The position numbers and the translations under genes are program-made. This document shows, in pieces, positions 1-64,000 of a stretch of DNA of 64,000 bases. Below the pieces are notes generated by a model. That model saw only the letters and a list, made by a program, of their open reading frames with translations. It was not told where the DNA came from and did no database searches. The stretch's first letter is position 1. Each line of letters starts with the position of its first letter. Source of the DNA: Dechloromonas sp. HYN0024 (GTDB lineage Bacteria > Pseudomonadota > Gammaproteobacteria > Burkholderiales > Rhodocyclaceae); contig NZ_CP031842.1 in the NCBI RefSeq assembly GCF_003441615.1, forward strand, positions 1,444,501-1,508,500, given 5' to 3'.

Positions 1-351
1 GCGGTAGTCAATCTCGCCCCGCATGGCGGCTTCGGTGACGGCCGAGACTTCTTCCTTCTTGCCGGCGAAGTCGGCGAGTTCATCGATGCATTCGATGGTG
101 ATCAGTGTCGAATCCATGTCGAAGCAGATCAGGCCGAAGTCGGAGAGCTTCTTGCCGGTTTCGACAAAGGCCCAGTCGAGCTTTTCTGCTTCGATCAACG
201 GGATCAGGGCGTCGAATTCCGCCGTCCGCGTCGTACCCTTGAGGCGAACCACCTGCGGTGGGCGGGGTTCGACGGTCGATGCGCCAGTGGCGGCGACCAG
301 ACGTTCAAGCAGGAAGGTAGGAAGGGCGCCGCCCTGGATGATCAGGTTCAT
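1..351 (-). CDS. serB: Phosphoserine phosphatase SerB, N-terminal part (runs off the window)
   Basis: This is the first 117 codons of a minus-strand gene whose 3' end lies beyond the window edge. The HAD motif I, CFDMDSTLI, is visible near residue 80. It is followed by ECIDELADFAGKKEEVS, the usual SerB continuation. Before it is an 80-residue N-terminal domain of the kind found in proteobacterial SerB. SerB removes the phosphate of L-phosphoserine in the last step of serine synthesis. The ATG at 349-351 begins MNLIIQGGAL and is the only sensible start. It lies 28 bp downstream of the small membrane-protein gene, so the two may be co-transcribed with aroG. Confidence 0.93.
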   Translation of the reverse strand, partial: MNLIIQGGALPTFLLERLVAATGASTVEPRPPQVVRLKGTTRTAEFDALIPLIEAEKLDWAFVETGKKLSDFGLICFDMDSTLITIECIDELADFAGKKEEVSAVTEAAMRGEIDYR

Positions 352-379
352 GGTGTTCCGATTGAGGTGGACGCTGCGT

Positions 380-670
380 TTATTCCCGTGGTGCCCCGGC
401 GCTCTCGCCGGCAGCCGGCGCATTTGTCGACGGCCAAAGCGTCTGGCGGAGATTGAACAGATAGCTTCCCGTGGCGATCACTGCGGCGACAAGGCCGAGT
501 GTGATCTTGAGCGAGGATTCCATAAGGTCGTCGGGGGCAAAGAAAATCCACCAGGCGCCAACGAGCAAACCGATCAGCGCACCGCGCAGGTAAATCCACC
601 GGCGAACGGAGGGGTGACAGGCGGCGGTTTCCGGGGGCTCGGGCGGCTGGTTTTCAGTTTGACCGGTCAT
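380..670 (-). CDS. Small two-helix membrane protein, unknown function
   Basis: The product is a 96-residue protein with a polar, Pro/Glu-rich N-terminus (about 1-25). Two hydrophobic segments follow, around residues 29-45 and 53-71, and then a short polar tail. It looks like an inner-membrane protein. It has no catalytic motif I recognise. It lies between aroG (25 bp upstream) and serB (28 bp downstream) on the same strand, so co-transcription is likely. Nothing in it explains a role in amino-acid synthesis. Confidence 0.7.
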   Translation of the reverse strand: MTGQTENQPPEPPETAACHPSVRRWIYLRGALIGLLVGAWWIFFAPDDLMESSLKITLGLVAAVIATGSYLFNLRQTLWPSTNAPAAGESAGAPRE

Positions 671-695
671 GCGATTATTCCGCGTTATGAGTTTC

Positions 696-1769
696 TCAGG
701 ACAACCGTTCCGGCAGAACGTCGCGCAGCATGACGGCGGCGTCGCGGATCATCTTTTCGGTGGTGGCCCAGTCGACGCAGCCATCGGTGACCGAGCAGCC
801 ATATTTGAGCTGGCTCAGGTCGGCCGGGATGGGCTGGTTGCCGGCTTCGATGTTCGATTCGATCATGACGCCGAGCAGCGACTTGTTGCCATTGCGGATC
901 TGGTTGACCACGTCGGCCATGACCAGCGGCTGCAATTCAGGTTTTTTCGAGCTGTTGGCATGCGAGCAATCGACGACGATATTGGTCGGCAGCTTGGCTT
1001 TGACCATGGCCTGTTCGGCCACGGCGACCGATACCGCATCGTAGTTCGGCTTGCCGTCGCCACCACGCAGTACGACATGGCCGTAGGCATTGCCAGTGGT
1101 GCGCACGATGGCGACGCGGCCTTCGCTGTTGAGGCCAAGGAAGGAGTGCGGATTGGAGGCCGACAGGATGGCATTGGTGGCGACGGCCAGATCGCCACTG
1201 GTGGCGTTCTTGAAGCCGACCGGCGTGGACAGGCCGGATGACATTTCGCGGTGCGTCTGGGATTCGGTGGTACGCGCGCCGATAGCCGTCCACGTGATGA
1301 GATCGCCGTAGTATTGCGGGCCATAGGGGTCGAGCGCCTCGGTGCCGGTGGGCAGGCCGAGTTCGTTAACGTCGAGCAGGAACTGGCGGGCCTTTTCCAT
1401 ACCGACATTGACCTGGAAGGAATCATCCATGAACGGGTCGTTGATGTAGCCCTTCCAGCCGACCGTCGTACGCGGCTTTTCGAAATAGACGCGCATGACG
1501 ATCTGCAGCGTGTCGCCGACGTCATCGGCCAGCTTTTTCAGGCGGCGGGCGTAGTCCATGCCAGCGATCGGATCGTGGATGGAGCAGGGGCCAACGACGA
1601 CGAACAGGCGGTGGTCCTTGCGGTCAAGAATCTTGCGCAACAGGTTGCGGCCGTGGGTGACGGTCTTGGCAGCCTTGGCAGAGAGCGGCAGGCGATGCTG
1701 GATTTCGTCCGGCGTCGGCATGGCGTCGAAGGCACTAACGTTTACGTTGTCGATTTTTTGCGTGGTCAT
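696..1769 (-). CDS. aroG: 3-deoxy-7-phosphoheptulonate (DAHP) synthase, type I
   Basis: The enzyme condenses phosphoenolpyruvate with erythrose 4-phosphate, the first step of the shikimate pathway. The 357-aa length matches the type I AroG/AroF/AroH family (about 350 aa). Diagnostic blocks are GPCSIHDP at residues 60-67 and KPRTTVGWKG near 98-107. A later DCSHANSSK block carries the metal and substrate ligands. The N-terminal extension of about 45 residues is the part that forms the feedback site in this family, but which amino acid inhibits it cannot be read here. The gene starts only 3 bp after the mfd stop codon, so mfd and aroG are probably one transcript. Confidence 0.95.
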   Translation of the reverse strand: MTTQKIDNVNVSAFDAMPTPDEIQHRLPLSAKAAKTVTHGRNLLRKILDRKDHRLFVVVGPCSIHDPIAGMDYARRLKKLADDVGDTLQIVMRVYFEKPRTTVGWKGYINDPFMDDSFQVNVGMEKARQFLLDVNELGLPTGTEALDPYGPQYYGDLITWTAIGARTTESQTHREMSSGLSTPVGFKNATSGDLAVATNAILSASNPHSFLGLNSEGRVAIVRTTGNAYGHVVLRGGDGKPNYDAVSVAVAEQAMVKAKLPTNIVVDCSHANSSKKPELQPLVMADVVNQIRNGNKSLLGVMIESNIEAGNQPIPADLSQLKYGCSVTDGCVDWATTEKMIRDAAVMLRDVLPERLS

Positions 1770-1772
1770 AAT

Positions 1773-4700
1773 CTATTGGGTCAGCTTGCGAATCATGTCT
1801 TTCACTGCGGCTACCTTGTCATTCAGGGTGGGGCAGTGGCGTAAAAGTGAAATTTTATCCTGTCCGGCCAGCTTATAGCTGCGGTCTTTCTGGATCAAAT
1901 TGATAATCTTGATCGGTTCGATAGGGGCGAGCCGGGCAAATTCCGGACTGAACTGCAGGGTGATCTGGTCATTGGTGGCATCCAGCTTCTGGATGCACAG
2001 CGGTTTGACCAGCAGGCGCAGGCGGTGCGTGGCGAGCAGGGATTGCGCTTGCAAGGGCAGTTCGCCGAAACGGTCGATCAGTTCTTCCTGCAAGGTGTCG
2101 ATTTCCTCGGCGCTTTCGCCATTGGCCAGACGCTTGTAGAGGGTCAGGCGTTCGTGCACATCGGGGCAGTAGGCGTCGGGCAGCAGGGCCGGGGTACGCA
2201 GGTTGATTTCGGTGCCGATGCCGAGCGGCTGGGTGAGGTCGGTGGCGGCCAGATGCTTGCCCTGTTTGAGGGCGGAAACGGCGCGGTTGAGCATCTCGGC
2301 GTACATGTTGAAGCCGACTTCCTGCATCTCGCCCGATTGGTTGTCGCCGAGCACTTCGCCGGCGCCCCGGATTTCGAGGTCGTGCATGGCGAGGAAGAAG
2401 CCGGAACCGAGTTCTTCCATGGCCTGAATGGCTTCGAGGCGCATCTTGGCCTGCTTGGTCATCGACTTTTCGTCCTGCACCAGCATATAGGCGTAGGCCT
2501 GATGGTGTGAACGGCCGACCCGGCCACGCAACTGGTGCAACTGGGCGAGGCCGAATTTCTCGGAGCGGTTGATCAGGATGGTGTTGGCGTGCGGGTTGTC
2601 GATGCCGGTTTCGATGATGGTCGTGCACAGCAGCAGGTTGGCGCGCTGGCCGGTAAAGTCGCGCATGACGCGTTCGAGTTCGCGCTCGTTCATCTGGCCG
2701 TGGCCGATCACGATGCGCGCCTCGGGCACCAGCTTTTCGAGCTTTTCGCGCATGTTGTCGATGGTGTCGACCTCGTTGTGCAGGAAATACACCTGGCCGC
2801 CGCGCTTGAGTTCGCGCAGCACGGCTTCGCGGATGATGCCGTCGGAGAAGCGGCTGACGAAGGTCTTGATGGCCAGACGTTTCTGCGGCGCAGTGGCGAT
2901 CACCGAAAAGTCGCGCAGGCCCTCCATGCTCATTGCCAGCGTGCGCGGGATGGGCGTTGCCGTCAGGGTCAGGACATCGACCTCGGCTCGCATGGCTTTC
3001 AGGGTTTCCTTCTGGCGTACGCCGAAACGGTGTTCTTCGTCGATGACGACGAGGCCGAGGCGGTTGAACCTGACGTCCTTGCCGATCAACTTGTGGGTGC
3101 CGATGATGATGTCGATCTTGCCGTCAGCCAGTTCCTGCAGCGCCTGCGCTGACTCCTTGGCGGTCTTGAAGCGGGAGATTTCGGCGATGCGCACCGGCCA
3201 GTCGGCAAAGCGGTCGGTAAAGGTCTGGTAATGCTGTTCGCAGAGCAGGGTGGTCGGGCATAGCACGGCGACCTGCTTGCCACCGGCCACAGCACAAAAA
3301 GCGGCGCGTAGGGCGACCTCGGTCTTGCCGAAACCGACGTCGCCACAGACCAGGCGGTCCATCGGCTTGCCAGAGCGCATGTCGTTGATGACGGCAGCGA
3401 TGGCAGTGGCCTGGTCGTTGGTCTCCTCGAAGCCGAAACCGTCGGCGAAGGCCTCGTAATCGGTTTCCTTGAAGTCGAAGGCGTGGCCCTGACGGGCAGC
3501 GCGGGCGGCATACAGTGAGAGTAGTTCGGCGGCGGTGTCGCGGGCCTGCTCGGCGGCCTTGCGCTTGGCTTTTTCCCACTGGCCGGAACCGAGGATGTGC
3601 AGCGGGGCGCTGTCCGGGTCGGCGCCGGAGTAGCGGGAAATGACGTGCAGTTGCGCCACTGGAACGAAGAGCTTGGCATCGCTGGCATAGTGAAGTTCAA
3701 GGAACTCTTGTTCGCCGAGGCCGAGATCCATGCGGACCAGACCCTGATAACGTCCGATGCCGTGGCTTTCATGAACCACCGGGTCGCCCACCTTGAGTTC
3801 AGTGAGATCCTTCAGCCAGTTATCGAAGCTGGCTTTCTTCTGTGCCTCCCGCCGGGTGCGGCGCGGGCTGCCGGCGAACAGTTCAGTCTCGGTGATGAAG
3901 GCCAGTTTTTCCAGGGCGAAACCGGCTTGCAGCGGCCCGATGCCGAGTGCCAGATGGGCCTTGCCGGTCAGGAAAGCTGGCAGATCGGCGAGGCCCTCGG
4001 GTTTCAGGCCATGTTCGGCAAACATCGCGGCCAGGGTTTCACGCCGACCGGCGGTTTCGGCGACCAGCAAGATGCGGCCGGCGAAACCGGTGAGGTAGTC
4101 TTTCAGTGCACCGAGCGGCGTATCGCTGCGTCGGTCAACGGCAATGTTGGGTAGCGTGCCGGCCGCATTCTGGCGCTCAAAGGCGAGCCGTCCGTAGGCC
4201 TTGGCGGCGGTGAAAAAGGCTTCGTCGGAGAGAAAAAGTTCATCCGGTGGCAGTAGCGGTCGTGACTTGTCGCCCTGCAACAGGTTGTAGCGCGACCGGG
4301 TATCGGCCCAGAAGGCGGCAATGGCGGCCGGTGCGTCGCCATGGGTGACAAAGACGGCATCCTTCGGCAGGTAGTCGAAAAGGCTGGCCATCTCGTCGAA
4401 GAAGAGCGGCTGGTAGTACTCGATGCCGGCGCTGGCAATGCCCGTCGAGATGTCCTTGTAGATGCCCGACTTGGCCGGGTCGCCCTCGAAGCGCTCGCGG
4501 AAGCACTGGCGGAAATGCGTCCGTCCCTTGTCGTCCATGGGGAATTCGCGGGCCGGCAGCAGGCGGACTTCCGGCACCGGATAGACCGTCCGCTGGGTAT
4601 CGACGTCGAAGGTCTTGATGCTTTCGATTTCATCGTCGAACAGGTCGAGCCGGTAAGGCAGTTGCGAGCCCATCGGGAAGAGATCGATCAGACCGCCGCG

Positions 4701-5207
4701 AATCGAGTATTCACCCGGTGACACGACCTGGGTGACATGGGCGTAGCCGGCCAGCGTCACCTGGCTGCGGAATTTCTCGGCGTCGAGCGTCTGGCCCTTC
4801 TTGAAGGCGAAGGTATAGGCCGCCAGGAAAGCCGGCGGTGCCAGTCGATAAACGGCCGTCGAGGCCGGCACGAGGAGGATGTCGATGTCGCCCTGAGTGG
4901 CGGCCCAGAGGGTGGCCAGGCGTTCGGATACGAGATCCTGATGGGGTGAGAAATGATCGTAGGGCAGCGTTTCCCAGTCCGGTAGCAGGCGGACGCGCAA
5001 GCCAGGCCCGAACCATGGAACTTCATCGAGCAGTCGCTGCGCGTCTGCCGCGCTGGCCGTCACGACGGCGAGCAACTTGCCGGGGTGGCGCGTGGCGATC
5101 TCGGCCAGCGCCAGGGCATCCGCAGAGCCGGCCAGCGCCGGCAGGTCAATGCGGCTGCCGGCCTTGGGCAGAGCGGGAAGCGGAAGCAGGGGCGGTGAAG
5201 CGGACAC
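1773..5207 (-). CDS. mfd: Transcription-repair coupling factor Mfd
   Basis: This 1144-aa SF2 translocase pushes stalled RNA polymerase off damaged DNA and recruits UvrA. The order is typical: an N-terminal UvrB-like region, then the RNA-polymerase-interacting domain with DPVVHESHGIGRY near residue 476. The helicase motor carries Walker A GDVGFGKTE near 622 and DEEH near 720. The TATPIPRT motif lies downstream, and a C-terminal TRCF domain lies around 1000-1110. Length agrees with the family. The start codon at 5207 gives MSASPPLLPLPA and is the furthest plausible one. It shares the NER role with uvrB at 49143-51212. Confidence 0.96.
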   Translation of the reverse strand: MSASPPLLPLPALPKAGSRIDLPALAGSADALALAEIATRHPGKLLAVVTASAADAQRLLDEVPWFGPGLRVRLLPDWETLPYDHFSPHQDLVSERLATLWAATQGDIDILLVPASTAVYRLAPPAFLAAYTFAFKKGQTLDAEKFRSQVTLAGYAHVTQVVSPGEYSIRGGLIDLFPMGSQLPYRLDLFDDEIESIKTFDVDTQRTVYPVPEVRLLPAREFPMDDKGRTHFRQCFRERFEGDPAKSGIYKDISTGIASAGIEYYQPLFFDEMASLFDYLPKDAVFVTHGDAPAAIAAFWADTRSRYNLLQGDKSRPLLPPDELFLSDEAFFTAAKAYGRLAFERQNAAGTLPNIAVDRRSDTPLGALKDYLTGFAGRILLVAETAGRRETLAAMFAEHGLKPEGLADLPAFLTGKAHLALGIGPLQAGFALEKLAFITETELFAGSPRRTRREAQKKASFDNWLKDLTELKVGDPVVHESHGIGRYQGLVRMDLGLGEQEFLELHYASDAKLFVPVAQLHVISRYSGADPDSAPLHILGSGQWEKAKRKAAEQARDTAAELLSLYAARAARQGHAFDFKETDYEAFADGFGFEETNDQATAIAAVINDMRSGKPMDRLVCGDVGFGKTEVALRAAFCAVAGGKQVAVLCPTTLLCEQHYQTFTDRFADWPVRIAEISRFKTAKESAQALQELADGKIDIIIGTHKLIGKDVRFNRLGLVVIDEEHRFGVRQKETLKAMRAEVDVLTLTATPIPRTLAMSMEGLRDFSVIATAPQKRLAIKTFVSRFSDGIIREAVLRELKRGGQVYFLHNEVDTIDNMREKLEKLVPEARIVIGHGQMNERELERVMRDFTGQRANLLLCTTIIETGIDNPHANTILINRSEKFGLAQLHQLRGRVGRSHHQAYAYMLVQDEKSMTKQAKMRLEAIQAMEELGSGFFLAMHDLEIRGAGEVLGDNQSGEMQEVGFNMYAEMLNRAVSALKQGKHLAATDLTQPLGIGTEINLRTPALLPDAYCPDVHERLTLYKRLANGESAEEIDTLQEELIDRFGELPLQAQSLLATHRLRLLVKPLCIQKLDATNDQITLQFSPEFARLAPIEPIKIINLIQKDRSYKLAGQDKISLLRHCPTLNDKVAAVKDMIRKLTQ

Positions 5208-5296
5208 TCGGGAAAGGGCAGCGTTGAGGGGCAGGAATTATAGCGTTATGGCGCAGCCGATTCCTGTCGGTTCGCCGGATCATCGGAAAAATAGAA

Positions 5297-5318
5297 AAAG
5301 CCGGGAAATCCCGGCTTT
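5297..5318 (-). terminator. Rho-independent terminator after the Cys/His-rich small gene
   Basis: A perfect 9-bp inverted repeat (AAAGCCGGG / CCCGGCTTT) has a 4-nt loop. Read on the minus strand it is followed by two T-runs. It sits 25 bp past the stop codon of the 5343-5555 gene and so ends the amr-cluster transcript before mfd. Confidence 0.85.
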
Positions 5319-5342
5319 CGACCGCAAAACGGCTTGCTGAAC

Positions 5343-5555
5343 CTAATGCGGCAGCTTTGCCTGATGGCTGGCGTTCAGCGCTACCGCGCTGGCCTCTTCG
5401 CTGATGCCGCTGTCTTTGGTGAAGTAGGTGTCGAGCGGACACTTGTGGCCAGGCGGACAGTCATGTTCGTGAGCGCATTCGGCCTGGGTTTCGTCGGTCA
5501 GGACGAGGGTATGAAAATCCTCGCAACGGGCGAGGGGAGCATCGAAGATGGACAT
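5343..5555 (-). CDS. Small Cys/His-rich protein, probably metal-binding, unknown function
   Basis: The product is a 70-residue soluble protein with a dense metal-ligand patch. CEDFH lies near residue 11 and ECAHEHDCPPGHKCPL lies at about 26-41, giving five cysteines and several histidines in some 30 residues. The spacing suggests one zinc or iron site, but I do not recognise the family. A Shine-Dalgarno-like GGAG lies just upstream of the ATG. It is the last gene before a strong terminator, 91 bp after the hydrolase-like gene, and may belong to the amr transcript. Confidence 0.7.
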   Translation of the reverse strand: MSIFDAPLARCEDFHTLVLTDETQAECAHEHDCPPGHKCPLDTYFTKDSGISEEASAVALNASHQAKLPH

Positions 5556-5646
5556 CGGAGTCTCCTGAATGTTTGGCTACATGATCAGTCTAGTCGCGAT
5601 ACCCACAATAGACCACACCCGAATGGGCGTACTGGCCAAAACCTGC

Positions 5647-6236
5647 TTAACCGGGAAGATGCCGCAAAAACCATACGGCGGCCGGCGTGGCAGGATCTTC
5701 ACCGATATTGATGGTCTGCATCTCGTGAAGGCAGGCCAGGTGCGAGGTGGCACGTTGATAGGCGGCCTTTGCGGCCTGATCGTCAGTGTTGAACAGCATG
5801 AGCAGGGGGGCCATCAGGAGGTCGAGCGCCTGCCCCCCGGCGCGGTCGATCAGACCGCCATGACAGGCTACGGCCTTGACTTGCGTATCGCGCTGGGCAG
5901 CTGACCGAATGGCGGCCGGGGCGACATCGCCGGTGGTGAAAATGGTCAGTGGCAATTTTTCCATGTCGCCGTCGAGGCGGATCATGTCGAGGAGGTCGAT
6001 CAGGCGCTGGGTGAGGCGAGGTACGTTCTGGGTTGCATCGGCGAATTGCATCTCCTGGGCAGTCAGCAGTTCCATGGTGAAGGGGGCAAAGCCGAATTCG
6101 ACGAAGCACGATGAAATGGCGGCATCCTGGGCCGCGTGATGGGCGCGGGCGATGAGGATCAGGCCGCGTGGTTCCTCGGGTAGTTCAAGCTGGCCGTGTA
6201 GCGAGCCGTGGGGAGTTTGCTGGGTGATGTAGCGGT

Positions 6237-6240
<4 letters not shown>
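5647..6240 (-). CDS. Alpha/beta-hydrolase (dienelactone-hydrolase-like) protein lacking the usual nucleophile
   Basis: The 197-aa sequence follows the short DLH-like alpha/beta hydrolases (typical elbow GASTGAAAAL). Matching blocks are GLILIARAHHAA near the N-terminus, FTTGDVAPAAIRSAA at the elbow, and LMAPLLMLFNTDD. At the elbow the expected Gly-x-Ser-x-Gly serine is replaced: the aligned residue is Gly in TTGDV. The protein may therefore be catalytically dead or use different chemistry; this alignment is by eye. Its ATG overlaps the amrS stop by 4 bp, so it is translationally coupled to the AmmeMemoRadiSam genes. Confidence 0.65.
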
Positions 6241-7327
<1,087 letters not shown>

Positions 7328-7331
<4 letters not shown>

Positions 7332-7876
7332 GGCGCAGTTTCTCGCCATTTTCTGACAGCGTAGCGTTCAAGGCGGACATCTGGCCCCCAGTAATTGGCG
7401 GGCAGTCCGGCCTTCTGTTTGAGGTGGGCCATGAAGGTTGCAGGGTCGGGTAACTGCTCCCAGACTTGAGGCAGGAAGGTCGAACGACGCTGGCCGGCGG
7501 TGAAGATCACGCCGTCGATATTCGGACGCAATTGGGCGAGGGCGTAGGCCTCGCTCGTGAATGACATCGCTTCGGGTGGCGCCAGCAAAGAGACTTCAAC
7601 GCGGGTGATCGGCAGTTCCCCGGCTGTCAGCGGCTTGAAGCGGGGGTCGCGAAAGGCTGCGGCACGGGCGTTTTGCACCACATCCTCGGCCAGTGGCCGC
7701 CAGGCCTCAAGGCTGCCGATGCAGCCGCGCAGGTTGCCGTGCTGGGTCAGGGTGACGAAAGTTGCGCCCATTTTCTGCAATGCCGGGTCGTCGACCGTGG
7801 TCTGGCTGGTGTCACCTAATTGTGCGGCGATGGCGTTGCGGGCCAGCACCAGTAGCGTGGGACCCGGATCAGTCAT
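7328..7876 (-). CDS. amrA: AmmeMemoRadiSam system protein A (AMMECR1 domain)
   Basis: The 182-aa protein is an AMMECR1 domain throughout, with the invariant LRGCIG block at residues 49-54 and a DPRF motif downstream. LRGCIG is the conserved surface patch thought to form an active or binding site; the biochemical role is unknown. The frame stays open far upstream, but the ATG at 7874-7876 (MTDPGPTLLV) fits the family and overlaps the end of amrB by 8 bp. It is the middle gene of amrB-amrA-amrS. Confidence 0.92.
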
Positions 7877-8672
7877 GGTGGCTGGCTGCCGTGAAGGAGA
7901 AAGAGGCATAACCGACGACGCGGTTCCTGTCGCCTGCCGTGTCGCCGGAATTGCAAGAGCCGAGCAGCCTTGCCGCCAGTCCGCGCTGGCGGGCCGCCAA
8001 CAGCAGGCCGTTGACCGGGTAGGCACCGCAGGCTTGCTGCGGATTGATCGTGGTGTCGAATTGGAGGATATGCGCGCAGGTATTCCGATCAACCTGCTGG
8101 GCCGTCGCATAGGGCAGGAAGTGCGACAGGTCGGAACTGACCACGATCAGGGTTTCCGGGCCATCCCATAAGCGGTCGAGCACCTCGGCAACGGCTTCCG
8201 GTGACGCATTGCCAACGGCCAGGGGAACCAGCGTGAATGATGGCAGCACGCGCTGCAGGAAGGGCAGGTGCACCTCCAGAGAGTGCTCCAGGGCATGCAC
8301 GCGGTCACTGAAGACAATCTGCGGCAGATCGGCAATTCCTGCGATGGCCTCGGCGTCAAGCCGGATAGTGCCGAGCGGCGTGGCAAAGGCGTCGCCTTCG
8401 GGCAGCGCGATGCCATCGACGGCAACCCGGTGCGTCGGGCCGAGCAGGATGACGCGGCGGATGCTTGTTGCACACGGGGCCAGGGTGGCGTAGGCCATGG
8501 CAGCGGTCGAGCCGGAATAGACATAGCCGGCATGCGGCACGATCAGCGCCTTGGGCTGGATGGCCGAAGTCGCCCCGGCGCCGGCCAGCAGCTGATCGAC
8601 CGTGGCGGCCAGGGTGGCCGGATCAGTCGGGTAGAAGGTGCCGGCGACGGCGGGAGGACGGGTGTTGATCAC
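7869..8672 (-). CDS. amrB: AmmeMemoRadiSam system protein B (MEMO-like)
   Basis: This MEMO1-family protein (267 aa) is related to extradiol dioxygenases. The family's metal-site residues are all visible: H47 in VPHAGYVYSG, H81 in GPTHR and C215 in QACGAYPVNG. DLSHF is at about 181-185. Human MEMO1 binds copper and iron, and the bacterial function is unresolved. I prefer the GTG at 8670-8672, preceded by GAGG at good spacing and giving INTRPPAVAGTFYP, the usual MEMO beginning. This start also removes the overlap with the upstream membrane-protein gene. Confidence 0.9.
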   Translation of the reverse strand: MINTRPPAVAGTFYPTDPATLAATVDQLLAGAGATSAIQPKALIVPHAGYVYSGSTAAMAYATLAPCATSIRRVILLGPTHRVAVDGIALPEGDAFATPLGTIRLDAEAIAGIADLPQIVFSDRVHALEHSLEVHLPFLQRVLPSFTLVPLAVGNASPEAVAEVLDRLWDGPETLIVVSSDLSHFLPYATAQQVDRNTCAHILQFDTTINPQQACGAYPVNGLLLAARQRGLAARLLGSCNSGDTAGDRNRVVGYASFSFTAASHHD

Positions 8673-8682
8673 GGTTGCCGCC

Positions 8683-9939
8683 TCATATAAAGAATAATCC
8701 GGCGGCCATGCCGCCACCGATGGCGAGCAGCCCGGGCAGGGCGTGACGGGCCAGTTTGCTGCCGCCAATACTGAGCACCAGGCCAATTTTGAAAATCAGA
8801 TTGGCCATCAGGGCCAGCGTGACGGCGATGACCGCATCGCCACCCGGCAGTTTCTGCAGGTTGAACATGCGCAAACTGGATAGCACGCTGGCGTCCGCAT
8901 CGGTCAGGCCGGAGACCAGAGCGACGATGAAAACACCGCTGCTGCCGGCGATGTCCTGCAGCCAGGCGGAGGCCAGCAGGACGATGGCGTAGAGCAGACC
9001 GAAGGAAATGGCGGTGCGCAATTCGGTCGGATTCTTGACCTCCGGCATGGGCAGCGGACCGGCCGCACTAAGCACCTTCCAGCCATACAAGGACATCGCC
9101 ACGCCCGGTACGATGCCGCAGGCGAAGACAATGGCAATGGGCGTGGCCAGTCCGGGGGCGACGAGGCTGGCGACGATGCCGATACGGATCATCACCATGA
9201 TGTTGGCAATCAGGATGACGATGGCCGACATGTGGATGAGGTCGGCATGGTCGCGCGCGTGGCGGGAAAACATCATGGTCGTTGCGGTCGACGAGGCCAG
9301 CCCCCCGAAGATGCCGAGCAGTGCAGCCCCGTGGCGGGCGCCGACGATGCGCAGGGCGAGATAGCCGGCCAGCGCCAGTCCGGAGATCAGAACGACCATG
9401 TACCAGACCTGGCGTGGATTGATGGCGTTGTACGGCCCGAAGTCCTCGCTTGGCAGAATGGGCAGGATGACCAGCGAGAGCACGGCGAATTGCAGGATCG
9501 AGTTGATATCCTTGGGTGTCGTTCGTTCGCTGAACTGGCGTAGTTCTGCCTTGAAATAGAGGAGTACGGTGGCGGTGATGGCGAGCATGACGGACAGGGT
9601 CGAATAGCCAAACCAGACAGCGGCGCCGAGACCGTAAGTAATGATGATGGCAGCTTCCGAGGTGAAACCGCGATATTGCTCTTCTTGCTGCGCCGAGAAA
9701 TTCGATGCGACCATGCTGCCCGAGATGACCAGCAGGCCAGCCACCAGCAACCAGGGTCCGCCGGTTTTTTCGCCGAGCAGGGCAAACAGGCAACCGAGCA
9801 TGGCAACCAGAGCGAAGGTGCGCAGGCCGGCCGAGGCGTCGGGACGCCGTTCGCGTTCCATGCCGATGAGCAGGCCGATACCCAGCGCCGTGCCAAAAGC
9901 CTCGACCGGCGCAGCCAGTTCAGGAACGACGAAGCTCAT
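8683..9939 (-). CDS. MgtC/SapB-DUF4010 family multi-pass membrane protein
   Basis: The N-terminus contains the MgtC-like signature GIGLLIGMERERR followed by a short glycine-rich helix pair. About ten more hydrophobic segments follow, as in the DUF4010 family (about 420 aa). It is an inner-membrane protein of unknown substrate. The ATG at 9939 is preceded by GAGGA at ideal spacing. An in-frame ATG 12 bp upstream contains that Shine-Dalgarno sequence, so it is less likely. The stop is 10 bp before the amrB GTG, which makes it the probable first gene of the amr transcript. Confidence 0.82.
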   Translation of the reverse strand: MSFVVPELAAPVEAFGTALGIGLLIGMERERRPDASAGLRTFALVAMLGCLFALLGEKTGGPWLLVAGLLVISGSMVASNFSAQQEEQYRGFTSEAAIIITYGLGAAVWFGYSTLSVMLAITATVLLYFKAELRQFSERTTPKDINSILQFAVLSLVILPILPSEDFGPYNAINPRQVWYMVVLISGLALAGYLALRIVGARHGAALLGIFGGLASSTATTMMFSRHARDHADLIHMSAIVILIANIMVMIRIGIVASLVAPGLATPIAIVFACGIVPGVAMSLYGWKVLSAAGPLPMPEVKNPTELRTAISFGLLYAIVLLASAWLQDIAGSSGVFIVALVSGLTDADASVLSSLRMFNLQKLPGGDAVIAVTLALMANLIFKIGLVLSIGGSKLARHALPGLLAIGGGMAAGLFFI

Positions 9940-9980
9940 GCGATTCCTCATTTCCGATGGTTATTCAGTAAAATTAAGCC

Positions 9981-10667
9981 ATGCCACGCCATTACGCAAT
10001 CGTTCCCGCTGCCGGCAGCGGTTCCCGCTTTGGTAGCGAGAAGCCCAAACAGTATCTCGATCTCCTCGGTCGCCCACTGATTTACCATACTTTGAAGGCT
10101 TTGACGGCTTGCCCGGACATCGAACGGGTGTGGGTTGTGCTGGCCCCGGATGATCCGTGGTGGCCGCGTTACGACTGGAGCGACCTCGGCCCCAAACTCG
10201 AAACGGTTCGCTGCGGCGGGGCGACACGGGCCGAGAGTGTGCGCAACGGGCTGCGCGGAGCAGCGATGGTGGCGGCTGACGACGACTGGATTCTGGTGCA
10301 CGACGCGGCACGGCCCTGTCTGTCCGCCGCCATGCTCGATGCGCTGTTTGCCGAACTGGCCGACGACCCGATCGGCGGCATTCTCGCCGTGCCGGTTGCC
10401 GATACCCTCAAGCGGGCGGATGGCGAACAGCGCGTTGCCGTGACCGAGCCTCGCGATGGCCTCTGGCAGGCCCAGACACCGCAGATGTTTCGCTACGCCC
10501 TGCTTGATCAGGCGTTCAAAACCGAAATGGCTGTCACCGACGAAGCCGGTGCCATCGAGGCGATGGGTCTCAAGCCGAAACTGGTGCGCGCCGATTCGAC
10601 CAATCTGAAGGTTACCTATCCGGCCGATCTGGCCCTGGCGGCAATGATACTGAGGGCACGCAAATGA
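9981..10667 (+). CDS. ispD: 2-C-methyl-D-erythritol 4-phosphate cytidylyltransferase
   Basis: IspD transfers CMP to MEP in the non-mevalonate isoprenoid pathway. The nucleotide-binding signature [18 protein letters not shown] lies at residues 9-26. DAARPC is in the middle of the protein, and the length (228 aa) is typical. Its last codons overlap the first of ispF by 4 bp (ATGA), the common ispD-ispF arrangement. It is divergent from the DUF4010 gene across about 40 bp. Confidence 0.95.
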
Positions 10668-11146
10668 ATTTCCGCGTCGGGCAGGGCTACGATGTGCACA
10701 AGTTGGTCGAGGGGCGCAAACTGATCCTCGGCGGCGTTGAAATTCCCCACCCCACGGGTTTGCTCGGCCATTCCGATGCCGACGCCTTGCTGCATGCGAT
10801 TACCGATGCGCTGCTTGGTGCGGTTGCTCTGGGCGACATCGGCCGCCATTTTCCCGATACCGACCCGCGCTATAAGGGGGCCGACAGCCGCGTCCTCCTC
10901 CGTGCTGCCGTCGCCCTGCTCGCCGAGCGTGGCTGGTGTCCGGTCAATGTGGATGCCACCATCATCGCTCAGCAACCGAAGCTGGCTCCACATGCTGCCG
11001 CGATGGTATCCAATGTCGCGGCTGATCTCGGTATCGCGGCCGATTGCGTCAATATCAAGGGCAAGACCAACGAGCGGCTTGGCTATCTCGGTCGGGAAGA
11101 AGCGATCGAGGCCCAGGCGGTGGTTCTGGTCGAACGGGTTGAGTGA
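10664..11146 (+). CDS. ispF: 2-C-methyl-D-erythritol 2,4-cyclodiphosphate synthase
   Basis: IspF makes the cyclic diphosphate MEcPP from the CDP-ME 2-phosphate intermediate. The zinc motif GYDVHKL is at the N-terminus and is followed by [19 protein letters not shown] and FPDTDP. All are invariant in this trimeric enzyme of about 160 aa. It is translationally coupled to ispD. Confidence 0.96.
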
Positions 11147-11226
11147 AGGCCAAACCTGATCAAACCCAATGTCCCTGAACCCTAACGTCTTCTTTGGTCC
11201 GTCGGGTGAGCAAGAGAAAAGCCGTC

Positions 11227-11790
11227 ATGGATCTCGATGAGGAGATTCGCCAGCGAAACCGGCGTTATCTTCTACTCGCCCTGATCCTTCTGGCGTGCGG
11301 GTACGTTGCTCTGGCCTCGTACCTCGGCCTGGTATTGGCGACGGTCTGGACATCTCCTGTGTTTGGTAGCTTGCTGGCGTATTGGCTGGTCCAGCACTGG
11401 GCTGGGAAGTCCTTTCGGTGGTTCAGAAAACGAGCATATGCCGGCACTGACGGCATCTATCACGCCTATGACGATCTCCAGGTCCGTGTGCGCTGGAACG
11501 GGGCTTTCTGCGAAGTGGCCATGGTCGATGTGCTGAATGTCCTTCGCATTCCGAAAGACGAACAGCGCAAGATAATCCGCCGTCTTGCCCTCCGCTATCC
11601 AGGCGATGTCTATCAATGCGCCCAGAAGGAATGGTGGTTCGCTGACACGGCCCTGCTCGACTGGCTGGCTGACAAGGGGCAAAACCTGCATCACCACGTC
11701 TTGCGCTTCAGGCGCTGGTTCGAGAGGGAAACTTTCCCGGCGCTGCGGAGAAAGGCGGAACTGGGGAAAGTGCCGGATGGGAATCGCTGA
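11227..11790 (+). CDS. Membrane protein with a basic soluble domain, unknown function
   Basis: The protein is 187 aa from the ATG at 11227; TTG 11194 and GTG 11206 are also open and in frame. Two hydrophobic segments span roughly residues 15-50. A Trp/Arg-rich cytoplasmic domain of about 130 residues follows, containing YHAYDDLQVRVRWNG and an LDWLADKG block. I recognise no family. It lies 80 bp downstream of ispF with no terminator visible, so it may be co-transcribed. Start choice is uncertain because no strong Shine-Dalgarno sequence is seen. Confidence 0.62.
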   Translation: MDLDEEIRQRNRRYLLLALILLACGYVALASYLGLVLATVWTSPVFGSLLAYWLVQHWAGKSFRWFRKRAYAGTDGIYHAYDDLQVRVRWNGAFCEVAMVDVLNVLRIPKDEQRKIIRRLALRYPGDVYQCAQKEWWFADTALLDWLADKGQNLHHHVLRFRRWFERETFPALRRKAELGKVPDGNR

Positions 11791-11961
11791 CGACTTGACG
11801 CGTATCCCCTGGCTATCGAATTTGACTGCCTTGGTGCCCCCCGGGGTTCGCAGGAGTTTCTCGGCGCGACCACGGTCGTCAAACGGTAACGGTTCGTCAT
11901 CATGATGATGTTCTGGCTTGAGCGCAGCTGCGGAGAGCCGTGATGCCAATCACCATGGTCG

Positions 11962-12579
11962 TTAGGGCAGCAATAGCCTGAATACCGCCCCAGCACAGTT
12001 TTCAAGGTCGATACGTCCATGGCGTCCCTTGCAGAGATGTTGCGCGGCAACCTGGCGGGCGATCGTCAAGCCTACGCCAGTACCGACCGACTTTTTCTCG
12101 AACGTACAGTTTTCATCGAGCCATTCCGCTGGGAAGCCTGCACCATCGTCGCGAATCTCGAAACAAAGGTATCCATCAACGAGTTGCATCTTGATGCTGA
12201 CCTTATGTCGAGCATGGCGCCAAGCATTCATCAGCGCATCAAGCAAAACCAGTTGTATCAGCTGGTAGTCCATCTGCCATACCGGGTAAGGCATGCATGA
12301 CAGGTCCGAGTGCAATTCGGTACTGATCCCAAGGGGCGCGAACTTCTGGATTTCAGAGCTGAGTTCCTTGAAAAACTCTTCGAGATGGACCTCTCCTGGA
12401 AAAACCTCGATGCTTTCCCGCCCTTGTCGAAACAGCGTCATGGCCAAGCCGAGCAAGGCGCCGATATGGTCGATTTCTGCAGCGGCATCGGGATTACCCT
12501 CGCGGCGCAGCCTGTCGATGACGGGCATCAAGCGATTGCGGGCGTTGTGAATGAGACTGGCAATTCGTACGTCGATCAT
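11962..12579 (-). CDS. Soluble histidine kinase-like ATPase
   Basis: The 205-aa protein begins with a short DHp-like helix, SLIHNARNRLMPVIDRL, whose H11 is a candidate phosphoacceptor. A HATPase_c domain follows: N box LLDALMNAWRHAR, G1 box IRDDGAGFP, and G2 box GTGVGLTIARQVAAQH. There is no sensory or membrane segment, so any input must come from a partner. It overlaps the upstream receiver-TPR gene by 4 bp, which points to a cognate pair. It could act as kinase or phosphatase. Confidence 0.8.
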   Translation of the reverse strand: MIDVRIASLIHNARNRLMPVIDRLRREGNPDAAAEIDHIGALLGLAMTLFRQGRESIEVFPGEVHLEEFFKELSSEIQKFAPLGISTELHSDLSCMPYPVWQMDYQLIQLVLLDALMNAWRHARHKVSIKMQLVDGYLCFEIRDDGAGFPAEWLDENCTFEKKSVGTGVGLTIARQVAAQHLCKGRHGRIDLENCAGAVFRLLLP

Positions 12580-14279
12580 TCGCCAATCTCCATGGTGCAG
12601 GCGTCGTCGAGCGAGCCGTGATCGTCAACCGCAGGCTTCAGCATGTCCGTTTCCCCAGTGAGTTTGACCAACAGGCGCTGCAAGGGCGGCAGGCGGGGAT
12701 GATCAGGTTTAATCTTGGCCAGTTGTTGCAAGTGATCACGGGCGAGTTCCAGATATTGCCGTGGTCTGCTGTGCTGCGGCAGGCTCATCAAATTTTGCGG
12801 CGCATTGTGCTCTACCCATCGCAGGAGGGCCTGGACGTAGTTGGCTTGAATGGTGGCGTGATTTAGCAGACGTTTGGCAATCCTCTGCATGTTATTTACT
12901 ACATCATCAAAATGGCCGGCCTTCATGTGCCGGGCCGCTTCGTTATTTATCTTGATAAGTTCGCGCAGTGATTCGTCAATGATCGCGGCGGCTTCGGCGC
13001 CGGCAGCAGTACGCCCCATCACCGCCTTGGCTTGTGCGACAACTGCTGCATTTTCCTGCCAGTTCTCAGCGACATGGATGAAAATTTCGTTGCCACGCTC
13101 GACTTCGCCGCATCGATGGCAGGCTTCAGCCAGTTCAAGCTGGGCTTGCGGGGCCATTTGTTCGCTAAGGAGTTCAAGTGCATCGCGTACCCGCTTTTTG
13201 GCATCGAAAGAGCGATTCGCGGCAACCAGGGTGATTGCTTCGGCCGCAATTTTTCGCACCATCAGTGGGCGACTTTCGGGGAAGTGCTCAGTAATGCTGT
13301 TCAGGACTTCCATCGCCTGATCGTGACGGTCCATCTGACGCAAGGCATTCGCTAAACCGAAGAAATCTTCAGTACTTCGCAGCAGGCCATGGCGATCCCG
13401 CTGGGTGACAATTTTCAGGAAGCGGCTGGCCTTTTCATGGTCGCCGTTTTCCAGTGCCATCAGACCGAGGGCACGAGTACGGCGGTTAGATGGAACAATG
13501 GCGTGCGCCTGTTCGAGAATTTCCTGTGCCCGGACGGTTTCGCCCCGATCCGATTCCAGCGAGGCCATTTCGTCGTACGCGGCGACAAACTGGGGAAAAT
13601 TGCTGAGGGTTGATTTCAGCTTTTCTTCAGCCAGTTCCGGGTAGCCCATTAGCCGCAAAATACGGGCTCGCCCAACCTCGGCCCAAGGGGTAGGGCGCCA
13701 GGCAATTATCTTGTCGTAGACGTTTGCAGCTTCCCCCCATTGTTCCTGGCGAATCAGGCAGTCTGCCTTGATCTTTAGGGCTTCGAGCGCAAAGCGGTCG
13801 GCGGCAACCACCAGCGCATTGCAACCATCAATGGCAGCTGCCAGATCAGGGGATGCCAAATCGAGAGCCCCGTACACCGTTTTCAGCGCCTTGCGCTTTT
13901 CCAGGACAAATTCGAGGCGCTGTGCCAGCCCTGCTTGAGTAAACGGCTTGAGGAGATAGGCATCTGGCGCAAGCTCCACGGCACTGGCGACGCTGCTATA
14001 AGATGCCTCGGCCGTAATCATGATAAATCCCGTGCGGCGAGGAATGCGCTTTTCGGCTCGCAGGTATTCAAGAAGCTGCTGACCGTTGGTGCTTTCGCCA
14101 AGGTTGTAATCGCAGAGCACGGCATCATAAGGATGCTTGTGGGCTGCGCTGAAGCGTTTCAGCGCCTGAACGACATTTCTTGACTGGTCGACGTGAAAAC
14201 TACCGATTTGCTGCAGTTGATGTTCAATGGCAGTCGCGACTCCTTCATGATCTTCAATGATGAGTATTTTCTGCTTCAT
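12576..14279 (-). CDS. Response regulator with a large TPR output domain
   Basis: Residues 1 to about 125 form a receiver domain: IIEDHEG acidic pocket, CDYNLG with the phosphorylatable Asp, MITAEAS and the LLKPF lysine. The remaining 430 residues or so are helical repeats of TPR type, without a DNA-binding domain. Output is therefore probably by protein-protein contact. The partner kinase gene overlaps by 4 bp. A long intergenic region upstream (14280-14638) presumably holds the promoter. Confidence 0.85.
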   Translation of the reverse strand: MKQKILIIEDHEGVATAIEHQLQQIGSFHVDQSRNVVQALKRFSAAHKHPYDAVLCDYNLGESTNGQQLLEYLRAEKRIPRRTGFIMITAEASYSSVASAVELAPDAYLLKPFTQAGLAQRLEFVLEKRKALKTVYGALDLASPDLAAAIDGCNALVVAADRFALEALKIKADCLIRQEQWGEAANVYDKIIAWRPTPWAEVGRARILRLMGYPELAEEKLKSTLSNFPQFVAAYDEMASLESDRGETVRAQEILEQAHAIVPSNRRTRALGLMALENGDHEKASRFLKIVTQRDRHGLLRSTEDFFGLANALRQMDRHDQAMEVLNSITEHFPESRPLMVRKIAAEAITLVAANRSFDAKKRVRDALELLSEQMAPQAQLELAEACHRCGEVERGNEIFIHVAENWQENAAVVAQAKAVMGRTAAGAEAAAIIDESLRELIKINNEAARHMKAGHFDDVVNNMQRIAKRLLNHATIQANYVQALLRWVEHNAPQNLMSLPQHSRPRQYLELARDHLQQLAKIKPDHPRLPPLQRLLVKLTGETDMLKPAVDDHGSLDDACTMEIGE

Positions 14280-14638
14280 TGCCTCTCCTCGGCGATGCCG
14301 TATTCATGCGCAAAAATACAATAAATATCCACTGATATCAAATTTGGTTAATTTTGCATTTAATGCGAATTGCGAGTGAAACGCTGCATCCTGGTAAGAC
14401 GATGCTTGAATCGAGAGCTCTCAGACCTTGTAACGTCGGTAAACGAACTATTTACTGGGACACTGGCCTTGAGAAATTAGCGCGTATCCGGGTGTTGAGT
14501 GGGTAAATCTTGCGCTAAAGGTACTCGGTATCACGAAGATTGTGGCAAATCCCGTTCTGGTCATGATCCGCTCCGCGCCATTGGTACGGCGGGTTGGCTC
14601 TATATACCGCCGCTCGGAACCTCTCTGTCTACTAACCC
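14280..14638. other. Intergenic region, no gene seen
   Basis: This 359-bp gap lies between two minus-strand signalling operons. The part next to the receiver-TPR gene (14300-14370) is AT-rich, as expected for its promoter. A small hairpin (GCATC/GATGC) lies near 14390-14410. Open frames here have no coding character, and I see no RNA gene. Confidence 0.5.
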
Positions 14639-15937
14639 TCAGTGTCGAATCGGTAAGGTTAGCCGAACGAGCAGCCCACCACCGGCATTGGGCAGTAGTT
14701 CAAGTCGCCCGTCGTGCAACCGGGCGATGCGCTCGACGATAGCAAGCCCAAGTCCGGTTCCCGTTGCATTGGTACGGGCGCTTTCGAGTCGGGTGAACGG
14801 TCGTTTCAGGCGTTCAATGTCTTCGGGGGGGACGCCCGGCCCATGATCACGGACTTCGATCCATATTTCACCATTGACCGCAGAGGCCGCCAGAGTGATT
14901 TCGCCACCGCCGTATTTGACGGCGTTGTCGATCAGGTTGGTAACGGCGCGGCTGACTGCTTTCGCCCGGAGCAGCGTTTCCGGTAGTGGTTCGATGGCGG
15001 TGCTCAGGGGGTGTCCAACGTATCGCTGCCGTTCGGCAATCCCGGACAGAACGTCAGCCAGATCGGTGAGGACCGGCGCTTCGCCGGATTCGGTGCGGGC
15101 GTAATCCATGAATTGCGAAATCACCGCCTCCATCTGTTCAATGTCGGCAATGACGGCCTGACGGGCACTGTCTGCGACGCTCATTTCGGCCTCAAGGCGG
15201 AGCCGGGTGAGTGGCGTGCGCAGGTCATGCGAGATGCCGGCTAGCACTTCCGAGCGATCGTTTTCATGGCGTTCGAGATCGGCCGCCATGGTGTTGAAGG
15301 CAGCGGCCAGTCGACTCAGTTCTTCGGCCCCGTCTTCCGGCAGTGGCTCTGGTTTCAGGCCACGCCCTACGGTTTCGGCCGAGTGCGCCATGGCTTTGAG
15401 GGGGCGACTGATGCGTGAGGCGATCAGCCAGGCCACCGCCATGGCGAGGCTGACGGCAAGCAGGCCCCAGAGCAGCCAATGGCTGGCGAAGTCGCGGGCG
15501 GCCCGCTCGCGGGGCAAGACCAGCCAGTATTCCTCGTCGTCCGCCTCATCGAGGCGGAAGCTGACCCAGAAGCCGGAAACCTCATCGACGCTGGCGGCGA
15601 TCCTTGTGTGATCACCCAGTCGTGCCGTCAGTTCGCGCTGCAATAGCCGAAAAAAACGTGAATCGGGCATTGCTTCGAGCTTGTCTTCCGGTTCGGCGGG
15701 CAATAGACGGATACCTTCCCGGGTCGAGAATTCGGCAAACAGACCCAGACGCTTTTCTGGTGCGGCGGCAAACAGCGAGGCGCGAATAAGGTTGACCGCG
15801 GATGCCGCCAGTTGGGCTGTTTCACGCGCCCGTGGTTCGGCGTCAATGTAGCGGAAGAGGCTCAGCCAGGCTGCCGTGGTCAGCAGGACGAGCAGGGCGA
15901 GGAGCAGAAAGGTACGGGCCAGCAGGGTGCGCGGCAT
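14639..15937 (-). CDS. EnvZ-like membrane sensor histidine kinase
   Basis: This 432-aa kinase has a first transmembrane helix near residues 7-27 and a periplasmic domain of about 130 residues. A second helix near 155-175 leads into a HAMP segment. The H box is AGISHDLRTPLTRLR, the N box NLIDNAVKYG, G1 VRDHGPGVP and G2 GTGLGLAIVERIARLHDG. The architecture is EnvZ/OmpR-class. The response regulator gene ends 53 bp upstream, so the two are one operon. The signal cannot be read from sequence. Confidence 0.9.
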   Translation of the reverse strand: MPRTLLARTFLLLALLVLLTTAAWLSLFRYIDAEPRARETAQLAASAVNLIRASLFAAAPEKRLGLFAEFSTREGIRLLPAEPEDKLEAMPDSRFFRLLQRELTARLGDHTRIAASVDEVSGFWVSFRLDEADDEEYWLVLPRERAARDFASHWLLWGLLAVSLAMAVAWLIASRISRPLKAMAHSAETVGRGLKPEPLPEDGAEELSRLAAAFNTMAADLERHENDRSEVLAGISHDLRTPLTRLRLEAEMSVADSARQAVIADIEQMEAVISQFMDYARTESGEAPVLTDLADVLSGIAERQRYVGHPLSTAIEPLPETLLRAKAVSRAVTNLIDNAVKYGGGEITLAASAVNGEIWIEVRDHGPGVPPEDIERLKRPFTRLESARTNATGTGLGLAIVERIARLHDGRLELLPNAGGGLLVRLTLPIRH

Positions 15938-15990
15938 CAGCTCGTGCTCCGGGGCGACGCCACTGTTCTGTGGGTGATCGGGGGCACGGC

Positions 15991-16716
15991 CTATTCCTTG
16001 GCGGCGCCATCCGGCACGAAGACGTAACCGAAGCCCCAGACGGTCTGCAGGTAGCGGGGCTGCGCCGGGTCGATCTCGATCAGCTTGCGCAGGCGCGATA
16101 CCTGAACGTCAATGGCGCGGTCGAATGGCCCCTGTTCACGTCCGCGGGCCAGGGTCATCAGCTTGTCGCGCGACAGGGGCTGGCGAGGGTGATGGAGCAG
16201 TACCTTGAGTACGGCAAATTCGCCGGTGGTCAGCGACTGCAATTCGTTGCCACGGGTCAGCGTTCTGGCGGCGAGGTCGACTTCGATGTTGCCGAAGGTG
16301 ATCTTTTCCTGGTCGTCCGCCGGTGCGCCGGGTGGCTTGCTGCCCTGGCGGCGGAGTACGGCATGGATGCGGGCGAGCAGTTCGCGCGGATTGAAGGGCT
16401 TGGGCAGATAGTCGTCGGCACCCATCTCGAGGCCGACGATGCGGTCGATTTCATCGCCCTTGGCGGTCAGCATGATGATCGGCGTCCGGTCACCCTGGCC
16501 GCGCAGGCGGCGGCAGATGGTCAGGCCGTCCTCGCCCGGCATCATGAGATCGAGAACGATCAGGTGGTAATGTTCGCGGGCGCGCAGCTTGTCCATCTGC
16601 TGGCCATCGGCAGCCGCTTTTACGGCAAAGCCCTGTTCACCGAGGTAACGCGTCAGCAGGTCACGCAGGCGGGCGTCGTCATCGACGACGAGGATGTGTT
16701 GGTGTTGTTCGTTCAT
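15991..16716 (-). CDS. OmpR-family response regulator
   Basis: The protein is 241 aa from the ATG at 16716 (MNEQHQHILVVDDDARL). The receiver has DDD, LIVLDLMMPGEDG with the acceptor Asp, and IIMLTAKG. The C-terminal winged helix has TTGEFAVLKVLL and ends YLQTVWGFGYVFVPDG, which is close to OmpR itself. It controls transcription in partnership with the kinase gene downstream. The longer reading frame upstream of this ATG does not look like receiver sequence. It faces the 16874-17197 gene across 157 bp. Confidence 0.92.
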   Translation of the reverse strand: MNEQHQHILVVDDDARLRDLLTRYLGEQGFAVKAAADGQQMDKLRAREHYHLIVLDLMMPGEDGLTICRRLRGQGDRTPIIMLTAKGDEIDRIVGLEMGADDYLPKPFNPRELLARIHAVLRRQGSKPPGAPADDQEKITFGNIEVDLAARTLTRGNELQSLTTGEFAVLKVLLHHPRQPLSRDKLMTLARGREQGPFDRAIDVQVSRLRKLIEIDPAQPRYLQTVWGFGYVFVPDGAAKE

Positions 16717-16873
16717 GCTGGCAAGGATAAGGGCGGACAGTGAATTGAACGATTTGAATGGTAACAAGGATTGTCAGGGACTTGCCGGGAAACATATTCT
16801 TACATTTGGGCCTGTGGCCTGGACCCCGGTCGTTGGACAATATCCCCATCGGAACTTTCTTTGTGCCACTGCC

Positions 16874-17197
16874 ATGAAACATCGTCTTGTCCTTTCGCTC
16901 TTGCTGCTCAGCCTGCTAGGCTCGGCTGGTGGCGTCTGGGCGCAGGCATCGTGGCGCGACCTGCCGCCGGACGAGCGGCGGCAGATGCGGCAGCAGATGC
17001 GCGAACACTGGCAGCAGGACCGTGAAATTCGCCGTGACGAAGGTGCGCCGCGCTGGCGTGACGTGCCGCCGGAAGATCGCCGTCGCTTGCGTGACGACAT
17101 GCGTGAGCAGCGTGGCTGGCAGGATCAGCGTCAGCAACGGGGCTGGGGCGAGCCACGCGAAGGGCGGGGCGGTGGTCGGGGCTGGCGTCGAGACTGA
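16874..17197 (+). CDS. Exported Arg-rich protein with tandem WRDLPPDER-type motifs
   Basis: The 107-aa protein has a clear signal peptide (KHR then a Leu-rich core, cleavage near VWAQA, residue 24). The mature part is extremely Arg/Gln-rich, with two copies of a W-R-D-(L/V)-P-P-(D/E)-(E/D)-R-R motif about 35 residues apart. A GRGGGRGWRRD tail ends the protein. This resembles DUF3106-type periplasmic proteins. It is divergent from the EnvZ/OmpR-like pair, as cpxP is from cpxRA, and may be its target; that is inference only. Confidence 0.75.
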   Translation: MKHRLVLSLLLLSLLGSAGGVWAQASWRDLPPDERRQMRQQMREHWQQDREIRRDEGAPRWRDVPPEDRRRLRDDMREQRGWQDQRQQRGWGEPREGRGGGRGWRRD

Positions 17198-17284
17198 ATC
17201 CGCCTGGTCCGGCTGCATTGTTCGTGGCTGGGCGTTTTCAGCTTAAGTCCCGGTCGGGCCACGCCTCCGGTAAAATGCTGGCCC

Positions 17285-17974
17285 ATGCTGATCCTCGCAC
17301 TCGAAACCTCGACCGAACTCGGCTCCTGCGCGCTCTGGCGCGACGGAGTCGTGTCCGAACGCATCTGCCCGCCGGGCAAGTCGCATTCCGAAACGCTCTT
17401 GCCTTTGGTCCGTGAACTATTGGCTGAGGCTGGCTTGAAAGTCAGTCAGCTGGACGCCGTCGCTTTTGGTGTCGGGCCAGGGGCCTTTACCGGCTTGCGC
17501 GTTGCCTGTGGGGCAGCGCAGGGACTGGCGGTTGCCGCCAATTTGCCGCTGATTCCGGTGACCAGTCTTGAAACGATGGTGGCGCAGGCGGCTGGCGAGC
17601 GTGTTCTGGCACTGCTCGATGCGCGCATGGGCGAGGTATATTCCGGTAGCTATCAACGTGGCGACAGCGGCTATATCCTGCGCGGCGATATTCGCGTTTC
17701 GCCGCCCGATGCGGTGCCGTTGCCGAGCGAACCTGGCTGGCTCGCCTGTGGCAATGCCATCGCGGCTTATCCGGCCCTGGCGGCCCGTCTGGAAGCGGAC
17801 GGCATCGACGTTCGCGCCGATATTGCCCCTACCGCCGCAGTCGTAGCCCGCTTGGCCGCACCGCGCGCTGCCCGTGGTGAAGGGATCGACGCCGCCCTGG
17901 CTGTCCCGCTCTATATTCGCGACAAAGTGGCCAAGACCGTGGCCGAACGACTCAGCGAAGGCGGCCGGGCGTGA
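17285..17974 (+). CDS. tsaB: tRNA threonylcarbamoyladenosine synthesis protein TsaB
   Basis: TsaB is the non-catalytic ASKHA-fold partner of TsaD in making t6A37 of ANN-decoding tRNAs. The N-terminus ILALETSTELGSCAL and the block FGVGPGAFTGLRVACGAAQG are diagnostic. Length (229 aa) is normal. It overlaps rimI by 4 bp, giving the common tsaB-rimI pair. Confidence 0.94.
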   Translation: MLILALETSTELGSCALWRDGVVSERICPPGKSHSETLLPLVRELLAEAGLKVSQLDAVAFGVGPGAFTGLRVACGAAQGLAVAANLPLIPVTSLETMVAQAAGERVLALLDARMGEVYSGSYQRGDSGYILRGDIRVSPPDAVPLPSEPGWLACGNAIAAYPALAARLEADGIDVRADIAPTAAVVARLAAPRAARGEGIDAALAVPLYIRDKVAKTVAERLSEGGRA

Positions 17975-18432
17975 GCGTCCTGAGTCTCCCGGCCGAGTTC
18001 TTTCCGATGAACGAGCGCGACCTCGACGCGGTGGCCGCCCTCGAAGCGACACTGCAGATCTTTCCGTGGACGCGCGGCAATTTTGCCGACTCACTGGTGG
18101 CTGGCTATAGCGTCTGGGTGCTCCGGTTGGGCGGTGATCTGATCGGCTTTTCGGTGGTCATGCCGGTGATCGACGAAGCGCATCTGCTTACCATCGGAAT
18201 CTGCAAGCGTTATCAGGGGCAGGGCTATGGGGCGCGCATGCTTCGCCACGCCATGGAATACGCCCGGCTGGGTGGCGCCAAAACCTTGTTTCTCGAAGTC
18301 CGGCCCTCCAACGAGCGGGCGGTCGATTTGTATCGCCACTTCGGATTCCGCCAGATCGGGCTGCGCAAAGGCTACTATCCGGCGGTAATCGGGCGCGAGG
18401 ACGCGCTGGTGTTTGACAAGGAATTGGCATGA
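17971..18432 (+). CDS. rimI: Ribosomal protein S18 alanine N-acetyltransferase RimI
   Basis: This GNAT-fold acetyltransferase of 153 aa has the acetyl-CoA loop RYQGQGYGARML and the C-terminal LEVRPSNERAVDLYRHFGF, typical of RimI. It starts at a GTG that overlaps the tsaB stop. Its stop overlaps the UDG gene by 4 bp, so the three genes form one coupled unit. Confidence 0.92.
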   Translation: MSVLSLPAEFFPMNERDLDAVAALEATLQIFPWTRGNFADSLVAGYSVWVLRLGGDLIGFSVVMPVIDEAHLLTIGICKRYQGQGYGARMLRHAMEYARLGGAKTLFLEVRPSNERAVDLYRHFGFRQIGLRKGYYPAVIGREDALVFDKELA

Positions 18433-19208
18433 GCCTGAGCCGCGAACAGATGTTGGTCGAGATGGGCATAACGCCGATCTGGGTGTTGCGCGATGAAGCG
18501 CCGGTTGAACCGGCTGCAGCGGTGAGTCAGGTGGTGCCGGCCGAAGCGGAGACTGCCGCGGCCGTCGCCGTCGTTGCGCCGGCTGCCAGTCCGCCGGCCG
18601 ACTTCGCCCTGCATCCGATGACGGCGGTCGATACGCTGGATTGGCCGGAACTGGCGCGGCAGGTTACCGATTGCCGCGCCTGTCCGCTGTGCGAGCAGCG
18701 CAAGCAGGCGGTGCTGGGTGTTGGTGATCTCAATCCGGACTGGCTGTTCATCGGCGAAGGGCCGGGTGCCGAGGAGGATGCCAAGGGCGAGCCATTCGTC
18801 GGTCAGGCCGGCAAACTGCTCGACAACATGCTGGCCTCGCTTGATATCGTCCGCGGCCAGCGGGTGTATATCGCCAATGCCGTCAAATGCCGCCCCCCCG
18901 CCAACCGGACGCCGGAAGCGGTTGAGCTGGCCGCCTGTGCGCCCTATCTGGAGCGGCAGATCGCCCTGCTCAAGCCAAAGATCATTGTTCTGCTTGGCAA
19001 GGTAGCGGTGCATGCCCTCCTGCACGATGACAAGGCGCTGGCTGCCCTGCGCGGCAAACGCTACGAGGTGGCGGGGATTCCGGTGGTGGTGACCTATCAC
19101 CCGGCCTACCTGCTGCGCAATCTGCCGGACAAGGCCAAGGCCTGGGAGGACCTCCTTTTTGCCCGTCGTCTGTTGCGCGAGCAAATGGCACCTGAGTTGC
19201 CGTTTTAG
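18429..19208 (+). CDS. Family 4 uracil-DNA glycosylase (4Fe-4S)
   Basis: The 259-aa protein has a poorly conserved Ala/Val-rich N-terminal linker of about 70 residues and then a family 4 UDG domain. CRACPLC supplies two cluster cysteines, GEGPGAEED is the catalytic motif A, and VKCRPP and CAPYL give the other cysteines. VTYHPAYLLR is motif B. It removes uracil from DNA at the start of base excision repair. In betaproteobacteria this gene often follows tsaB-rimI, as here. Confidence 0.92.
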   Translation: MSLSREQMLVEMGITPIWVLRDEAPVEPAAAVSQVVPAEAETAAAVAVVAPAASPPADFALHPMTAVDTLDWPELARQVTDCRACPLCEQRKQAVLGVGDLNPDWLFIGEGPGAEEDAKGEPFVGQAGKLLDNMLASLDIVRGQRVYIANAVKCRPPANRTPEAVELAACAPYLERQIALLKPKIIVLLGKVAVHALLHDDKALAALRGKRYEVAGIPVVVTYHPAYLLRNLPDKAKAWEDLLFARRLLREQMAPELPF

Positions 19209-19214
19209 ACGGCT

Positions 19215-20570
19215 TTAGTGGTGGGCTGAATCGTCCAGATGCTGGACATCGTCCTGCTCGGCCTGGTTGGCGATATGGCGTTGGCGGATCATGTACATCA
19301 GGCCGCTGACGAACAGGCCGAACAGTGAAACCACCCAGTAGATCGACAGATCCATCTTGACCATCAGGTAATACAGGCCGGTCATGATCAGGATCGAGAT
19401 ATTTTCGTTGAAGTTCTGGACCGCGATCGAATGTCCGGCACCCATCAGGATGTGGCCACGGTGCTGGAGCAGAGCGTTCATCGGTACGACGAAAAAGCCC
19501 GACAGGCCGCCGATGAGAATGAGCAGCGGCACGGCCAGCCAGATGTCGTGGACGAAATTCATGATCAGCACGATGAGGCCCATGGCGATACCGAGCGGGA
19601 TGACCCGGATCGACTTGCGCAAGGTGATGAACTTGGCGGCGGCGATGGCCCCGATGGCGACGCCGACGGCGACCACCCCCTGAAGCATGGAGGCCTTTGA
19701 GAGGCCGAGGCCGAGCGCCGTCTCCGACCATTTGATGACGATGAACTGAAGCGTTGCGCCGGCTCCCCAGAACAGGGTGGTGACGGCCAGCGAGATCTGG
19801 CCGAGGCGGTCACGCCAGAGCAGCGTCAGGCAGTGATTGAATTCGTGGATCAGGTAGATCGGGTTTTTCTTGAGCGCCTTGTGGTCGACGCCGGTATCGG
19901 GAATGTACAGGTTGAAGACGGCAGCGAGAATGTAGAGGACGGCAACCACGGAGAGCGCCATTTCGCCGACGGTATCGACCCCGGTTTCGATGATGGGAAA
20001 ATCGAAGGCGAGCAGATGCTCGGCGACATCCGGGCGAATCAGCGTACCGCCGATGACGACGCCAAGAATGATGGCACCGACGGTCAGGCCTTCGATCCAG
20101 CCGTTGGCGACGACCAGCAGACGATGTGGCAGGTATTCGGTCAGGATGCCGTATTTGGCCGGCGAATAGGCGGCAGCACCGAGACCGACAACGGCATAGG
20201 CGGCGAGGGGGTGGGCACCGAAAAACATCATGCTGCAGCCGATAATTTTGATGCCGTTGCTGATCAGCATGACCCGGCCCTTGGGCATCGAGTCGGCGAA
20301 GGCGCCGACAAAGGCGGCCAATACGACATAGGAAACGGTGAAAAAAGTCTTGAGCAGCGGTTCGTATTCCGACGGTGCATGCATCTCGCGCAAGGCGGCG
20401 ATGGCGGCGATCAGAAGGGCGTTGTCGGCCAGCGCGGAGAAGAATTGCGCGGCCATGATGATGTAGAAGCCGAACGGCACGAAATAGTTGTCTCTTATAT
20501 GACTTTGGGCGAGGTTTATACCACGCTGAGAATTCGGCGCAAGCCTTGCGTGGTTGTCGCGGTTATGCAT
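19215..20570 (-). CDS. lplT: Lysophospholipid transporter LplT (MFS)
   Basis: This MFS carrier of about 451 aa has twelve hydrophobic segments. The LplT-type start AAQFFSALADNALLIAA and the block VGLGAAAYSPAKYGILTEYLP are both visible. LplT flips lysophosphatidylethanolamine inward for re-acylation. No acyltransferase partner (aas) lies next to it here. The ATG at 20570 is my choice; a TTG 21 bp upstream is in frame. The gene converges with the UDG gene, leaving only 6 bp between stops. Confidence 0.85.
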   Translation of the reverse strand: MHNRDNHARLAPNSQRGINLAQSHIRDNYFVPFGFYIIMAAQFFSALADNALLIAAIAALREMHAPSEYEPLLKTFFTVSYVVLAAFVGAFADSMPKGRVMLISNGIKIIGCSMMFFGAHPLAAYAVVGLGAAAYSPAKYGILTEYLPHRLLVVANGWIEGLTVGAIILGVVIGGTLIRPDVAEHLLAFDFPIIETGVDTVGEMALSVVAVLYILAAVFNLYIPDTGVDHKALKKNPIYLIHEFNHCLTLLWRDRLGQISLAVTTLFWGAGATLQFIVIKWSETALGLGLSKASMLQGVVAVGVAIGAIAAAKFITLRKSIRVIPLGIAMGLIVLIMNFVHDIWLAVPLLILIGGLSGFFVVPMNALLQHRGHILMGAGHSIAVQNFNENISILIMTGLYYLMVKMDLSIYWVVSLFGLFVSGLMYMIRQRHIANQAEQDDVQHLDDSAHH

Positions 20571-20767
20571 GGTTGCGCGCGCCCTGAGCAAATCAATTGA
20601 GCCTAGGGGGCGCCGGTTAAGTCTTGATGACAGCCAAGGCGTCGAAAATGCAGGTGATTTTCGCTGGCGGCCTTGCCGTCCGGAATTTTTGCCAAAATCC
20701 GAAAAGCCCGCCGGAAGGAGCGCGGAATGTGATTGAATATCGCCCGCAACCCTTTAGGAGAGAAATC

Positions 20768-21670
20768 ATGGCTGACCGGCGCTTGCAGGTCTTTCATGCC
20801 GTCGCCAAACATCTGAGCTTTACGCGGGCGGCCGACGCCTTGTTCATGACGCAGCCGGCCGTTACCTTCCAGATCAAGCAACTGGAAGAACAGTATGGCA
20901 CGCGCCTGTTCGAGCGGCGGCACGGCGGCATTTCGCTGACGCCGGCCGGCGATCTGGTGCTCTCCTTTGCTGAAAAAATCCTCGCTCTGTCCGATGAGAT
21001 GGAGACCCGTCTATCAGAGATGACCGGGGAAATGCGTGGCCCCCTGCTGGTCGGTGCCAGCACGACCATTGCCGAATTCATGTTGCCGCGGGTACTGGGT
21101 GAATTCAATGCGGCCTATCCCCAGGTGCGGGCGCGATTGATTGTCGCCAACTCGGAAAGCATCGAGGGGCGGGTCGCCGAACATACGCTTGATGTCGGCC
21201 TGATTGAGGTTCCGGCCAAACTGGCCGGCCTGACCAGCCAGATTTGCTGCGAGGACGAGTTGCAGGTCATCTGCGCCCCCGACTATCCGCTGGCCGGCAT
21301 GAAGTCGGTAACGCCGAAAGCCCTGGCCGACTATGAGTTCATTTCGCGGGAACCAGGTTCGGGAACGCGGGAAATGACGGATGCCTACTTCCTCAAGCAC
21401 AAGGTATCACCCGACAGCCTGAAGATGCAGATGGAACTCGGCAGCCCCGAGGCATTGAAAGGCGTGGTGTCGACCGGACTGGGTTTTGCCATCGTATCGA
21501 AGGCGGTCGTCGACAAGGAAACCCAGCTCGGCGAGCTGGTCGCCATCCCGCTTAATCCGTGCCTGAGGCGCAGCCTTTATCTGATTTTCCAGGAAAGTCG
21601 CTTCCAGTCCAGGTTAACGGCTACCTTTATAGAATTTGCCCGACAGAAACTGAAAGAAATGGCGTCATGA
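20768..21670 (+). CDS. LysR-family transcriptional regulator (CysB/CbbR-like)
   Basis: The 300-aa regulator begins MADRRLQVFHAVAKHLSFT and has the LysR helix-turn-helix at ADALFMTQPAVTFQIKQLE. A periplasmic-binding-protein-type effector domain follows (VGASTTIAEFMLP, SREPGSGTRE). The ATG has a strong AGGAGAG upstream. It overlaps alr by 4 bp. Its inducer and targets are unknown; the divergent lplT gene across about 200 bp is one candidate. Confidence 0.9.
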   Translation: MADRRLQVFHAVAKHLSFTRAADALFMTQPAVTFQIKQLEEQYGTRLFERRHGGISLTPAGDLVLSFAEKILALSDEMETRLSEMTGEMRGPLLVGASTTIAEFMLPRVLGEFNAAYPQVRARLIVANSESIEGRVAEHTLDVGLIEVPAKLAGLTSQICCEDELQVICAPDYPLAGMKSVTPKALADYEFISREPGSGTREMTDAYFLKHKVSPDSLKMQMELGSPEALKGVVSTGLGFAIVSKAVVDKETQLGELVAIPLNPCLRRSLYLIFQESRFQSRLTATFIEFARQKLKEMAS

Positions 21671-22761
21671 AAACCTCCCGTCCCATTCGGGCGCGCATCG
21701 CCCCGGCGGCGATCCTGCACAACTACCGGCTGGCCAGGGAAAGCGCGCCGCAAAGCAAAGCCTGGGCGGTGGTCAAGGCCAATGCCTACGGCCACGGTCA
21801 GTGGCGGGCCGTGGAAGCACTGCGCGGCGAGGCGGATGGTTTTGCCCTGCTCGAATGCGAAAATGCCGTGGCCCTGCGTGAGGCCGGCATCACCCAGCCC
21901 ATCCTGCTTCTCGAAGGCGTCTTCAGTGCCCGCGATGCGCGGGCGGTCGTCGAACATCGGCTGACCTGCGTCGTGCATTGCCAGGAGCAACTCGAATTAC
22001 TGCTGGGCAGCGCTGCCGTCGTTGCACCGCTGTCGATCTACCTGAAGTTGAATACGGGGATGAACCGCCTAGGGTTTACGGCTACGACGCTGGCCAGAGC
22101 CTGGCAGATTCTGCGCGAAGTGCCACAGGTTGATGTCACCCTGATGACCCATTTTGCCGAAGCGGATGGTGAGCGTGGTGTCAGTGAGCAACTTGAACGC
22201 TTTAACGGGCTGGCTGGTGACTGGCGTGGTCCGGTCAGTCTGGCTAATTCAGCCGCTCTCCTGCGTCATCCCTCCACCCATGGCGACTGGGTGCGGCCGG
22301 GCATCATGCTATATGGTGCCAGCCCGTTTGCCGGTATCAGCGCCGAATCACTCGGTCTGCGGCCGGTCATGACCCTGGAAAGTGCGATTATTGGCGTGCA
22401 GGAATTGGCAGTTGGTGACCGTGTCGGTTATGGCGGCACCTTCACCGCCGAGCAGCCAATGCGACTCGGCATTGTCGCCTGCGGCTATGCCGACGGCTAT
22501 CCGCGTCACGCGCCAAGTGGCACGCCGATTGCCGTCATGGGGCAGCCGACGAAAACGGTCGGCCGCGTGTCGATGGACATGCTGGCCTGCGATCTCAGCC
22601 ATATTCCGGCCGCCGGTATCGGTGCGCCGGTCACACTGTGGGGCAACGGTATTGCCGGCAGCGTTCCGGCCGACGATGTGGCGGCAGCAGCAGGGACTAT
22701 CGCCTACGAACTGTTCTGCGCTGTCGCACCGCGTGTGCCAGTGATTGTTGACGGCAAATAA
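21667..22761 (+). CDS. alr: Alanine racemase
   Basis: This PLP enzyme of 364 aa interconverts L- and D-alanine for peptidoglycan. The PLP lysine is K37 in AVVKANAYGHG. The catalytic tyrosine is in VGYGGTF near residue 254, and VGRVSMDMLACDL is the conserved C-terminal block. The ATG at 21667 overlaps the LysR stop. An open frame extends upstream but is not alr-like. The stop codon shares one base with the radA start. Confidence 0.95.
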   Translation: MKTSRPIRARIAPAAILHNYRLARESAPQSKAWAVVKANAYGHGQWRAVEALRGEADGFALLECENAVALREAGITQPILLLEGVFSARDARAVVEHRLTCVVHCQEQLELLLGSAAVVAPLSIYLKLNTGMNRLGFTATTLARAWQILREVPQVDVTLMTHFAEADGERGVSEQLERFNGLAGDWRGPVSLANSAALLRHPSTHGDWVRPGIMLYGASPFAGISAESLGLRPVMTLESAIIGVQELAVGDRVGYGGTFTAEQPMRLGIVACGYADGYPRHAPSGTPIAVMGQPTKTVGRVSMDMLACDLSHIPAAGIGAPVTLWGNGIAGSVPADDVAAAAGTIAYELFCAVAPRVPVIVDGK

Positions 22762-24122
22762 TGGCCAAAATAAAAACCATCTACAGTTGCACCGAATGCG
22801 GCGCCACCAGCCCTAAATGGCAGGGCCAGTGCCCCGGCTGTAACGACTGGAACACACTGGTCGAAACGGTGGCCGACAAGGCACCGACCAACAGCCGCTT
22901 CGAATCCCTGGCGCCGACCGCCAAATTGCAGAATCTTTCGGAAATCGAGGCGCGTGAAGTCGAGCGCATCGCCTCCGGCATCGGTGAATTCGACCGGGCG
23001 CTCGGCGGCGGGCTGGTCAATGGTGCGGTCGTGCTGATCGGTGGTGATCCGGGCATCGGCAAGAGCACCTTGTTGTTGCAGGCACTGGCCCACCTCTCGG
23101 TCGCCAACAAGGTGCTTTACGTCAGCGGCGAAGAATCCGGTGAGCAGGTGGCCCTGCGCGCCCGGCGACTTGGCCTTGATACCCGGCGTCTGCAACTGAT
23201 GGCCGAAATCAATCTGGAGCGCATCCTCGCCACCCTGCAGGCCGAAAGACCGACGGTAGCGGTCATCGATTCGATCCAGACGCTATGGTCCGACCAGCTT
23301 TCCAGCGCTCCGGGTTCGGTGGCGCAGGTGCGTGAATGCGCGGCGCAACTGACCCGTCTGGCCAAGCAGGCCGGTATCACGGTGATTCTTGTCGGCCATG
23401 TCACGAAAGAGGGGGCTTTGGCTGGCCCCCGCGTTCTCGAGCACATCGTCGACACCGTGCTGTATTTCGAGGGTGACACGCATTCGAGTTTCCGTCTGGT
23501 ACGGGCCGTCAAGAACCGTTTTGGGGCGGTCAATGAACTCGGTGTCTTTGCCATGACCGACAAGGGCCTGAAAGGCGTCAACAATCCGTCGGCGCTTTTC
23601 CTGTCGCAGCACGGGCAGGATGTGGCCGGCTCCTGTGTGATGGTGACGCAGGAAGGAACGCGGCCGCTTCTCGTTGAAATACAGGCGCTGGTCGATACCT
23701 CGCATGGCAATCCGCGACGTCTGACGGTCGGCCTCGATCCGCAACGACTGGCCATGCTGCTGGCTGTCCTGCATCGCCATGCCGGTATTGTGTGCTTTGA
23801 TCAGGATGTCTTCGTCAATGCCGTCGGCGGGGTCAAGATTACCGAACCGGCAGCCGATCTCGCGGTGTTACTTTCAATAACATCTTCCCTTAAAAATAAA
23901 CCATTACCGTCGAAACTTATAGTGTTTGGTGAGATTGGTCTGGCCGGGGAAATCCGCCCGGCACCACGCGGCCAGGAGCGATTGAAGGAGGCGGCCAAGC
24001 TGGGTTTTACCCGGGCGCTGATTCCCGAAGCGAATCGCCCCAAGCAGGCCATTCCCGGCATGGAGGTGATTGCCGTCAAGCGCGTCGAGGAGGCGGTGGC
24101 GCGGATTCGCGAGATCGAATAA
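22761..24122 (+). CDS. radA: DNA repair protein RadA
   Basis: RadA is a RecA-like helicase that promotes branch migration during recombination. The four-cysteine zinc finger is at C10, C13, C24 and C27. Walker A is GDPGIGKST at 95-103. The RadA-specific KNRFGAVNELGVF motif follows, and the C-terminal third is a Lon-protease-like domain without protease activity. Length 453 aa is typical. Confidence 0.96.
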   Translation: MAKIKTIYSCTECGATSPKWQGQCPGCNDWNTLVETVADKAPTNSRFESLAPTAKLQNLSEIEAREVERIASGIGEFDRALGGGLVNGAVVLIGGDPGIGKSTLLLQALAHLSVANKVLYVSGEESGEQVALRARRLGLDTRRLQLMAEINLERILATLQAERPTVAVIDSIQTLWSDQLSSAPGSVAQVRECAAQLTRLAKQAGITVILVGHVTKEGALAGPRVLEHIVDTVLYFEGDTHSSFRLVRAVKNRFGAVNELGVFAMTDKGLKGVNNPSALFLSQHGQDVAGSCVMVTQEGTRPLLVEIQALVDTSHGNPRRLTVGLDPQRLAMLLAVLHRHAGIVCFDQDVFVNAVGGVKITEPAADLAVLLSITSSLKNKPLPSKLIVFGEIGLAGEIRPAPRGQERLKEAAKLGFTRALIPEANRPKQAIPGMEVIAVKRVEEAVARIREIE

Positions 24123-24149
24123 GCTACCGGTATATAACTTTCGGCCTAT

Positions 24150-26237
24150 ATGTTTAACCTTTCCCGCTACTTCTCGACGGTCAGCTTCATCCTTGTCGTG
24201 CTTGCCGCAGGCGTTCTTGGTCCGCTCTACCAGAAGTTGTCCATGCAACAGCTTCAGGAACTCGCCGAGGGGCGAAATATTGCGATGGCACAGGTCTTTC
24301 AGAATTCCCTGCGCCATTCGCTCGATGCGGTGATGGACGATTCGGTGGGGCGCGATGCCGATTTCCTCAGGCAATCCGAGGAATCTCGCCGTCTTCATGG
24401 TGATGTCCTTGAATTGATGCGCGATACGGCGGTGATCCGGGTCAAGCTCTACAACCGCCTGGGCAGTACGGTGTTTTCCACTGATCCCGGGCAAATCGGC
24501 GAGAGCCGTCTGGACAACCCGGGATTTCGCGCTGCGATCAGTGGCGGCATCACCAGCGAATTGACGCACCGGGACGCCATCGATAGTTTCGAGGGGGTTC
24601 TGGCCAAGGTCGATGTCCTTGCAACCTATATACCGATCCGTGGCACGGACCAGTCGGTTACCGGTGTTTTCGAGCTGTACCAGAACGTCACGCCCTTTGT
24701 CAGCCATCTGCATCGCAATATGTGGCTGGTCACCGGGGGGGTGGCGCTGGTCTTTGCCAGTCTCTACCTGTTGCAGTTTCTGGTTGTCAGGCGTGCCCAG
24801 GGCATCCTCGAAGACCAGGAGGGGCATATTGCTGCTGCCCGCGATACGCTGGAAATTCAGGTGGCGGCCCGGACCGATGAACTGAAAAGAACCAATACCC
24901 AGCTCGAGGCCGAAATTGCCGAGCGGCGTCAGGCCCAGAACAAGCTAAATTACCTGGCTTATCACGATCCCCTGACTGGGCTGGCCAACCGGCGTAGCTT
25001 CATCGAAAGACTCGAGCAGAATCTTCGTGAACTGGCCCCGGATGATGACCGCCTTGCGGTTCTCTTCATCGATCTCGATCAGTTCAAGCAGGTGAATGAC
25101 TCCCTCGGTCACGGCGTTGGTGACGAACTGCTGGTGGCTGTCGCTGCCCGGCTGTCCGACCGGGTCAGCCTGATCGACATGCTGGCCCGCCTTGGTGGCG
25201 ACGAATTCATCTGCCTCATGGAAGGGGTGCGCGACAAGGACGAGGTAGAAATGCTGGCGCGCGAGATCATTGGTGCTTTCGAGGATTCCTTCGTTCTCGG
25301 TGACCACGAACTATTCCTCAGTGCCTCGGTGGGCATCAGCCTGTCGCCTGGTGATGGCGATAGCGTGCTTGATCTGATGCGTAATGCCGATACCGCCATG
25401 TACCGCGCGAAGGCCATGGGACGTGGCTATTTCCACTTTTACACGCCGGAAATGACACGTGATGCGCAGGAGCGCATCCGCATGGAAAACCTGCTGCGGC
25501 GAGCTCTTGATAACGGCGAGCTATCGGTGCATCTACAGCCCCAGGTCGAGACATCGACCGGCCAGCTGGTCGGCGCCGAGGCGCTGGTGCGCTGGAACAG
25601 TCCCGAGCTTGGCCTGGTCATGCCGATGCGCTTCATTCCGCTGGCCGAGGATTCCGGTCTGATCGTCGGACTCGGCAACTGGGTGCTGCGTGAAACCTGT
25701 CGCCAGGTCATGCAATGGCGGGCCAGTGGTTTTGACCTGCCCCAGGTCTCGGTCAATCTTTCGGTCAAGCAGCTCGAACGGCCCGAATTTGTCGAGGTAC
25801 TGAGCGACATCCTCGATGAAACCGGAATAGATGCAGCCAGTCTCAAGCTGGAGCTGACCGAGTCGGTGGTGATGGCCGTTGGTGACGCTTTTTCGCTGCT
25901 GGAACGGGTACGCGACCTGGGCATCAGCCTGGCGCTTGACGACTTCGGAACCGGCTACTCGTCACTCAGCTACCTGAAGATGCTACCGGTGCAGCAGCTC
26001 AAGATCGACAAATCCTTTATCGATGGCATCGGCAAGAACCAGGGTGATGAAGCCATTATCCGGACGGTCATGGCTCTGGCTAGCAGCCTGGAATTCGAGG
26101 TGGTCGCCGAAGGGGTGGAAACCGTCCAACAATCAGATTTTCTGGCCGCCCTGGGTTGTCAGCAATTGCAGGGGTATCTGCACGGGAAGGCCGTCGCTCC
26201 GACGGAATTTCACGCTCGCTGGTCGATTCAATCGTGA
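24150..26237 (+). CDS. Membrane-bound GGDEF-EAL cyclic-di-GMP protein
   Basis: The 695-aa protein has a transmembrane helix near residues 7-27, a periplasmic sensor region of about 160 residues, and a second helix near 190-210. A coiled-coil stretch follows (DELKRTNTQLEAEIAERR). The diguanylate cyclase site is intact (LGGDEF near 349). The phosphodiesterase domain also looks intact (EALVRW near 476, DDFGTGYSS, KIDKSFI). Which activity dominates cannot be told. It lies 27 bp after radA and overlaps the permease gene by 4 bp. Confidence 0.92.
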   Translation: MFNLSRYFSTVSFILVVLAAGVLGPLYQKLSMQQLQELAEGRNIAMAQVFQNSLRHSLDAVMDDSVGRDADFLRQSEESRRLHGDVLELMRDTAVIRVKLYNRLGSTVFSTDPGQIGESRLDNPGFRAAISGGITSELTHRDAIDSFEGVLAKVDVLATYIPIRGTDQSVTGVFELYQNVTPFVSHLHRNMWLVTGGVALVFASLYLLQFLVVRRAQGILEDQEGHIAAARDTLEIQVAARTDELKRTNTQLEAEIAERRQAQNKLNYLAYHDPLTGLANRRSFIERLEQNLRELAPDDDRLAVLFIDLDQFKQVNDSLGHGVGDELLVAVAARLSDRVSLIDMLARLGGDEFICLMEGVRDKDEVEMLAREIIGAFEDSFVLGDHELFLSASVGISLSPGDGDSVLDLMRNADTAMYRAKAMGRGYFHFYTPEMTRDAQERIRMENLLRRALDNGELSVHLQPQVETSTGQLVGAEALVRWNSPELGLVMPMRFIPLAEDSGLIVGLGNWVLRETCRQVMQWRASGFDLPQVSVNLSVKQLERPEFVEVLSDILDETGIDAASLKLELTESVVMAVGDAFSLLERVRDLGISLALDDFGTGYSSLSYLKMLPVQQLKIDKSFIDGIGKNQGDEAIIRTVMALASSLEFEVVAEGVETVQQSDFLAALGCQQLQGYLHGKAVAPTEFHARWSIQS

Positions 26238-28723
26238 ACACCGGGGCCGCCTGGCGCATGCTCGGTCGCGAGTTGCGCTCAGGCGAGCTTCGCCTGCTCT
26301 TTGCGGCCCTGGCCATAGCGGTGGCTGCCGTTACCGCCGTTGGTTTTTTCGCCGATCGCGTACGTCTGGCACTGGAGCGCGAGGCTCGGCAAATGATGGG
26401 CGGCGATCTCATCCTGATCGCCGATCACGCCTTGCCCGACAGCTATTCTGCCGAGGCGCGCCGCCGTCACCTCGATCTCGCCCAAACCCTCGTTTTCCCG
26501 AGCATGGTGGTCAGTCCGGGAGGGGCGCAACTGGCCGACATCAAGGCGGTCAGCCCGGGGTATCCCTTGCGCGGTCGGGTCGAAACCAGTCAGCAGGCCG
26601 GCTTGGCTGGCGTTCCGGCCGATGGTGGCCCGCCGCCCGGGACGGTCTGGCTCGATGAGCGACTGGCAGCGGCTCTGCAGGTCATGCCGGGCGGTGACGT
26701 GACGGTCGGGGCGCGGGCCTTGCGGGTTGCCGCCATCCTGACCCGCGAACCCGACCGTGGCATCAATTTCTTCAGTCTGGCACCGCGCCTGATGATGCAT
26801 GTCGATGACCTTCCTGCAAGCGGACTGATCCAGCCCGGGGCCCGTATCCGCTACAGTCTACTTGCTGCCGGTGATGCGACAGCGGTTGCCGGTTATCAAG
26901 CCTGGCTGGCGGAACGTCTGGCGCGCGGTGAAAGGCTTGAGGACAGTCGCAACGCGCGTCCGGAAATCCGCGGGGCGCTGGATCGCGCCGAGCGGTTTTT
27001 GGGCCTGGCGACAGTGCTCACCGTTGTATTGGCTGCAGTCGCCGCCGCGCTGGCCGCCCGCCGCTACATGCAGCGCCATCTCGATGCATGTGCCGTGATG
27101 CGCTGCCTGGGGATGACCCAGGGCGGCCTGTTGCGCCTGCATGGCTGGATGTTCCTGTGGCTGGCCCTGTGCGCCGCCAGTTTCGGTAGTGCGGTCGGCT
27201 ATGGTGGACATTTTGTCCTCATTCACTGGCTTTCCGGCCTTCTTGTCCTTGATTTGCCGGCACCCGGCGGGTGGCCGCTGGTAGGGGGGATGGGGGTTGC
27301 CGGCGTGCTGCTGTTCGGCTTTGCTTTTCCTCCTCTGCTGCAACTAGCCAGTGTGCCTACCCTGCGTGTGCTGCGCCGCGAACTGGGTACTGCCAAACCC
27401 GCCTCATTGGGTGCTTATGGGCTTGGACTCGTCCTTCTCGCCGGATTGATCATCGGTGTTGCCGGCAATGTCAGGCTGGGTGCCTGGGCGGTTGTTGGCT
27501 TTGTCGTTGCCCTCGGCAGTTTCTGGCTGCTTGCCCGACTACTCATCGCCATTGTCGCCCGTCTCCGCGGGGGTGTCGGGTTCGGCTGGCGTCAGGGGTT
27601 GGCCGGCCTGACGCGTCATGCCTCGTCCAGTGCGGTACAGATTGTGGCGCTGGCAATCGGCCTGATGGCCATGCTCCTCCTGACGGTGATACGGGCTGAA
27701 TTGCTTGATGCCTGGGAAAAGTCAGTACCGGCCGATGCGCCCAACCGGTTCGTCATCAATATCCAGCCTGAACAACGCCAGCCGATCGACGCCTTGCTGC
27801 GCGCCGCCGGTGTCGACGCTGAACTGCTGCCCATGATCCGTGCCCGGCTGATCAGCATCGGTGGGCGTGCGGTCAGTCCGGCCAGTTTTCCCGATGACGA
27901 ACGGGCTCAGCGCCTGATTGAGCGGGAGTTCAATCTATCCTGGCGCAGCACCTTGCCAGTTGGCAACCAGATCACTTCCGGCCGCTGGTTTGCGGCAGAA
28001 GATGCGGGGCAGGGGCTGGCTTCGGTCGAGGAGGGTTTGGCCAAGACACTGGGCATACAATTGGGTGATGAACTGGTTTTCATGATCGCCGGGGTTGAAA
28101 AGCGGGTAAGGACGAGCAGTCTGCGCAAACTTTCCTGGGATTCGATGCGCGTCAATTTCTTTGTCCTGACCCCCCCCGGCGTTATCGAGGATGCACCGGC
28201 CAGCTATATCACCAGTTTTCATCTGCCGGCTGGGCAAGCCGAGGCGGGAGGGGAACTGGTCCGGCGTTTTCCTGGTTTGACGGTGATCGATGTCGGGGCC
28301 ATCCTCGGCCAGTTGCGTTCGGTCATCGGTCAGGTCGCCGGTGCGGTGCAGTTTGTCTTTCTCTTTGCCTTGCTGGCGGGCGGCATTGTTCTGTATTCCG
28401 CGCTGTTGGCCAGCCTCGACGAGCGCCGCCACGAACTCGCCGTGATGCGGGCCCTCGGGGCGCAGCGGGCGCAACTGCGTCAGGCCATGCTGGTCGAGCT
28501 GGGCATCATCGGCTGTTCCGCCGGGCTGATGGCCGCCCTCGGAGCCATGCTGCTCGGCAAAATAGTCGGTCAGCAGGTGTTCCAGCTGGATTTGTCTTTC
28601 GCGCTGTGGTTGCCGGCCCTGGCTATGGTCGGCGGCGGTTTTCTGGCGGTCGTCATCGGCTGGCTGGCGGTTCGTCAGTTAATCGCCACGCCACCCTTGC
28701 TGGCGCTGCGCAACGGCGCCTAA
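26234..28723 (+). CDS. FtsX-like ABC transporter permease (YbbP type)
   Basis: The 829-aa protein has one N-terminal helix, a large periplasmic domain, a middle set of helices and a C-terminal FtsX module (VFLFALLAGGIVLYSALLAS, ERRHELAVMRALG). This is the layout of YbbP, the partner of the ATPase YbbA. No ATPase gene is adjacent. I chose the GTG at 26234 because it overlaps the upstream stop (GTGA) and begins NTGAAWRMLGREL, the usual start of this family. Transport substrate unknown. Confidence 0.88.
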   Translation: MNTGAAWRMLGRELRSGELRLLFAALAIAVAAVTAVGFFADRVRLALEREARQMMGGDLILIADHALPDSYSAEARRRHLDLAQTLVFPSMVVSPGGAQLADIKAVSPGYPLRGRVETSQQAGLAGVPADGGPPPGTVWLDERLAAALQVMPGGDVTVGARALRVAAILTREPDRGINFFSLAPRLMMHVDDLPASGLIQPGARIRYSLLAAGDATAVAGYQAWLAERLARGERLEDSRNARPEIRGALDRAERFLGLATVLTVVLAAVAAALAARRYMQRHLDACAVMRCLGMTQGGLLRLHGWMFLWLALCAASFGSAVGYGGHFVLIHWLSGLLVLDLPAPGGWPLVGGMGVAGVLLFGFAFPPLLQLASVPTLRVLRRELGTAKPASLGAYGLGLVLLAGLIIGVAGNVRLGAWAVVGFVVALGSFWLLARLLIAIVARLRGGVGFGWRQGLAGLTRHASSSAVQIVALAIGLMAMLLLTVIRAELLDAWEKSVPADAPNRFVINIQPEQRQPIDALLRAAGVDAELLPMIRARLISIGGRAVSPASFPDDERAQRLIEREFNLSWRSTLPVGNQITSGRWFAAEDAGQGLASVEEGLAKTLGIQLGDELVFMIAGVEKRVRTSSLRKLSWDSMRVNFFVLTPPGVIEDAPASYITSFHLPAGQAEAGGELVRRFPGLTVIDVGAILGQLRSVIGQVAGAVQFVFLFALLAGGIVLYSALLASLDERRHELAVMRALGAQRAQLRQAMLVELGIIGCSAGLMAALGAMLLGKIVGQQVFQLDLSFALWLPALAMVGGGFLAVVIGWLAVRQLIATPPLLALRNGA

Positions 28724-29118
28724 AAGGCAATTTCAGTGACGTTGCACTGATCGATCCGGCGGTAGCAAAGGGACTTTCCCATACCGTGGATCAAACCCAG
28801 GCCCAAGCCGCCAAGGGTGTCGGGCGCGGCATTTCCCGTGCGGATTGCTGACGTGTCGAAAGGCGGTGCATTGTCTTCATAACGCAGGGTCAGGACATTG
28901 TCGTTGAGAAAAAGGGCGATGCCGACCTTGTGCTCAGTCTCGCCCTGATGGCCGTGATTGATCGTGTTCATGAACAATTCTTCAACCACCAGTTGCAGGC
29001 GCAATGCGTCTGCATCGGCAACGCCGAGGCTGGCTGCATGCTTGGTCATGGTCGCAAGTAGTCCGGAAAGCTCGGAGTAGCGCGCACTGACAGAAATGTC
29101 CGTAGAATAATCAGTCAT
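28720..29118 (-). CDS. RsbW-like anti-sigma/serine kinase (HATPase domain)
   Basis: The 132-aa GHKL ATPase has N box LQLVVEELFMNTINHG, G1 EDNAPPFD and G2 LGGLGLGLIHGM. This is the RsbW/SpoIIAB type, which phosphorylates a STAS antagonist and binds a sigma factor or other target. A STAS protein and a PP2C phosphatase are encoded within 5 kb, so a partner-switching circuit is likely. The gene converges with the permease gene, the stops overlapping by 4 bp. Confidence 0.85.
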   Translation of the reverse strand: MTDYSTDISVSARYSELSGLLATMTKHAASLGVADADALRLQLVVEELFMNTINHGHQGETEHKVGIALFLNDNVLTLRYEDNAPPFDTSAIRTGNAAPDTLGGLGLGLIHGMGKSLCYRRIDQCNVTEIAF

Positions 29119-29138
29119 CGATTCATCAAGGTTTTCAC

Positions 29139-29585
29139 ATGATTAAAGCACATTGGGCTGCGCTTTGTACGCTGCTGGCCTTTTCCGTCCAGGCAGCCGA
29201 ACCCGCAGGGATGATCAAGGTCGCCAGCGGGGAAGTCAGTATCGAACGCGGCGGCAAGCGACTGCCAGCGGTTGTCGGCAGCATCATCGAAATTGCCGAC
29301 AAGCTCCGCACCGGGACCAATGGCTCGGTCGGTGTGACCCTGCGCGACAATACACTGTTGTCGGCCGGTCCGAACTCGGTCCTCGTCATCGACAAATTTG
29401 CCTTCGACCACGCCACACAGGATGGCCACATGTCGATCGGGATTCGCAAGGGAACACTGTCTGTCGCCTCGGGCAAGATTGCCAAACGGACGCCTGAGTC
29501 GGTCGATTTCCATACCCCGACCTCGGTGCTCGGCGTGCGCGGTACCGAGTTCGTCGTCGAAGTCGTCGGTGATCGCGATGAATAA
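29139..29585 (+). CDS. Exported FecR-domain protein
   Basis: The 148-aa protein has a signal peptide (KAHWAALCTLLAFSVQA, cut near residue 20) followed by a single FecR domain: IKVASGEVSIERGGK, LRTGTNGSVGVTLRDNT and the closing TPTSVLGVRGTEF. It is not attached to a membrane anchor, unlike classical FecR anti-sigma proteins. It probably works as a periplasmic ligand or partner protein. It overlaps the next gene by 8 bp. Confidence 0.85.
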   Translation: MIKAHWAALCTLLAFSVQAAEPAGMIKVASGEVSIERGGKRLPAVVGSIIEIADKLRTGTNGSVGVTLRDNTLLSAGPNSVLVIDKFAFDHATQDGHMSIGIRKGTLSVASGKIAKRTPESVDFHTPTSVLGVRGTEFVVEVVGDRDE

Positions 29586-30165
29586 GGGTCATCGCTACCT
29601 GGCCGTGATGGCGTTTTTGCTGCTCGGGGCTTGTGCCAACGAGCGGGTTATCCTGTTGCCGTCGAACGATGGTCGGCCGAGTGCCGTTGTCGTGCGCGAC
29701 GGGCGCGGCGAGGTGGTCCTCGATAAACCCTATGCCGCAACAACGCGCAGTGCAGGAGGCAAGGATACGTACCAGTCGTCAGCCGATGATGTCCGGGCAC
29801 GTTTCGCCCAGGCTCTTGCTGCGCAACCGCCCCGACCGTCGAACTACGTGCTGTATTTCGAGGCTGGCGGTAATGTCCTTACGGCAGAGTCACAGGCGGC
29901 AATGGTCAGCATCCGTCAGGAGATTGCCCAGCGTGCTGCTTCCGAAGTCATGGTCATCGGCCATACCGACCGGGTGGGTAGCGCCGAGGCCAATGACCGG
30001 CTTTCCAGAAAAAGGGCTGAGAGTTTGCGTGATTTGCTGATCGAGTCAGGCATTGCCGCCGACAAGCTCGAAGCAGTCGGACGCGGCGAACGCGATCCGC
30101 TGGTGCCAACCGATGACGACGTCGATGAACCGAGAAACCGGCGGGTTGAAATCAGCGTTCGCTAG
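29578..30165 (+). CDS. OmpA-family lipoprotein
   Basis: The 195-aa protein has a lipoprotein signal (VMAFLLLGAC, lipidated Cys near residue 19). A linker leads into a C-terminal OmpA peptidoglycan-binding domain (VMVIGHTDRVGSAEANDRLS, NRRVEISVR). It should anchor an outer-membrane site to the wall. The ATG at 29578 lies inside the end of the FecR gene, so the two are coupled. Its stop overlaps the convergent CHASE2 gene by 14 bp. Confidence 0.87.
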   Translation: MNKGHRYLAVMAFLLLGACANERVILLPSNDGRPSAVVVRDGRGEVVLDKPYAATTRSAGGKDTYQSSADDVRARFAQALAAQPPRPSNYVLYFEAGGNVLTAESQAAMVSIRQEIAQRAASEVMVIGHTDRVGSAEANDRLSRKRAESLRDLLIESGIAADKLEAVGRGERDPLVPTDDDVDEPRNRRVEISVR

Positions 30166-32278
30166 TGGTCTGGCCGTGCCAGTGCATCACTAAAAGCGTC
30201 AGGTCATCGGTCGGCGGGTGACCTGATTCGAAGCGGCGTACAGCATCGCGCAGGGCCGTGGTCGCGCGTTCGACCGGGTCTGCGCCGGACTTCAGAATCG
30301 CTGCATGGAGGCCGGTCATTCCGAACATTGCCTTACCATTGCCGGCCTCGGTCACACCATCGGTAAACAGGTAGAGGCGGTCGCTTGGCAGCAACTGCAG
30401 ATGGCCAGCCTGGTAGGGAAAATTGCCGAGGGCGCAGAGTGGCGGGCCGGCTTTTTCTGCCGTATCGATGCGCAATAGCTGGCCATGACGCAGGATGATC
30501 GGGGCATCATGGCCGGCGCAAACGTATTCGAGATGGCCTGACTGGAGATTGAGGATGCCGATGAAGGCGGTGACGAAGAGATATTCGCTGTTGTCGCGGC
30601 TAAGCTCACATTCCAGTTCGCGCACGGCCAGGCCAAGATCGCTCTGGCGGCGCATCAGCGCGCCGGTCAATGTCTTCGACATGGCCATGAACAGGCTGGC
30701 GGGGACGCCTTTTCCCGAGACATCGCCGATGGCCAGGCAGAGGTGCTGCTGATCGAGCATGAAACAGTCGTAATAGTCACCGCCGACCGCCAGGGCGGGT
30801 TCGAGCAGTGCCGCAATGGAAAAGCGTTGCTCATCGGCAAAGAGGGTCGCCGGGTTGGGGAGCAGGCCTCTCTGGATGCGCCGGGCGGCATCCAGTTCGC
30901 CGGCTGCGCGGGCCGCTTCTTCGCGGCTTTGCTGCAGTGTTCGTTCAGCCGTGCGGCGCTGGCTGTCGGCGGCAATCAGCGTGTTTCCCAGAAGCAGGAT
31001 GAACACCGGGACAAGCAACACGAACGGGGTAAGCCCATCGAACAGCCAGCGACCGGTGAAAAAGGCGAGGAAACCGCTGCCAACCAGAAGCAGGCCCAGC
31101 GTGGCGAAGCTGATAACGGCATAGCGTGGCCGCAACACCGGGATCATCACGATGAGCAGCAGGCCACCGAGCAGCAGCGTCGCACTTTCCAGGCCTGACA
31201 TCCAGGGCGGACGCTTCAGGGCAGTACCTTCAAGCAGGCTTTCGATCACCTGGGCGTGGATGTCGATACCCGGCAGGCTTTCGCCGAGGGGTGTGATGAT
31301 GCGGTCCTGCAGCCCGGTGCTGTTGAAGCCGACAATGACGAAGCGGCCCGTGAAAATTTCGGTGGGATGAACACCGGCCAGGACGTCGGCGGCGGAGAGG
31401 TAGTAATTTGAAGAGGCGCGCCCGAAATGCAGCAGCACTTCGCCATTGCCCTGGGTCGGCAAACGATAGTCGCCGATCCGTATCGCCGTCATCCCATCGC
31501 TTCCCGATTCCGGCACCACTGCAGGATCGCCCAGTGCCAGACGAACCATTTCGAGGGGCAGAGAGAGGAAAGGCAACTGTTGGATGGTGGCCAGCGCCGG
31601 GATGCGGCGCAGTACCCCCCGCTCGCTATCGGCTTGCAACTGGCCCTGGCTGCCATTGATCAGTCCTTCCCCGGCGGCAGCCTTTTCGAGCAGCGGCAGG
31701 CTGGCCAGGGCGCCGGCATAGTTTGGCAACTGCTGTTGCACTGCGGCTTCTGCCCTGAATGCGGGGAGTGGCCGGGCCGCTTGGGTCGAGCCGGGTAACT
31801 CCTTGCTCAAACCAACGACCGCCAGGACCGTTGGTCGGACGCTCAGGGCGCTGGCTAGTTGCTGGTCGGGATCAGGCAGCCGGGCCAGGGTGTCGGCCGG
31901 CAGATCGGGGTAGCGGGCGGCGAGTCCGGCCGGGCTGAAGCGGTCGGGTTCGGAAAAAACGATATCGATGCCGAGCGAGAGCGGCTGCCCGGCCTGAATG
32001 CGATTGACCAGTTGCGCCATCAGGTCGCGTGACCACGGCCATTGACCATGTTTGACCAGACTCTGGCTGTCAATGCCGACGACGATAACCGGCTCGCTGC
32101 TGCGCTCTCGCGGCATCTGCCGCTGGTACTGGTCGAACAGGGCTTCCCGAACGGTGAGTAGCGGCGTCTGTTCGCTGGAAAATTGTAGCAACAAGGCGGC
32201 AACGAGCAGCAGCAAGGGGAGGATCCGGCTGTGTTCGAGCCGGATGGCAGCGAGGAGCAGACCGGTCAGACGCCTCAC
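30152..32278 (-). CDS. CHASE2-PP2C (SpoIIE-type) membrane phosphatase
   Basis: The 708-aa protein begins with a transmembrane helix and an extracytoplasmic CHASE2 domain of about 320 residues (VVGIDSQSLVKHGQWPWSRD, GRFVIVGFNSTGLQDR). Three helices follow, then a coiled coil (REEAARAAGELDAARRIQRG), then a PP2C/SpoIIE domain (GGDYYDCF, AIGDVSGKGVPASLFMA, LFTDGVTEA, TDDLTLL). It probably dephosphorylates the STAS protein encoded two genes away in response to a periplasmic signal. Overlap with the next gene is 4 bp. Confidence 0.9.
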   Translation of the reverse strand: MRRLTGLLLAAIRLEHSRILPLLLLVAALLLQFSSEQTPLLTVREALFDQYQRQMPRERSSEPVIVVGIDSQSLVKHGQWPWSRDLMAQLVNRIQAGQPLSLGIDIVFSEPDRFSPAGLAARYPDLPADTLARLPDPDQQLASALSVRPTVLAVVGLSKELPGSTQAARPLPAFRAEAAVQQQLPNYAGALASLPLLEKAAAGEGLINGSQGQLQADSERGVLRRIPALATIQQLPFLSLPLEMVRLALGDPAVVPESGSDGMTAIRIGDYRLPTQGNGEVLLHFGRASSNYYLSAADVLAGVHPTEIFTGRFVIVGFNSTGLQDRIITPLGESLPGIDIHAQVIESLLEGTALKRPPWMSGLESATLLLGGLLLIVMIPVLRPRYAVISFATLGLLLVGSGFLAFFTGRWLFDGLTPFVLLVPVFILLLGNTLIAADSQRRTAERTLQQSREEAARAAGELDAARRIQRGLLPNPATLFADEQRFSIAALLEPALAVGGDYYDCFMLDQQHLCLAIGDVSGKGVPASLFMAMSKTLTGALMRRQSDLGLAVRELECELSRDNSEYLFVTAFIGILNLQSGHLEYVCAGHDAPIILRHGQLLRIDTAEKAGPPLCALGNFPYQAGHLQLLPSDRLYLFTDGVTEAGNGKAMFGMTGLHAAILKSGADPVERATTALRDAVRRFESGHPPTDDLTLLVMHWHGQTTSER

Positions 32279-33237
32279 AGGTCGATAGTCAGGCCGTCAT
32301 AGGCGGAGATGATCTCCAGCGGCGCCCGAAAACCGCGTGTAATCTGCTCGAGCCGCCGCGTTTCAGCGACCAGGCGGGAAAGCTGCTTGTCGTCATGCAC
32401 CGGTTCGTGGTGAAAGAGGGCCAGTCGCCTGGCCGCCGCTGCCTGACACAGCTCAACCCCGACAATGTTGCTCGAATGGCCCCAGTCCGCCTTGACCGAA
32501 ACGGCTTCGGCCAGCGAATACATGGCATCGAAGATGACCAGGTCGGCCTTGCTGAAAAACTGGCTGAACGCGGCGTACTCGGCAGGATTGTCCAGCCGGT
32601 GTTCGGAGTCGGTGGAGTAGACGACGGTCTTGTGGCCGCTTTCAAAGCGATAGCCGTACGAATCGCCGGCATGTCGCTGGCGCTTTGGCTTTACATTGAT
32701 GCCCGAGATCGTGCGGGTTTCATCCGGGACCATGAGGTCGAATTCAATTTTTGCGCCGGCCTGGGCGTAATCGACCGGAAAATTGGGCGACTGCATCTGC
32801 TGGCGGACCGCCTCTTCGAGATTGGCATGGCAGCCGTGAATGACGATGCGGTTGCCGGCGATGTACATCGGCGCGAAATAGGGGAAACCCATCAGGTGAT
32901 CCCAATGCAGATGGGAAATGAAGATGTGATAGGTCTGCGGGTTGGGCGTGCCGAAGCGGGCTATTTTGGCCTGGCCGAGGGGGCGGGCACCGCTGCCCAT
33001 GTCACAAATGAAATGCTCGCTGCGGTCGGTAATGATTTCAACGCAGGATGAATTGCCACCAAAGGTGCCGGCCACCGAAAAGGGTAGTTTGTCGATGAAT
33101 TCATCGAGGGCGGCGCGGGTCTTGAATGTCTTGCCATTGGCTGCCGTCAGGGCGGCGACGATTTTTTCCCGGATGTCGTGGTGCGAGAGGGAGACCGGTA
33201 GCGAACCCCGCGTTCCCCAGAAAACAACCTGTTTCAT
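32275..33237 (-). CDS. Metallo-beta-lactamase-fold hydrolase
   Basis: The 320-aa protein begins VVFWGTRGSLPVS, a start common to cyclic-nucleotide phosphodiesterase-like MBL proteins. It carries the metal motif HLHWDH, with later ligands in STDSEHR and DWGHSS. The substrate is not known; a nucleotide second messenger is plausible from the family. It overlaps both the CHASE2-PP2C and STAS genes by 4 bp, so it is an integral part of that operon. Confidence 0.85.
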   Translation of the reverse strand: MKQVVFWGTRGSLPVSLSHHDIREKIVAALTAANGKTFKTRAALDEFIDKLPFSVAGTFGGNSSCVEIITDRSEHFICDMGSGARPLGQAKIARFGTPNPQTYHIFISHLHWDHLMGFPYFAPMYIAGNRIVIHGCHANLEEAVRQQMQSPNFPVDYAQAGAKIEFDLMVPDETRTISGINVKPKRQRHAGDSYGYRFESGHKTVVYSTDSEHRLDNPAEYAAFSQFFSKADLVIFDAMYSLAEAVSVKADWGHSSNIVGVELCQAAAARRLALFHHEPVHDDKQLSRLVAETRRLEQITRGFRAPLEIISAYDGLTIDL

Positions 33238-33587
33238 GAGCCCAGTGCTTTGCAGGCTGATTCAATGCTGGCGTAGCAAGGGACGATGAGGTTGAAACGG
33301 CTGATTGCGAAGACTTCCTGAACCATCGGTTGCAGGGCGGTTATGGCGAATATGCCCATTTGCCCCTTGGCTCGGCGGGAGGCCATCATGAGGACACGCA
33401 GTCCGGCACTGCTGATGTAATCGACCCCGGAAAAATCGAGGAGGAGGGGAGATGCTCCCTGGGTGCAGCGATCAAGCAGGGGGTCGAGTGCTTTTGTGAA
33501 CTCTTCGCTCGCGTTGTGGTCTATGCGACCGCTGACGGAAACGATCAGGATGCCGGCCTGTTCGCGGGTGGGAAGTTTCATCATCAC
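33234..33587 (-). CDS. STAS-domain anti-sigma factor antagonist
   Basis: The 117-aa single STAS domain has the SpoIIAA-type site [19 protein letters not shown]. The Ser following YIS is the expected phosphorylation site for the RsbW-like kinase at 28720-29118. It is the first gene of the minus-strand STAS-MBL-CHASE2/PP2C operon. The short gap to the YgiQ-like gene (33588-33654) must contain both promoters. Confidence 0.88.
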
Positions 33588-33654
33588 GCAAGGTGGATTC
33601 TATGACAAAAGGCAAGTATGCCACGCCACCAAACGCTCTCAGGTAAAATATTGC

Positions 33655-35892
<2,238 letters not shown>

Positions 35893-35913
35893 ATCACCGT
35901 GTCGGAAACACTT

Positions 35914-36306
35914 ATGGAAACTACCACCACCACGACCTACGAAAAGATCGGCGGCGAAGCCACCATCGGCAAACTCTGCGATCGTTTTTACGAACTGATG
36001 GACACTATTCCCCAGTTTCAGGGCATTCGCGTCATGCATCCGGCCAGCCTGACCGGATCACGCGACAAGCTGTACATGTTCCTGTCCGGCTGGATGGGCG
36101 GACCGGATCTTTTTGTCGAAAAATTCGGCCATCCCCGTCTGAAGGGACGGCACATGCCCTTTGAAATCGGTGTTGCCGAGCGCGATCAGTGGGTGGCCTG
36201 CATGGCGCTGGCGATGGAGGATGTCGGTCTGAGCGAGGATATTCGCAAGGTGCTGCTGAACAATTTCTTCCACACAGCCGACTTTATGCGAAATAAAGAA
36301 GGATAA
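35914..36306 (+). CDS. Group II truncated haemoglobin
   Basis: The 130-aa globin begins YEKIGGEATIGKLCDRFYELM. It has the group II hallmark FGHPRLKGRHMPFEIG, with the proximal His in RHMPF and the distal-pocket Trp in DQWVACM. It binds O2 or NO in the cytoplasm. A GTG 15 bp upstream (35899) is also in frame. It lies 21 bp after the YgiQ gene and may share its transcript. Confidence 0.9.
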   Translation: METTTTTTYEKIGGEATIGKLCDRFYELMDTIPQFQGIRVMHPASLTGSRDKLYMFLSGWMGGPDLFVEKFGHPRLKGRHMPFEIGVAERDQWVACMALAMEDVGLSEDIRKVLLNNFFHTADFMRNKEG

Positions 36307-36376
36307 AAGTCCGGGCGGGGATGGTGCGGCGCACCATCGATGATAGAATCACGCCTTTGATTTTTCAGGCCTTCCC

Positions 36377-38218
36377 ATGTCCGCTCGCCCGATTCGCAAT
36401 ATCGCCATCATCGCCCACGTTGACCACGGTAAAACCACCCTGGTCGACCAACTGCTCCGTCAGTCCGGTACGTTTGCCGCCCACCAGCAACTGGTCGAGT
36501 GCGTCATGGACTCCAACGACCTGGAAAAGGAACGTGGCATCACGATTCTGTCCAAGAATACCGCCGTTGAATATCAGGGCGTGCACATCAATATCGTCGA
36601 TACGCCGGGACACGCCGACTTCGGCGGTGAAGTCGAACGCGTGCTGGGCATGGTCGATGGCGTCGTTCTCCTGGTCGATGCCGCTGAAGGCCCGATGCCG
36701 CAGACCCGTTTCGTCACCAAGAAGGCACTGGCCCTCGGCCTGCGCCCCATCGTTCTCGTCAACAAGGTTGACCGCGACGGTGCCGATCCCGATCAGGCCG
36801 TCAATCTGACTTTCGACCTGTTCGACAAGCTCGGTGCGACCGACGAACAACTGGATTTCCCGATTGTCTACGCTTCCGGCCTCAATGGTTGGGCGGCTAT
36901 GGAACTTGACCAGCCGCGCGAAAACATGATCCCGCTGTTCGATACCATCCTGCGCCACGTGCCGGCTCCCGATACCGATATCGAAGCGCCGCTGCAGCTG
37001 CAGATTACCGCCCTCGATTACTCTTCCTACGTCGGTCGTATCGGCGTTGGCAAGATCAATCGCGGCAAGGTCAAGACCGGTCAGAACGTGCTGGTCATGT
37101 TCGGTACCGAAGAAGAAGCCGCCGAACACGAGCGCACCCCGATCAAGGCCAAGATTGGTCAGGTTTTCGGCTACAAGGGCCTGAACAAGATCGAACTTGA
37201 AGAAGGCCACGCTGGCGACATCGTTCAGATCACCGGTATTGAAGATCTGGTACTCGGTTGCACCGTGACCGATCCGGAACAGCCGGAATCCCTGCCGCTG
37301 CTCAAGATTGACGAGCCGACCCTGTCCATGCAGTTTATGGTCAACACCAGCCCGCTGGCCGGTACTGAAGGCAAGTTCGTCACCAGCCGCCAGATCCGTG
37401 ACCGTCTGCACAAAGAACTGCTGACCAACATGGCCCTGCGCGTTCATGACACCGGTAATGGTGACGTGTTCGACGTTTCGGGTCGTGGTGAACTGCACCT
37501 TGGCATCCTGCTCGAAAACATGCGTCGCGAAGGCTATGAACTGGCCGTCGGTCGTCCGCGCGTCGTCAAGAAGACGATCAATGGTGTTGAGTGCGAACCG
37601 TATGAGCTGCTGACGGTTGACGTCGAAGAAGACACCCAGGGTGGCGTCATGGAAAGCCTCGGCATGCGCAAGGGCGACCTGACGGACATGGTGCCGGACG
37701 GTCGCGGCCGCGTCCGTATCGAATACCGTATTCCGGCCCGTGGCCTGATCGGCTTCCAGGGCGAATTCATGAACCTGACGCGCGGTAACGGCCTGATGAG
37801 CCACGTCTTCGACGAATACGCCCCGGTCAAGGACGGCACTGTTGCCGAGCGCCGTAACGGCGTGCTGATCTCCCAGGACAACGGCGAAGCCGTCGCCTAC
37901 GCATTGTGGAAGCTGCAGGATCGCGGCCGCATGTTCGTGGTGCCGGGCGACAAGCTGTACGAAGGCATGATCATCGGTATCCACAGCCGTGAAAACGACC
38001 TCGTGGTCAACCCGATCAAGGGCAAGCAGCTGACCAACGTCCGTGCCTCCGGCACCGACGAAGCCGTCCGTCTGGTCCCAGCCGTCCAGCTTAGCCTGGA
38101 AGCCGCCGTCGAGTTCATCGAGGAAGACGAACTGGTCGAACTGACGCCGAAGTCGATTCGTCTGCGCAAGCGTTACCTGACGGAAATCGAGCGCAAGCGC
38201 GCCGTGCGCGGCCTGTAA
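36377..38218 (+). CDS. typA: Translational GTPase TypA/BipA
   Basis: The 613-aa GTPase has G1 [16 protein letters not shown]2 RGITI, G3 [14 protein letters not shown] and G4 NKVDR, followed by EF-G-like domains and the BipA-specific C-terminal domain. It assists 50S assembly and stress adaptation. Codon use is very regular, suggesting high expression. It ends at a strong bidirectional terminator shared with moaA. Confidence 0.96.
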
Positions 38219-38232
38219 TTCAGGCCCAAACG

Positions 38233-38262
38233 AAAAAAGGCGATCTCCGGATCGCCTTTTTT
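38233..38262. terminator. Bidirectional rho-independent terminator between typA and moaA
   Basis: The stem is AAAAAAGGCGATC paired with GATCGCCTTTTTT, with a 4-nt loop. The A-run and T-run make it work on both strands. It lies 15 bp after the typA stop and 20 bp after the moaA stop. Confidence 0.93.
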
Positions 38263-38281
38263 GTGTCTGCAAAACCGGTTA

Positions 38282-39352
38282 TCAGCCGCCGGTCATCGAC
38301 ATGAAACGGACAACCTGGGGTGCATCCATTTGCTGGGTAAAGTCGTGCCCGTAGGGCTTGATGCCCATGCTGTCGATGATTGCCTGGCGCAGGGCGGCAT
38401 CGTCGCCTTCGCGCAGGGCTGGCAGCAGATTCGCAGCATCGTTCTGGCCGAGGCATGGGTAGAGTTCTCCCTTGGCGGTAATCCGGACACGATTGCAGGT
38501 ATCGCAGAAATTGTGACTGTGCGGGGAGATGAAACCAATGCGTGATTCGCTGCCCGGGGTGCGCCAGTAACGCGCCGGACCACCGGAATCTTCGGTGGAA
38601 GGAAGCAGCTCGAGATGGCGCGACAGCATGTCCCGGGTTTCCTCGGACGAAATATAGGTGTTGCCCCGCCCGTGAATATCGCCCAGCGGCATTTCCTCAA
38701 TAAATGAAATATCCAGCTTGTTTTCAAGGGCGAAATTGACCAGATCGACGAACTCGTCATCGTTGGTGCCGCGCATCATGACGGCATTCAGCTTGGTTCG
38801 CCGGAACCCGGCCTGACGGGCCGCCTCGATGCCGCGCAGCACTTTGGACAAATCTCCGATCCGGGTGATTTGCCGGAAGCGCTCCGGGTTCAGGGTATCC
38901 AGGCTGACATTGATGCGCTTGACGCCGGCCGCCTTCAATGGCGCGGCAAAGCGGTCAAGCTGCGAACCGTTGGTGGTCAGCACCAGGTTATCGAGGCCGG
39001 GCAGGGCACTGAGGCGCTCGATCAGCCACATCGCATCCTTGCGTACCAGCGGCTCGCCGCCGGTAATCCGCAATTTGTTGACGCCCAGGCCGACAAACAC
39101 CGTCGCCACACGCAGGCACTCTTCCAGACTCATTACCGCCTGACGCGGCAGGAAGGTCATTTCCTCGGCCATGCAGTAGGTGCAGCGAAAATCGCAGCGG
39201 TCGGTGATCGATAGCCGGACATAGGAAATCCGCCGCCCGTATTTATCGAGCAGCGTGCCTTCGCGATGCCCCGCAGCAGGTGGCGTAACGTGTGGCGTGA
39301 AATCGGCAAGGCCGGCGGGTGTCATTTCCTGCCGGAGTGTCTCATTGTGCAT
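38282..39352 (-). CDS. moaA: GTP 3',8-cyclase MoaA (molybdenum cofactor synthesis)
   Basis: This radical SAM enzyme converts GTP to the cyclic precursor of molybdopterin. The SAM-cluster cysteines are in CDFRCTYC. The second cluster is in CDTCNRVRITAKGELYPC. The C-terminal tail ends MSMTGG, the GG that MoaA needs for catalysis. The ATG at 39352 gives 356 aa; an upstream TTG (39379) and a downstream ATG (39324) are alternatives. No other moa gene is in the window. Confidence 0.94.
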   Translation of the reverse strand: MHNETLRQEMTPAGLADFTPHVTPPAAGHREGTLLDKYGRRISYVRLSITDRCDFRCTYCMAEEMTFLPRQAVMSLEECLRVATVFVGLGVNKLRITGGEPLVRKDAMWLIERLSALPGLDNLVLTTNGSQLDRFAAPLKAAGVKRINVSLDTLNPERFRQITRIGDLSKVLRGIEAARQAGFRRTKLNAVMMRGTNDDEFVDLVNFALENKLDISFIEEMPLGDIHGRGNTYISSEETRDMLSRHLELLPSTEDSGGPARYWRTPGSESRIGFISPHSHNFCDTCNRVRITAKGELYPCLGQNDAANLLPALREGDDAALRQAIIDSMGIKPYGHDFTQQMDAPQVVRFMSMTGG

Positions 39353-39615
39353 GGCGGACGATTCTGTGATGGCCGACAAAGGGTCAGGGGCCTGTTTGAT
39401 GGGCGATTATCAACGCCTGATAGGGACTCAACAAGTAGAGACATCAAAATTCGGGAAAGTTTCTTTCATCTGGACATTGAGCGACCTTGGCCAGGACAAT
39501 TCATGGGCTATTAAGCTCCGTTCCGTGCGTAAACCCGATGCCATGCATTTATGGAAAAATATGTCGCCAGACGTATGATCACGACAAAATGTAACCGCCA
39601 ATAGAGGAGCATTTT

Positions 39616-40764
39616 ATGTTTCAAGCCTTTCTCAGCCCTTGGGTTAGCCGATCAGACCGGTTTGCGTTGGTACGGATTGCCGCATTGCTGTTGCTTGCCC
39701 TCTCGCCGCCCGTGCAGGCCGGGGTTTTCGACGCGATTTCCGACCTCTCCAAAGCCATCAGCGAGGGCAATGCCAAAGCGGATGCGAAGAGTGATGCCGA
39801 TTTCGAAGAGGATACCAGCAAGAAATTTCCACCCTATCGCTTCGAGGCACCCGCTGCCAGCCAGTCCGCGCAATATGTTGAGACCGTGCGTGGTAGCAAC
39901 TTCAAGAGTATCAAGAAAGTCGGTATCGTTAATTTCAGTGTCGAATTCGCCTTGTTCAAAGAAGTTAGCGCCATGGGTGGCAGCCAGTATCAGGGTGGTA
40001 CCGCACGCGATTCGACCAAGTCGATGAAAATCCCGCAGCCCGAGGTGGCGCGCTTGCAGCAGATGGTGGATAGCCTTTATGCCCGAACTGCCCAAGATTT
40101 TGCTTCGATGGGCATCGAAGTCGTGCCCTTTGAACGCCTGAAGGCGACCAAGCATTTCGCCGAGCTAGCGCCTGCCCAGCATGCCTCGCCCTGGCTGACC
40201 GATACCAAGGATTCACAATCGGTATTCATCGCCCCAAGCGGCATGCCGCTCTACATGGACAACCCCAACCGGGCAGATTTTCTGAAGGGACTGGGCTTTA
40301 CCTTTGGTACCAACACCCGCATGAAGGAAATCATGATGACCTATGACCTCAATCAGGAGGTTCATCTGGTCTCGGTCAACATGGTGGTCGACTTCGCCGC
40401 ACTGAAGAGTTCGGGCAGTAGTTTTCTTTCGGTGGCTTCGACGCGAGGGGCAAATCTGCACCATCTGCACGCCAGCAACACCTTCTACCGCTTCATCAGC
40501 ACAACCCAGCCTGAACTCATGGTCGTCAAGCTCAAGCAGCCTCTGGTTTCGGATGTTCGACTGATTGCGGAAACATCGACGGTCAAGGGGCAGGTCAGCA
40601 CCCAAAACTTCAACGCGACCGGCATGGCGGTTGAAACAACACAAAAAGATGCCTATAACCGTGGCGCAGGCCAGTTCGACCAGGAGTCCTATTACCGGCG
40701 CAGCGGCGACATGCTGGATGCTTCACGCCAGATGTTTGCCGAGGAACTGCGCAAGCTTCGCTAA
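39616..40764 (+). CDS. Exported protein of unknown function
   Basis: The 382-aa protein has an N-terminal signal sequence: a hydrophobic stretch near residues 19-35, cleavage near VQAG. Its mature part is otherwise soluble and has no motif I know. The 'FISTTQPELMVVKLKQP' block and frequent Ser/Ala suggest a periplasmic or surface protein. A good AGAGGAG precedes the ATG. It is a single gene, 128 bp upstream of the tRNA-Asn element's left end. Confidence 0.75.
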   Translation: MFQAFLSPWVSRSDRFALVRIAALLLLALSPPVQAGVFDAISDLSKAISEGNAKADAKSDADFEEDTSKKFPPYRFEAPAASQSAQYVETVRGSNFKSIKKVGIVNFSVEFALFKEVSAMGGSQYQGGTARDSTKSMKIPQPEVARLQQMVDSLYARTAQDFASMGIEVVPFERLKATKHFAELAPAQHASPWLTDTKDSQSVFIAPSGMPLYMDNPNRADFLKGLGFTFGTNTRMKEIMMTYDLNQEVHLVSVNMVVDFAALKSSGSSFLSVASTRGANLHHLHASNTFYRFISTTQPELMVVKLKQPLVSDVRLIAETSTVKGQVSTQNFNATGMAVETTQKDAYNRGAGQFDQESYYRRSGDMLDASRQMFAEELRKLR

Positions 40765-40852
40765 ATTGCCCGAGATTATCGGGGGGGCAAGGCCAGGATT
40801 TTGCCGTGTCCCCAATCGATGGGAATCGACCGAATTTTTGGCCAGAAAACAA

Positions 40853-40879
40853 AAAACCCAACCAAATTGGCTGGGTTTT
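40853..40879. terminator. Terminator, probably the original tRNA-Asn 3' terminator
   Basis: The stem is AAAACCCA-a-CCA paired with TGG-c-TGGGTTTT, with one mismatch. Read on the minus strand it ends in a T6 run. It lies immediately beyond the left att repeat, where the host tRNA-Asn gene would have ended before insertion. On the plus strand it can also end the 39616-40764 gene. Confidence 0.75.
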
Positions 40880-40892
40880 CTGATGTGTTTTC

Positions 40893-40937
40893 TGGCTCCC
40901 CGACCTGGGCTCGAACCAGGGACCTACGGATTAACAG
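40893..40937. repeat. attL: 45-bp copy of the tRNA-Asn 3' part
   Basis: This stretch is identical to 45963-46007, that is, the T arm, variable region and part of the anticodon arm of tRNA-Asn up to the anticodon. Immediately after it (from 40938) the sequence diverges from the tRNA. It marks the left boundary of the integrated element. Confidence 0.95.
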
Positions 40938-40998
40938 AATCACTAGCCGATAGATAATCGTATATATATCAGCACCTTGCAATGATCGCCAACTCAAA

Positions 40999-41071
40999 AA
41001 ACAGGCCTAAACAGGCCAGCAAAGTCCCGATTTGCCTAGGTACAGCTACGAACTGGCTACACCTAACAGGC
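40999..41071. repeat. Three short direct repeats near attL
   Basis: AAACAGGCC occurs at 40999-41007 and again at 41009-41017, 10 bp apart and so on one face of the helix. A partial copy, TAACAGGC, lies at 41064-41071. Location just inside attL suggests integrase arm sites or Rep/excisionase sites; this is inference. Confidence 0.5.
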
Positions 41072-41108
41072 AACAATCAGCCAAAAACGACACTTACCTT
41101 CGGGAAAA

Positions 41109-41387
41109 GTGCCTAACACAAAAGCCTACAAATTAATCGATGAAATGGAGGCTCGCGCTCGGTTTGATCATTTTTTAGCCTCCCTCCCATCAATTGCGGC
41201 GACCGAAATGGGGAAGCAAGAACTAGCTCGTGGGGAGAAAGACTTCCTGTTTCTCGAAGTCTGAAAAAATGTAGCCAGCGAAACTGACCTGGCACACGTC
41301 GGCGATTTACAAAGTCACCCTGTGAAGGCAACCACAAGGGCGGCATATGAGCAGGCTGGCGAAAAGGTGATGCCTGCGAAGGAATAA
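41109..41387 (+). pseudogene. Small gene with an in-frame TGA, broken or two tiny ORFs
   Basis: A GTG at 41109, preceded by GGGAAAA, opens a frame of 51 codons (PNTKAYKLIDEMEARARFDH...) ending at TGA 41262-41264. The same frame continues with protein-like sequence (TTRAAYEQAGEKVMPAKE) to TAA 41385-41387. One nonsense mutation in a gene of about 92 codons explains this best. It is too short for ordinary gene calling, and I recognise no family. Confidence 0.4.
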
Positions 41388-41389
41388 CC

Positions 41390-41440
41390 ATGAATAGAAA
41401 ATGGGATCAGCATTCTGCACTGGAAGGTAATTATATATAA
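41390..41440 (+). other. 16-codon ORF with a good ribosome site, probably a gene start cut off at the AT-rich segment
   Basis: The ATG follows AAGGA at 6-nt spacing and lies 3 bp after the preceding stop. It encodes MNRKWDQHSALEGNYI and then stops just where the sequence becomes very AT-rich. It looks like the beginning of a longer gene truncated by later insertion of the acyltransferase segment. Confidence 0.35.
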
Positions 41441-41497
41441 CGATCAATCTTTGCCATTTATGAATTACGTTATAGTGTGCCGTTAGATAGACCTTTG

Positions 41498-42627
41498 CTA
41501 TAGGAAATAATTCCTTATTTTAATTTGAATCGGCCTCTCAATATAGATGAATGAAAGACGTCCTACTGCGACCATAAAAAACAAAAATAACACAAGCGCC
41601 AACGGATAATTAAAAAAAGACCTGTCAAGAGAAAATATATCAAAACCAATTATCACCGCAATCTGGATTGGCAAATGCCACAGGTACGTTGAGTACGTCA
41701 AGCTTCCTACAAAAAGAAAGATTTTTTCTGCTTTTACGCACAGCTGTGATGCATCTATCGTTGCTGCAAGCAACACACAAAAACAGAATGCACTAGACAT
41801 CCCTAAATGCATCATTAAGCTATCGAATTTCGCAAAATTTGAGGAGACCAACGGGATCCCATCGAAATACAAATGATTGGTCTTAAGATAAAAAATTGCC
41901 ACTGCGCACGAAGCAACAGCAATAGTCAGATAATTTTTTAATCTTAATGTACAGGCTAAGCCAAAAAACATATACGCTGTCGACCCAGACATAAAATAGA
42001 AAAAACACTGTCCGATTATCCCCGCAATTGGCATTGAAATTAATGCTATGACTGAGAAAAAAGTGATTTTCCTGCGGAGAAATTTCCGTGCCGAGCCGCT
42101 ATTATCCAGAAACACCAGTAAGCTATTTCTTCAACAGATATTGACCATACTGGGCTATTAAATGAATAACCTTTTTCAAACCCCCAATTAGAAGCAAATA
42201 GCAAATGAAGAAAAAAATGATATGCATCATTTATTGCTAGAATCTGGAATTTGCCGGTTGAATACAGACTTCCATATTGAAGGACCGAAATAAATGCAAG
42301 AGTAATAATGTGTAGAGGATATAGCCTTGACATTCTGAATATGAAAAATGTTTTCGCTCCCGTTTTCTTATTTGAATATACATGCGCAAATACAAATCCA
42401 GAAATAACCCAAAAGAACTGAACAGCCCAAGCTCCGTAGTGATAAAAAGGCCAGAGCCATCCATAGAATGGCTGAACATCAAAGTCCCAGACCGGATTTC
42501 CTGTTTCAGGGGAAAAATATGGTTGGACAAAATAAAAGTGGTGATAGTGCCAAACCAGAATAACAAATGCCCCAAGGCCTCGCAGGAAATCAACAGCAGG
42601 AAAGTACTTACATTGTGTATTTTGCAT
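41498..42627 (-). pseudogene. Acyltransferase-3 family membrane protein, split by a -1 frameshift
   Basis: The N-terminal frame (42046-42627) begins FPAVDFLRGLGAFVILVWHY, the acyltransferase-3 signature with its catalytic His. It reaches WSISVEEIAYW before stopping. The C-terminal frame (41498-42115) continues with six or seven transmembrane segments and ends in YIERPIQIKIRN. Adding one T to the T6 run (A6 at 42057-42062 on the plus strand) joins the two frames into about 375 aa. Such proteins O-acylate cell-surface sugars. The DNA is strongly AT-rich and clearly foreign. It could be a pseudogene, a phase-variable gene or a sequencing error. Confidence 0.75.
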
Positions 42628-42668
42628 TGACTAATATCAGTAGATTTTGCGGGCGCTTGCGTGGTTTT

Positions 42669-42693
42669 TTGACTATATTTTGCTGATTATAAT
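42669..42693 (+). promoter_or_regulatory. Candidate promoter for the 310-aa gene
   Basis: A perfect -10 box TATAAT lies at 42688-42693, with TTGACT at 42669-42674. The spacer is only 13 bp, so the -35 match may be accidental. The sequence ATTATAAT is self-complementary and could also serve the divergent acyltransferase gene. Confidence 0.35.
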
Positions 42694-42761
42694 CCATCAA
42701 GACTTTGTTGCCTGAATGTCGGGGTTGGGTACATAACGAAAATGGCACAATAATTCACTCT

Positions 42762-43694
42762 ATGTTCCAACCGCTATCCATACCTCGCCGCCTCATAGAT
42801 AAGCTCATTCGAAAAATGACGCCACTCATCACCGAGACGGTTGCGTTATTCAAAGCAAATGCTGACCCGGATGGCTTGACGCCGAAGCTGAAGGAGTGGA
42901 ACAGCCGCTATGAGGTGGGAGGCTGGGCCAGCGCCTATGAAGAGTTCGGTAATTTCCTGCTGATACACTTGTCAGCATTACCCGTTTATGGAAATCCACT
43001 CGAGAGCCTTGCGCCACTCCTGGTCGTCAAAACGCTGAATGACCTCCAAGATTGGGCTGATCAAACCTGGCAAATCCTTGATCAGGTATTGGACGATGAC
43101 AGTGACGACGCCATTGATGCTGCGACAATGGGATTACCTGAGCTGATCCCAGGTATCACCGTCGATGACGACAGCAAGCCAATTTCTCGCCAAGCTTTAT
43201 TTATCACCGTAGCACTGATAGTTGTCTTCAACCACTTCGCGTGCATGGTGCACCGTAAATCCCTTTTCCAACTGGTGGCAGAAGCCAAAGCGGGTGACGA
43301 TGAGTCGCTGCTGAAAGCCATCCAGATCGACAAGCAATGCTTGGCCGATATTCCGTATTTCCAGGAGCGTCTGATCCAGGCGGCGATTGCCGGGGAAGAC
43401 AACTTCGTGCGCCGACTGATGCAATATCGCAAGAAGCCTGCCTTTCAAACGGGAACAGCGCTGCAGCCGTTATATCTGGTTCTCAGCCTACTGGACGGCA
43501 TGGGGTTACTCGATGCCTATCTGGAAGACTTCGAGCGGTTTGCTGATCTCTGCCAGGAACTTGGTATCTATGGACCAGATAACGACGCATGTGACACAGA
43601 GAGCCTCGCCAAAACAGTGCGCCGATTTAAGGCGAAATACCGCTCTCTTGCGCCATCTCAAAAAATTGCATGGGTGATCAAGGACACGGTTTAG
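42762..43694 (+). CDS. Element-borne helical protein of unknown function
   Basis: The protein is 310 aa from the ATG at 42762. A TTG at 42705 and an ATG 18 codons further in (MTPLITETVALFKANADPDG) are alternatives; none has a strong Shine-Dalgarno sequence. It is predicted by eye to be almost all helical, acidic in the middle (DQVLDDDSDDAID), with no signal peptide and one moderately hydrophobic stretch (ALFITVALIVVFNHF). I know no family for it. It lies between the acyltransferase and rep and is the main candidate for element-specific function, such as replication control, exclusion or defence. Confidence 0.65.
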   Translation: MFQPLSIPRRLIDKLIRKMTPLITETVALFKANADPDGLTPKLKEWNSRYEVGGWASAYEEFGNFLLIHLSALPVYGNPLESLAPLLVVKTLNDLQDWADQTWQILDQVLDDDSDDAIDAATMGLPELIPGITVDDDSKPISRQALFITVALIVVFNHFACMVHRKSLFQLVAEAKAGDDESLLKAIQIDKQCLADIPYFQERLIQAAIAGEDNFVRRLMQYRKKPAFQTGTALQPLYLVLSLLDGMGLLDAYLEDFERFADLCQELGIYGPDNDACDTESLAKTVRRFKAKYRSLAPSQKIAWVIKDTV

Positions 43695-43741
43695 GCGAAA
43701 CCCGGTCCGTGCCTCACCGCTAGGTCGTGCTTAATAGTTCG

Positions 43742-43775
43742 GGCTGCCCATTTATTTGGACGGTCCAGGGCAGCC
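43742..43775. promoter_or_regulatory. Nested inverted repeats ahead of rep, candidate nick site or regulator
   Basis: GGCTGCCC (43742-43749) pairs with GGGCAGCC (43768-43775). The loop contains the 11-bp palindrome TGGACGGTCCA (43757-43767). Rolling-circle origins often have this kind of cruciform, with the nick in a loop near the Rep gene. A transcription attenuator is the other reading; no T-run follows. Confidence 0.5.
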
Positions 43776-43777
43776 GT

Positions 43778-43798
43778 CCTCCATCTGCTTTTTGGAGG
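43778..43798 (+). promoter_or_regulatory. Hairpin that can hide the rep Shine-Dalgarno sequence
   Basis: CCTCCA (43778-43783) is complementary to TGGAGG (43793-43798) with a 9-nt loop. The second arm contains GGAGG, the ribosome site 5 nt before the rep ATG at 43804. Forming the hairpin would block translation, a normal way for RCR plasmids to limit Rep. Confidence 0.5.
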
Positions 43799-43803
43799 CA
43801 TGT

Positions 43804-44694
43804 ATGCACGAATCAAAGAAGAAATCGACCTCCCTCGGGCTGGCCGCGCGGATTGCCGCGCCAGCGGCAACCGCACGGCCAAACGAGGGAGGAAACGCGG
43901 TGCTTGAAGCGGGAACGCCGGCGATTGGAGCGGGAGGCGGCGAAGCCGCCGTTAGACTTGAAAAGAGGACACATCTCGACGAAGCCACCTATCGGATCAA
44001 GTTGCGCAATTACGGCAACGGTCTTGCAGAAATTGGTTGGTCATTCATTCCAGCATTGCCTCATTCAAAGGCATTGCGCGGCACTTCCGAAAAGCGCGAA
44101 GAAAACGTCGACCGTTCGGCTCGTCGTGCCAAATCTCGGTTACGTCATTTGATCCTGGCTACGAGAGCCAATCACCTTCTAACCATGACCTACCGGGCCA
44201 ACGTAACTGATTTCAATCAGGCCACCATCGACCTGGCGAAATTCGTTAGAAAGATCAAAACAAAGCTCCCCGGCTGGGTCTATGTTGGCGTTGCGGAACG
44301 CCAAGAGCGTGGGGCCTGGCATTGGCATCTTGCAGTCTGTGGTCGTCAGGATGTTGATCTGCTACGTGTTTGTTGGCTTGAAGTCGTTGGCGAAGGAAAC
44401 ATCGACGTAAGCGCACCTAAGGGTAAGAGTAGATTTCGGGAGCTCGCCCTTGTGAAGTACCTCGGCAAGTACTTAGCAAAGGGGTTCAGCTCCACAGATC
44501 GAAACCTTAACGCCCGTCGCTTTCGGGCCTCATTAGGTATCGAGGTTCCTATTGAGTTCCTGACAGTACCCAAAGATCAACACGGCAATATTACCGGCTT
44601 CGCCTTGAGCAGCCTTCACCAGGCAACGGGATCAATTGGCTTTGTCTGGAACGCCGACGATAAAACGGCGGGCTGGGCCTGCTCCTGGAAGTAA
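43804..44694 (+). CDS. HUH-type rolling-circle replication initiator
   Basis: The 296-aa protein has the three Rep landmarks in order. Motif 1 is LLTMTYR near 125-131. The metal-binding HUH motif is HWH at 173-175 in RGAWHWHLAV. The tyrosine motif is VKYLGKYLAK, with Y219 and Y223. The first 50 residues are a low-complexity Ala/Gly-rich segment. It should nick one strand at the origin and stay bound through tyrosine. Such Reps occur in filamentous and micro-phages and RCR plasmids. The ATG at 43804 has a perfect GGAGG; an open frame runs 48 bp further upstream. Confidence 0.82.
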   Translation: MHESKKKSTSLGLAARIAAPAATARPNEGGNAVLEAGTPAIGAGGGEAAVRLEKRTHLDEATYRIKLRNYGNGLAEIGWSFIPALPHSKALRGTSEKREENVDRSARRAKSRLRHLILATRANHLLTMTYRANVTDFNQATIDLAKFVRKIKTKLPGWVYVGVAERQERGAWHWHLAVCGRQDVDLLRVCWLEVVGEGNIDVSAPKGKSRFRELALVKYLGKYLAKGFSSTDRNLNARRFRASLGIEVPIEFLTVPKDQHGNITGFALSSLHQATGSIGFVWNADDKTAGWACSWK

Positions 44695-44698
44695 TCCC

Positions 44699-45025
44699 AT
44701 GGACACGCTCACCCTGCAACAGGCTGCCGCCTTCCTGAAGATTCATCCGGTCACTCTGCAAGAGAAAGCCAGGGCTGGTGAGATTCCCGGCGCCAAGATC
44801 GGTAAATGCTGGGTCTTTCTGGAAATTGACCTGATCGAGCACATCCGGTCACAATACCGGCGGCGAGCGTTGCAGGGTGCGCATGAAAGGAACATCACAT
44901 GTCACTCTTCAAACGCAAAGACTCGTCCTGCTGGTGGGTCAAAATCATCATCGACGGACGAAAGATACAACGCAGTACTGGGACTGACGACAAAATCAAA
45001 GCCCAGGAATTCCACGACCGGCTAA
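44699..45025 (+). CDS. Helix-turn-helix (excisionase-like) DNA-binding protein
   Basis: The protein starts MDTLTLQQAAAFLKIHPVTL and has the compact winged HTH of MerR/Xis type (about residues 4-55, including GKCWVFLEIDLIEHI). The remaining 50 residues have poor coding character and overlap the integrase start by 127 bp in another frame; a nearby product end may be accidental. It begins 4 bp after the rep stop. Given its place next to an integrase it probably directs excision or represses rep/int. Confidence 0.78.
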   Translation: MDTLTLQQAAAFLKIHPVTLQEKARAGEIPGAKIGKCWVFLEIDLIEHIRSQYRRRALQGAHERNITCHSSNAKTRPAGGSKSSSTDERYNAVLGLTTKSKPRNSTTG

Positions 45026-45915
45026 AAGCCCAGATGTGGGAACAGAATCGTCTGGGGGTCAAAGCTCGGCGATCCTGGAAGGAAGCGGTAGTTCGTTGGC
45101 TGGAGGAAACTTCGGAGAAGGCCACGCACCAGGAGGACAAGCGCAAGCTGAATTGGCTTGATACTTACCTCGGGGCGCTGATGTTGGATGAGATCACCCT
45201 GGATGTGATCGACACCATCAGATCGGCCAAACTCAAGGAAGCGGCCAAGGCGACGACCAACCGTTATTTGGCACTGACGCGCTCCATCCTGCTCCGTTCC
45301 AGGGATGAATGGGAATGGATCGACAAGGTGCCAAAGATTAGGCTCTTTAAAGAATCTGCAAGCCGTGAACGTTCTCTAACCCGAGAGCAGGCGGGGCGTC
45401 TATTGGATGAGTTACCGGAACACCAGCGCGATGTTGTTTTATTCGCTTTGGCGACTGGACTCAGGCAAAGCAATGTCCTCCAGCTCGAATGGTCACAGAT
45501 CAACCTGGAACAGCGCCATGCATGGATTCATGCCTGGCAGTCGAAGAACCGGCGACCGATTTCCATTCCGTTGAATGAGGCAGCCTATGCGGTCCTTCTT
45601 CGACAGAAGGGGAAACACCTAGAGCGCGTTTTTACGTTTCAGGGAAGGCCGTTGAACACCGCCAACACGCGTGCCTGGAGAAAGGCGCTGAAACGGGCGG
45701 GGATCGATAACTTCCGTTGGCATGATCTGAGGCATACCTGGGCAACGTGGCAACGACAGGCGGGAACACCGACTCATGAGTTACAGCGCTTGGGTGGGTG
45801 GCGAACTGGGGCAATGGTGGAGCGTTATGCTCATCTGGCTCCGGAACACCTCGCCGAAGCTGCCTCACGACTGAATTCCGTGCTCCTTGGCTACGATTCA
45901 GCTACGGTCGCCTAG
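44899..45915 (+). CDS. Tyrosine recombinase / phage-type integrase
   Basis: The 338-aa integrase has an arm-binding N-terminus, a core-binding SAM-like domain (about 60-150) and a catalytic domain with R189 (ATGLRQSN), H275-x-x-R278 (WHDLRHTW), W301 and nucleophile Y310 (MVERYAHL). All catalytic residues are present. It reads towards the tRNA-Asn gene and ends 47 bp before attR. It should recombine attP with the tRNA-Asn 3' end. GC content and codon use are lower than the flanking host genes. Confidence 0.93.
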   Translation: MSLFKRKDSSCWWVKIIIDGRKIQRSTGTDDKIKAQEFHDRLKAQMWEQNRLGVKARRSWKEAVVRWLEETSEKATHQEDKRKLNWLDTYLGALMLDEITLDVIDTIRSAKLKEAAKATTNRYLALTRSILLRSRDEWEWIDKVPKIRLFKESASRERSLTREQAGRLLDELPEHQRDVVLFALATGLRQSNVLQLEWSQINLEQRHAWIHAWQSKNRRPISIPLNEAAYAVLLRQKGKHLERVFTFQGRPLNTANTRAWRKALKRAGIDNFRWHDLRHTWATWQRQAGTPTHELQRLGGWRTGAMVERYAHLAPEHLAEAASRLNSVLLGYDSATVA

Positions 45916-45925
45916 AAAAGCAAAA

Positions 45926-45947
45926 AGCCCAGTCCGAAAACTGGGCT
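45926..45947. terminator. Terminator supplied by the element beside the tRNA
   Basis: AGCCCAGT pairs with ACTGGGCT around a 6-nt loop. Read on the minus strand it is followed by TTTTTGCTTTT, so it ends the tRNA-Asn transcript. The integrase gene also ends here, but with few Ts on the plus strand. It replaces the host terminator displaced to 40853-40879. Confidence 0.8.
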
Positions 45948-45962
45948 AAGTGCTTAATTCTA

Positions 45963-46007
45963 TGGCTCCCCGACCTGGGCTCGAACCAGGGACCTACGGA
46001 TTAACAG
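45963..46007. repeat. attR: 45-bp repeat forming the 3' part of the intact tRNA-Asn
   Basis: This is identical to 40893-40937. The element brought this copy and so restored the tRNA 3' half after insertion. The next bases (46008 on) are host tRNA sequence not found at attL. Confidence 0.95.
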
Positions 46008-46038
46008 TCCGGCGCTCTACCGACTGAGCTATCGAGGA
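45963..46038 (-). tRNA. tRNA-Asn (anticodon GUU)
   Basis: The 76-nt gene reads TCCTCGATAGCTCAGTCGGT at its 5' end and closes GGGGAGCCA with an encoded CCA. The 7-bp acceptor stem TCCTCGA/TCGGGGA forms with one T-G pair. The anticodon loop CTGTTAA gives GTT. It is the insertion site of the element and remains intact, its 3' half being supplied by attR. Confidence 0.97.
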
Positions 46039-46115
46039 ACAGAGAGGCGCATTATAGTAGTAGAATCCCCTCTGGTCAAGCATCTTGTGGTTTTTTGAGA
46101 AGAATTAACAGGCTT

Positions 46116-47807
46116 ATGGATTCCAGTTTGGTTTATGCAAAAACGCCGATTGGCGACGAGGCTGTTCGCCAGAGTACCCGGGTCGTACAGCGGAATCTGC
46201 GCATGGTCCTGGTGCAAATCGACGGCAATACGAGCGTAGAGGATTTGACCGCGAAAATCGGCAATACCCGGCTCGTGGAATCGGCTTTGCGCGAGCTCGA
46301 AGAGGGCGGCTACATCGTGCCCCTGGCTGATGCACCCTCGGCCTGGGAGAAGGCGGCCCAGCTGGTCAAGTCCGTGCCCGACAAGTCACCGGCTTCGATC
46401 CGCCCGATGTCGCGTTTTTCCGGTTTTGGTCGGCAATCGTCGGCAGCTCAGGAACCGAAGAGAAACGATAGCGTTACCAGCAATTTTTCATCCTTCGGCA
46501 AGCCGATTCTTCCCGCATCGTCTAAGCAAGGTGGCGAGACGGCGCGACCGACTCCCCAGCTGGCCGAGCCAGAAGAGTCGACGTACCAGCCGGGGCGGTC
46601 GACCGGCAGCAAGGTCCTATGGGCGCTGGCTGTGGTCTTTGGTCTGCTGGTCGCCACCATGGTTTTCTACCCTTACGCGCAATTCAAGCCAGCCCTTGAG
46701 GCTACGGCTTCGCGGATGCTCAATACACCGGTCAGAATTGATCATGTCGGTGTCTCGTTTCTACCAGCACCTATGCTGAAGCTGGCCGGAGTTCACCTTG
46801 GCAGTGCGGGCGATGGCGAAATTGCCGAGATTCGGGTTGCGGCTCCGCTTTCCCTGCTCGGTGGTGCCCCGCATCGGGTCGCCAGGATAGAGGTTTCCGG
46901 GGCCAACCTTACCGCCAATCGCCTCGTTTCCCTGCCAATGCTCAAGGGTGAAAAGGCGGGTGGGCAAGATCTGCTTGTCGGGAAATTAGTGTTTGATCAT
47001 TTCCGGCTCAAGCTGAACGATGGGCTGGCATTTGATGATCTTTTCGGGGACATCGCTTTTCGTCCTGACGGGGTCGTGGAAAAGGCCACGCTGGAGACGG
47101 CTGATCGCAGCCTGCTGGTCAATGCCCTCCCGAGCAGTCAGGGGCTGGTTTTGAATATCGAAGGACGGGCCTGGACACCGGCCGGAACAACGGTTTCCTT
47201 TGCTTCGCTGCAAGCCAAGGGGCTGTTGCTGAAAGACAAGCTGCTTATCCAGAATATTGATACCACTTTCCTCGGTGGCATTCTGCACGGCAACTGGCTA
47301 CTCGACTGGAGTGCCGGCCTGGCGATGGCCGGCGAAGGCAACTTCAGCGGGCTGGATACCCGGAAGGTCGGCGCGGCTTTTGTCCCGTCCTTGAAAATCG
47401 ATGGCGAAATAAGCGGCACCTTGCGCCTGCGTGCCAGCGGTCGTGATTGGGCCGGCCTGTGGGCCAATCTCGAAGCGACGCTGGGAACGGAAATTACCCG
47501 TGGCGCGTTTCATGGTGTCGATCTGGGCGAAGCTGTCCGGCGCAGTGGTGTCTCCGACGTGCGGGCCGGTGTGACACGCTTTGACAAGCTGCGGTCAACG
47601 ATCAGTGTGACACCGACGCAAGTGGTCGGGCGTGATGTCAGGATGGATGGCGGCATGGTGACGGCGGTCGGTCAGTTTACGGCCGGGCGTAACGGTGAGG
47701 TCGAGAGCAGCATGTCAGTCACCATGCAAACATCCGTATCGAGCCAGAATGGCGCGGTTCGTATTGTGGGTGTGTTGCCGAATCTGACCGCCACTTCGCG
47801 GAAATGA
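46116..47807 (+). CDS. AsmA-like membrane-anchored protein with an extra N-terminal domain
   Basis: The protein is 563 aa from the ATG at 46116. Residues 1-85 form a soluble region with a winged-helix-like pattern (VVQRNLRMVLVQIDGNTSVEDL, then LRELEEGGYIVPL). A low-complexity linker follows, then one transmembrane helix near 175-197, then a periplasmic AsmA-like part (VGVSFLPAPMLKLAGVHL, GTLRLRASGRDW). AsmA proteins bridge the envelope and are linked to phospholipid transport. The cytoplasmic domain is unusual for the family. Confidence 0.7.
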   Translation: MDSSLVYAKTPIGDEAVRQSTRVVQRNLRMVLVQIDGNTSVEDLTAKIGNTRLVESALRELEEGGYIVPLADAPSAWEKAAQLVKSVPDKSPASIRPMSRFSGFGRQSSAAQEPKRNDSVTSNFSSFGKPILPASSKQGGETARPTPQLAEPEESTYQPGRSTGSKVLWALAVVFGLLVATMVFYPYAQFKPALEATASRMLNTPVRIDHVGVSFLPAPMLKLAGVHLGSAGDGEIAEIRVAAPLSLLGGAPHRVARIEVSGANLTANRLVSLPMLKGEKAGGQDLLVGKLVFDHFRLKLNDGLAFDDLFGDIAFRPDGVVEKATLETADRSLLVNALPSSQGLVLNIEGRAWTPAGTTVSFASLQAKGLLLKDKLLIQNIDTTFLGGILHGNWLLDWSAGLAMAGEGNFSGLDTRKVGAAFVPSLKIDGEISGTLRLRASGRDWAGLWANLEATLGTEITRGAFHGVDLGEAVRRSGVSDVRAGVTRFDKLRSTISVTPTQVVGRDVRMDGGMVTAVGQFTAGRNGEVESSMSVTMQTSVSSQNGAVRIVGVLPNLTATSRK

Positions 47808-47811
47808 AAAA

Positions 47812-47833
47812 GGGCGGAACCAAAGTTCCGCCC
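47812..47833. terminator. Terminator between the AsmA-like gene and the aminotransferase
   Basis: GGGCGGAAC and GTTCCGCCC form a perfect 9-bp stem with loop CAAA. A T5 run follows on the minus strand, so it mainly serves the aminotransferase gene. Confidence 0.88.
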
Positions 47834-47858
47834 CTGCTGTTTCTCAAAGCCCGATCGA

Positions 47859-49067
47859 TCAGGCCTTGGTGACGGCGGCGATGGCCTTGGCCACGTAGTC
47901 GAGGTTCTTGGTGTTCAGGGCGGCCAGACAGATACGGCCGGTGGACACGGCGTAGATGCCGAACTCTTCGCGCATGCGATCAACCTGGGCAACGCTCAGG
48001 CCGGTGTAGGAGAACATGCCGCGCTGCTGGGCGACGAAGGAGAAGTCCTGCGCCACGCCCTGTGCCTTGATGGCATCGACCAGACCAGTACGCATGGCAC
48101 GGATGCGGTCACGCATGCCGGCCAGTTCGGCTTCCCACATCTGACGCAGTTCGGCCGAGGCGAGGACGCCGGCGACCAGAGCGCCACCGTGGGTCGGCGG
48201 GTTGGAGTAGTTGGTGCGGATGACGCGCTTGAGTTGCGACATGACGCGGCCAGACTCCTCCTTGGCAGCGGTCACGATGGACAGCGCACCGACGCGCTCG
48301 CCGTACAGCGAGAAGTTCTTGGAGAACGAGCTGGAGGCGAAGAATTGCAGGCCGGAAGCCGAGAAGGCACGGACGGCGACGGCGTCAGCATCGATGCCAT
48401 CGGCAAAGCCCTGGTAGGCCATGTCGAGGAAGGGCACCAGGCCGCGTTCCTGGCAAATGGCAACGACTTCCCCCCACTGGGCGTCGCTCAGGTCGGCTCC
48501 GGTCGGGTTGTGGCAGCAGGCGTGCAGCAGGATGATCGAACCGGCGGGCAGGCTGTTCAGGCAGGCCTTCATGCCGGCAAAATTGACGCCACGGGTGGCA
48601 GCGTCGTAGTACGGGTAGGTTTCAACTTCGAAACCAGCCGACTCGAACAGGGCGCGATGGTTTTCCCAGGACGGGTCGCTGATGTAGACCTTGGCGGCCG
48701 GGTTGAGGCGCTTGAGGTAATCGGCACCGATTTTCAGGGCGCCGGTGCCGCCGAGAGCCTGGGCGGTGATGACCTGACCGTTGGCGATGAGGGCGGAGTC
48801 CTTGCCGAGCAGCAGGTTCTGCACGGCGGTGTTGTAGGCCGGGTTGCCTTCGATCGGCTGGTAGCCACGGGGCAGGGCGGCTTTAACGCGAGCATCCTCG
48901 GAGGCCTTGACGGCGGCCAGCAGGGGGATCTTGCCGTTGTCGTCGAAATAAACACCGACGCCGAGATTGACCTTGGTGGTGCGCGCATCGGCATTGAAAG
49001 CTTCGTTCAGACCGAGGATAGGATCGCGCGGGGCCATTTCCACCGCAGCGAAGATCGAAGAGGACAT
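47859..49067 (-). CDS. tyrB: Aromatic/aspartate aminotransferase (class I)
   Basis: This PLP transaminase of 402 aa begins MSSSIFAAVEMAPRDPILGL. The PLP lysine is in SSSFSKNFSLYGERVG, and PTHGGAL and YTGLSVAQV lie further on. The sequence type is that of proteobacterial TyrB/AspC; aromatic preference is inferred and not proven. The ATG at 49067 is preceded by GGAG; the open frame upstream is not homologous-looking. It is divergent from uvrB. Confidence 0.88.
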   Translation of the reverse strand: MSSSIFAAVEMAPRDPILGLNEAFNADARTTKVNLGVGVYFDDNGKIPLLAAVKASEDARVKAALPRGYQPIEGNPAYNTAVQNLLLGKDSALIANGQVITAQALGGTGALKIGADYLKRLNPAAKVYISDPSWENHRALFESAGFEVETYPYYDAATRGVNFAGMKACLNSLPAGSIILLHACCHNPTGADLSDAQWGEVVAICQERGLVPFLDMAYQGFADGIDADAVAVRAFSASGLQFFASSSFSKNFSLYGERVGALSIVTAAKEESGRVMSQLKRVIRTNYSNPPTHGGALVAGVLASAELRQMWEAELAGMRDRIRAMRTGLVDAIKAQGVAQDFSFVAQQRGMFSYTGLSVAQVDRMREEFGIYAVSTGRICLAALNTKNLDYVAKAIAAVTKA

Positions 49068-49142
49068 AGGAACTCCGTGAAATAATACAAACAATGTCCG
49101 CGCAGCGGATTTGCAGCGCGACGAAAACCATAGAATTTTAGC

Positions 49143-51212
49143 ATGAGCGAAACCAAGCACATCATTCCGGTTGTCTGCTTCGAGGGTAGCCCCTTTCGAT
49201 TGCACCAGCCCTTTCCACCGGCCGGCGATCAGCCCGAGGCGATTCGTCAACTGGTCGAGGGGCTGGGCGACGGCCTGTCCTTTCAGACCCTGCTCGGGGT
49301 CACCGGCTCGGGCAAGACCTACACGATGGCCAATGTCATCGCCCGCACCGGCCGCCCGGCTCTGGTTCTGGCACCCAACAAGACGCTGGCGGCGCAGTTG
49401 TATTCCGAGTTCAAGGAGTTCTTCCCGGAAAACGCTGTTGAATACTTTGTCTCTTATTACGACTACTACCAGCCGGAAGCCTACGTACCATCACGCGACC
49501 TGTTCATTGAAAAGGACAGTTCGATCAATGAACACATTGAGCAGATGCGGCTGTCGGCGACGAAAAGCCTGATCGAACGGCGCGACGTGGTGATCGTTGC
49601 CACCGTGTCGTGCATCTACGGTATCGGCGACCGCGACGAATACCACAACATGATCCTCACCATGCGCGTCGGTGACCGGCTCGACCAGCGTGCCATCGTC
49701 AAGCGCCTGACCGACATGCAGTACGAGCGCAACGACGTCGATTTTCACCGTGGCACCTTCCGCGTGCGCGGCGACGTGATCGACATTTTCCCGGCCGAAC
49801 ACGCGGAACACGCCATTCGCGTCTCGCTCTTCGACGACGAACTCGAAGCCTTGCAGTTTTTCGACCCGCTGACCGGCCACCTGCTGCACAAGGCGCTACG
49901 GTTCACCGTCTTCCCCGCCTCGCACTACGTCACGCCCCGCGCCACCGTGCTCCGCGCCATCGAGGCGATCAAGGATGAATTGCGCGAGCGCATCGACTTC
50001 TTCACGCGCAACAACAAGCTGGTCGAGGCCCAGCGTATCGAACAGCGCACCAAGTTCGACCTCGAAATGCTCGACCAGATCGGTTTCTGCAAGGGTATCG
50101 AGAATTATTCGCGGCATTTTTCCGGGCGCCAGGCGGGTGAATCACCGCCGACGCTGATCGACTACCTGCCGGCTGATGCCCTGATGTTCATCGACGAATC
50201 GCACGTCAGCATCGGGCAGGTCGGCGGCATGTACAAGGGTGACCGTTCGCGCAAGGAAAACCTCGTCGATTACGGCTTCCGCCTGCCTTCGGCTCTCGAT
50301 AACCGGCCCTTGCAGTTCAACGAATTCGAGGCGCACATGCGGCAGACTGTTTTCGTATCGGCGACTCCGGCCGATTACGAGAACCAGCATGCCGGCCAGG
50401 TGGTCGAGCAGGTGGCGCGGCCGACCGGCTTGATTGATCCTGAGGTTATCGTGCGCCCAGCCTCGACCCAGGTCGATGATCTGCTCGAAGAAATCGGCAA
50501 GCGTGTGGTGGTCGGCGAACGGGTTCTGGTGACGACCCTGACCAAGCGGATGTCAGAAGACCTGACGGATTTTCTCGCCGACAACGGGATCAAGGTCCGT
50601 TACCTGCACTCGGACATCGATACGGTCGAGCGGGTCGAAATCATCCGCGACCTCCGTCTCGGCGAGTTCGATGTGCTGGTCGGCATCAATCTCCTGCGCG
50701 AAGGCCTCGATATACCGGAAGTCTCGCTGGTCGCCATTCTCGATGCCGACAAGGAAGGCTTTTTGCGTTCCGAACGATCATTAATTCAGACAATTGGCCG
50801 GGCCGCACGTCATATTCATGGCACAGCGATCCTTTACGCTGATACGATTACACGATCCATGCAGCAGGCGATTGCCGAAACAGGGCGGCGCCGGGAAAAG
50901 CAGATTGCCTTCAATCGTGAGCACGGCATTACACCGCGCGGGGTGTCCAAGAAAATCAAGGACATCATTGACGGGGTATATAACGCAGAATCGGCGCAGA
51001 CCGAACAGAAGGCCGCCCAGCAGTTGGCAATCTACGAGGCCATGGATGAAAAGACAGTGGCCAGGGAAATCAAGCGTCTCGAAAAATCGATGCTGGAGTG
51101 CGCAAGAAACCTGGAATTCGAAAAAGCGGCGGCAGCCCGCGACGAACTGTTCCGGCTGAGGGAGCGGGTGTTCGGCGTGGCGCGACACGACCCTGATGGA
51201 GAGACAAAATGA
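49143..51212 (+). CDS. uvrB: Excinuclease ABC subunit B
   Basis: The 689-aa UvrB has Walker [16 protein letters not shown] and the beta-hairpin [12 protein letters not shown]. It also has helicase motifs FIDESH and ATPADYE, and the C-terminal UVR motif [14 protein letters not shown] that binds UvrC. It verifies damage in nucleotide excision repair, working with mfd in this window. Its stop overlaps the phosphatase gene by 4 bp. Confidence 0.97.
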
Positions 51213-51691
51213 GCTATCGCGTGCTACTTGTCTGCATGGGCAATATCTGCAGATCACCGACAGCGGAAGGCGTTTTTCGTTATTTCATAAAAATCAATAA
51301 TTTGGGGAGTAATGTTGAAGTAGATTCTGCGGGAACGCACGGTTATCACGTCGGTGAGGCGCCCGATTCCCGGACGCAACGTGCTGCCGCCGCACGTGGC
51401 TATAACCTGTCACAGCTAAGGGCACGTAAGGTAGCTCGCCAGGATCTCGATTATTTCGATCTGATTCTGGCCATGGACAAGAGCAACCTCGACAACCTGT
51501 TGCGCATGGCGACGCCCGAGCAGCAAAAGCGAATCGGACTTTTCATGGACTACTCGCACAACTTCGACGACGATGAAGTGCCTGATCCCTACTACGGCCT
51601 CGGCCACGGCTTTGATCTTGTTCTCGATATGGTCGAGGATGCATCGCTGGGGCTGGTCGAAGAAATCAAGAAGAAACTCGGCAGCGCCTGA
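51209..51691 (+). CDS. Low-molecular-weight protein tyrosine phosphatase
   Basis: The 160-aa enzyme has the P-loop [14 protein letters not shown], nucleophile C9 and R15. The general acid Asp is in VPDPYYG near residue 130. It is translationally coupled to uvrB. Its substrate is unknown; outside capsule loci these enzymes can act on phospho-Arg or phospho-Tyr proteins. Confidence 0.93.
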
Positions 51692-51702
51692 AGCGCAGCC
51701 GC

Positions 51703-51735
51703 AAAAAGAAGGGGCTCCCGTGGGAGCCCCTTTTT
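51703..51735. terminator. Bidirectional terminator between the phosphatase gene and rne
   Basis: GGGGCTCCC (51711-51719) pairs with GGGAGCCCC (51722-51730). It is flanked by AAAAAGAA and TTTTT, which serve transcripts from both sides. Confidence 0.93.
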
Positions 51736-51756
51736 CATGACGGCATGGCCGTCAAT

Positions 51757-54438
51757 TTACTTGCCGGTTTCAACCATCATCAGCGGCTCACCATCGGTGA
51801 CCACAGCCTTCGGCTTACGCGGACGACCCAATTTCACCGGAGGCTCGGCAGGTGCGACGGCGATGCTGGCGGCGCTGGTCTGAACCAGAACCAGACCGCT
51901 TTCGGCCAGAGCGGATGCGATGTCGACCGGTTCCGGAGCAGCTACCGGTTCAACCACGGGGGTTGCGATGACCGGAGTGCTGACGGTAACGGTTTCAACA
52001 TGCGCCGGTTCAACCGGGGCGGGCTCGACTGGTGCAACATCGACCGGGGCAGCTTCGATCACTATGACCGGTGCGACGGCCACCGGCTCTGCGATGATCG
52101 GCGCAACGTCAGCGACCGGTGCGACGGGTGCGACTGACTCAACAACGGCCACCGCCAGGGGGGCCGGTTCCGGGGCCGGAATAACCACCACAACCGGTTC
52201 CTGGCTGACCGCTTCGGTCATCGCCTGAACCGGTGCAGCGACGGTCTCGGCAGAGTCGACGACCGGCGTGGCCGTCTCAGTTTCGTTGCGACGTTCGCCA
52301 CGACCGCGACCACCACGACGACCGCGACGGCGGTTGCCCTGTTCTTCGCTGCCAGCAGCATCCGGCGAGCCATTGCCGGCCAGCGGAGCAACGTTGGCCG
52401 AGGCGTCGGCGGAAGCAGCTTGTTGATTCAGCTTGCTTTCGTTGGATTCGGCTTGCGGGCGCTCGCCACGTCCCTTGCGTTCGCCACGCGGACGGCGTTC
52501 CTGACGTTCGCCATGGCCAGCGGCAGCAGCGTCATCCGCCGGTGCTTTTTCGACATTGCGTTCGTTGCGGTTGCCGCGGTCCTTGTTGTTGCGTTCGCCA
52601 CGCTCTTCATCGCGCTTGTTGCCGTTACGGCCACCGCGACGTCCATCGCGATCGCGGCGGTTGTCACCACGACCTTCGCGCGGCTTTTTGGCCGGCTCGG
52701 GAGCGACCACCGGTTCGACCGGCTTGGCCGGAGAACGGAACCAGGAGAAGATTTTCGAGAAGAGACCGGCTTCCGGCTGAACCGGTGCAGCCACCGGGGC
52801 TTCGGCCTTTTCTGGCAGGATGGGGGCCGGCTGATCGGGGGAGATGCCCTTGATGGCAGCTTCCTGGCGCGGCTTGGCGGCTTCCTGCTGGGTGGCCTGC
52901 TTGATGGCTTCCTCAATCGGCATGTCGACCATGCGGTAGGAAGGTTCGCGCAGATCATCCTGGTTCAGGTCATCGTGGCGCAGGCGGGTGATGGTGTGGG
53001 CCGGCGTTTCGAGATGAATGTTCGGAATGAGCAGGATGGTGACCTTGTGGCGCAACTCGATGGCCTGGATGTCCGGGCGCTTTTCGTTGAGCAGGAAGGT
53101 GGCAACATCGACCGGGACCTGGACATGCACGGCACCGGTGTTTTCCTTCATCGACTCCTCTTCGAGGATGCGCAGGATATGCAGGGCAGCCGATTCAGTC
53201 GACCGGATGTGGCCGGTACCGGTACAGCGCGGGCAGGGGATGTAGCTGGTTTCGGCAAGGGCCGGACGCAGGCGCTGACGCGACAGCTCCATCAGGCCGA
53301 AGCGGCTGATCTTGCCCATCTGGACACGGGCACGGTCGAAGCGCAGGCCGTCGCGCAGACGGTTTTCAACGTCGCGCTGGTTCTTCTGGCTTTCCATGTC
53401 GATGAAGTCGATGACGATCAGGCCGCCAAGGTCGCGCAGGCGCAACTGGCGGGCCAGTTCGTCGGCCGCTTCCTGGTTGGTCTTGAGCGCCGTTTCCTCG
53501 ATGTCGGAACCCTTGGTCGAACGCCCCGAGTTCACATCGACGGCAACCAGGGCCTCGGTGTGGTCAATGACGATGGCGCCGCCGGAAGGCAGGTTAACCT
53601 GACGGGCGAAGGCGGTTTCGATCTGGTGTTCGATCTGGAAGCGAGAGAAGAGCGGCACGTCGTCGCGGTAGCGTTTGACGCGATTGACGTTGCCCGGCAT
53701 GACCGTGCCCATGAAGGCGCGGGCCTGCTCGTAGACTTCGTCGGTATCGATGAGGATTTCACCGATGTCGGGCTGGAAGTAGTCGCGGATGGCGCGAATG
53801 ACCAGGCTGCCTTCGAGGTAGATCAGGAAGGCGCCGCTTTGCTGCTGGGCGGCGCCGTCGATGGCGGTCCACAGTTGCAGCAGGTAGTTCAAGTCCCACT
53901 GCAGCTCTTCAGCCTGACGGCCAATGGCGGCGGTGCGGGCGATCAGGCTCATGCCGTTGGGCACTTCGAGCTGATCCATGACATCGCGCAGTTCAGCGCG
54001 CTCGTCGCCGTCAACGCGGCGGGAAACACCACCGCCACGCGGATTGTTCGGCATCAGGACGAGGTAGCGGCCGGCCAGGGAAACGTAGGTGGTGAGGGCG
54101 GCGCCCTTGTTGCCCCGTTCGTCCTTGTCGACCTGGACGATCAGTTCCTGACCTTCCTTGAGGGCGTCCTGGATGCGGGCGCGGCCTACTTCGGTGCCTG
54201 GCTGGAAGAAAGCGCGGGAGACTTCCTTGAACGGCAGGAATCCGTGACGGTCAGCACCGTAGTCGACGAAGCAGGCTTCGAGTGACGGTTCGATGCGGGT
54301 GATGACACCCTTGTAGATGTTGCTTTTGCGTTGTTCCTTGGCGGCGGACTCAATGTCGAGGTCAATCAGTTTCTGACCATCGACAATGGCGACACGGAGT
54401 TCTTCCGCCTGTGTCGCATTGAATAGCATGCGTTTCAT
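51757..54438 (-). CDS. rne: Ribonuclease E
   Basis: This 893-aa endonuclease is the core of the RNA degradosome. The S1 domain lies at about 35-120. Catalytic acids are in ALVAVDVNSG near 300 and LIVIDFIDM near 341. The zinc-link cysteines are in CPRCTG near 401. The second half is a disordered scaffold with an Arg-rich RNA-binding block (KPREGRGDNRRDRDG) and a long Ala/Pro/Val tail with PAPVEP-like repeats. I chose MKRMLFNATQAEELR at 54438; the longer frame to 54474 is not family-like. Confidence 0.96.
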   Translation of the reverse strand: MKRMLFNATQAEELRVAIVDGQKLIDLDIESAAKEQRKSNIYKGVITRIEPSLEACFVDYGADRHGFLPFKEVSRAFFQPGTEVGRARIQDALKEGQELIVQVDKDERGNKGAALTTYVSLAGRYLVLMPNNPRGGGVSRRVDGDERAELRDVMDQLEVPNGMSLIARTAAIGRQAEELQWDLNYLLQLWTAIDGAAQQQSGAFLIYLEGSLVIRAIRDYFQPDIGEILIDTDEVYEQARAFMGTVMPGNVNRVKRYRDDVPLFSRFQIEHQIETAFARQVNLPSGGAIVIDHTEALVAVDVNSGRSTKGSDIEETALKTNQEAADELARQLRLRDLGGLIVIDFIDMESQKNQRDVENRLRDGLRFDRARVQMGKISRFGLMELSRQRLRPALAETSYIPCPRCTGTGHIRSTESAALHILRILEEESMKENTGAVHVQVPVDVATFLLNEKRPDIQAIELRHKVTILLIPNIHLETPAHTITRLRHDDLNQDDLREPSYRMVDMPIEEAIKQATQQEAAKPRQEAAIKGISPDQPAPILPEKAEAPVAAPVQPEAGLFSKIFSWFRSPAKPVEPVVAPEPAKKPREGRGDNRRDRDGRRGGRNGNKRDEERGERNNKDRGNRNERNVEKAPADDAAAAGHGERQERRPRGERKGRGERPQAESNESKLNQQAASADASANVAPLAGNGSPDAAGSEEQGNRRRGRRGGRGRGERRNETETATPVVDSAETVAAPVQAMTEAVSQEPVVVVIPAPEPAPLAVAVVESVAPVAPVADVAPIIAEPVAVAPVIVIEAAPVDVAPVEPAPVEPAHVETVTVSTPVIATPVVEPVAAPEPVDIASALAESGLVLVQTSAASIAVAPAEPPVKLGRPRKPKAVVTDGEPLMMVETGK

Positions 54439-54841
54439 TGTTTTCGGGCTCCAGCGCACAGCGGCACGCTGCAACGAAACGCCCGGGCAGGCAGCGACAG
54501 GTTCAGTTATCGGGTTGCGTCATGAGAGATGGTGGGCAAAGGCGATGGTGAATGTGCTGATCAACAAACGGTCGCGTGCTTTTTATTGAAATGCGCGACC
54601 TGAAAATTCCTGCAACGGGCAATCCGTGCGTGCTTACAGTGGGCTTATCCATTAACATCACTACTTTTGGTGAGTGAACTTAACCAGTCGTTTTACGTTG
54701 GTCTGGCCTGGGCAGTTGGCACAGGTGAGACTTCCGAGCCTGCCGCCTGGCGGTCGCGCTGTTAGCGCGAGGGCATGAACGGTCTGACGGTTCGGCATCT
54801 CTTGCAAACCGAGACGTAGAACGCAGGCAGTATATTAGAAA
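54439..54841. promoter_or_regulatory. Structured intergenic region: rne 5' UTR and rluC promoter
   Basis: There is no gene in this 403-bp divergent region. It has a perfect 7-bp hairpin, TCGCGCT/AGCGCGA with 3-nt loop (54754-54770), and smaller repeats at 54741-54752 and 54779-54795. A long structured rne leader is expected, since RNase E autoregulates by cleaving its own 5' UTR in E. coli. Near rluC the sequence TATATT (54831-54836) ends 5 nt before its ATG. Confidence 0.5.
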
Positions 54842-55846
54842 ATGACCGGCCCAGGTAACAATTCAGTCAGCCATTTGATCATTGGCGAAGAAGAAGCAGG
54901 ACAGCGCCTCGACAACTTTTTGATCAGGCACTGCAAGGGCGTCCCGAAGAGCCATGTCTACCGGATTCTGCGCTGCGGCGAAGTACGGGTGAATAGCGGT
55001 CGGGTCGACGCAACCTACCGTCTGTGCAATGGCGACAAGGTCAGAATTCCACCCATCCGGATTGCCGAGCGGCCTCAGAATGAGGTGGATGAAGCGGCCA
55101 AGACGCGGGTCGATCTGCCGATCATCTACGAAGACGAGGCCATGCTGGTTATCGACAAGCCGGAAGGCATCGCTGTCCATGGTGGCAGTGGGGTCAGTTT
55201 CGGTGTTATCGAAGCCTTGCGTCGGCAACGGCCACAGGCCAAGTTTCTCGAACTGGCCCACCGGCTGGACCGGGAAACCTCCGGGGTGCTGCTGGTCGGC
55301 AAGAAGCGGCTGGCGCTCACCGCGCTGCACGACATGTTCCGCGAGCACGGGGCAGGCGCCGACAAGCGTTATCTGGTGCTGGTCAAGGGGCGCTGGATGA
55401 ACAATACTCAGCACGTCAAATTGCCCCTGCACAAATATCTGACAGAGGGCGGCGAGCGGCGGGTTTCGGTCAATCCCGAAGGCAAGGCGGCGCATACCAT
55501 CTTCCGCCTGCTGGCCCGCTGGCCGGACATGAGCCTGCTTGAAGCGCAACTGAAAACCGGGCGCACCCATCAGATTCGCGTGCATCTGGCGCATCTCGGC
55601 TTTCCCATTCTGGGCGACGAAAAATATGGTGATTTCGTCCTCAACAAGAATCTCAAGCGCGACGGCCTTAAACGCATGGCCCTGCATGCCTGGCGAATGG
55701 TTTTTCGCCATCCGCTGACGGGGGCACCGCTGGAATGTATCGCGCCGTTACCGGACAGTTTTGGCGGCTATATTGCGGCGGTCGATGTCAGAACTGACCG
55801 TCAATTTACGGCCGACAATCTCGAAGAAATACTGAGCGATCAATGA
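54842..55846 (+). CDS. rluC: 23S rRNA pseudouridine synthase RluC
   Basis: The 334-aa protein has an S4 domain (GQRLDNFLIRHCKGVPKSHVYR) and an RluA-type catalytic domain with the Asp in HRLDRETSGVLLV near residue 143. KTGRTHQIRVHLAHLG follows. It modifies U955, U2504 and U2580 (E. coli numbering) of 23S rRNA. There is no Shine-Dalgarno sequence before the ATG, and a -10-like TATATT is very close, so a leaderless message is possible. Overlap with the HAD gene is 4 bp. Confidence 0.94.
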   Translation: MTGPGNNSVSHLIIGEEEAGQRLDNFLIRHCKGVPKSHVYRILRCGEVRVNSGRVDATYRLCNGDKVRIPPIRIAERPQNEVDEAAKTRVDLPIIYEDEAMLVIDKPEGIAVHGGSGVSFGVIEALRRQRPQAKFLELAHRLDRETSGVLLVGKKRLALTALHDMFREHGAGADKRYLVLVKGRWMNNTQHVKLPLHKYLTEGGERRVSVNPEGKAAHTIFRLLARWPDMSLLEAQLKTGRTHQIRVHLAHLGFPILGDEKYGDFVLNKNLKRDGLKRMALHAWRMVFRHPLTGAPLECIAPLPDSFGGYIAAVDVRTDRQFTADNLEEILSDQ

Positions 55847-56493
55847 AATACGAACTGGTAGTCTTTGACTGGGATGGCACGCTGCTCGACTCGGCCGGTG
55901 CCATCGTTCATGCCATTCAGGCCTCGGCCCGGGATCTCGGGTTGGCCGTCCCGGATGACGCCCGGGCCCGGCACGTCATTGGGCTCGGACTGGCCGATGC
56001 CTTGCGCCATGCCGTGCCAGATCTGCCGGCCGACGGGACGGCAGCGATGGTTGAGCGTTATCGTTTTCACTATCTCTCCGGGGACCATGGTCTGACCCTG
56101 TTCAAAGGTGTTCCGGAAATGCTCCAGCGCCTGCAGGCGGCCGGACACATCCTGACGGTGGCTACCGGCAAGAGTCGCCTAGGGCTTGAGCGGGCCTTCG
56201 ATCACTCGGGGTTGCGTCCCCTTTTTCAGGCTTCGCGCTGTGCCGATGAATGCCATTCCAAGCCGCATCCGCAAATGCTCGAAGAGTTGATGGCGGAGTT
56301 TGGTATCGCTGCCGAGTCGACCATCATGATCGGTGACACCTCGCATGATCTGCTGATGGCAAGCAACGCCGGTGTCGACAGCCTGGCGGTGACCTACGGT
56401 GCCCATCCCCACAACCACCTGCTGGAACACAAGCCGGTGGCCTGCCTGCATACTGTTCAGGAACTCGACAGGTGGCTGCAGGACTTCGCCTGA
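55843..56493 (+). CDS. HAD-superfamily phosphatase (phosphoglycolate-phosphatase-like)
   Basis: The 216-aa HAD enzyme has motif I VFDWDGTLLDSAGA, motif II TVATGKS, and motif III/IV IMIGDTSHDLLMA. It resembles Gph and the phosphatases that follow rluC in many proteobacteria. The substrate is unknown. It overlaps rluC by 4 bp and the Rieske gene by 22 bp. Confidence 0.9.
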   Translation: MKYELVVFDWDGTLLDSAGAIVHAIQASARDLGLAVPDDARARHVIGLGLADALRHAVPDLPADGTAAMVERYRFHYLSGDHGLTLFKGVPEMLQRLQAAGHILTVATGKSRLGLERAFDHSGLRPLFQASRCADECHSKPHPQMLEELMAEFGIAAESTIMIGDTSHDLLMASNAGVDSLAVTYGAHPHNHLLEHKPVACLHTVQELDRWLQDFA

Positions 56494-56822
56494 TTTGTGC
56501 CAGCCAGGACGTGGTCGAGGCCGGCGCGGGCTTTCGCTTTACGGTCAAACGTTACGACCAGGAGGTTCCGGCTTTCGTCATTCGCTTTCGTGGGCAAGTT
56601 CATGGCTATTACAACGAATGCGGCCACGTTCCGGCCCAACTCGACTGGCTGCCCGGCGAATTCTTCGATCATTCCAAGCTATACTTGATCTGCTCGGTTC
56701 ATGGCGCACTTTATGCTCCGGAGTCGGGTAGATGTCTCGGTGGACGTTGTCAGGGGAAAGGTTTGAAGCCCCTGAAAATGCACGAGATCGACGGACAGAT
56801 TTTTTTTACACCAAGAAAATAA
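56472..56822 (+). CDS. Small Rieske 2Fe-2S protein
   Basis: The 116-aa protein contains one Rieske domain with the two ligand pairs C-x-H in NECGHVP and C-x2-H in ICSVHGALY. The fold and length resemble the Rieske ferredoxins of dioxygenase systems, but no oxygenase is nearby. The GTG start at 56472 lies inside the HAD gene. The gene lies 2 bp before sppA, giving rluC-HAD-Rieske-sppA as one transcript. Confidence 0.85.
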   Translation: MAAGLRLICASQDVVEAGAGFRFTVKRYDQEVPAFVIRFRGQVHGYYNECGHVPAQLDWLPGEFFDHSKLYLICSVHGALYAPESGRCLGGRCQGKGLKPLKMHEIDGQIFFTPRK

Positions 56823-56824
56823 AC

Positions 56825-57787
56825 ATGGATAGCCCCCAACCGCCCAACAACGATTCCGCCTGGGAGCGGAAAACCCTGGAAAAACTGGTGTTTGCCGCTC
56901 TTGACGAGCAGCGCTCCCGTCGCCGCTGGGGCATCGCCTTCAAGACCCTCGGTTTTGTGTATCTGCTGGCGGTGCTTATTGCTGTCGTCGATTGGGGTAC
57001 CGGTGCCGAGCACCAGGAGCGCCACACGGCGCTGGTCAGCCTGCATGGGGTGATCGAGGCAAAGGGCGAGAGCAATGCCGAGAATGTCGTTGCCGCGCTG
57101 AACAGTGCCTTCGAGGAAAAGAACGTCGCCGGTATCATCCTGCGCATCAATAGTCCGGGCGGCAGCCCGGTACAGGCCGGGATCATCAACGACGAAATTC
57201 GCCGTCTGCGCGGCAAGCACCCGGACAAACTGCTCTATGTCGTGGTTGAGGACATGTGTGCTTCCGGCGGCTATTACGTGGCTGCTGCTGCGGACATGAT
57301 CTACGTAAACAAGGCCAGCATTGTCGGCTCGATCGGCGTGCTGATGGACGGCTTTGGCTTTACCGGCACGATGGATAAGGCCGGTGTCGAGCGCCGCCTG
57401 CTGACGGCTGGCGAAAACAAGGGCTTCCTTGACCCGTTCTCGCCCCAGGCGCCGCAGCACAAGGCGCATGCCCAGACCTTGCTTAACGATATTCACCAGC
57501 AATTCATTGATGTCGTGAAGACCGGGCGCGGCAAACGCCTCAAGGAAACGCCGGAAATGTTCTCCGGCCTGATGTGGACCGGGGCCCAGAGCATCCAGTT
57601 GGGTCTGGCCGACGATTTTGGTAGCGTCGATTCAGTAGCACGCGATGTGATCAAGGCTGATAAGGTCCTTGATTATTCGGTCAAGGACAATATCGCCGAA
57701 CGGTTTGCCAAGCGCCTCGGGGCCAGTACCTCGGCTGGATTCTGGAAGGGTTTTTCGGAAAGCGCGGCTGGCGTCAGTCTGCGTTAG
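56825..57787 (+). CDS. sppA: Signal peptide peptidase SppA (S49 serine protease)
   Basis: The 320-aa membrane protease has an N-terminal cytoplasmic stretch, one helix near residues 42-58, and an S49 catalytic domain. The serine is S147 in DMCASGGYYVA and the lysine is K199 in AGENKGF. The same 52-residue spacing is known from B. subtilis SppA. It degrades leftover signal peptides in the membrane. It converges with the RsmI-like gene, one base between stop codons and no terminator. Confidence 0.93.
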   Translation: MDSPQPPNNDSAWERKTLEKLVFAALDEQRSRRRWGIAFKTLGFVYLLAVLIAVVDWGTGAEHQERHTALVSLHGVIEAKGESNAENVVAALNSAFEEKNVAGIILRINSPGGSPVQAGIINDEIRRLRGKHPDKLLYVVVEDMCASGGYYVAAAADMIYVNKASIVGSIGVLMDGFGFTGTMDKAGVERRLLTAGENKGFLDPFSPQAPQHKAHAQTLLNDIHQQFIDVVKTGRGKRLKETPEMFSGLMWTGAQSIQLGLADDFGSVDSVARDVIKADKVLDYSVKDNIAERFAKRLGASTSAGFWKGFSESAAGVSLR

Positions 57788-57788
57788 C

Positions 57789-58496
57789 CTAGGCCAGCAA
57801 CAGGAAAACCGTCGGACGCCGCTCGATTTCGGGCGGCGTTTGTTTTTTCCAGCCAGCGATGGAGCGGGTCAGGACCGATTCTCCCGGCAAGGTCAGGTCG
57901 GTTGCCACGGTGAGTCGGGTTGATGGCTGGCAGGCCTGCAGAATGGCATCGAACATCGCCCGGTTGCGGTAGGGTGTTTCGATGAATAATTGCGTTTGCT
58001 GGCGCTTTTTCGATTCGCTCTCGAGATCGCGCAGCATTTTCGTGCGATCTGCGTCCTTGGCCGGCAAATAGCCCTGAAAGGCGAAGCGTTGGCCGTTCAA
58101 TCCCGATGCCATCAGGGCAAGGAGGAGGGAGGAGGGGCCGATGAGTGGTACAACCCGAATGTTTTCCTGTTGTGCCAGGGCGACCAGATTGGCGCCGGGA
58201 TCGGCGACTGCCGGACAGCCGGCTTCTGACAGCAAGCCAACGTCGTGACCGGCGCGCAGCGGTTCGAGCAAGCGATCCAGTTGGTTTGCCTTGGTGTGCT
58301 CGTTGAGTTCCTGCAGTTGCAGTTCCTGCAGAGGGAGGTCGGTGCCGGCGGCTTTCAGGAAGGCGCGTGCCGTCTTGGCCTGCTCGACGACAAAGTACGT
58401 CAGGGGCCGGACGGCAGCCAGAACATTGGCTGGCAGGGATTCCTGCGGTGCTGTCGGGCCGAGCGGTACGGGAATCAGGAAAAGGGTGCCGGCCAT
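57789..58496 (-). CDS. SAM-dependent methyltransferase of the RsmI-like (tetrapyrrole methylase) family
   Basis: The 235-aa protein begins GTLFLIPVPLGPT. It carries VGLLSEAGCPAVADPGANLV, with its SAM-binding DPG, and LIGPSSLLLALMASGLNG. These are the conserved blocks of the RsmI (16S rRNA C1402) family, but the protein is shorter than RsmI (about 280 aa) and lacks its C-terminal region, so its exact target is uncertain. It overlaps the maf stop codon by one base. Confidence 0.83.
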   Translation of the reverse strand: MAGTLFLIPVPLGPTAPQESLPANVLAAVRPLTYFVVEQAKTARAFLKAAGTDLPLQELQLQELNEHTKANQLDRLLEPLRAGHDVGLLSEAGCPAVADPGANLVALAQQENIRVVPLIGPSSLLLALMASGLNGQRFAFQGYLPAKDADRTKMLRDLESESKKRQQTQLFIETPYRNRAMFDAILQACQPSTRLTVATDLTLPGESVLTRSIAGWKKQTPPEIERRPTVFLLLA

Positions 58497-59077
58497 CAGA
58501 GAACCGCCACGCCCTGGTGGCGCAACATGTCGCAGAGGGCAATCAGGGGCAGGCCGACCAGCGCATTGGGATCGTCGCCACGCATGCTGCTGAGCAGGGC
58601 GATGCCGAGTCCTTCTGACTTGGCGGAACCGGCGCAGTTGTAGGCCGGTTCGCGTTGCAGATAATTTTCAATTTCCTGGTCGCTCAGGTCTCTGAAGGTG
58701 ACCAGCATGGGGACGCCGCGAACCTGTGCCTCCCCGGTTTGGGCGTTGAGCAAACAGAGGCCGGTATAGAAATTGACGGTTTTTCCGGACAGGGCGCGCA
58801 ATTGCTCAACGGCACGGGCGTGTGTGCCCGGCTTGCCGTAGATCTTGCCGTCGACCGTTGCCACCTGGTCGCTACCGATGATCAGTGCATCGGGGTGGCT
58901 GGCGGCCACCGCTCTGGCTTTGGCTTCCGACAGCCGCAAGGCAATCTGTTCGGGTGTTTCACCGGGCAGGGCGCTTTCGTCGGTTTGTGGATTGGCAACG
59001 GTGAAGGGAAGGCCGAGGCGACCGAGGAGTTCGCGGCGGAATGGGGAAGTTGAGGCCAGAATCAGGTTAAGCGACAT
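58496..59077 (-). CDS. Maf-family nucleotide pyrophosphatase (YceF type)
   Basis: The 193-aa Maf protein has the start [16 protein letters not shown], then [28 protein letters not shown] and [11 protein letters not shown]. This variant matches YceF, which hydrolyses 7-methyl-GTP, better than the dTTP/UTP-type Maf. The second ATG (59077) gives the family's N-terminus. An ATG two codons upstream is equally possible. It is divergent from yceD. Confidence 0.88.
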
Positions 59078-59187
59078 AAACATCCGTTACAACAAAGCCT
59101 TGCATTGAACACTTCAAGAAGCACTTTGTTTTGACTTGGAAAGCCAAAAATAATATCATTCAATGTTTAAGTCGCAACAGATCAAGA

Positions 59188-59676
59188 TTGAAAAGGATTT
59201 CGGACGCTTTCGCATTTGCCCGTGATGGTCGTGTTCTCGAGGGAACGCTGGCTGTTGAGGGCCTTGAACGCCTGCATGATTTGCTGGCCGAGATCAGTGG
59301 AGAGGTTTCTTTCCAGTTGACCGGGTTCAAGGGTGATGGTGGAGAGCCCATGCTGCATCTGGAGGTTTCGGGAATCATCCCGCTGGCCTGTCAGCGTTGC
59401 CTGGAAGCCGTGCCTTGCGATCTTGATGTCGATGCTTTGCTGGAACTCGTTCCGCTTGGTGCCGATTTGTCGCAAGACGAACTGGAAGACGACACCCGGG
59501 ATTTCCTGCCGGTGGAACGCGAACTGGATGTGGTCGAGTTGGTTGAGGATGAAATCCTCCTCGCCCTGCCAGTGGCGCCGCGGCACGAAAAATGTGGTTT
59601 ACCTGGTGCGGCCGATGCTGGCGAGCGGATCAATCCGTTCGCGAAATTGTCCGGGCTAAAAGGTAAGCCGAACTGA
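59188..59676 (+). CDS. yceD: 23S rRNA accumulation protein YceD (DUF177)
   Basis: The 162-aa acidic protein has the DUF177 cysteine pair LACQRCLE and the VEDEILLALP block. It belongs in front of rpmF in nearly all proteobacteria and influences 23S rRNA levels. The start is uncertain. I chose the TTG at 59188 (MKRISDAFAFARDG). The only nearby ATG (59163) is in another frame and stops after 20 codons. A TTG at 59131 is also in frame. Confidence 0.85.
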   Translation: MKRISDAFAFARDGRVLEGTLAVEGLERLHDLLAEISGEVSFQLTGFKGDGGEPMLHLEVSGIIPLACQRCLEAVPCDLDVDALLELVPLGADLSQDELEDDTRDFLPVERELDVVELVEDEILLALPVAPRHEKCGLPGAADAGERINPFAKLSGLKGKPN

Positions 59677-59696
59677 TTTTTTTGGAGTAACACAAA

Positions 59697-59876
59697 ATGG
59701 CCGTTCAACAGAACAAAAAGTCCCCGTCCAAGCGTGGCATGCACCGTGCTCATGATTTCCTGACCGCTCCCCCGCTGGCTGTCGAGCCGACCACCGGCGA
59801 AGCCCACCTGCGTCACCACATTTCGCCGGCCGGTTTCTACCGCGGCAAAAAAGTCGTCAAGGGCAAGGGCGAGTAA
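59697..59876 (+). CDS. rpmF: 50S ribosomal protein L32
   Basis: The product is the 59-aa protein [20 protein letters not shown]..., with the L32 pattern ending in [20 protein letters not shown] site lies upstream of the ATG at 59697. It lacks the zinc cysteines of some L32 versions, as usual in betaproteobacteria. It is the start of the lipid operon rpmF-plsX-fabH-fabD-fabG-acpP. Confidence 0.97.
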
Positions 59877-59889
59877 TCGTTCAATGAAG

Positions 59890-59926
59890 GGCAGGCGGTT
59901 CTAACGAGCCGCCTGCCTTTTATTTT
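59890..59926 (+). terminator. Terminator/attenuator between rpmF and plsX
   Basis: GGCAGGCGG (59890-59898) pairs with CCGCCTGCC (59909-59917), followed by TTTTATTTT. It lies 13 bp after the rpmF stop and ends 3 bp before the plsX ATG. Partial readthrough would set the ratio of L32 to phospholipid enzymes. Confidence 0.8.
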
Positions 59927-59929
59927 GCC

Positions 59930-60958
59930 ATGACAACCCGCATTGCCATTGATTGCATGGGGGGTGACCACGGTCCGTCAGTGACGGTGCCGGCGGCCAT
60001 TCAGTTTCTTGCGGAGCATCCGTCAGCCAATCTCGTCCTGGTCGGTCAGGAAGAAGTGTTGCGCCCGCTGCTCGGCAACCATGTCAACGATTCACGCATC
60101 CGTCTTGTTCACGCCTCCGAAATCGTTGGCATGGATGAGTCGCCGGCGCTTGCCTTGCGCAATAAAAAAGATTCGTCAATGCGGGTGGCCATCAATCAGG
60201 TCAAGTCCGGCGAGGCCGATGCCTGCGTTTCGGCTGGCAATACGGGCGCCCTGATGGCGATCTCCCGCTTTGTCCTGAAAATGCTGCCGGGTATCGACCG
60301 GCCGGCGATTTGCGCACCCTTGCCAACCGTCAATGGCCACACGCACATGCTCGATCTGGGTGCCAATGTCGATTGCGGGCCGGAGCATCTGCTGCAGTTC
60401 GGGATCATGGGCGCCATGCTGATTTCGGCCATGGAGCACAAGGATCAGCCGACGGTGGGCATTCTCAATATTGGCGAAGAGGACATCAAGGGCAATGAAG
60501 TGGTCAAGGCTGCGGCCGGGCTGCTACGCGCCTCTGGTCTGAATTTCATCGGCAATGTCGAGGGTGATGGGATCTACAAGGGCGAAGCCGACGTCATCGT
60601 ATGCGACGGTTTTGTCGGCAATGTCGCCCTGAAGACCTCGGAAGGCCTGGCCCAGATGCTGGCGTCGTCGCTGCGCGAGGAATTCAAGCGCAACTGGCTG
60701 ACCAAGATTGCTGCCCTGATCGCCATTTCGGTGCTCAATAACTTCAAGCGGCGTTTCGATCATCGTCGCTACAACGGTGCCATCCTGCTCGGTCTCAAGG
60801 GTGTTTCGGTCAAGAGCCACGGCTCGGCCGACGTGCTGTCCTTTGGCAATGCCATCTCACGTGCCTATGACGCGGCTGAAAACCGCGTTGTCGAGCGTAT
60901 TTCCAGTCGTCTGGCGCAAATGGCGCCGAATCCGGCTGTCGTCGTGGAGAATGTCTGA
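59930..60958 (+). CDS. plsX: Phosphate acyltransferase PlsX
   Basis: PlsX turns acyl-ACP into acyl-phosphate for phospholipid synthesis. The N-terminal [29 protein letters not shown] and [11 protein letters not shown] are typical. The length of 342 aa is normal. The ATG lacks a Shine-Dalgarno sequence because a terminator stem sits directly ahead of it. fabH begins on the next base after its stop. Confidence 0.95.
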
Positions 60959-61918
60959 ATGTATGCACGCCTGATCGGTACGGGTAGTTATCTGCCGGGC
61001 AACCCGGTCAGCAACGACGACCTGGCAACTCGCGGGATCGATACCAACGACGAGTGGATCGTTACGCGTACCGGCATTCGCAGCCGTCATTTGGCGACGC
61101 CGGGTACGACGTCGAGTGAACTCGGCCTGATCGCCGCGCAACGGGCTCTGGAAATGGCTGGTATTGCCGCCGCCGAGCTTGATCTGATTGTTGTCGCTAC
61201 GTCGACCCCTGATTTCATCTTTCCGAGCACGGCTTGCCTGATTCAGGCCAAGCTGGGCAACAAGGGCGCTGCTGCCTTTGATGTTCAGGCTGTTTGCGCC
61301 GGTTTTACCTACGCCTTGGGCATTGCCGAGAAGTTCATCGCCTCGGGGAGCCACAAGAAGGCGCTGGTGATCGGTGCGGAAGTCTTTTCGCGCATCCTCG
61401 ACTGGAACGATCGTGGCACCTGCGTCCTGTTTGGCGATGGTGCCGGCGCTGTCGTACTGGAAGCTTCGGAAAAGCCCGGTATTCTCGCCACGGCGATGCA
61501 TGCTGATGGCAGCCAGAATGGCATCCTCAACGTGCCCGGCCAGATTTGCGGCGGCCAGGTGACCGGTGACCCCTTCCTGCGCATGGATGGTCAGGCTGTC
61601 TTCAAGTTCGCCGTGCGCGTACTGGCCGACATCGCCGAAGAAGTTTGTCAGATTGCCGGCATGCAAACCAGCGATATAGATTGGCTGATCCCGCATCAGG
61701 CCAATATCCGCATTATTGAAGCCACTGGCAAGAAATTGGGTGTTGATCGCAACAAAGTGATCGTTACCGTTGATCGCCATGGCAATACGTCGGCCGCCTC
61801 GGTGCCGCTGGCACTTGATGAGGCCGTGCGTGACGGGCGTATCCAGCGCGGCCAGAAGGTGTTGGTCGAAGGCGTGGGTGGTGGCTTTACCTGGGGCGCA
61901 GCCCTTTTTGAATTCTGA
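60959..61918 (+). CDS. fabH: Beta-ketoacyl-ACP synthase III
   Basis: FabH starts fatty-acid synthesis from acetyl-CoA and malonyl-ACP. The catalytic triad is in [11 protein letters not shown] (Cys), [10 protein letters not shown] (His) and [10 protein letters not shown] (Asn). The 319-aa length fits. Confidence 0.97.
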
Positions 61919-61934
61919 TCCAGGAGACGAATTG

Positions 61935-62861
61935 ATGTCTTTTGCCTTCGTATTTCCCGGCCAGGGCTCGCAGAGCGTTGGCATGATGGCCGCCTACGGC
62001 GATGCCGCCGTAGTCCGTGCAACCTTCGACGAAGCCTCGGCTTCCCTCGGTGACGACCTCTGGGCAATGGTTGCCGACGGTCCGGCCGAAGCGCTGACGC
62101 AGACGGTGAATACCCAACCGGTCATGCTGACGGCCGGAATCGCTGTCTGGCGCCTGTGGTGCGAAAAGGGTGGCAAGAAGCCGGCCGTTGTTGCCGGTCA
62201 CAGCCTCGGTGAATATTCCGCATTAGTCGCCGCTGGCGTCATTGCTTTCAAGGATGCCGTGCCGCTCGTTCGTTTGCGCGCCGCCGCCATGCAGGAAGCC
62301 GTGCCGGTTGGTACTGGGGCGATGGCCGCCATTCTTGGCCTGGATACCCCGGGAATCGTCGCCGCCTGTGCTGAAGCAGCTCAGGGTGATGTGGTCGAGC
62401 CAGTTAATTTCAATGCCAACGGGCAGACCGTTATTGCCGGTCACAAGGCCGCTGTAGAGCGTGCCATGGATGCCTGCAAGGCGCGTGGCGCCAAGATGGC
62501 CAAGGCCTTGCCGGTCTCTGCGCCGTTCCATTCCTCGCTGATTCGTCCGGCCGCTGACAAACTGGCCGCACGCCTTGCTGAATTGACGTTGAATGCACCG
62601 CAAATCCCGGTTATCAATAATGTCGATGTGGCCATCGAAAATGATCCGGCGGGCATCAAGGATGCCTTGATCCGCCAGGCCTACAACCCGGTCCGCTGGG
62701 TCGAGACCATTCAGAAGATGGCCGCCATGGGCATCACGACCGTCGCCGAGTGTGGCCCGGGCAAGGTGCTGGCTGGCCTGACCAAGCGTTGTGCCGATGG
62801 GGTGGCCGGTGTCGCCCTGGCCGATGCTGCTGCCATTGACGCCAACCTGGGTCTGGAGTAA
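61935..62861 (+). CDS. fabD: Malonyl-CoA:ACP transacylase
   Basis: The 308-aa enzyme begins FAFVFPGQGSQSVGMM. Its nucleophile is in GHSLGEYSALVAA and the histidine is in PVSAPFHSSL. The ATG at 61935 is preceded by CAGGAGA; the open frame upstream is spill-over within fabH. It supplies malonyl-ACP to FabH and FabF. Confidence 0.97.
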   Translation: MSFAFVFPGQGSQSVGMMAAYGDAAVVRATFDEASASLGDDLWAMVADGPAEALTQTVNTQPVMLTAGIAVWRLWCEKGGKKPAVVAGHSLGEYSALVAAGVIAFKDAVPLVRLRAAAMQEAVPVGTGAMAAILGLDTPGIVAACAEAAQGDVVEPVNFNANGQTVIAGHKAAVERAMDACKARGAKMAKALPVSAPFHSSLIRPAADKLAARLAELTLNAPQIPVINNVDVAIENDPAGIKDALIRQAYNPVRWVETIQKMAAMGITTVAECGPGKVLAGLTKRCADGVAGVALADAAAIDANLGLE

Positions 62862-63605
62862 ATGATGCTGAATGACAAGATCGCTCTGGTAACGGGCGCA
62901 ACGCGCGGCATTGGTCGCGCCATTGCCCTTGAACTGGGCAAGCAGGGTGCCACGGTAATTGGTACGGCGACCAGCGATGATGGCGCTGCCAAAATTTCGG
63001 CTTATCTGGCCGAAGCTGGTGTCAAGGGCAAGGGTATTGCACTGAATGTTTGCGACGTTGCCCAGACCGACGCTGCTCTCGCCGAGATTGCCAAGGAATT
63101 CGGGGCCATTACCGTTCTCGTCAATAACGCCGGCATCACCCGCGATAATCTGAGCATGCGCATGGGCGACGACGAGTGGGACGCCGTCATCGACACCAAT
63201 CTGAAAGCGGTGTTCCGCCTGTCACGCGGTGTCATGCGTGGCATGATGAAGGCGCGCTTCGGCCGTATCGTCAATATCACCTCGGTCGTTGGCTACTCGG
63301 GCAATCCGGGTCAGGCCAATTACTGTGCGGCCAAGGCCGGCGTGGCCGGGATGAGTCGTTCCCTGGCACGCGAACTGGGCAGTCGCAACATCACCGTCAA
63401 TTGCGTCGCACCGGGTTTTATCGCCACCGACATGACGCATGCGTTGACCGAAGAACAGAAGCAGGCCATGCTGGCGACCATTCCGTTGGGTCGTGTCGGC
63501 ACGCCAGAAGATATCGCCGGCACGGTCGGCTTTCTCGTATCCCCGGCTGCGGCCTATATCACGGGCACAACTGTGCATGTGAATGGCGGCATGTTCATGG
63601 ATTGA
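62862..63605 (+). CDS. fabG: 3-oxoacyl-ACP reductase
   Basis: The 247-aa SDR enzyme has the NADP site VTGATRGIGRAIALELG. NNAGITRD and the YCAAKAG Tyr-Lys pair follow. It starts with ATGATG directly after the fabD stop. It reduces the beta-keto group in each elongation round. Confidence 0.97.
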   Translation: MMLNDKIALVTGATRGIGRAIALELGKQGATVIGTATSDDGAAKISAYLAEAGVKGKGIALNVCDVAQTDAALAEIAKEFGAITVLVNNAGITRDNLSMRMGDDEWDAVIDTNLKAVFRLSRGVMRGMMKARFGRIVNITSVVGYSGNPGQANYCAAKAGVAGMSRSLARELGSRNITVNCVAPGFIATDMTHALTEEQKQAMLATIPLGRVGTPEDIAGTVGFLVSPAAAYITGTTVHVNGGMFMD

Positions 63606-63640
63606 TTTCCAGAAGCCCCGGGCTTTTGGTAAACTAGTAA
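63606..63640 (+). promoter_or_regulatory. Candidate acpP promoter and weak hairpin
   Basis: The 74-bp gap before acpP contains a short GC hairpin (AAGCC/GGCTT near 63613-63625) with a TTTT tail, then TAAACT at 63630-63635 as a possible -10. E. coli acpP also has its own promoter here; the match by sequence is weak. Confidence 0.3.
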
Positions 63641-63679
63641 CGTTTTTTTTCGTACCCCTGAGGGGAAGGAGTTTTTCTA

Positions 63680-63916
63680 ATGGATAACATCGTAGAGCGC
63701 GTCAAGAAGATCGTCGCCGAACAACTGGGCGTGAACGAAGCGGACATCAAGAACGAGTCCTCTTTTGTGGACGATCTGGGCGCGGATTCCCTGGACACCG
63801 TTGAACTGGTCATGGCACTGGAAGAAGAGTTCGAGTGCGAAATCCCTGACGACCAGGCTGAAAAGATCACCACGGTCCAACAGGCTGTCGATTTCATCCT
63901 CGCCAACAAGAAGTAA
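63680..63916 (+). CDS. acpP: Acyl carrier protein
   Basis: The 78-aa acidic protein has the phosphopantetheine site S37 in [13 protein letters not shown] strong AAGGAG precedes the ATG. It carries the growing chain for all the Fab enzymes next door. Confidence 0.98.
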
Positions 63917-63940
63917 TCACCTTCTTTCTGGTTGACCCAG

Positions 63941-63969
63941 GCAAGGCCGGCCCCCATGGCCGGCCTTGC
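63941..63969 (+). terminator. Strong stem-loop between acpP and fabF
   Basis: GCAAGGCCGGCC pairs perfectly with GGCCGGCCTTGC around a 5-nt loop. The T-run after it is poor, so it may act more as an mRNA 3'-end stabiliser for abundant acpP than as a full terminator. Confidence 0.65.
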
Positions 63970-63992
63970 TACATTTGCTTTCGGAGTGCACC

Positions 63993-64000
63993 TTGGCGCG
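63993..64000 (+). CDS. fabF: Probable start of fabF (beta-ketoacyl-ACP synthase II), cut by the window end
   Basis: GGAG at 63983-63986 lies 6 nt before TTGGCGCG, which reads M-A-R. FabF proteins often begin M-(S/A)-(R/K)-R and fabF normally follows acpP. Only eight bases are visible, so this rests on position and ribosome site. Confidence 0.35.

Follow-up and report, generated by a model that had tools for sequence, protein, structure and literature searches.

A 5,115-bp insertion was found at positions 40893-46007 of the window, the 64,000-nucleotide stretch of Dechloromonas sp. HYN0024 DNA that was analysed. It is seated in the 3' half of a tRNA-Asn gene and is a real, probably mobile element with an AICE-like core, no recognised transfer genes, and a swappable initiator and cargo. 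The sequence itself shows where the element begins and ends, that the tRNA is restored, that rep, xis and int are open and that relatives have the site empty; it also shows a hairpin and, behind related integrases, different initiators and cargo. In the mechanism that we consider probable, Int and Xis would excise the insertion as a circle, Rep would nick a likely origin hairpin within the start of rep (either the origin or a complementary-strand initiation site) and replicate the circle by the rolling-circle mode, and the circle would reinsert at tRNA-Asn, with cell-to-cell transfer likely dependent on an outside helper. The element would work like the rep-xis-int core of an AICE minus the DNA translocase, as a platform for exchanged cargo, among it, in several relatives, genes for restriction or abortive infection.

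Many anti-phage systems are located on small islands whose movement is unexplained. The small islands described here have excision and rolling-circle genes of their own, as predicted, with varied initiators and cargo at tRNA genes and a shared cis hairpin. This makes replication, and the transfer step that is missing, accessible to direct experiment.

Borders, target tRNA and empty sites

The initial annotation had described perfect 45-bp repeats within 5.07 kb and an intact tRNA on one side, and both descriptions were confirmed. Repeat comparison placed the left attachment repeat, a copy of the tRNA-Asn 3' half, at 40893-40937 and the right one at 45963-46007, with the copies 5,070 bp apart; the repeated sequence covers tRNA-Asn from the anticodon loop through the 3' end. 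The right copy lies within the intact target gene, tRNA-Asn(gtt), predicted at 45963-46038 on the minus strand. Terminator-like hairpins were present to the left of the element (40850-40882, minus strand) and on the element side of the restored tRNA (45926-45947, minus strand). As the scan returned 6 terminator-like sites compared to 6.3 in shuffles, with no excess, their reading as terminators is based on position. A sequence resembling the left hairpin directly adjoins the tRNA at an empty site (L046), and the left hairpin is probably the terminator that tRNA-Asn had before the insertion displaced it. The element seems to have stranded this terminator beyond its far end and to have supplied a replacement.

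A search of relatives for an empty tRNA-Asn site, a check put forward in the initial annotation, identified two such sites in genomes of the same genus, G112 (L046) and G062 (L047). The same 45-mer is present once in each of these loci (12-13 kb of sequence each), so the 45-bp repeat of the element is not a product of chance. In G112, the alignment of the element's joined flanks runs through the joint, which falls at 692/693 within columns 646-1052 of the joined sequence (79.8%). In G062, the alignment begins at column 690, just before the repeat, and moaA, one tRNA-Asn and asmA are consecutive, without an insert. A further genome, G177 (L045), has a C-terminal integrase remnant adjoining tRNA-Asn, with the same flank on the right; on the left it differs, with no moaA match. 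The gene to the left of the element (39616-40764) had no tblastn match in L046 or L047, indicating that the left flank is itself variable.

The rep-xis-int core and its relatives

The element encodes an HUH-type rolling-circle initiator, Rep, of 296 aa (43804-44694, plus strand), which matched PF23343 (E = 5e-12) and the phrog_3419 rolling-circle initiator (E = 1e-51). The likely start is ATG 43804, as this lines up with shorter homologues. The HWH motif (H189-W190-H191) and the paired tyrosines (Y235 and Y239), already noticed in the initial annotation, were invariant across 25 aligned rows, the element's Rep among them. Of the features of an HUH endonuclease, the HUH motif with catalytic tyrosines and the Rep nuclease fold were both present. 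There were 424 database matches to Rep, of which the best 120 were listed. In the plasmid search, the best match (37%) was on pMsip02, which is annotated as encoding, among others, a major capsid protein and a protein with a Zot domain; as far as that search shows, Rep is outside any characterised mob-bearing plasmid family, a membership that would have spoken against the initial reading.

The tyrosine integrase (338 aa; 44899-45915, plus strand; PF00589, E = 5e-31) had been credited with all catalytic residues, and R, HxxR, W and Y, which we take to be the catalytic positions, were all legible in its translation. The excisionase-like HTH protein of the initial annotation, here Xis (108 aa; 44699-45025, plus strand, overlapping int), matched PF12728 (E = 3e-12) and the phrog_2907 excisionase (E = 2e-8); its TIGR01764 score of 23.3 was under the cut-off of 28.8. 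Because rep ends at 44694, xis starts at 44699 and int starts within xis, the three genes look like one operon. The closest known plan is the rep-xis-int core of actinomycete integrative conjugative elements (AICEs, e.g., pSAM2), without Tra. Like an AICE, the element has a tyrosine integrase at a tRNA 3' end, a rolling-circle initiator and the gene order rep-xis-int. Unlike an AICE, it has no Tra (FtsK/SpoIIIE-like) translocase recognised in its scanned ORFs, its Rep gave a weak, sub-threshold match to the RepSA profile PF20199 (E = 6e-4; score 19.5 bits, cut-off 34; 19 matched residues), and in its group one of two proteins described below, HEL or REG, is encoded upstream of rep.

An integrase search at E ≤ 1e-60 gave matches in 19 of 199 family genomes and 30 of 369 class genomes, with the element's own genome counted in each. 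The 56 integrase loci examined were the element (WIN), seven earlier loci and L110-L157; three class matches at contig edges (G397, G538 and G250) were left out of the set. A tRNA gene was present within 800 bp of the integrase end in 47 of the 56, and an exact tRNA-derived repeat of 21-58 bp in 21, with L128 added by a looser search; no repeat was found in the remaining loci, in many because the contig ends. Seventeen of the 21 (exact repeats of 28-58 bp) were mapped as elements of 4,569-8,704 bp, with eight tRNA targets (tRNA-Asn, Met, Arg, Phe, Lys, Leu, Ala and Val); in one of these, L116, the integrase is broken and rep is reduced to a fragment. The four left unmapped were L149, L150 and L151, in which no initiator was recognised, and one locus with an unreadable stretch. 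Since L149-L151 were left out, the mapped set is biased towards initiator-bearing elements.

Initiators of four types were assigned in 25 of the 56 loci: R1 (PF23343) in 4, R2 in 15, R3 in 4 (PF02486 in L114 and L119; L116 and L118 assigned by clustering) and R4 in 2 (L110 and L115), with the R2 and R4 assignments resting on weak evidence. R4 may be distant kin of R1, as both match phrog_3419. Further PF02486 matches were found in L117 (weak, E = 0.0015) and L126 (clear). No initiator was recognised in the other 29 loci, some of which are cut by contig ends and some of which are different islands. In a tree of 50 integrases, WIN was placed in an eight-row clade (100/100, the bootstrap not yet being settled) that holds four initiator types. 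The integrases of WIN and L110 are 86% identical, with different targets (tRNA-Asn and tRNA-Lys, respectively) and different initiators. As relatives at other tRNA genes combine related insertion genes with different initiators and cargo, the element is likely a swappable platform.

HEL, a helical protein of 310 aa from its likely start at ATG 42762 (42762-43694, plus strand), had been taken for cargo. This role was rejected from the gene neighbourhoods of relatives: HEL, or a protein grouped with it by single-linkage blastp clustering, is encoded directly upstream of an initiator-like gene in the element and in all 11 R2 loci whose upstream sequence is available (the L132 copy being partial and the other four R2 loci cut by contig ends), and HEL is instead a gene that recurs immediately before rep. 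Among the 11, L050, L052 and L053 entered first via the HEL search, and the integrase search lists the same genomes. HEL was detected by its own search in 5 of 369 class genomes. A length of 310 aa was the commonest (9 of the 37 HEL matches listed, the element's own copy included); the database copy of the element's protein starts later and is 292 aa long. In 10 other listed matches, the longest contig was equal in size to that of a Rep homologue among the best 120 of 424 Rep matches, which suggests that HEL is linked to Rep homologues in these ten. HEL had no Pfam, NCBIfam or PADLOC match, and its predicted model (pLDDT 83) gave no fold match in structure searches. A different protein, REG, was present in HEL's place at three of the four R1 loci. 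The initiators of L053 and L131 are 91% identical compared to 28% for their HELs, so HEL is either exchanged or fast-evolving.

The acyltransferase-3 gene, initially regarded as cargo, is not supported as working cargo: it is split into two overlapping ORFs in different frames, which encode an N-terminal part (42046-42627, minus strand; PF01757 positions 2-150, E = 1e-10) and a C-terminal part (41498-42115, minus strand; PF01757 positions 147-320, E = 7e-6, below the family cut-off). The split indicates that part of the element is decaying and weighs against the mechanism proposed above. Two short ORFs to the left of this gene (41109-41264 and 41113-41391) had no Pfam or PHROG match at E ≤ 0.01. 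Among relatives, L053 and L117 carry AbiLi and AbiLii homologues; L111 carries a C5 methylase, an NgoMIV-type restriction enzyme and Vsr; and L131 carries two C5 methylases and an HNH protein. These are the only 4 of the 17 mapped elements in which defence partner genes occur together, and the scarcity of clear defence sets also counts against the mechanism. L050, which was not closed, has a PDC-M68B match, and at most single domains were recognised in the other cargo. L053 and L131 are from the same genus and share the same tRNA-Phe locus; their alignment of 4,017 columns (85%) begins at the initiator, includes rep-xis-int, passes the tRNA and reaches into the right flank, and there was no nucleotide match between their cargo (AbiL versus two methylases and HNH). 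Cargo changes at one site in this pair. The initial annotation's suggestion of an accessory-gene platform thus stands in part: among the relatives found by genome search, cargo does vary, as in this pair at tRNA-Phe, but the helical protein is not cargo and the acyltransferase is split.

The hairpin within the start of rep

A 64-nt hairpin, likely a replication origin or strand-initiation site, was identified within the start of rep (43829-43892) by folding and comparison with relatives; it was absent from the initial annotation. The 181-nt stretch containing it folds better than 200 of 200 dinucleotide shuffles (z = -4.6). The hairpin survey scored each gene by its best 70-nt fold beginning no more than 150 nt from the gene start, with fragmentary, contig-cut or doubtful reps (L110, L116, L117, L125, L136, L141 and L154) left out. 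The 19 rep starts reached -15, -20 and -24 kcal/mol in 19, 17 and 15 cases, compared to 48, 15 and 5 of the 127 flanking genes (Fisher p = 5e-13 at -24 kcal/mol, although the base composition of the groups may differ). Mononucleotide-shuffle z values, which cover the 19 rep loci only and are flattered by preselection of the best fold window, were at or below -2.2 in 18 loci and -1.2 in L124, where the best single hairpin is upstream of rep.

WIN and L119 share a 93-bp segment around the hairpin (87% identical) despite having Reps of different Pfam families (PF23343 and PF02486, respectively), with no blastp match between the Reps at E ≤ 1; beyond this segment, DNA comparison of the two loci found a match only in xis and the start of int. 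The local score of the two hairpins was 48, compared to a maximum of 18 in 759 shuffled-hairpin comparisons, a null that breaks the stem, and to 20-24 for the next best pairs across initiator types. Three stem pairs are compensated and one is broken, a result matched by 67 of 500 shuffles, and this two-sequence evidence is weak. As the hairpin starts 25 nt past the likely ATG in WIN and 83 nt past the ORF start in L119 (where the true start is unsure), it falls in another frame in L119. In the L053/L131 comparison, 22 of 75 sites differ within the hairpin region, compared to 132 of 1,260 in the remainder of rep; four stem pairs are compensated and three or four broken, with 33 and 36 of 500 shuffles reaching four. 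We read these patterns as selection on the stem, be it DNA or RNA, and not on the encoded peptide.

In the best reading, the hairpin is likely the replication origin, or else a complementary-strand initiation site; the alternative is a host-read strand-initiation site or another cis role. The sharing of the hairpin by WIN and L119 would not be predicted of a Rep-specific origin, since their Reps are unrelated. No nick-site consensus was identified. An RNA element that controls Rep translation could also be envisaged in place of a DNA origin, because a stem in the mRNA 25 nt past the likely Rep ATG could affect translation. We consider this doubtful, as the hairpin recurs at the starts of unrelated initiators and disorder is predicted for the tail that it encodes (pLDDT <50 at residues 8-74 in a model of 312 aa). 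The shared WIN/L119 hairpin, the weak L124 hairpin and the 48 of 127 flanking genes at -15 kcal/mol are further points against the overall mechanism. Should the hairpin be independent of the initiator, this would bear on replication-module exchange among mobile elements. As a tentative and rather unlikely proposal, such elements may form an unrecognised class of rolling-circle 'defence shuttles' without capsid or transfer genes, in which an initiator-embedded cis hairpin would be read by a host-primosome or helper factor, initiators would be swappable, the hairpin, Xis and Int would keep mobility, and HEL would be a fast-changing host or helper interface.

Transfer and filamentous phages

Consistent with the minimal integrate-and-replicate element initially described, one without a packaging or conjugation gene, no capsid, coat, attachment, relaxase, mob or Tra (FtsK/SpoIIIE-like) gene was recognised in the scanned ORFs. 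The element might instead be an integrative mobilisable one that uses the conjugation apparatus of others and has Rep as its relaxase. The lack of a recognised transfer gene of its own would fit this, and PMC11389934 names a relaxase family that is kin to Rep_trans initiators. The scan found no relaxase or mob family, and we regard this route as rather improbable. The Rep_trans-type initiator is that of L114 and L119, not that of the element.

Rep relatives at 34-37% are found in filamentous-phage genomes. The L126 contig (11,549 bp) begins and ends with the same 110 bases, as a circular molecule would, and carries genes for Zot (PF05707), ParB and a Rep matching PF02486; a 54-bp tRNA-Asn fragment, without a whole tRNA, overlaps the end of its integrase gene. 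L128, which pairs with L126 in the tree, carries a Zot match as well, located 4-5 kb away from the integrase on its contig. As both loci carry Zot and such integrases, filamentous phages use the same broad integrase family. The element resembles the Inoviridae (the pMsip02 record and L126) in its Rep family (37% to pMsip02), its small size and the broad family of the L126 integrase; unlike them, it has no recognised Zot, coat or attachment gene.

The element could accordingly be viewed as a satellite of integrating filamentous phages, whose helper inovirus would package the ssDNA rolling-circle product with the hairpin as packaging signal. The Rep relatives, the Zot-bearing L126 and L128 (which form their own branch of the integrase tree), hairpins that are alike across unrelated Reps, and a plasmid that is an inovirus satellite, named in the reference list of PMC11389934, are in favour of this view. 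We nevertheless judge it unlikely. Profile search found no Zot in the ORFs of the element or, with PF05707 at E ≤ 0.001, in the whole host genome. Zot was not enriched in integrase carriers (4 of 19, compared to 32 of 180 others; Fisher p 0.75), a comparison that concerns inoviruses with a recognised Zot; in 2 of the 4 positive carriers, Zot was on the same contig region as the integrase. The hairpin of the element was absent from viral contigs (two exact patterns) and from phage records (blastn). Co-residence does not favour a helper filamentous phage. It is very unlikely that the element is a degenerate filamentous prophage, no longer mobile after the loss of its structural genes: the inovirus kinship of Rep and the split cargo gene would agree with this, but rep, xis, int and both repeats are intact, and recurrence of the capsid-less plan with different initiators at several tRNA genes argues against one decayed copy.

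The I55-family genomic islands transduced by jumbo phages provide a further comparison. As described in PMC12595487, they are alike in having a tyrosine recombinase, flanking direct repeats, no autonomous-transfer genes and defence cargo, and they also encode an 'inovirus Gp2-like protein'. Unlike the element, in which these were not seen, they have YqaJ, RadC and AlpA-type genes, and they are described there as exceeding the ~20 kb typical of satellites; it is for I55 that transduction was demonstrated. Integrases of the same broad family were also found in many tailed phages (best 46% identity, phage records).

The tRNA-Asn site and its left flank

An integrase C-terminal remnant adjoining tRNA-Asn was identified in a same-genus genome (locus L045, 5966-6820), and is probably a decayed relative at the same tRNA. 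A gene of 382 amino acids lies between moaA and the element (window 39616-40764). No match to this gene was found by Pfam search, or by tblastn at two same-genus empty sites.

A probably circular contig carrying Zot

The ends of one contig (L126; G070:C43, 1-11549) overlap by 110 bp. The contig encodes Zot, a PF02486 Rep, ParB and a related integrase, and a 54-bp tRNA-Asn fragment is present. It is probably a free circular filamentous phage bearing its own attachment site.

Second hairpins in related loci

In L037 (8375-8430, oriented coordinates), L110, L111, L112, L114 and L127 there is a second hairpin, also strong, whose base carries ATCCAC and which resembles a primosome-assembly site. 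Within that of L110 lies the perfect 9-mer TTATCCACA, a DnaA box; the window element yielded no match to such a box.

Same-genus elements at tRNA-Phe

Between the two elements at this locus, L053 and L131, the initiators are 91% identical, versus 28% for the adjoining helical proteins. Successive tRNA-Phe half copies were noted in L131, with repeats at 4007, 4920 and 5073, as if the site had been hit by element insertion more than once.
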